The translations under genes were made by a program, and so were the position numbers. Below the pieces are notes generated by a model. It did no database searches and was not told where the DNA came from. It saw only the letters and a program-made list of their open reading frames with translations. A stretch of 20,089 nucleotides of DNA from a virus. The DNA lies in IMG/VR virus record IMGVR_UViG_3300010299_000087, positions 1 to 20,089 of that record, one strand, 5' to 3'. Below are positions 1 through 20,089 of the stretch, piece after piece. The number at the start of each line of letters is the position of its first letter. The stretch's first letter is position 1.

Positions 1-26
1 AGTATTAAAATTAGAATTATTTTCAT
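1..26 (-). CDS. Start of a further gene with hydrophobic N-terminus (cut by left edge)
   Basis: An ATG at 26 overlaps the stop of the 60-aa gene as ATGA, the same coupling used throughout this operon. The eight visible codons read MKIILILI, as expected for a signal peptide or membrane segment. A holin, Rz-like protein or exported lysis protein would fit the place, but too little is visible to choose. There is no strong ribosome binding site. Confidence 0.4.
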
Positions 27-205
27 TCTTCATTTTCTTTCTTAACTTCCTGCACGCAATTGATAGCGTTTAGAATCGGCGCAGTCTTCAAGCTTGCAAT
101 TCTAGCGCGTCCCTGATTGGATTCGCTTCTGATGTAATCTTCAAGCACTTGTGACAACGCTTGCAAATCTTGTTCGCTCAATTCTGGTAATGTAAATTTT
201 TTCAT
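23..205 (-). CDS. Small hypothetical protein
   Basis: A 60-residue protein that I do not recognise. It begins MKKFTLPELSEQDLQALSQV and is probably all helical and soluble, with no signal peptide, cysteine pair or membrane segment; it has one Cys near the end and a charged C-terminus (EVKKENEE). ATG 205 overlaps the upstream stop (ATGA), so it is probably translated by coupling. Its own stop overlaps a further ATG at 26. Its place after the fibre genes is where small virion-accessory or lysis-related genes occur, but nothing specific can be claimed. Confidence 0.6.
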   Translation of the reverse strand: MKKFTLPELSEQDLQALSQVLEDYIRSESNQGRARIASLKTAPILNAINCVQEVKKENEE

Positions 206-507
206 TCTACTGGCTCCTCTACTTGTTCTTCTTCCTCGGCTTGCTCTTCCTCTGCTTCCTCTTCTGGCTGAGGTAAGCTTGCAAGATAAGCGTCAATAAC
301 TTCTTGAGTGTGAACTGCACTACAAATAGCCTGTACTTTTGCACTCTCTTCGCTGTAGTCTTCACCTGGAGAAATAACTTTCCTGCTCAGTACATTGCTA
401 GCTATCACAACGCCGTCATCTTTCACGATTTTTCGGCACCGCACTTGTACGTGTCCTGTCTCTGTTATTTCGATTTGATCTTCAATTTCTTCAATTGTAA
501 TTGCCAT
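202..507 (-). CDS. Small phage protein downstream of tail fibre, with acidic tail
   Basis: A 101-residue protein with ATG at 507 and AGGAG 9 nt upstream. Residues about 10-75 follow a pattern I associate with proteins next to tail-fibre genes: VQVRCRKIVKDDGVVIASNV, then LSRKVISPGEDYS, then a helix ending EVIDAYLASL. The last 25 residues are almost all Glu with a few Pro, Gln and Val, and are likely disordered. The function is unknown. A fibre-assembly or virion-accessory role is suggested by position alone. The stop overlaps the next start as ATGA. Confidence 0.75.
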   Translation of the reverse strand: MAITIEEIEDQIEITETGHVQVRCRKIVKDDGVVIASNVLSRKVISPGEDYSEESAKVQAICSAVHTQEVIDAYLASLPQPEEEAEEEQAEEEEQVEEPVE

Positions 508-519
508 TTTTAGCTCTCC

Positions 520-2133
520 TTAAACTCTGTAAGTTCCTACTATTGTCACATCGTTATTGGCAGTTCCAGTGCCTACATCAGAAACACTAGTTCCTGTGAT
601 ACTTCCTGTGCTTCCTTGATTTTGGTATAAGTAAATAAGTTTAGTATTGTGTACTACTTGAGCCCCTGCCGGAGGATTAGCTGACCAATTTTGTGTTAGA
701 ACAGAAACTGAATAATTCAAATAAATATCAGAATTACAAGTAAATGGCAAACCTCCAATAGCAACATTTCCCGTAGCCGCCCCTGGGCCACTTCCTTTAT
801 TCACAGAGTCTGTCGCTAATCTAATATAAACATGTACAGTATTTCCTATCTTCGTATACCTACCTTTTGTAGAGACAGAATAACCTACGCTGGTGAAATT
901 AGTACCTGTGGTAACCAAAGTTGGCGTAAAAGTCCCTTCCTCATAATCGTCGAGTAGCTCACTCGTACCAGTTCCAGAAGTCGCAGAAAAGTCGATACCT
1001 TTGCCGGATGTGCCTATGACTAAGTTGCCTGTGTTGACTTCTACATTCCCGGAAGAGTCAATCACCATCTTTTCGGAAGAATCACCAGCACTATTCAATG
1101 CTGTTCTAAATACCAAATCTGTACCGATATTAGATGCTTCTGTTCCAGTAGTAGAATATTTTGCAACAATTCCTGCTCTCATCCCAGAACCATGTCCAGC
1201 AGTTTTTCCAAATGAAATTGCACCGATTATATTTCCAAATGTGTATGAACCAGTTGGATTTAACAATTGGAGATTTGAAAATGTATTCAGTACCGTGTTG
1301 TTTGTTGCAACAGTTCTGGAAATTTGCAGTGAAGTGTTTGGCGAACTAGTCCCAATCCCGACATTGCCTCCATTAAAATATGAATTTCCGTAGCTTGAAA
1401 GAAAAACGTTATTTGTTCCAGCATTGTTTGCGACTGTTAAAATACCCCCAAGCGATTGACTCACATAAACAGAAGCTAAAATAGTGTCTGAGGAGTCTGT
1501 TACTGCGAATGCAGTCGAGCTACCAGAAACCTTTTTGACTACAAGAGGTTGAGCTGGCGAACTCGTTCCGATGCCGACTTTGCCGGAAGAATCAATCACT
1601 ATCCGATCATCACCACCAACATCGAACTTGAGTTTGTGGCTGTCGCTTGTGTCGGTGTAGATTCGGGCGCGTTCCACTGACTGATTTTGAAATGCTAAAA
1701 TAGGATCATAGGTAGTTGTTCCAGAATTTCCAACGTCTGCATTTATGGTCCAAGGTGCTAAACTTTGACATGAATAACCAGCAGTGGCCCCCATTGATAT
1801 AAATTCTTGACCTCTCGTCCCTACAGTATTACTCAGAACAGCTCCGTCATTGTGAACAAATAACTGCATGAAATTTACATTTCCCAAATTAGTCCCGTCA
1901 AAAGCCTTGAGAGAGTAATAATTCTGATAGCCGTAAGCAGGTATGCTGGATGTAAAATCAACAGTGCTATCATAAAAAGCTTCAATGAGCCCTGTAGGCT
2001 TATTTGTAAGACTGTGCGGAGAAGCATTCACATGCCAAACCCATGACATCTCAGCTATGTTTCGAATATCTTCTTGAGTATCAGCCGCGCTTGTGCTCAC
2101 GCCTGGTGTTTGAAAATCGTATGTTACTGCCAT
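520..2133 (-). CDS. Tail fibre / receptor-binding protein
   Basis: A 537-residue beta-rich protein directly after the tip gene, probably the receptor-binding fibre. Residues 1-60 (MAVTYDFQTPGVSTSAADTQ) may attach to the tail. Fibre repeats VGIGTSSP occur at residues 186-193 and 258-265, each after a Ser/Gly strand, and a related IDSSGNVEVNTGNLVIGT at about 358-375. These short repeats are typical of trimeric fibre shafts. A C-terminal module (LDDYEEGTFTPTL at 394-406, then GRYTKIGNTVHVYIRLA and IGGLPFTC) is a widespread fibre tip domain of about 140 residues. No intramolecular chaperone with the SDxRxK motif is present. ATG 2133 has GGGA 6 nt upstream. Confidence 0.9.
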   Translation of the reverse strand: MAVTYDFQTPGVSTSAADTQEDIRNIAEMSWVWHVNASPHSLTNKPTGLIEAFYDSTVDFTSSIPAYGYQNYYSLKAFDGTNLGNVNFMQLFVHNDGAVLSNTVGTRGQEFISMGATAGYSCQSLAPWTINADVGNSGTTTYDPILAFQNQSVERARIYTDTSDSHKLKFDVGGDDRIVIDSSGKVGIGTSSPAQPLVVKKVSGSSTAFAVTDSSDTILASVYVSQSLGGILTVANNAGTNNVFLSSYGNSYFNGGNVGIGTSSPNTSLQISRTVATNNTVLNTFSNLQLLNPTGSYTFGNIIGAISFGKTAGHGSGMRAGIVAKYSTTGTEASNIGTDLVFRTALNSAGDSSEKMVIDSSGNVEVNTGNLVIGTSGKGIDFSATSGTGTSELLDDYEEGTFTPTLVTTGTNFTSVGYSVSTKGRYTKIGNTVHVYIRLATDSVNKGSGPGAATGNVAIGGLPFTCNSDIYLNYSVSVLTQNWSANPPAGAQVVHNTKLIYLYQNQGSTGSITGTSVSDVGTGTANNDVTIVGTYRV

Positions 2134-2142
2134 ATCTTTCCC

Positions 2143-5100
2143 TTAATATCCAATGATAACATAGCTAAAAGTTTCGCCTACCTGTCCAACTCCGCTTGTG
2201 TTTATCACGTAAGCGTCAAAGCTTGTCGGCTCGTTTGTCAAATCCGCATACCCAATCAACGGAGTAGCCCCACCACTCGAAGGAGTTACAATCACAGAAG
2301 CGAATACATTATAACTTAAAATTGGTGTTACTGTAACGCTTCCACCTGCCCCCGTTGTGCCTGTTCCCGTCTCTTGGATCGGCTTCGCGTTAACAGTGAT
2401 TGTAACGCTGTTCAATCTAGCAATCGTCGTACCGTCTCCGCTATACTGAAAAAGCACTTTCACATATCTAAAGCCTGTCACGACCAATTGCAAATCAACA
2501 GGATTTACATAGTCTGTATAGCTTACACCGTCTTTACTTACACTGATTGTAACATCAGTAGTCAAAGTGCCTTCAATCGCCGTTTGGGACTGCGTTACTG
2601 TTATCTTACCGTTTCCAAGTTGAACGCCTAAATCAATCACTCTTTCGTAACTGCTTCCGCTTGTGCTGGTCGGCTGAACAAAATACGTATACCCTGCGTC
2701 AATTTGATCCTGAACGCTCGTCCAACTGTTATTGCTATGCACCGTCTGCCATGCGGTCGTTGAAATCAACGGATAAACACCGCTCAATTCATAGCTCAAC
2801 CCTGTAGCAGTTCCGGCGGTAAAATCTGTATCGGTAGTAGTGCTTTGCAAAATAAAGTTAATAGAGTCATCGACTTCAAGTTCAATGCTCGCTGGAGTTG
2901 CAGACTCATTCCCACCAAAGCAAACCGCGCTGATATAGTATTTATAAGTCCCTGCGCTCGCTTCTTGATACGCATAAGTGGTTGTCTCACTCTCAGCAAT
3001 CAAAGTCGCGTTTGAGAAAGTTTCAGAACTCAAAGAGCGGTATATTTTGTAATATCGCACTCCGTGTTCTTGACGAGGAGAAGAGAAAGCAGGGCTTGTC
3101 CAACTTAACAACGCCGTCCCCTGCCTACTTTGACCGCTCAAATTTTGAGGTGTTCCAGGAGCGTTTATTGTGATTGTGACAGTGTCCTCTGTTGTTGAAT
3201 AATTTCCAGAAGTGTCTATAGCTTTGATCATATAGACATAAGATCCTGCTGTGAGCGCATCAATTGTAAAGGTTGTCCCATCGACAACATCAACAACACT
3301 TCCAGAAGCCCATGACGCCCCGACTCTTATTTCATATTTCCAAAGATCGGGAACTGTAACTTTACCCCAAGAAAGAAGAACATTTGTATCTTGAACTGTA
3401 CTCGTTAAATTGCTCACGTCTGGAGGTGGATTTGTTTTTCCTTGGACTGTGTGATTTGAAAGCGCAACCCATGCAGAAGTTTGCCCCTCTTTGGAAATAT
3501 GCCTAATCTGAAGTGCATATTCTTGTAAATCCTCAAGACCAGTCAGCTTAATCTGGGACTCTTCCGCAGGAACTGGTGCAATCATTTTCCAAGGGCCATC
3601 CGTGTCACCAGAGAGTTTGAATCTTGCTTGAAGATATGTTGCAGGTGCATACCTGCTTGAGCTGTAATTTGTTGTTATCAATATTCCTGAAACCAAAGAT
3701 CCGTCAGCGTCACGTTCTAGAACAAATTCATCTGAGCGTACATCTTTCACAACAGGCACAGGTGGAACTTTTCGAAAAACTTCAGGAGGAATCGTTATTG
3801 ATGAGGTGTACGTAGGTATCGCCTCACCATCAACAACAGAGTCAATATCAAAAGCTGGAACAGCCTGAATCTCTGCAATAAAATCTCCAGGCTCGTAAGT
3901 TATTTCTCTAATGACTACGTCCTGAACTTCTGAGTTTTCTTCACCAATCAAAACAAGATCACCTGCACCATAAGCACCAATTGAATCGGCTGGAGTCGTG
4001 ATTGTAAACAGAGTATTCTCATCTGTGCTTGCAACTGTCACAACTCGCTCAACAGTTGAACCGTCAGACTTTCTTACTCTCATTGTGTAATTAGTTGCTG
4101 TTGCTGTTGAGATCCCTCGATCAATCGTTACAGTGTCGATATAAGTCCCGTTATTTGTAACACTTGAAATTCTTGCAGATCCAAGCCCGATCAATGACGA
4201 GTCATGTTGAATCCCAACAAGATCACCTCTAGTGCAAACTAAATGATCAAGCTGTGATTTCCATTTGAAAATCTCAGGACGATTCAATCCAACTGCAAAA
4301 TGATAACGAGCAAGACGAAAAGCATGGTCAGAAGTAGTGACCCCAGGCAATTCAAGATCTTCAAACTTCGTTGCCGCTGTGTTTCCCGAACTACCATCAG
4401 CGTTATAGCCATCTCTGTAAACAATTCTCACCTCTTCCTGATATGGCTCAGAAGCCTCTGAATTTTTAAATCTGACTCTGAATGCGTGCGGTATCTCTTG
4501 ATAATTATAAACCGCTTCAAATGAATCTTTCACAATGTTTCTAGGGCCGAAAATTTGAACATAGGTGCTCTGTGTCTGATCTTCAATGACAGAGTATTTC
4601 CCGTCTTTCCAATACTTTGAAGCTCTTCCAACAGAGGCTATCATATCAAGCAAGTCACCTCTTACCATTTGCTCTTCAAGTACATAATCAAAGTATCTTG
4701 ATGCTGTGTTGTTTCTTCCGGCCCATGCCAAAAGTCCTGCATCGTCAACTCTTGTCGTTGCCAGCAGTGACTTTGCCGCTTGAGAAAATAGGACATTTGC
4801 AAATGCCCAAGCTGGATCTCTTGTTATTTGCTTTGTCCATGCACTGCCTGTATAAACAGGCTGTTTTGCTTCAACAATACAACTCAAGTTATCAATCACA
4901 CCGTTGAGCTGATTTGATGCTTTAATTCTCATGCAAATTGTCTTTGCGTACCGATCAACAACAGCGTCACCTGTTCTTATAGACCTGAGAGCAGTCCAAG
5001 TCGCAGAATCGCTGATATTCGAACTGGAATTGTCTGCTGTTGTTCGCCTGATTCTTACGTCATACTGATTCGCAGGTAGGCCCTCAACCCTGTATGATTT

Positions 5101-7062
5101 TCTGACAGTGCTTGTCGAAGCACCTGTGATGGTTCTCGATACTTTCCCACTTGATAAGACATTACCTACTACACCGCCGGATCTCTCGCCACCAATGATA
5201 TACAAATTGCCTTCAACAATTGCGCTTTGATGCCCTCGGACAGGATCAGACAAATCCGTTGAAAATGGTGATATAGGTGTTTTTCCAGAATAATAATAGT
5301 TGGTCGTACTGGAATAAACTTTTCCACTGAAGTTTGAACCGTTTGTTGTGCCACCACTAACCCAAGTTTCGTTATTATACCTAATCGCATCGAGATACCA
5401 ACCTAGCGCATAAGTACCATCAAGCTTTCGAAAAGAATAGTATTTACCGCTTCCAAAAATACTTGTCGTATTATAATAACCTGCTTGAATGCTAAATATA
5501 TTTTGATTAGGTGAAGTGCCGTTTGTTGTTCCACCAAAAATTAGAAGCTGATTATTCCCTTGGATAATTTGATGACCATACAAATTAACTAAAATACTGC
5601 CTGGATCTTGAATTGTTTCAGTTGTCCAAGAGTTCCCAGATATGTCATAGATGTATAATGTTTTTGTCGCAGAACCAGAACTGTTCAGCCCACCAAAAAC
5701 GCAAATCTGCCCAGCGACATTTGGGAAAACACCACAAGCCATGTCAGATCTTGCCTCTGGCATTGCAGTCAGACTGCTCCAGGTATTAGTTGCAGTGTTG
5801 TAAACCTCGCAACTACTAAGTGTTGTTCCTGCTCCTGATTTTCCACCGAACACATAGATGAGATTTCCAAGTGCAACACTTGCATGATGCGCTCTTGCAG
5901 TGCTCATGTTCGCTTTATTGGTCCAGTTACCTGTCGACTTGTCATACTCTTCAGAAGTGTTTAAATAATTTCCCCCTGAATCAATACCACCACAAGCAAA
6001 AATCTTTGTAGTCCCGTAACTATCAGCTCTAAAGTAACTCCTTTCAATATTCAAGGAGTTCTCTACTGTCTCTTCTAAATCGTCCGCTCCAAATGGATAC
6101 CAAACGCTACCTGAAGTCGGCTTGTACTCAATCTCAAAGTCAACGCTGACAGCTTCCTTTGCTCCAGTTGAAGTGTTAAAACTCACAAGAGATGGAAAGC
6201 TGATATCAACAATCATTCCAGTCGTGTTTGTTGTTGTGGTGTTGGTCCTGTAGCCATCAGATTCATTCAAGCTTTGATTGACTGTTGCTTCGTTGATGTT
6301 TGGAAACCATTTTGACTTTTCGTCAGAAGTCATATCAGCAAATCTAGTGGTGTAATCAATTTCGATATCTTCATAAGTGCTTAAAGCATTTTCGCCTATC
6401 TTGATGTCAGATATTTCTAGGTCACCTGGATCTTCTTCAAATCCAACACAAAAAATCATTCTCAGGTATTGCTCATTGTTCTCAAGTTCTGTGTAAGGAA
6501 CTGCCGCCAACGGTGGATACATTTTCACTTTCCCGAAAATGAAAGGAACCGTACCATAAGGAACAAGACGGTTTTGAACTCCTGTAATGCTTTGCATTGG
6601 TGCGTCAGAGCTAAAACCTGTGTTTTCTTGTGCTCTTTGTCTGGGAGGTGGAACAATTGCATTCATTACAAGAGAAGCACCATAACCGACAATCGCAGAT
6701 CCAACGCCAGCGGCCCATGATGCGCCAGTGCCGAAAAGCTTTGCGCCTACCTTAGCACCAAAAGCATTTGTTGCGGCCATGACAGCAATTTGAGCGATGA
6801 TCCTTAAAGGATTCTTGTCATCACCCCCAGACTGAGGAACTACTCCAACAGTCACATATGTGTCAGATCTTGGAGTAACTAGGTGCCAATGTTGAGGCTT
6901 AATATGAGTATCATTGATGCAGACATATGCTTGAGCGTATTCAGGGACTTCTCCAAGGTGGAAATCAAGTATCTCTTTGAGTGTTCTGCCTGATTCAATC
7001 TCAAGACATTTTTTTGCAGTTGAGAAAGCTTTTGGAGTGATTATTAAGTCAAGCTTCCCCAT
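2143..7062 (-). CDS. Tail-tip host-specificity protein, gpI-gpJ (TipJ-type) fusion with internal Kelch propeller
   Basis: A 1639-residue tip protein that forms the tail's central fibre hub. Residues 1-85 are a gpI-like beta-grasp domain (LKEILDFHLGEVPEYAQAYV). Residues about 86-140 are hydrophobic and Gly/Ala-rich, as in lambda gpI/gpJ. Residues about 155-335 start the gpJ core. Residues about 340-640 are a Kelch propeller insert. The core resumes with GLPANQYDVRIRRTT (about 662-676) and the phage tail 3-like region WAFANVLF..FDYVLEEQMVRG (about 752-812). Three FN3-like modules follow (about 1100-1210, 1213-1300 and 1302-1397), then a beta-rich C-terminus likely to face the host. I chose ATG 7062 (AAGGGG upstream) over the TTG at 7107, which has no ribosome binding site. 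Lambda gpJ has 1132 residues, so this is clearly enlarged. Confidence 0.93.
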   Translation of the reverse strand: MGKLDLIITPKAFSTAKKCLEIESGRTLKEILDFHLGEVPEYAQAYVCINDTHIKPQHWHLVTPRSDTYVTVGVVPQSGGDDKNPLRIIAQIAVMAATNAFGAKVGAKLFGTGASWAAGVGSAIVGYGASLVMNAIVPPPRQRAQENTGFSSDAPMQSITGVQNRLVPYGTVPFIFGKVKMYPPLAAVPYTELENNEQYLRMIFCVGFEEDPGDLEISDIKIGENALSTYEDIEIDYTTRFADMTSDEKSKWFPNINEATVNQSLNESDGYRTNTTTTNTTGMIVDISFPSLVSFNTSTGAKEAVSVDFEIEYKPTSGSVWYPFGADDLEETVENSLNIERSYFRADSYGTTKIFACGGIDSGGNYLNTSEEYDKSTGNWTNKANMSTARAHHASVALGNLIYVFGGKSGAGTTLSSCEVYNTATNTWSSLTAMPEARSDMACGVFPNVAGQICVFGGLNSSGSATKTLYIYDISGNSWTTETIQDPGSILVNLYGHQIIQGNNQLLIFGGTTNGTSPNQNIFSIQAGYYNTTSIFGSGKYYSFRKLDGTYALGWYLDAIRYNNETWVSGGTTNGSNFSGKVYSSTTNYYYSGKTPISPFSTDLSDPVRGHQSAIVEGNLYIIGGERSGGVVGNVLSSGKVSRTITGASTSTVRKSYRVEGLPANQYDVRIRRTTADNSSSNISDSATWTALRSIRTGDAVVDRYAKTICMRIKASNQLNGVIDNLSCIVEAKQPVYTGSAWTKQITRDPAWAFANVLFSQAAKSLLATTRVDDAGLLAWAGRNNTASRYFDYVLEEQMVRGDLLDMIASVGRASKYWKDGKYSVIEDQTQSTYVQIFGPRNIVKDSFEAVYNYQEIPHAFRVRFKNSEASEPYQEEVRIVYRDGYNADGSSGNTAATKFEDLELPGVTTSDHAFRLARYHFAVGLNRPEIFKWKSQLDHLVCTRGDLVGIQHDSSLIGLGSARISSVTNNGTYIDTVTIDRGISTATATNYTMRVRKSDGSTVERVVTVASTDENTLFTITTPADSIGAYGAGDLVLIGEENSEVQDVVIREITYEPGDFIAEIQAVPAFDIDSVVDGEAIPTYTSSITIPPEVFRKVPPVPVVKDVRSDEFVLERDADGSLVSGILITTNYSSSRYAPATYLQARFKLSGDTDGPWKMIAPVPAEESQIKLTGLEDLQEYALQIRHISKEGQTSAWVALSNHTVQGKTNPPPDVSNLTSTVQDTNVLLSWGKVTVPDLWKYEIRVGASWASGSVVDVVDGTTFTIDALTAGSYVYMIKAIDTSGNYSTTEDTVTITINAPGTPQNLSGQSRQGTALLSWTSPAFSSPRQEHGVRYYKIYRSLSSETFSNATLIAESETTTYAYQEASAGTYKYYISAVCFGGNESATPASIELEVDDSINFILQSTTTDTDFTAGTATGLSYELSGVYPLISTTAWQTVHSNNSWTSVQDQIDAGYTYFVQPTSTSGSSYERVIDLGVQLGNGKITVTQSQTAIEGTLTTDVTISVSKDGVSYTDYVNPVDLQLVVTGFRYVKVLFQYSGDGTTIARLNSVTITVNAKPIQETGTGTTGAGGSVTVTPILSYNVFASVIVTPSSGGATPLIGYADLTNEPTSFDAYVINTSGVGQVGETFSYVIIGY
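2872..3426 (-). other. Tandem FN3 domains of the tip protein
   Basis: Two clear fibronectin type III modules. The first has VSNLTSTVQDTNVLLSWGKV, KYEIRV and SYVYMIKAIDTSGNYS. The second has TPQNLSGQSRQGTALLSWTS, YYKIYRS and TYKYYISAVCFGGNES. Tip proteins of the gpJ type often carry FN3 domains in this place, probably as spacers or for weak sugar binding. A more divergent third copy precedes them. Confidence 0.85.
5146..6045 (-). repeat. Six Kelch-type repeats (beta-propeller domain) inside the tip protein
   Basis: Double-glycine strands occur at residues 358-359 (FACGG), 406-407 (VFGG), 457-458 (VFGG), 510-511 (IFGG), 570-571 (VSGG) and 624-625 (IIGG), with spacings of 48, 51, 53, 60 and 54. 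The first three are followed by the Kelch Tyr-x6-Trp pattern: YDKSTGNW, YNTATNTW and YDISGNSW. The repeats are divergent at protein level, so this is an old fold and not a recent nucleotide expansion. Six GG motifs suggest six blades. Confidence 0.88.
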
Positions 7063-7444
7063 ATCTGTAAAACCCCTTAAATCGTTTTTCCCACAACTTA
7101 GAATCAAGCCTTTCTATGCAAGAGTCTGCACCTCTTATCGCATGTAGAAAGCAACCATCTCCAATATATACACCCAAGTGTATTGGAAGCCCTTTTAAAT
7201 TGAAAAGGCAACAATCACCGTAACTGCCTATTTTAACATCAGACCACTCAGGAATACAGTCATTAACAACTTGTGAGACTTCTTTCCCGTCCTTAGTCGA
7301 TGCGTAGTTATCTAAAAGAATCGGCAAAGTCGTATCAAATTGCTCTGCATAAAAGAGTCTGACAAGTCCATAGCAGTCAAGTCCTTTTCTATCTCTTCCG
7401 AGTTCTTTGAATGGGATTCCTATATAGCTATTCAGTCCAAACAT
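7049..7444 (-). CDS. Tail-associated NlpC/P60 cell-wall peptidase (gpK-like)
   Basis: Cysteine peptidase at the tail tip that is thought to cut peptide cross-links in peptidoglycan during entry or to process tip proteins. The catalytic triad is visible: Cys24 in KGLDCYGLVRL, His89 in LPIHLGVYIG and His101 in CFLHAIRG. The protein has 131 residues, the size of the bare NlpC/P60 domain; the Mov34/JAB-like N-terminal domain of lambda gpK is absent. The first residues, SYIGIPFKELGRDRKGLDC, are typical of phage versions. ATG 7444 overlaps the upstream stop. The 3' end overlaps the tip protein start by 14 nt. Confidence 0.93.
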   Translation of the reverse strand: MFGLNSYIGIPFKELGRDRKGLDCYGLVRLFYAEQFDTTLPILLDNYASTKDGKEVSQVVNDCIPEWSDVKIGSYGDCCLFNLKGLPIHLGVYIGDGCFLHAIRGADSCIERLDSKLWEKRFKGFYRYGEA

Positions 7445-7920
7445 TAAAAGATGCCAGGATACAAATCAGGAGTGAACTTTCTTTGTGGGAATCCTTCGCT
7501 TAAAATGTCTTCATAAGACAAAACACCAGAAACGATAAATCTGTTATAGCTTGCAGACTTTAGCTTGAAATCAAAAGAAGCCTCAACAGTATCAGGAGTC
7601 GATGCAAGTACAAGACTCAAAGTTACATCTGGATAGTCACCCCCAGCAGTTATTGAACGCACAGCTTGAACAAGTTGACGATCAACATTGTCAATTGTGA
7701 GGGTTACTCTTGGTATTGATTTTTCAGTGTCGTTTGGGATTGCTATGTTAAAAGGAAAAGCATTGTAAGTGTTTGAATTGCTTGTGATGTTTTCACCATT
7801 ATCTGCAAACCTTAAAGTGGTTATATCCGCGTGTGATATTTCAATTAGAGGAATCAGAGGATCATTTGAATTCTGTCCATTTATTTGAGCTTTTAAAGTT
7901 GTCGAAAGTGAGCGACTCAA
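7444..7920 (-). CDS. DUF1833-family tail protein
   Basis: A 158-residue protein with DUF1833 landmarks: PLIPLIEISHADITTLRFAD near residues 21-40, SNTYNAFPFNIAIPND, RVTLTIDNVDRQLVQAVRSI, and the terminal EGFPQRKFTPDLYPGIF. It occupies the slot of lambda gpL, between gpM and gpK, and probably helps assemble the tip hub. It has no cysteine, so it cannot carry the iron-sulphur cluster described for gpL. The start is a TTG at 7920, supported by GAGGTG 5 nt upstream and a TTGA overlap with the upstream stop. The stop overlaps the peptidase ATG as TAATG. Confidence 0.87.
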   Translation of the reverse strand: MSRSLSTTLKAQINGQNSNDPLIPLIEISHADITTLRFADNGENITSNSNTYNAFPFNIAIPNDTEKSIPRVTLTIDNVDRQLVQAVRSITAGGDYPDVTLSLVLASTPDTVEASFDFKLKSASYNRFIVSGVLSYEDILSEGFPQRKFTPDLYPGIF

Positions 7921-8288
7921 GGCAACACCTCAAAAATGACATCGCAGTGAAAATACTTCGTAGTGCCATCTCCACCGATAAAAGTATACTTTGGTTTTCC
8001 TTCTGGAATCATATATGCAACAGTGATTGATGAGTTGGTTATTGGATCTGTAAAAGTGAATGAATCCGCACCACCGTTCACAGTAGTCTGAAAAAAAGTG
8101 TCATGAGTTGCCTTCTGTGTATCAGTCATAAAAAATCGCATCTGGATTGGATAGCTGTTTGCAGTTGTATACTTTCTGCGCTTCGGTGCTCCATCGTCCA
8201 TTTGAGTTGAAACAACCAAATCGGGGGATGTCTCCTGGTATCCTTGATAGATAGGTTCTTGTGGAAGTGATCCGGGCCATGTTGCCAT
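7917..8288 (-). CDS. Minor tail protein (distal tail, gpM-position)
   Basis: A 123-residue protein directly after the tape measure gene. It starts MATWPGSLPQEPIYQGYQET and has a central PKRRKYTTANSYPIQMRFFM, then TQKATHDTFFQTTVNGGADSFTFTDP. The layout (two-strand N-terminus, basic RRKYT turn, helix with a conserved Phe, Gly-rich turn, FTFTDP) is like the small tail proteins that form the tube's distal ring in lambda (gpM) and related phages. I assign it by pattern and position, not by a named domain. It has AGAGG about 7 nt upstream and is coupled to the tape measure stop. Confidence 0.75.
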   Translation of the reverse strand: MATWPGSLPQEPIYQGYQETSPDLVVSTQMDDGAPKRRKYTTANSYPIQMRFFMTDTQKATHDTFFQTTVNGGADSFTFTDPITNSSITVAYMIPEGKPKYTFIGGDGTTKYFHCDVIFEVLP

Positions 8289-10201
8289 TATGAACCTCTT
8301 CTGTTAGTGGCAAATGCAAGCTCCCTGCTGAAATTACCATTCAATAGACCATCTTTTACAGTGTCCATGATTGTCATTCTCACAGCCTGACCGCCGTTGG
8401 TGTTTACTTTTTCAATCCTCAAATCTGGTGCGCTCTGGCTTCTCTGATCAATCACTTGAATGCTTGGCTTTATTGAAGCTGGTGAAGCTGGAGCCATTGG
8501 CTTTAGAAAGTCTTTTGTACCTCCCAGAGTCGTAGGCATATCAGCAAAATTTGGACCTGCTGAACCTGCTCCAATCTTACTTTGAGAAAAGAAATTAGGA
8601 ACCAACGATTGAAGCAATGGAGTTGTAATTGACTGCTTGATCGTCATCCTGGCAAAGTCTGAAATCATTGAATTGATCATGTCCTTGAAACTCAATTTTC
8701 CAGTCATGAAAGCATTTGTGAGAGTGTCAGTTAAACGATCTCCCCAGTTCACTATCAACCTGTCCATCTTGGATAATTCTGTGCTGACTACTTTTGTAGT
8801 GTTTTTAACTTCGTCCTGAGTCCTGAGTAAAAGTTTTTGGACTTCATCTTCAGAAAAAACCGCTTTGAATTTTTTCCCGTTCTTCTCAACCTCTTCACCG
8901 AGTTCTCTAATCTTGTTTCTCAGAGACTCATTTGCTTCTTCTCTAGTCTGTAGTTGAGATCTGATTCTCTCAGCCATCTTTTCCCGGTCTTTTTCAAACT
9001 TCAATAGATCTTTCTCTATCTTAGTCTGTTCTTGCTTTACCTTGTTGCCGTCTAAAATCTGCCGAATTTCTTTTCTGTACTCTTCTGTTTTTTTCGAGGT
9101 TTCTTGAGAAACCTTGTTTTTAACCTGAGCTGATTTCTTCTCAAGTTCAATTTCTTCTTTTAGCTCTTTGACTCTTCGCTTTGAAAACTTCAAAGCCAAT
9201 TGCTCTTTTTCAGTCCAGCGAACCCATCCGCGAACTGTACGAACTCCAGATCCGATACGCTCTTTTCTACCTTCTAACTTTCTAACTTCTTCTTCGAATC
9301 TGGCTAACTCTTTTTTGTTCGCTGAGATGCTTTTTTGAGATTGAAAAGCTTTAAACTCTCCAAGGAATTGAATCCCTGAAATCAAAGGTTTTATCAGCTG
9401 GTTTGTAATCAAGCTACCCATCATTGTAATTGCGTTAACGAATCCGCTCGATGTCATTTGTTTTTGAAGTTGAAAGATTGAATTCTTGAACTCATTAACT
9501 TTTGCTTGTGTACCATCAAGTGCTGACTGTACTTTTGACCCGTATGTCTTTTCCAGCTCCTCGCCAAAGGCAAGTATAAATCTGTCAGACTGCAAAGCAC
9601 CCAACTGCAAAAGCTTATCAAGTTCCGCTTTTGTTACACCGATAGCGCGAGCCGCAATGTCAAATGAGCCTTTCAGTCTTTCGCCGAGTTGACCTCTGAG
9701 CTCTTCGGCACTGACCTTGCCTTTTGACAAAATCTGTTCAAGTGCTTTGAAAATTCCCTTTGTTTCGTCTGCTGTTGTACCCAAAACTGCTGTAGTTTTC
9801 ACAACTGAAGAAAAAACGGATTGCATCTCTTTAAGAGTTAAGGAGGTGTTTCTTGATGCGGCGAAAAATCCAGAGAACCCGACAATCGTTGATTCAATCT
9901 CAAGCTTAAACCTCTTGGCTAGACTTGTAGCAAAACGCATCTGCTCACCGGCTTCTTTTGAAGAGTGCGCAACAGCGGCAAAAGTCCTCTCAACAGACTC
10001 ATAAGTTGTTGCGAAACGAACAAGTTCACCAACTCCCTGAGAAGTGAAAAAACCACCTATGGCAAGTTGAGCCTGTCCGAGACTACTTTTGATCTTGTCC
10101 GATGTCTTTTTAACAGAGTTGGCCGCCCTGTTCATGCTCTCCATGAACTTGGCAGTATTAGCCGCAAGATCAACTTCTAAACGTGCTATTTTTTTTGCCA
10201 T
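8288..10201 (-). CDS. Tail tape measure protein
   Basis: Sets tail length and is ejected ahead of the DNA. Residues about 50-220 match the tape measure N-terminal domain (FFAASRNTSLTLKEMQSVFS, then ADETKGIFKALEQILSKGKV and SAEELRGQLGERLKGSFDIA). Residues about 290-470 are long, charged, predicted coiled coil. Residues about 480-535 (WGDRLTDTLTNAFMTGKLSF, then FKDMINSMISDFARMTIKQS) match the lambda-type tape measure C-terminal domain. At 637 residues it is short; with the usual figure of about 0.15 nm per residue the tail would be near 95 nm (inference). ATG 10201 has GGAGAG 8 nt upstream. Its TAA overlaps the next start as TAATG. Confidence 0.95.
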   Translation of the reverse strand: MAKKIARLEVDLAANTAKFMESMNRAANSVKKTSDKIKSSLGQAQLAIGGFFTSQGVGELVRFATTYESVERTFAAVAHSSKEAGEQMRFATSLAKRFKLEIESTIVGFSGFFAASRNTSLTLKEMQSVFSSVVKTTAVLGTTADETKGIFKALEQILSKGKVSAEELRGQLGERLKGSFDIAARAIGVTKAELDKLLQLGALQSDRFILAFGEELEKTYGSKVQSALDGTQAKVNEFKNSIFQLQKQMTSSGFVNAITMMGSLITNQLIKPLISGIQFLGEFKAFQSQKSISANKKELARFEEEVRKLEGRKERIGSGVRTVRGWVRWTEKEQLALKFSKRRVKELKEEIELEKKSAQVKNKVSQETSKKTEEYRKEIRQILDGNKVKQEQTKIEKDLLKFEKDREKMAERIRSQLQTREEANESLRNKIRELGEEVEKNGKKFKAVFSEDEVQKLLLRTQDEVKNTTKVVSTELSKMDRLIVNWGDRLTDTLTNAFMTGKLSFKDMINSMISDFARMTIKQSITTPLLQSLVPNFFSQSKIGAGSAGPNFADMPTTLGGTKDFLKPMAPASPASIKPSIQVIDQRSQSAPDLRIEKVNTNGGQAVRMTIMDTVKDGLLNGNFSRELAFATNRRGS

Positions 10202-10762
10202 GCTTCATGCTCTCCATTTTTTCTTGGGCTTTGCTTTTAAGCTCTTCCTCAATGCGCTCACGTTCCAACAATTTGAAATATCCGCCCCACTCAGTTAACT
10301 CTGAACTAGTGCAGTTCTCAAGTAACTGTGAGACAGTCATATTCAATTCATGCGCCAGCCTGAAATAAAACAATCTCTCAGGCTGGCTTTTTAGTTTTTT
10401 TCTGCTTCGCCTTCGTCAGTAAATCCGTTCAGATCTTGACAAACCTCAAACATCTCATCAAGTACGCTGTGAGGTAAAGACCTGATAAAACCTTTTTCTT
10501 CTTCAGTCTCAACAAGCAAATTTCCCGATTGATCAATTAAGCATTCTGCTATCATGTCAACCTGGATCTCTGCGAACTCAGGAAGGTTCTCAAGATCAAT
10601 ACCACTTTCAGAGTTTGCTACACTTTGAAGCCTGGAGATATATCTGTATCTTTCGACTCCTCCCAGTTCTCGAAACTTGGCTTTCCCTTCAAGACCTTTG
10701 ATTTCTTTTTCGACTGTCTTTCTGATCTTCAGATTCTTTAGATATTCCTTGCTTAATATCAT
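10170..10762 (-). CDS. Tail assembly chaperone, -1 frameshift form (lambda gpGT-like)
   Basis: Ribosomes slipping back one base at A AAA AAC (10394-10400) continue from base 10394 into the -1 frame and add 74 residues, for 197 in total. The added part begins LKSQPER and then has FRLAHELNMTVSQLLENCTS, followed by ELTEWGGYFKLLERERIEEE. This RLAHxLxMTVxxLL...ELxEW pattern is what T domains of phage chaperones look like; they recruit tube protein to the tape measure. The T frame has no convincing start of its own. The only initiator-like codon is a TTG at 10373 inside the hairpin. It ends 32 nt inside the tape measure gene. Confidence 0.88.
10354..10387 (-). promoter_or_regulatory. Frameshift-stimulating stem-loop
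   Basis: A perfect 10-bp inverted repeat in the mRNA, GCCAGCCTGA pairing with TCAGGCTGGC, around a 14-nt loop. A G-U and an A-U pair can extend it to 12 bp. It begins 6 nt after the slippery heptamer (spacer TAAAAA), inside the usual 5-9 nt range. The position argues for a pausing element for -1 frameshifting, not a terminator; the sequence continues as coding and no U-run follows. Confidence 0.85.
10391..10762 (-). CDS. Tail assembly chaperone, short form (lambda gpG-like)
   Basis: The zero-frame product of the chaperone gene, 123 residues, mostly helical and charged. It begins MILSKEYLKNLKIRKT and ends in an acidic DEGEAEKN directly before TAA. It contains the recurring phage motif RYRYISRLQSVANSE. 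In lambda, gpG coats the tape measure protein and prevents its aggregation before tube polymerisation. The position between tube and tape measure genes and the frameshift signal at its 3' end support the same role. ATG 10762 has CGGAG about 8 nt upstream, within the end of the tube gene. Confidence 0.85.
   Translation of the reverse strand: MILSKEYLKNLKIRKTVEKEIKGLEGKAKFRELGGVERYRYISRLQSVANSESGIDLENLPEFAEIQVDMIAECLIDQSGNLLVETEEEKGFIRSLPHSVLDEMFEVCQDLNGFTDEGEAEKN
10394..10400 (-). other. -1 ribosomal slippery heptamer A AAA AAC
   Basis: In the minus-strand mRNA, codons GAA AAA AAC are followed at once by the zero-frame TAA. The heptamer A AAA AAC fits the X XXY YYZ rule in the right phase. 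Shifting by -1 opens the T frame exactly. Lambda uses G GGA AAG at the same gene junction. Confidence 0.92.
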
Positions 10763-10764
10763 GC

Positions 10765-11172
10765 TTATGACTCCGCTCGACTCAGATTACCTGTGCCAGT
10801 GAACGTAATTGAGGCAGTCGCTAACTCTCCAACTGACCCGTTTATAGGCTGGTAACTTTCAAGAAAAGCATTTCCAGTGTAAGAAGGATTTGAAGAGCTT
10901 ACTGCTGAACTTGTTGGACGTATCTCAATTGCCACACTAGTTCCGACCAAAGGAAACAAAACCGAGTCAATTGAACTTGAAGCATAATCTTGGTTAAGCT
11001 CAAGCGTTAAAGTCCATTCTTTCAATCCTGCTACTCTGGATCTTGAAGTGTCTCCAAAAGCAGTATCCTCAAGAAGTTCTGCACTATAATCAATAGTTGC
11101 ACTTGTAAAGTGTGAGCTGTAATCAATTGTCGCTAGTTCTACGTAACAATCTGTCAAAGCTAAAGTTGCCAT
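10765..11172 (-). CDS. Major tail (tube) protein
   Basis: A 135-residue single-domain tube subunit. The family pattern is plain: DYSAELLEDTAFGDTSRSRV (residues 28-47), then GLKEWTLTLELNQDY, FPLVGTSVAIEIRPTSSAV, and SYQPINGSVGELATASITFT near the C-terminus. Tail tubes are stacked hexameric rings of such beta-sandwich proteins around the tape measure. ATG 11172 has AAGGGG 6 nt upstream. It sits between its longer paralogue and the tail assembly chaperone, which is the normal place for the tube gene. Because it is the short canonical form, I regard it as the probable main tube protein. Confidence 0.87.
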   Translation of the reverse strand: MATLALTDCYVELATIDYSSHFTSATIDYSAELLEDTAFGDTSRSRVAGLKEWTLTLELNQDYASSSIDSVLFPLVGTSVAIEIRPTSSAVSSSNPSYTGNAFLESYQPINGSVGELATASITFTGTGNLSRAES

Positions 11173-11185
11173 TTTTTCCCCTTAT

Positions 11186-11914
11186 TTAAACAATTCCAAA
11201 AACACAAACAACATTAAAAGAGGGGGTTGTTCCCCCGATATTCAAACGAAAACGCCAATAATCATCAGTCACCGCACCATCAACACTCAAAATCTGAGAA
11301 GTCACACCAGTTGCCTGTGTGAACGTGATTTGATCTGTGGTGCTGGTAAATCCTGAGTTATCATCACTCTGGACTATCACATCAAGAGTTGGACTTGTGC
11401 CACTCACAGAAAGCACATGAATAGCGGCGTACAAAGTTTGACCGGCTGATAACGCTCCAAGCTGAAAGCCTGTACTGTCAACGCTAAATGTGGCAGTATC
11501 GTTATACTCAACTTGCCCCCTCACAAGTGGGCTTGTTGATTCTCCAGTCACAGAAAACCCGAAAAGTTCACCAATAGAACCACTCGGCGAGTACATGCCA
11601 GTCAAGCAATCAAAAAAGTAAGCTAAACTTCCAACAGTTGTCGCTACTGGTGCGACTGTCACAGGCCATTTTGAACCATGTATCTGGTTGTACATGATGT
11701 CATCAATTCCACCATCCGCAGGATCAAAGTATCCCTCACCTGCAAGAGTCGTGTTTTTAAGTCCTGCAACCCTTGTCCGTGAGTCATCACATAGAGTCGT
11801 ATCCTCTAAAATGTCTGCACTGTGATCCAAAGACACAGCATTAAAATCACCGCAAACCGAATACGGTCCAAACCAAAAACCGATCCCTGAGCCACCAACT
11901 ATCTGAGTTGCCAT
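11186..11914 (-). CDS. Tail-tube paralogue with extra C-terminal domain
   Basis: A 242-residue protein whose first 133 or so residues are paralogous to the next gene. Shared segments are DHSADILEDTTLCDDSRTRV (residues 30-49) and a later Y-x-P-x-GSIGEL..SVT..L-x-R block (residues 108-132). This is the tail-tube protein pattern. Residues about 135-242 form a separate beta-sandwich-like domain (ATFSVDSTGFQLGALSAGQT, then LDVIVQSDDNSGF and DDYWRFRLNIGG) absent from the paralogue. ATG 11914 has AGGGG 6-7 nt upstream, almost the same leader as the paralogue. It could be the major tube protein with an exposed decoration, a minor tube protein or a distal-tube variant; which of the two genes is the main one cannot be decided here. 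Confidence 0.8.
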   Translation of the reverse strand: MATQIVGGSGIGFWFGPYSVCGDFNAVSLDHSADILEDTTLCDDSRTRVAGLKNTTLAGEGYFDPADGGIDDIMYNQIHGSKWPVTVAPVATTVGSLAYFFDCLTGMYSPSGSIGELFGFSVTGESTSPLVRGQVEYNDTATFSVDSTGFQLGALSAGQTLYAAIHVLSVSGTSPTLDVIVQSDDNSGFTSTTDQITFTQATGVTSQILSVDGAVTDDYWRFRLNIGGTTPSFNVVCVFGIV

Positions 11915-11922
11915 TTCATCCC

Positions 11923-12306
11923 CTAAACACTAATTAAAAACCTGAAGTCAAGAGCAGATGCTCTCAACTGAAGTTGATCACTATACAAGTCATTTTGATT
12001 CACAAGAAAGACATCTTGAACACCGTTTCCTGAATCTCTCCATCGCTCAAGTGCACCTTTCAATTGCGCTTCGACTGCTTTTACTGAACTGGTTGTCTCA
12101 CCCCAGACCGTGATCTGAAAAAGCCTTTCAGCAGTACCTGAGTTTGAAGAAAAAGCAGGATATTCAAATCCTGATACAGTCTCATAAACGACTGCCGGGA
12201 AAGTGGTGTTCTGTGGCAAAGGCAATGGATAGATTCTTGTGCTGACCAAAGCAGTCAAGCCAGAGTAAGCCTTCAAGCGAGCTGTTAAAACTTCCTCGAT
12301 AGCCAT
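11923..12306 (-). CDS. Tail terminator/completion protein (DUF3168, HK97 gp11-like)
   Basis: This protein caps the tail tube and joins it to the head. Its 127 residues match the family: an N-terminal helix IEEVLTARLKAYSGLTALV, then RIYPLPLPQNTTFPAVVYETVS (family 'R-hydrophobic-x-P-x-x-x-P-Q-x-x-x-x-P-hydrophobic'), a central FQITVWGETTSSVKAVEAQL strand-helix and a terminal beta strand RASALDFRFLI. The ATG at 12306 shares one base with the upstream TGA (TGATG) and has AGGGG 8 nt upstream. A TTG one codon earlier is less likely. It directly precedes the tail-tube genes, as expected. Confidence 0.88.
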   Translation of the reverse strand: MAIEEVLTARLKAYSGLTALVSTRIYPLPLPQNTTFPAVVYETVSGFEYPAFSSNSGTAERLFQITVWGETTSSVKAVEAQLKGALERWRDSGNGVQDVFLVNQNDLYSDQLQLRASALDFRFLISV

Positions 12307-12803
12307 CAAATGCCCCTCTGCTTATTCTTATCAACCCAGCGAAAAAGGCTTTTCTTTGTCTCATCTTTTATCTTGTCCACAATTTGAAGCACGTTTGATT
12401 CTAAAGCTGGACGCAAGAAAGGCATTCCAGGGTGCCCAGAGTGCATAAAAGTGTTAAAAACAACATCGCCACCAATACCAACTTTTTTCTTTGTTGTCGT
12501 TCTTCCTCGCGTCTGATTCATCAAGTGTCGTTTAACACCGAACTCGATCAAATGCGCTAGTGGTGAAGTGCTACCGATAGAAACAGAAACAAATCCGTTT
12601 TTTGGCTTTCTTCGCCTGACAATAATTGAACGTCTCAAAGATCCTTCATCTACAGGAACCTTTGATTTTGCTTCTCTTTTCACAATCTGTGCAGACTTGT
12701 TTGTTCCGCTTCGAATGAATTGTACAGACTTTTTTGGCGTTGCCATCTGCTCAAGCATTTTCACCAATTCTTTTCCACCTGTAAAATCAAACTTTGCACT
12801 CAT
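12306..12803 (-). CDS. HK97 gp10-family tail-completion/neck protein
   Basis: A 165-residue protein acting at the head-tail interface. Family features: an N-terminal FTGGKELVKMLEQM helix, the basic helix ending in the conserved VPVDEGSLRRSI turn, the LAHLIEFGVKRH segment and the C-terminal HPGMPFLRPALESN motif, followed by a long amphipathic helix. I chose ATG 12803 (TAATG with the upstream stop, GAGGA 10 nt upstream) rather than the in-frame TTG at 12824, which adds seven non-conserved residues and lacks a good ribosome binding site. The order adaptor, joining protein, gp10, tail terminator matches HK97-like phages. Confidence 0.9.
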   Translation of the reverse strand: MSAKFDFTGGKELVKMLEQMATPKKSVQFIRSGTNKSAQIVKREAKSKVPVDEGSLRRSIIVRRRKPKNGFVSVSIGSTSPLAHLIEFGVKRHLMNQTRGRTTTKKKVGIGGDVVFNTFMHSGHPGMPFLRPALESNVLQIVDKIKDETKKSLFRWVDKNKQRGI

Positions 12804-13123
12804 TAGATATTGTCCTCTGTGCAAAGCAAAATCAGATACTTGTTGATTTGCCGGTGATTCAAAATGCTTTCAATATTGTAATACCTGTTTTTAAAACAGA
12901 CTCGCATTTTCCCAGTGATGCCCTCTTGATACCTCAAGGTGATTTTGTGCGAAATCTGCAAGTTTCTTTGATCGGCAGTGAAGTTCTCGCGACCTGTTAC
13001 CGGCTCAATTGAGCAATATACAGACTTGTGCAACTCCCAGGAGTTTTCCTCTTCTCCGAATGAGTTTACTGTACCTGTGAGCTTTTCGATTCGTGCTCTA
13101 TGTCTCAATCTTCCTGAGATCAT
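12803..13123 (-). CDS. Head-tail joining protein (phage_H_T_join / SPP1 gp16-like stopper)
   Basis: A 106-residue neck protein. The family pattern is clear: an N-terminal LRHRARIEKLTGTVNSFGEE segment, then W at residue 29, CSIEPVTGRENFTADQ (family 'a-x-I-x-P-hydrophobic-x-G-x-E'), an SHKITLRYQEGIT strand pair and a C-terminal RYYNIESILN. These proteins form a ring under the adaptor and close the head after packaging. The length is normal. ATG 13123 overlaps the adaptor stop (ATGA), and its TAA overlaps the next start as TAATG, so it is coupled on both sides. Confidence 0.88.
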   Translation of the reverse strand: MISGRLRHRARIEKLTGTVNSFGEEENSWELHKSVYCSIEPVTGRENFTADQRNLQISHKITLRYQEGITGKMRVCFKNRYYNIESILNHRQINKYLILLCTEDNI

Positions 13124-14070
13124 TCGTGCCTGTCCCAGTTTCGAAAAGGTGCCAGTAAAGACTCAAAAGTAAAAGGAACATGATTTTGATTCATTGGTGA
13201 TGTTCTTTCTCTGTTCTCATAAAGATGCGCAAGCATAATCAGAGTTGCATACTTGATACCTTCTGGCACATCTGAAGCACTGCCATATCCTGCAACATAA
13301 ATGATTTCTACAGGGCTGAAAGTATCAGAATATGCTATTGCGGAAGGCCATGACTGACCCTGTGCCGGCTGAATTCTAGCAGGTTCGCTATCAGAATCGA
13401 GTTGATAAAGTGAACTACTCAAAGTCTGTTGCACGTTCTCAGTATCATAATATTTTATGCTTGTGATGCTCTGAACTGGAGAATACGGCAATTCAATCGC
13501 CCAATCTCGAAAATATGGAAGCTTCATCTTCCAGCTTTGAGTTATTAAGGCTCGTCCAATGTACTGCTCAACATGCTTCCTAGCCGCCTTGATTAGCAAG
13601 TTGATCTCTGGATCGACAGTAGAGTTTGAACTTGGTATTGTTGCTCCAAGTGATCCATCGGCGATATTATCGGTGTAACTCGTTGTTGTATTGTCTGCTA
13701 TTGTTGTGAGTAGCTTATAAGTGCTACCTCCGCCCTCAGTCCTGTAAATCTTGCGAGAAGTTACCGCAGAGCCGCCAACAGGAATATCTGTTATGGACAC
13801 TTGGCCGTCTGAAGAATTATCAGAAACAGTCACGTTATCGGAAGCAGTACCGCCTTCTGTTTCACCGTCAGCAGTAACAAAAGTCACTTTGTAGCTATAA
13901 ACAGCGTTATCAAGATTACCTGCACCGCCACCAGCAAGCGCAACAGTAGGAGCAGTTGGTGCTGGCTCTCCGTCCGAGTCATCAAGTCTCAAATGTCGCT
14001 TTGCCTCTGCAATTGTAATCGGCTCAGTGCTTGGCTCAGTGTAAATATTTAACGAGTCAAAAAAGATCAT
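13120..14070 (-). CDS. Head-tail adaptor (HK97 gp6/phage connector family) with inserted Ig/FN3-like domain
   Basis: Ring protein that binds below the portal and begins the neck. The connector fold is split. Residues 15-32 (EPITIAEAKRHLRLDDSD) form the usual first helix. Residues 152-316 (VDPEINLLIKAARKHVEQYI, then GRALITQSW and a late GIKYATLIMLAHLYENRE) form the remainder. Between them residues about 35-150 are a separate beta-rich module with NAVYSYKVTFVTADGETE, GSAVTSRKIYRTEGGGSTYK and TTTSYTDNIADGSLG, an FN3/Ig-like pattern. Typical family members have 100-200 residues; this one has 316 because of the insert. ATG 14070 overlaps the upstream stop, and the stop overlaps the next ATG, both as ATGA. 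Confidence 0.9.
   Translation of the reverse strand: MIFFDSLNIYTEPSTEPITIAEAKRHLRLDDSDGEPAPTAPTVALAGGGAGNLDNAVYSYKVTFVTADGETEGGTASDNVTVSDNSSDGQVSITDIPVGGSAVTSRKIYRTEGGGSTYKLLTTIADNTTTSYTDNIADGSLGATIPSSNSTVDPEINLLIKAARKHVEQYIGRALITQSWKMKLPYFRDWAIELPYSPVQSITSIKYYDTENVQQTLSSSLYQLDSDSEPARIQPAQGQSWPSAIAYSDTFSPVEIIYVAGYGSASDVPEGIKYATLIMLAHLYENRERTSPMNQNHVPFTFESLLAPFRNWDRHE
13621..13968 (-). other. Ig/FN3-like domain inserted in the adaptor
   Basis: Residues about 35-150 of the adaptor. The module starts with a Pro-rich linker (EPAPTAPTVALAG) and contains alternating hydrophobic strands, aromatic Tyr pairs (YSYKV, RKIYRT) and a closing TSYTDN strand. It ends with a Ser/Asn linker before the connector helix resumes. 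Domain boundaries are by eye. The position between the first two helices suggests a surface loop pointing away from the ring. Confidence 0.75.
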
Positions 14071-14303
14071 TTCTTACCTGATACGTGCTTGCCTTTTGCT
14101 TTTCTCTTTGGCTTTGCTTCCGCTGTTTCAATCTCTGGCTCAACAACAGCAGTTTCAAAAACAATTTTTTTCTCTTCTTTTACAGCCTCTGCCGCTCCAG
14201 CTTCTATCATTGGCATTGCCTTTTCAGAACTTAATTCAAAAACTGCACCTGGCTTGAAAGATCCAAAAGACCCACAAACTTGCCTCAATGCTTTTACTTT
14301 CAT
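14067..14303 (-). CDS. Small hypothetical phage protein upstream of the adaptor gene
   Basis: A 78-residue protein with ATG at 14303 and TAAGGG about 6 nt upstream. The first 40 residues follow a pattern known from short phage proteins in this position: a Gly-x-Phe-x-Pro-Gly-x-hydrophobic turn (GSFKPGAVFEL), then a helix ending in IEAGAAEAV. The rest is a charged linker with a lysine-rich end (KPKRKAKGKH), probably disordered. No catalytic or membrane feature is visible. Its stop overlaps the adaptor start as ATGA, which implies translational coupling. A minor head or head-completion component is plausible from context only. Confidence 0.7.
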   Translation of the reverse strand: MKVKALRQVCGSFGSFKPGAVFELSSEKAMPMIEAGAAEAVKEEKKIVFETAVVEPEIETAEAKPKRKAKGKHVSGKK

Positions 14304-14320
14304 GATTTACCCTTAATAAT

Positions 14321-14344
14321 GGGGAGAGGTTTTACCCCCTCCCC
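14321..14344 (-). promoter_or_regulatory. Intergenic GC-rich hairpin in the late transcript
   Basis: In the minus-strand RNA, GGGGAGGGG pairs with CCTCTCCCC around a 6-nt loop (GUAAAA). This gives a 9-bp stem with one G-U wobble. It fills the 48-nt gap between the 72-aa gene and the 78-aa gene. No U-run follows (the next bases are AUUAUUAAGGG), so it is not a classical intrinsic terminator. It could stabilise the upstream capsid mRNA 3' end, act as a processing site, or attenuate partially. The role is inferred. Confidence 0.55.
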
Positions 14345-14351
14345 GATAGAT

Positions 14352-14570
14352 TTAAGAACCTAAAATGCCTGCACCCTGCAAGGCATCAATGATGTCATTG
14401 ATAGCACTTCGGGCTTCAGCGTCGATAGTCGCTCCACCTGTGGGATCAGAGATTGCAGAAGCTTGTACTCCGTTAGCGGTGATAGTACCGCCATTGATTC
14501 TAACTTCGCCTCCAATTTCCCAGATGTCACCTTCCTGGTGCTTGAAATTGTCAGTTGAATTACTAGCCAT
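14352..14570 (-). CDS. Small phage head-fibre-like hypothetical protein
   Basis: A 72-residue protein with ATG at 14570 preceded by AGGGGG 7 nt upstream. Residues about 20-45 contain a short Gly/Thr-rich beta stretch (RINGGTITANGVQ). The C-terminal half (ATIDAEARSAINDIIDALQ) looks like a trimeric helical coil ending in AGILG. This 'Asp-Ala-x-(Ser/Thr)-Ala-Ile-Asn..Leu-hydrophobic-x-x-Leu' ending recurs in small phage head-fibre and capsid-associated proteins. That family link is from memory, not a search. It sits between the putative decoration protein and the connector genes. Another reading frame starting at TTG 14575 overlaps it but lacks a matching ribosome binding site and has no family-like pattern. 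Confidence 0.7.
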   Translation of the reverse strand: MASNSTDNFKHQEGDIWEIGGEVRINGGTITANGVQASAISDPTGGATIDAEARSAINDIIDALQGAGILGS

Positions 14571-14581
14571 TTCAAGCCCCC

Positions 14582-15019
14582 TTAACTACCAACAACAGTT
14601 GTGCCACCACGAATACTCGCATGAGGAGTGATAGGACACTCTCTTGCTTTGTAGCGAATTGCAATCATGTTTCCATAAGCAATGTTAGCAGTCGCAGAAG
14701 TCACAACACCTTGAACGTAACGCTCTTGTGGCTTGTAAACATCTACAATAAGCAAAAGATTATTCAAATCATCATTTGTTGAGCACGTTGCAGTTGCACT
14801 TGCACCACTGATAGCAGTCATTCCAGTGTCACTGTCAGCAGAGTTTTCCTCTACTGTCAAAGTAGCAACACCAGTGGAAGCAGAGTCGGTGATAGGCACG
14901 ATGAAAACCACACCCTCGAATCCCTGCATATCTAAACGATCAGAGTTACTATCAATGCTAGAACCAGCTGATACAGGAGCCAAGCACTCTAAAATATCTA
15001 CATTCTTTGAAATATTCAT
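14582..15019 (-). CDS. Hypothetical phage protein, possible head decoration/stabilisation protein
   Basis: This 145-residue protein starts at ATG 15019 with AGGAG 9 nt upstream and lies immediately after the capsid gene. The sequence is rich in Ser, Thr, Ala and Val, with beta-strand-like stretches such as GFEGVVFIVPITD and LNNLLLIVDVYKPQERYV. It has no signal peptide or membrane segment. I recall similar proteins beginning with a pattern like SKNVDILE after capsid genes in other phages, but I cannot name a domain. The position next to the capsid gene, the strong ribosome binding site and the small beta-rich composition favour a decoration or cement protein on the capsid. This is inference from context. 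A head-completion role is the main alternative. Confidence 0.75.
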   Translation of the reverse strand: MNISKNVDILECLAPVSAGSSIDSNSDRLDMQGFEGVVFIVPITDSASTGVATLTVEENSADSDTGMTAISGASATATCSTNDDLNNLLLIVDVYKPQERYVQGVVTSATANIAYGNMIAIRYKARECPITPHASIRGGTTVVGS

Positions 15020-15036
15020 TTTCTCATCTCCTCAGA

Positions 15037-16245
15037 TTATGCCAAAGTCAATCGGCTGAAAGCCTCTTCAAGTACAGGCATTCCGTCAGTCTCAGCTCTA
15101 ATAATCAAACCCACCTGATTAGTTTCAGCGTAAAGCTCACGAAGAACCTGAATTCTAAAACCAAGTGCATCAGCGATCCAATAACCAGAGTTAAAATCAC
15201 CGTAAAGCCCGACATACTGACCAGTTGTGAAAGTATTCGGTGCATACTCAGACATCATTACAGGTGAACCTAAAAGTAAATCAGGCTCTCCAACTTGATT
15301 TGATGGTTGCCATAGATACTGACCGTTGCCATCCTTCAACTTGGAAATCTGGCTTACAGCGTCACGATGAAGCAACCACTGTCCCTGTCTCCAATATTGA
15401 CTTTTGACATTGTGCTTCGCGCCCTTGAGACCGTCAAAACGAATCTCTGTGGTGGTATTTCCAGTGCTATAATCTCTTGAAGTGCTGATTCCTTGCGAAG
15501 AAGCAGTAAAAACACCAAGAGGTTCATTAGCACCGTCACCAGTCAGAAAGCCTTTTTCTTGAGCAATAGCAAGTTTGTAGGCAAGACGCTGAGAAACAAA
15601 GCCCATAACGTCAAAGCTCGAAACTCTCATCAACTTTTCAGAAACTTTCAGTCTCTTTGCCAGTGGATGAGGAGTCAGAGAACGCTTTCCAAAACTCATG
15701 GTTGAATCTTCAGAACCTGTAGAAATCTCAGCTGTCCAATCAGGATCGGCAGGATCATTGTCCAGGCTTGGAGCTACTAAAGTTTCTCCCATTGGCAATG
15801 TTAAAACATTTGCAACTTGTCGGATGAAAACCTCATCATCAACAAATTTGATAATCTCGTTTGCCATCATTTCAGGAGCTACTAAGTAGCCACCGTTAGC
15901 ATCAAGATCAGCTTGCAATGCTCTACTTTCCTCTTGAGAGTAAGAAGCCATATTTCCTTGGCGTAGATGCTTTTCAAAAGCTCTCTTTCTTACTTCATCA
16001 GTGCTGTCAGACTTGATTTTTTCTTCGATCTTGTTTTTCTCAAGAACTTCCATTTTATCAAGCTTGCGCTGTTGCTCTTGTTGCTTGATTTGAGTATTCA
16101 AATCTTGAGCCTCATCATAAATCTTGTTGTAAAGACCAGATTCGTGCTCTGTCATTCCTCGATTTTCTTTTTGAGCGGTTTCGAGAATCCGACGAGCTGA
16201 TACAATCGCCTCATTCCGCTTTTGAACTAATGCGTTCAATTCCAT
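15037..16245 (-). CDS. Major capsid protein, HK97 fold
   Basis: Main shell protein of the icosahedral head. The first 100 or so residues are highly charged and heptad-like and match the scaffolding delta domain. The mature protein probably begins shortly before the conserved ALQADLDANGGYLVAPE (residues about 109-125). Other family segments are PLAKRLKVSEKLMR, GFLTGDGANEPLGVF and the C-terminal YGDFNSGYWIADALGFRIQV. Total length is 402 residues. I chose the ATG at 16245 over a TTG two codons upstream, because GAGGAG lies 9 nt before the ATG but only 3 nt before the TTG. The cleavage site is not certain from sequence alone. Whether the shell is covalently crosslinked as in HK97 cannot be decided here. 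Confidence 0.96.
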   Translation of the reverse strand: MELNALVQKRNEAIVSARRILETAQKENRGMTEHESGLYNKIYDEAQDLNTQIKQQEQQRKLDKMEVLEKNKIEEKIKSDSTDEVRKRAFEKHLRQGNMASYSQEESRALQADLDANGGYLVAPEMMANEIIKFVDDEVFIRQVANVLTLPMGETLVAPSLDNDPADPDWTAEISTGSEDSTMSFGKRSLTPHPLAKRLKVSEKLMRVSSFDVMGFVSQRLAYKLAIAQEKGFLTGDGANEPLGVFTASSQGISTSRDYSTGNTTTEIRFDGLKGAKHNVKSQYWRQGQWLLHRDAVSQISKLKDGNGQYLWQPSNQVGEPDLLLGSPVMMSEYAPNTFTTGQYVGLYGDFNSGYWIADALGFRIQVLRELYAETNQVGLIIRAETDGMPVLEEAFSRLTLA

Positions 16246-16247
16246 TT

Positions 16248-16934
16248 TCAACTCTCCTCGTTAAAATTAAGGTTTTTATTCTCACTCTCGATAGCATGGC
16301 TGGAATCATCGGATTCATCGGTCAACGGACCATCTAAAACCATCAAATCAAGTTCTTTGATTCTTAAATTATAGTCTTCCACCTCTTCAGGCTTCGCTTC
16401 TTCCTGATTCCTAGACTCTTTCCAATTTTCAAAACTTCGTGCGCTCACAGATGCTTCTTCGTAAGCTGGATAAGTCACTGGAGAAACATCAATTAAACTT
16501 CTAACTTTTGTGATGTGTCTAGTAAACTTGTTATTCTCCAGATCTTCGCTGAAGTAATCTTCTTCAACAATGAAAGCGAAGGAGCTTTGTGATATATCAC
16601 CGCGTTTGATGCTTGTATAAAGATCTCTCGCGAGTTGTGTATCAGGCAAGTCTACCTCATACCTCAAGCCTTTTAAGTCTTGGTTGATTCTCAGAGTACC
16701 AGCACCAGAACGCCCTAAAACAAGGTTAGGATCATGATTGAATAATGCTCTAACATCATCACTCAAAACATCATCAAATGCTCCCGGCTCAATTTGCTCA
16801 ACGAATCCACCCAAGTCTTTGGACTCACTGTTAAAAACAGCACCATATCCACGAAGAACAAGAACTTCCCCTTCTCCATCGTTTCGCTTTTCAACTTCGA
16901 ATTCTGAGTTAAAAACTCTTCTCTCTATTGTCAT
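16248..16934 (-). CDS. Prohead maturation protease, HK97 gp4-like (peptidase family U35/S78)
   Basis: Serine protease packaged in the procapsid that removes the delta domain of the major capsid protein and then itself, allowing expansion. Visible catalytic elements: His67 in LFNHDPN, the nucleophile in SQSSFAF (Ser118 by position, Ser117 possible) and an acidic residue, Asp149, in LIDVSPVTYPAY. The N-terminal GYGAVFNSESKDLGG pattern is typical of the family. At 228 residues the length is normal. Residues after about 170 are acidic and probably serve as scaffold or self-cleaved tail. The ATG at 16934 overlaps the portal stop (ATGA). The gene ends just upstream of the capsid gene, as expected for this portal-protease-capsid cassette. 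Confidence 0.95.
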   Translation of the reverse strand: MTIERRVFNSEFEVEKRNDGEGEVLVLRGYGAVFNSESKDLGGFVEQIEPGAFDDVLSDDVRALFNHDPNLVLGRSGAGTLRINQDLKGLRYEVDLPDTQLARDLYTSIKRGDISQSSFAFIVEEDYFSEDLENNKFTRHITKVRSLIDVSPVTYPAYEEASVSARSFENWKESRNQEEAKPEEVEDYNLRIKELDLMVLDGPLTDESDDSSHAIESENKNLNFNEES

Positions 16935-18478
16935 ATTAAACCCACCATTCTCTTTAGTCGATCCCTTCGAAAATCATCTACTAAGAATTGATTTTGTGTG
17001 AATAAATCTCTGACTTCTTTCACATATTCACTTGATTCTAGTGAATCAACCCCGACAGCTTCAGAAATAAAATTTGAATGAGTGCTCAGAAATTTATCAA
17101 TCTCATCGTTTAGCTTGTCACCATCAAACTTATCTCTAGCTCTCTGTATGAAAGAATCTTCTTTTCTTAAAATTCGGTCAATGGATGCCTGAGCAAGCTT
17201 GTAAAATCTTTCAGAGCTTGCTTGATTCTCTTCCATTTCTGGCTCAACTTCTTCCTGATCATCTTGTACTACCTCAAACCCGACTTTTTGCATGTTTACA
17301 GGCACATAATATGAGTCACCATCTTCAATCGGGTTCATGTTCTCAATGTTTCTGATGTCATTAGGAGAAAGCGCACCAATGTTAAAAAGAGTCCTGTAAT
17401 ACTCTCCTCTTGCTTTTGAATCCCCACGCAAAAGACCATCAACCAAGAATTCCACAAAATAACCACGCTCACGCTCTAAGCTAGTCAGACAATCACGATT
17501 GATCGACTGCTCCCACCTTCTTAGCCAAGGCAGTAGTGAGTCAGTCACGTACTCCAAAGCTTGTTGTTCAATGTTTGAGAATGTCGCATTCTTCAAAATT
17601 CCGACTTTGTGCTGTGGCACTCTGAAAATTGATGCAATCTCAGCCCTTGAAAACTCCCGACTTTCCAACATTTGCGACTCTTCGGCAGTCATTCCAAACT
17701 TTGTGACTTTTAATCCTTCTTCCAAGATCGCAACTTTGTGAGCATTTTCAACGCCCTTGTGTCTTTGCTCCCAAGATCTTTTTAACTTCTTGAAAGCTTC
17801 TGGACTCATCACTCCTGGATGCTCAAGAACAACACCAGGTGTTGCACTGTTTTTGAAAAGAGTAGTCGCGTATGCTTTACCGCCAAGACTTGCGCCGATC
17901 GTATCTCTCTGTGACTCAATGACAGAAATTCCTTTGATGCCGTCCTTAGTGTGTCCTGCAATATGCAAGATTTCGTCAGACATGAATGGCACTTCTTTTC
18001 CATCAGGACCACGATAAACATAACCAAATTCCCAATTGCCCAGGCCGACAACGTTCATGCACATTGGGTCCAGAGGCAAAAGCCTATTGATCCGACCGCT
18101 TGCCCCCCTCTCTATAAAAGAATAGCAATTACCACGCATAAGAACGTGATTCATTCCAAACTCACGAAACTGGAAAGATGTTTGGTAGCCGTTTGGGGTG
18201 TCCTTGAGGATTTTGTATAGAGGATGATCAATTGCTCTTTGCTTTGTTCCGTCTTCATTTCTTTGATAGACAATCAAAGGTAGTTTTGCAAGATCTGTGG
18301 ACAAAACATTAACACAAGCATAAACAGTTGCATCAGTCATTGCCGATTCTGCATTTACTGGTATGCCTGATAATGTGTTTTGAACACCTAACCACTCCGC
18401 AAGAACTGGGTCTTTTGGATGCGCGAGGTTTACAGTACCGCGCTTTTCCTCGCTAGATTTCCTTGAAAAAAAAGACAA
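16931..18478 (-). CDS. Portal protein, HK97 family
   Basis: Dodecameric ring at one capsid vertex through which DNA enters and leaves; it binds the terminase and the head-tail adaptor. Recognised by family-typical stretches: ATVYACVNVLSTDLAKLPL near residues 50-68, HPLYKILKDTPN near 85-96, and IFRVPQHKVGILKNATFSNI near 284-303. The core covers about residues 45-395. Residues about 400-515 form an acidic, charged, probably helical tail that makes this protein longer than the usual 400 or so residues. The start is uncertain. The TTG at 18478 gives the typical N-terminus SFFSRK, but the only SD-like sequence (GGGGG) sits about 14 nt upstream, and the frame stays open upstream with only ATT, ATC, ATA or CTG candidates. 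The stop overlaps the protease start as ATGA. Confidence 0.95.
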   Translation of the reverse strand: MSFFSRKSSEEKRGTVNLAHPKDPVLAEWLGVQNTLSGIPVNAESAMTDATVYACVNVLSTDLAKLPLIVYQRNEDGTKQRAIDHPLYKILKDTPNGYQTSFQFREFGMNHVLMRGNCYSFIERGASGRINRLLPLDPMCMNVVGLGNWEFGYVYRGPDGKEVPFMSDEILHIAGHTKDGIKGISVIESQRDTIGASLGGKAYATTLFKNSATPGVVLEHPGVMSPEAFKKLKRSWEQRHKGVENAHKVAILEEGLKVTKFGMTAEESQMLESREFSRAEIASIFRVPQHKVGILKNATFSNIEQQALEYVTDSLLPWLRRWEQSINRDCLTSLERERGYFVEFLVDGLLRGDSKARGEYYRTLFNIGALSPNDIRNIENMNPIEDGDSYYVPVNMQKVGFEVVQDDQEEVEPEMEENQASSERFYKLAQASIDRILRKEDSFIQRARDKFDGDKLNDEIDKFLSTHSNFISEAVGVDSLESSEYVKEVRDLFTQNQFLVDDFRRDRLKRMVGLI

Positions 18479-18522
18479 AATACCGATTTTGACCCCCAGA
18501 TAACTTATAAGTATACCATAGC

Positions 18523-20089
18523 CTAAAGGATTAGCAATCCTCTTTCTTCATATACTGAAGCTATATTGTGCTCACGATCAACAATACGACGAACTGCGGT
18601 TATAGTTGCTGTGATGCCGTCAATTTTCTCGGTTGACTTCTCTTTGTTTGGAAAAAGATTGTCGTTTGCATCTCGTTTTGCACAGATGTTATTGCTCATC
18701 CAGGTGTACACAGGATTTCCGTTGTGCCTGAACTGCCTACCAATGATCCATTTTTCAATTTCTTTCATTGGCTCCGATAGATTTCTAGTCGTTTGCTGAA
18801 TGCTGACCATTGTGTGCCCTTCTGCGGAAAGCTGGAGAGCTGTCTGTGTGGCGTTCCAAGGATCAAAGGCAATTTCCTTGATCTGGTACTTCTTCGATAA
18901 CTTCTTTACCTCGTTCACAATGAAATCATAATCAACAATCGCACCAGGAGTCAGAATCAAGTGACCATCCCTAGCCCATGAATCATACGGCACTTTGTTT
19001 TTTCTAACACGCTCAAAAACTGTGTCCTCTGGCAAAAAGAATCGAGTTATTGTGTAATATTTGTGCGTCCCGTCTGGTTGTGGCTTAGGAAAGACTAAAA
19101 CAAAAGCTGTAATATCTTGAGTGCTAGACAAATCAAGGCCACCATAGGCAGTAAGTCCTTCCAAATCTTCTTCTCGATAGCTCTCATAACATTCCCCCCA
19201 TTTTTCTGAATTCAGCCAACGAGTTTCCGCAGTTGTCCAGACATTCATGTGCTTAGTAAGGTAACCCGTAACACTAGAAGGCATTTCCCTCGCTTGCTTG
19301 CAAAGATTATCCAGCATTTTTGTCTTAACACTTTTTCCAAGATTCGGGTTTGCCTTGCCCCAAACTGCCGGGTCCGTCCAGTCATCACCTTCATCCAAAG
19401 AAAAAATAAGGCCGAAAAACTCATCATTCTGGATCATTCCCTCTAAAATCTTGCTCACATAATCGCGCTTTGCGTAGCACATTGAGTCTCTATTAAATCC
19501 GGCTGTTGTTATTCCAAGCATCAAAGGAGCGCGCCTAGAACCTGTTGAGGTTTCTATAACGTCCCACACTTCTTGCGCCATTTCGTGCATCTCATCCATG
19601 ATTGCACAGGAAGTATTCAGACCATCAAGACGCTTTGCTTCCTTTGATAATGGTTCAGCTTTCGAGCCTTTACGTACACAGCTCAGGTTATTCTGAAAAA
19701 CTGTGATCATCTTTTTGAGTGACTCACTTCTGTCAACAATAGCCTTTGCCTGATCGAAAACGATTCTGGCTTGATGTCTTGCTGTTGCGGCAGTGTAAAC
19801 CTCTGCACCTTCATCATCCAAGATCAGCATATAGAGCAAAACTATAGCGGCAAATGTTGATTTTCCGTTCTTTCTGGCGACTTCAATGTATGCAAACAGG
19901 AATCTTCTGTGCTCATATTTGTAGAATCCGAACAGATTTACAGCAATAAAAACCTGCCAAGGCTCCAGAATGATCGGCTTGCCGGACCATTCACCCTTCG
20001 TGTGACAGCAAAGAGACGCAAAATCCAAAAACTTTTGAGCTTGTTCAGGCTTAAAATCAAGGCCATCCTCTCTAATCTCAGCCCTTTCC
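18523..20089 (-). CDS. terL: Terminase large subunit, HK97-type (5' end beyond the window)
   Basis: ATP-driven DNA packaging motor and headful/cos nuclease that docks on the portal. The reading frame is open to the right edge, giving 521 visible residues. A TTG at 20028 is internal, because in-frame coding with family-like residues continues upstream (..KPEQAQKFLDF). The Walker A motif ARKNGKST lies at about 19855-19878. Walker B with catalytic Glu (IMDEMHE) lies at about 19582-19602. The RNase H-like nuclease acids are Asp in GGLDLS (about 19132), Asp in IAFDPWN (about 18862) and Asp in KIDGIT (about 18619). Both the ATPase and the nuclease therefore look intact. Family members usually have 500-570 residues, so only a short N-terminus should be missing. 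The small terminase is expected just beyond the right edge. The gene is followed after 44 nt by the portal gene, the standard order. Confidence 0.96.
   Translation of the reverse strand, partial: ERAEIREDGLDFKPEQAQKFLDFASLCCHTKGEWSGKPIILEPWQVFIAVNLFGFYKYEHRRFLFAYIEVARKNGKSTFAAIVLLYMLILDDEGAEVYTAATARHQARIVFDQAKAIVDRSESLKKMITVFQNNLSCVRKGSKAEPLSKEAKRLDGLNTSCAIMDEMHEMAQEVWDVIETSTGSRRAPLMLGITTAGFNRDSMCYAKRDYVSKILEGMIQNDEFFGLIFSLDEGDDWTDPAVWGKANPNLGKSVKTKMLDNLCKQAREMPSSVTGYLTKHMNVWTTAETRWLNSEKWGECYESYREEDLEGLTAYGGLDLSSTQDITAFVLVFPKPQPDGTHKYYTITRFFLPEDTVFERVRKNKVPYDSWARDGHLILTPGAIVDYDFIVNEVKKLSKKYQIKEIAFDPWNATQTALQLSAEGHTMVSIQQTTRNLSEPMKEIEKWIIGRQFRHNGNPVYTWMSNNICAKRDANDNLFPNKEKSTEKIDGITATITAVRRIVDREHNIASVYEERGLLIL

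Follow-up and report, generated by a model that had tools for sequence, protein, structure and literature searches.

Why should the tail-tip protein of a siphophage carry a predicted Kelch beta-propeller, how is it built into the protein, and what would it do there? The question arises from a DNA stretch of 20,089 bases (hereafter the window), which is the whole of IMG/VR record IMGVR_UViG_3300010299_000087 and probably represents a genome fragment. All genes in the window lie on the minus strand and belong to the packaging, head and tail modules of a siphophage: terminase, portal, protease, capsid, connectors, two tail-tube proteins, a chaperone, tape measure, tip genes, gpJ and a fibre-like gene. 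The portal, protease and capsid were named from sequence reading only, and the terminase was backed by a terminase search, in which the matches were only ~42% identical and spread over so many hosts that no host was called. The gene order at gpJ is tape measure, a 123-aa protein, DUF1833, NlpC/P60 and J, with the tape measure, L-like and K-like genes directly upstream of gpJ and the tail-fibre-like gene directly downstream.

The gpJ frame is open from an ATG at 7062 to the stop at 2143 (Table 1). It matches phrog_31, "central tail fiber J" (E = 5.3e-98), and the Pfam matches are FNIII-A_GpJ, Phage-tail_3 and fn3. With lambda gpJ it shares a homologous tip region including FNIII-A (PF24801), the phrog_31 core, the central-fibre C-terminus and a similar gene order. 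The best explanation takes the phage as one of a siphophage lineage related to lambda in its tail tip. A sequence-profile search of the PDB (E≤1) did not find lambda gpJ itself, and the comparison with lambda therefore rests on PF24801 and the published description. The N-terminus differs from that of lambda gpJ in resembling a gpI fusion: the first ~135 residues (6655-7062, minus strand) consist of a small domain and, after it, stretches that are hydrophobic and rich in glycine. No separate gpI gene was seen in the window, and no Pfam match supports the fusion.

Table 1. Coordinates of the tail-tip protein, its parts and the adjacent fibre-like protein; residue numbers are those of gpJ.
Feature	Window positions	Strand	Basis
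gpJ-type tail-tip protein, 1639 aa	2143-7062	minus	phrog_31 and Pfam matches, gene order
FNIII-A N-terminal half, residues 257-327	6082-6294	minus	PF24801 profile 3-71, E = 1.9e-10
Inserted six-bladed Kelch propeller (predicted), residues 328-641	5140-6081	minus	Kelch_1 E = 2.5e-26, models, absence in more distant homologues
FNIII-A C-terminal half, residues 642-696	4975-5139	minus	PF24801 profile 70-124, E = 3.6e-15
Most variable propeller part, blades 3-6, residues ~440-620	5203-5745	minus	Window vs L003: 34-44% aa identity (440-600), flanks 84-93%
Conserved hub after FNIII-A, residues 721-1000	4063-4902	minus	Phage-tail_3 6.5e-6; 89% aa identity to L003
gpJ C-terminal region, residues 1301-1639, separate exchange cassette	2146-3162	minus	96.8% aa identity to L004
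Fibre-like protein	520-2133	minus	Repeated GIGTSSP motifs; C-terminal part matches phrog_17970

The original prediction, made from the sequence alone, described six double-Gly Kelch strands at 48-60 residue spacing and three Tyr-x6-Trp signatures in one open frame at 5146-6045 (residues 340-639). All of these were found, the doublets at residues 358/359, 406/407, 457/458, 510/511, 570/571 and 624/625 and the signatures at Y373-W380, Y421-W428 and Y472-W479. The Kelch_1 score puts the repeats far beyond chance; Kelch_KLHDC2_KLHL20_DRC7 matched at 2.9e-23, and sequence matches in the PDB reached 9e-33. Structure prediction, which had been proposed as a check, gave a six-bladed propeller. For residues 140-800, AlphaFold2 gave a model (mean pLDDT 70, pTM 0.49; blades 1-3 mostly 81-96) that returned Kelch domains in Foldseek (E = 1e-18), and VIA-align superposed it on the Kelch domain of human NS1-BP with Z = 34.3 and an rmsd of 2.1 Å over 275 residues, covering the model range 193-503, which corresponds to gpJ residues 332-642. 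Modelled alone, the propeller reached a pTM of 0.80 and Z = 27.5 against Kelch structures; blades 5 and 6 had partly low pLDDT in the models. At the level of predicted structure, a six-bladed Kelch propeller is confirmed for residues ~328-641. The Kelch domains of NS1-BP, KLHDC2, KLHL12 and KEAP1 have the same six-bladed fold (Z 27-34) at ~15-24% identity; these eukaryotic domains are protein-binding adaptors of the host cell, and a shared function is not implied.

The prediction further held that the propeller was a loop insertion and not a terminal fusion, because the segments before and after it belonged to one core domain of gpJ. Both quoted segments are present, and the FNIII-A_GpJ profile is cut at position 70/71, its halves, scanned separately, matching on either side of the propeller. 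The two halves set the insert limits at 328-641 (window ~5140-6081); the predicted limits were correctly located and slightly too narrow. The flanks do form one domain cut at one loop, but that domain is the peripheral FNIII-A rather than the hub core. FNIII-A, an Ig-like domain, is in turn inserted on the hub, and the presence of the propeller inside it therefore gives the nesting hub > HDII-insertion > FNIII-A > Kelch. In one homologue (L016) the FNIII-A_GpJ match runs in one contiguous stretch. The published description of the lambda FNIII-A (residues 72-215) is that of an Ig-like domain and makes no mention of a propeller; the window FNIII-A has 314 extra residues. Judged by these profile matches, the propeller is a true internal insertion in one loop of one domain.

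Homologues lacking just this segment had been anticipated, and they were found among viral contigs, isolated phages and bacterial genome ORFs. Counted from residue 331, the loop has 16-32 residues in nine contigs of viral origin (L015-L023) and in two from bacterial genomes (L024 and L026), versus 320-335 in carriers. The gpJ proteins of eight isolated phages have 18-50 residues, counted from residue 323. Between the flanking profile matches, 10-20 residues were counted in eighteen ORFs of other bacterial genomes, several of them from the same genome (L090 and L091, with poorly anchored flanks, were left out). Overall, the more distant gpJ homologues, prophages included, mostly have 10-50 residues at the loop. 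Two homologues depart from this: L025 has 64 residues, and in L014 (5626-6033) the loop is occupied by a different insert of ~110 residues that matches no Pfam family.

The propeller is carried by 12 contigs, the window plus L002-L011 and L103; L012 is the same contig as L007, and L008 ends inside the propeller. Every carrier keeps the propeller as an open frame, and the Kelch framework residues are intact in the complete alleles compared. On the hub tree the six carrier representatives form one clade with 100/100 support, which makes one ancient gain the simplest reading; all 12 contigs belong to one uncultured clade. According to the original prediction, a segment carried by all close gpJ homologues would be a normal part of the family. 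All relatives found with a hub identity above ~50% do carry it, but more distant homologues are without it. Since all these close homologues have it, the propeller is a fixed feature of the clade and not a recent event.

All 12 carriers are metagenomic contigs, and none was found in isolate or genome collections. A tblastn search with the propeller against 50,697 phage records, in which distant Kelch domains could be missed, found 18 records, none with the match in gpJ by annotation. The three gpJ relatives in bacterial genome contigs were propeller-free at the loop where both flanks matched, and so were the gpJ matches from one phylum, in which 17 of 398 genomes gave a match. No integrase was found in the two longer carrier records.

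Comparisons between close relatives revealed that the propeller is the part of gpJ that differs most. In L004 versus L006 the propellers are 41% and the flanks 93% identical (Fisher p = 4e-62), and the C-terminal region is 99% identical over the 161 residues covered by L006. Between the window and L003 the values are 60% and 88% (p = 3e-19): blades 1-2 are 93% identical, identity then drops as listed in Table 1, and it recovers by ~620. A milder contrast, which needs no exchange, was seen between L011 and L103 (69% and 81%, p = 8e-5); here too identity was lowest around residues 440-600. Synonymous divergence (NG86 estimates, partly saturated and noisy) followed the same pattern: dS for L004/L006 was about 1.8 or saturated in the propeller versus 0.3-0.75 elsewhere, and it was also raised in the propeller for the window versus L003. 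The raised dS points to replacement, beyond fast amino-acid change alone, and whole or part propellers appear to have been replaced by recombination between near-identical phages. The variability has no clear preference for one propeller face. As to diversification by a DGR, a search for a reverse transcriptase (RVT_1) gave no match in four carrier records, two of them of 38-42 kb; these records may be incomplete.

A second mobile block was identified in the window at 1554-3192 (minus strand), spanning the gpJ C-terminal region and the start of the downstream fibre gene. It is 89.7% identical to L004, and ~90% identical to L004 and L007 alike, while the remainder of gpJ is much less similar (the hubs of the window and L004 are only 51% identical).

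We propose that the propeller, as the part that differs most among close relatives, is probably a module that touches the surface of the host cell and can be exchanged; where a tail tip has a variable, exchangeable module, it usually serves contact with the host surface. The original prediction likewise had the propeller contribute to host recognition or surface-glycan binding, a reading strengthened by the apparent exchange of propellers among phages that are otherwise almost identical. The best explanation, to which we give a probability of roughly 0.6, is that a Kelch propeller acquired once in an FNIII-A loop serves as an accessory host-surface-binding module whose specificity is retuned by allele exchange. 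A siphophage lineage would have gained the propeller once, in one FNIII-A loop of its tail-tip protein. Given the position of FNIII-A on the hub, the propeller would form an outer appendage that leaves the hub undisturbed. The expected gpJ trimer would place about three propellers around the tip cone, presumably surface-exposed; at a pTM of 0.49 the hub-context model does not fix their orientation and exposure. Most likely they would make an early, reversible contact with the host surface, either a glycan or an outer-membrane protein, and the C-terminal central fibre would make the final receptor contact. Specificity would be retuned when propeller alleles are swapped by recombination within the neighbouring FNIII-A and hub sequences. 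The last ~340 residues of gpJ, its classical receptor-binding end, are also a mobile cassette among the carriers, and the propeller is therefore not alone as a candidate. A bolder version, which we regard as doubtful, is that the clade moved a main variable specificity determinant of the lambda-like tip from the C-terminal fibre to the Kelch propeller on FNIII-A, with the loop acting as a general docking site for inserts; the last point draws on the different insert of L014.

The main rival places the propeller inside the virion, as a docking or stabilising part, for example one that anchors a side fibre or steadies the tip cone, without host contact. In lambda, FNIII-A contacts gpI (PMC10721106), which puts the domain close to further tip proteins. 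Binding proteins is a generic property of Kelch propellers, and the fibre-like gene follows directly downstream. An internal interface should stay conserved, however, and the propellers are 41% identical where the hubs are 93% identical; many gpJ proteins also function without one. We disfavour this explanation and consider it unlikely. Still less probable is an enzyme acting on surface sugars, galactose-oxidase-like or sialate-epimerase-like. The names of the Kelch_3 and Kelch_4 models ("galactose oxidase, central domain") and a weak NANM match suggest such an activity, but the latter scored 24.7 bits, under the Pfam cut-off of 45. Galactose oxidase has seven blades, and six are seen here. 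What stays invariant from one propeller allele to another is mostly the Kelch framework (GG, Tyr and Trp), with no evident conserved catalytic set.

The rapid change of the propeller relative to the rest of gpJ, together with the mild contrast in L011/L103, could also be read as that of a neutral passenger, weakly constrained and diverging fast because it has little function. We rate this as improbable as the enzyme: the frame is open in all 12 carriers, the framework is intact in the complete alleles compared, dN/dS is clearly under 1 wherever dS could be measured (e.g. L004/L007), and the raised dS indicates exchange rather than decay. The purely metagenomic origin of the carriers would fit an assembly or annotation artefact in a chimeric contig. 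This was refuted by independent contigs, as the same in-frame junctions occur in twelve contigs from several datasets and three lineages with hubs ~50-55% identical.

The accessory surface-binding module has precedents. In the evolved Dit and Tal proteins of siphophages of Gram-positive hosts, CBMs are inserted in loops, and some were shown to bind the host (PMC7291167). The shared principle is an accessory module in a loop of a tail-tip structural protein whose core stays intact, as seen here in the split FNIII-A and the short loops of homologues. The inserts differ: CBMs in the Dit galectin or Tal gp27-like domains there, and a Kelch domain, whose binding we infer, in a gpJ-type FNIII-A here. 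A Pfam profile search of gpJ gave no CBM match at E≤1. By analogy, the propeller is best explained as a Kelch version of the evolved Dit/Tal principle, which would extend the loop-inserted adhesion module from Gram-positive-host siphophages to a lambda-type hub, with the FNIII-A loop as a natural site of tolerance. It also predicts that propeller alleles set host range in the carrier phages.

Beta-propellers and Kelch proteins occur in other phages. The receptor-binding protein of phi11 has a five-bladed propeller (PMC4901313), located between stem and tower of a separate baseplate protein, outside the hub. The CBB virion contains a Kelch protein (PMC5259590), and in CBB, PhiPA3, Jimmer and phiERICV the Kelch fold occurs in separate genes or in domains of other proteins (in phiERICV as repeats in a presumed tail-fibre gene); none was found inside gpJ. 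Loop-inserted adhesion domains and Kelch domains in phages are thus both already known. The open-licence literature and phage records searched yielded no Kelch propeller in a gpJ-type FNIII-A that is exchanged between near-identical phages; in that literature Kelch is a fold not described at this hub-loop position. It is one more case of Kelch domains being recruited into phage tail proteins, which has happened repeatedly. In an unrelated uncultured phage (L060, 3112-7539), a 1476-aa phrog_376 tail protein includes a Kelch region, a separate recruitment.

Two further observations concern other virion genes of the window. The gp6-like head-tail connector (13120-14070, minus strand) appears to hold an Ig-like insert at residues ~36-155: its ends match connector families and its middle matches parts of the unrelated virion proteins phrog_511 and phrog_752. 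At 10765-11914 (minus strand) there are two adjacent related major tail proteins with 36% identity over 114 residues, the longer of which (11186-11914) has a C-terminal extension.
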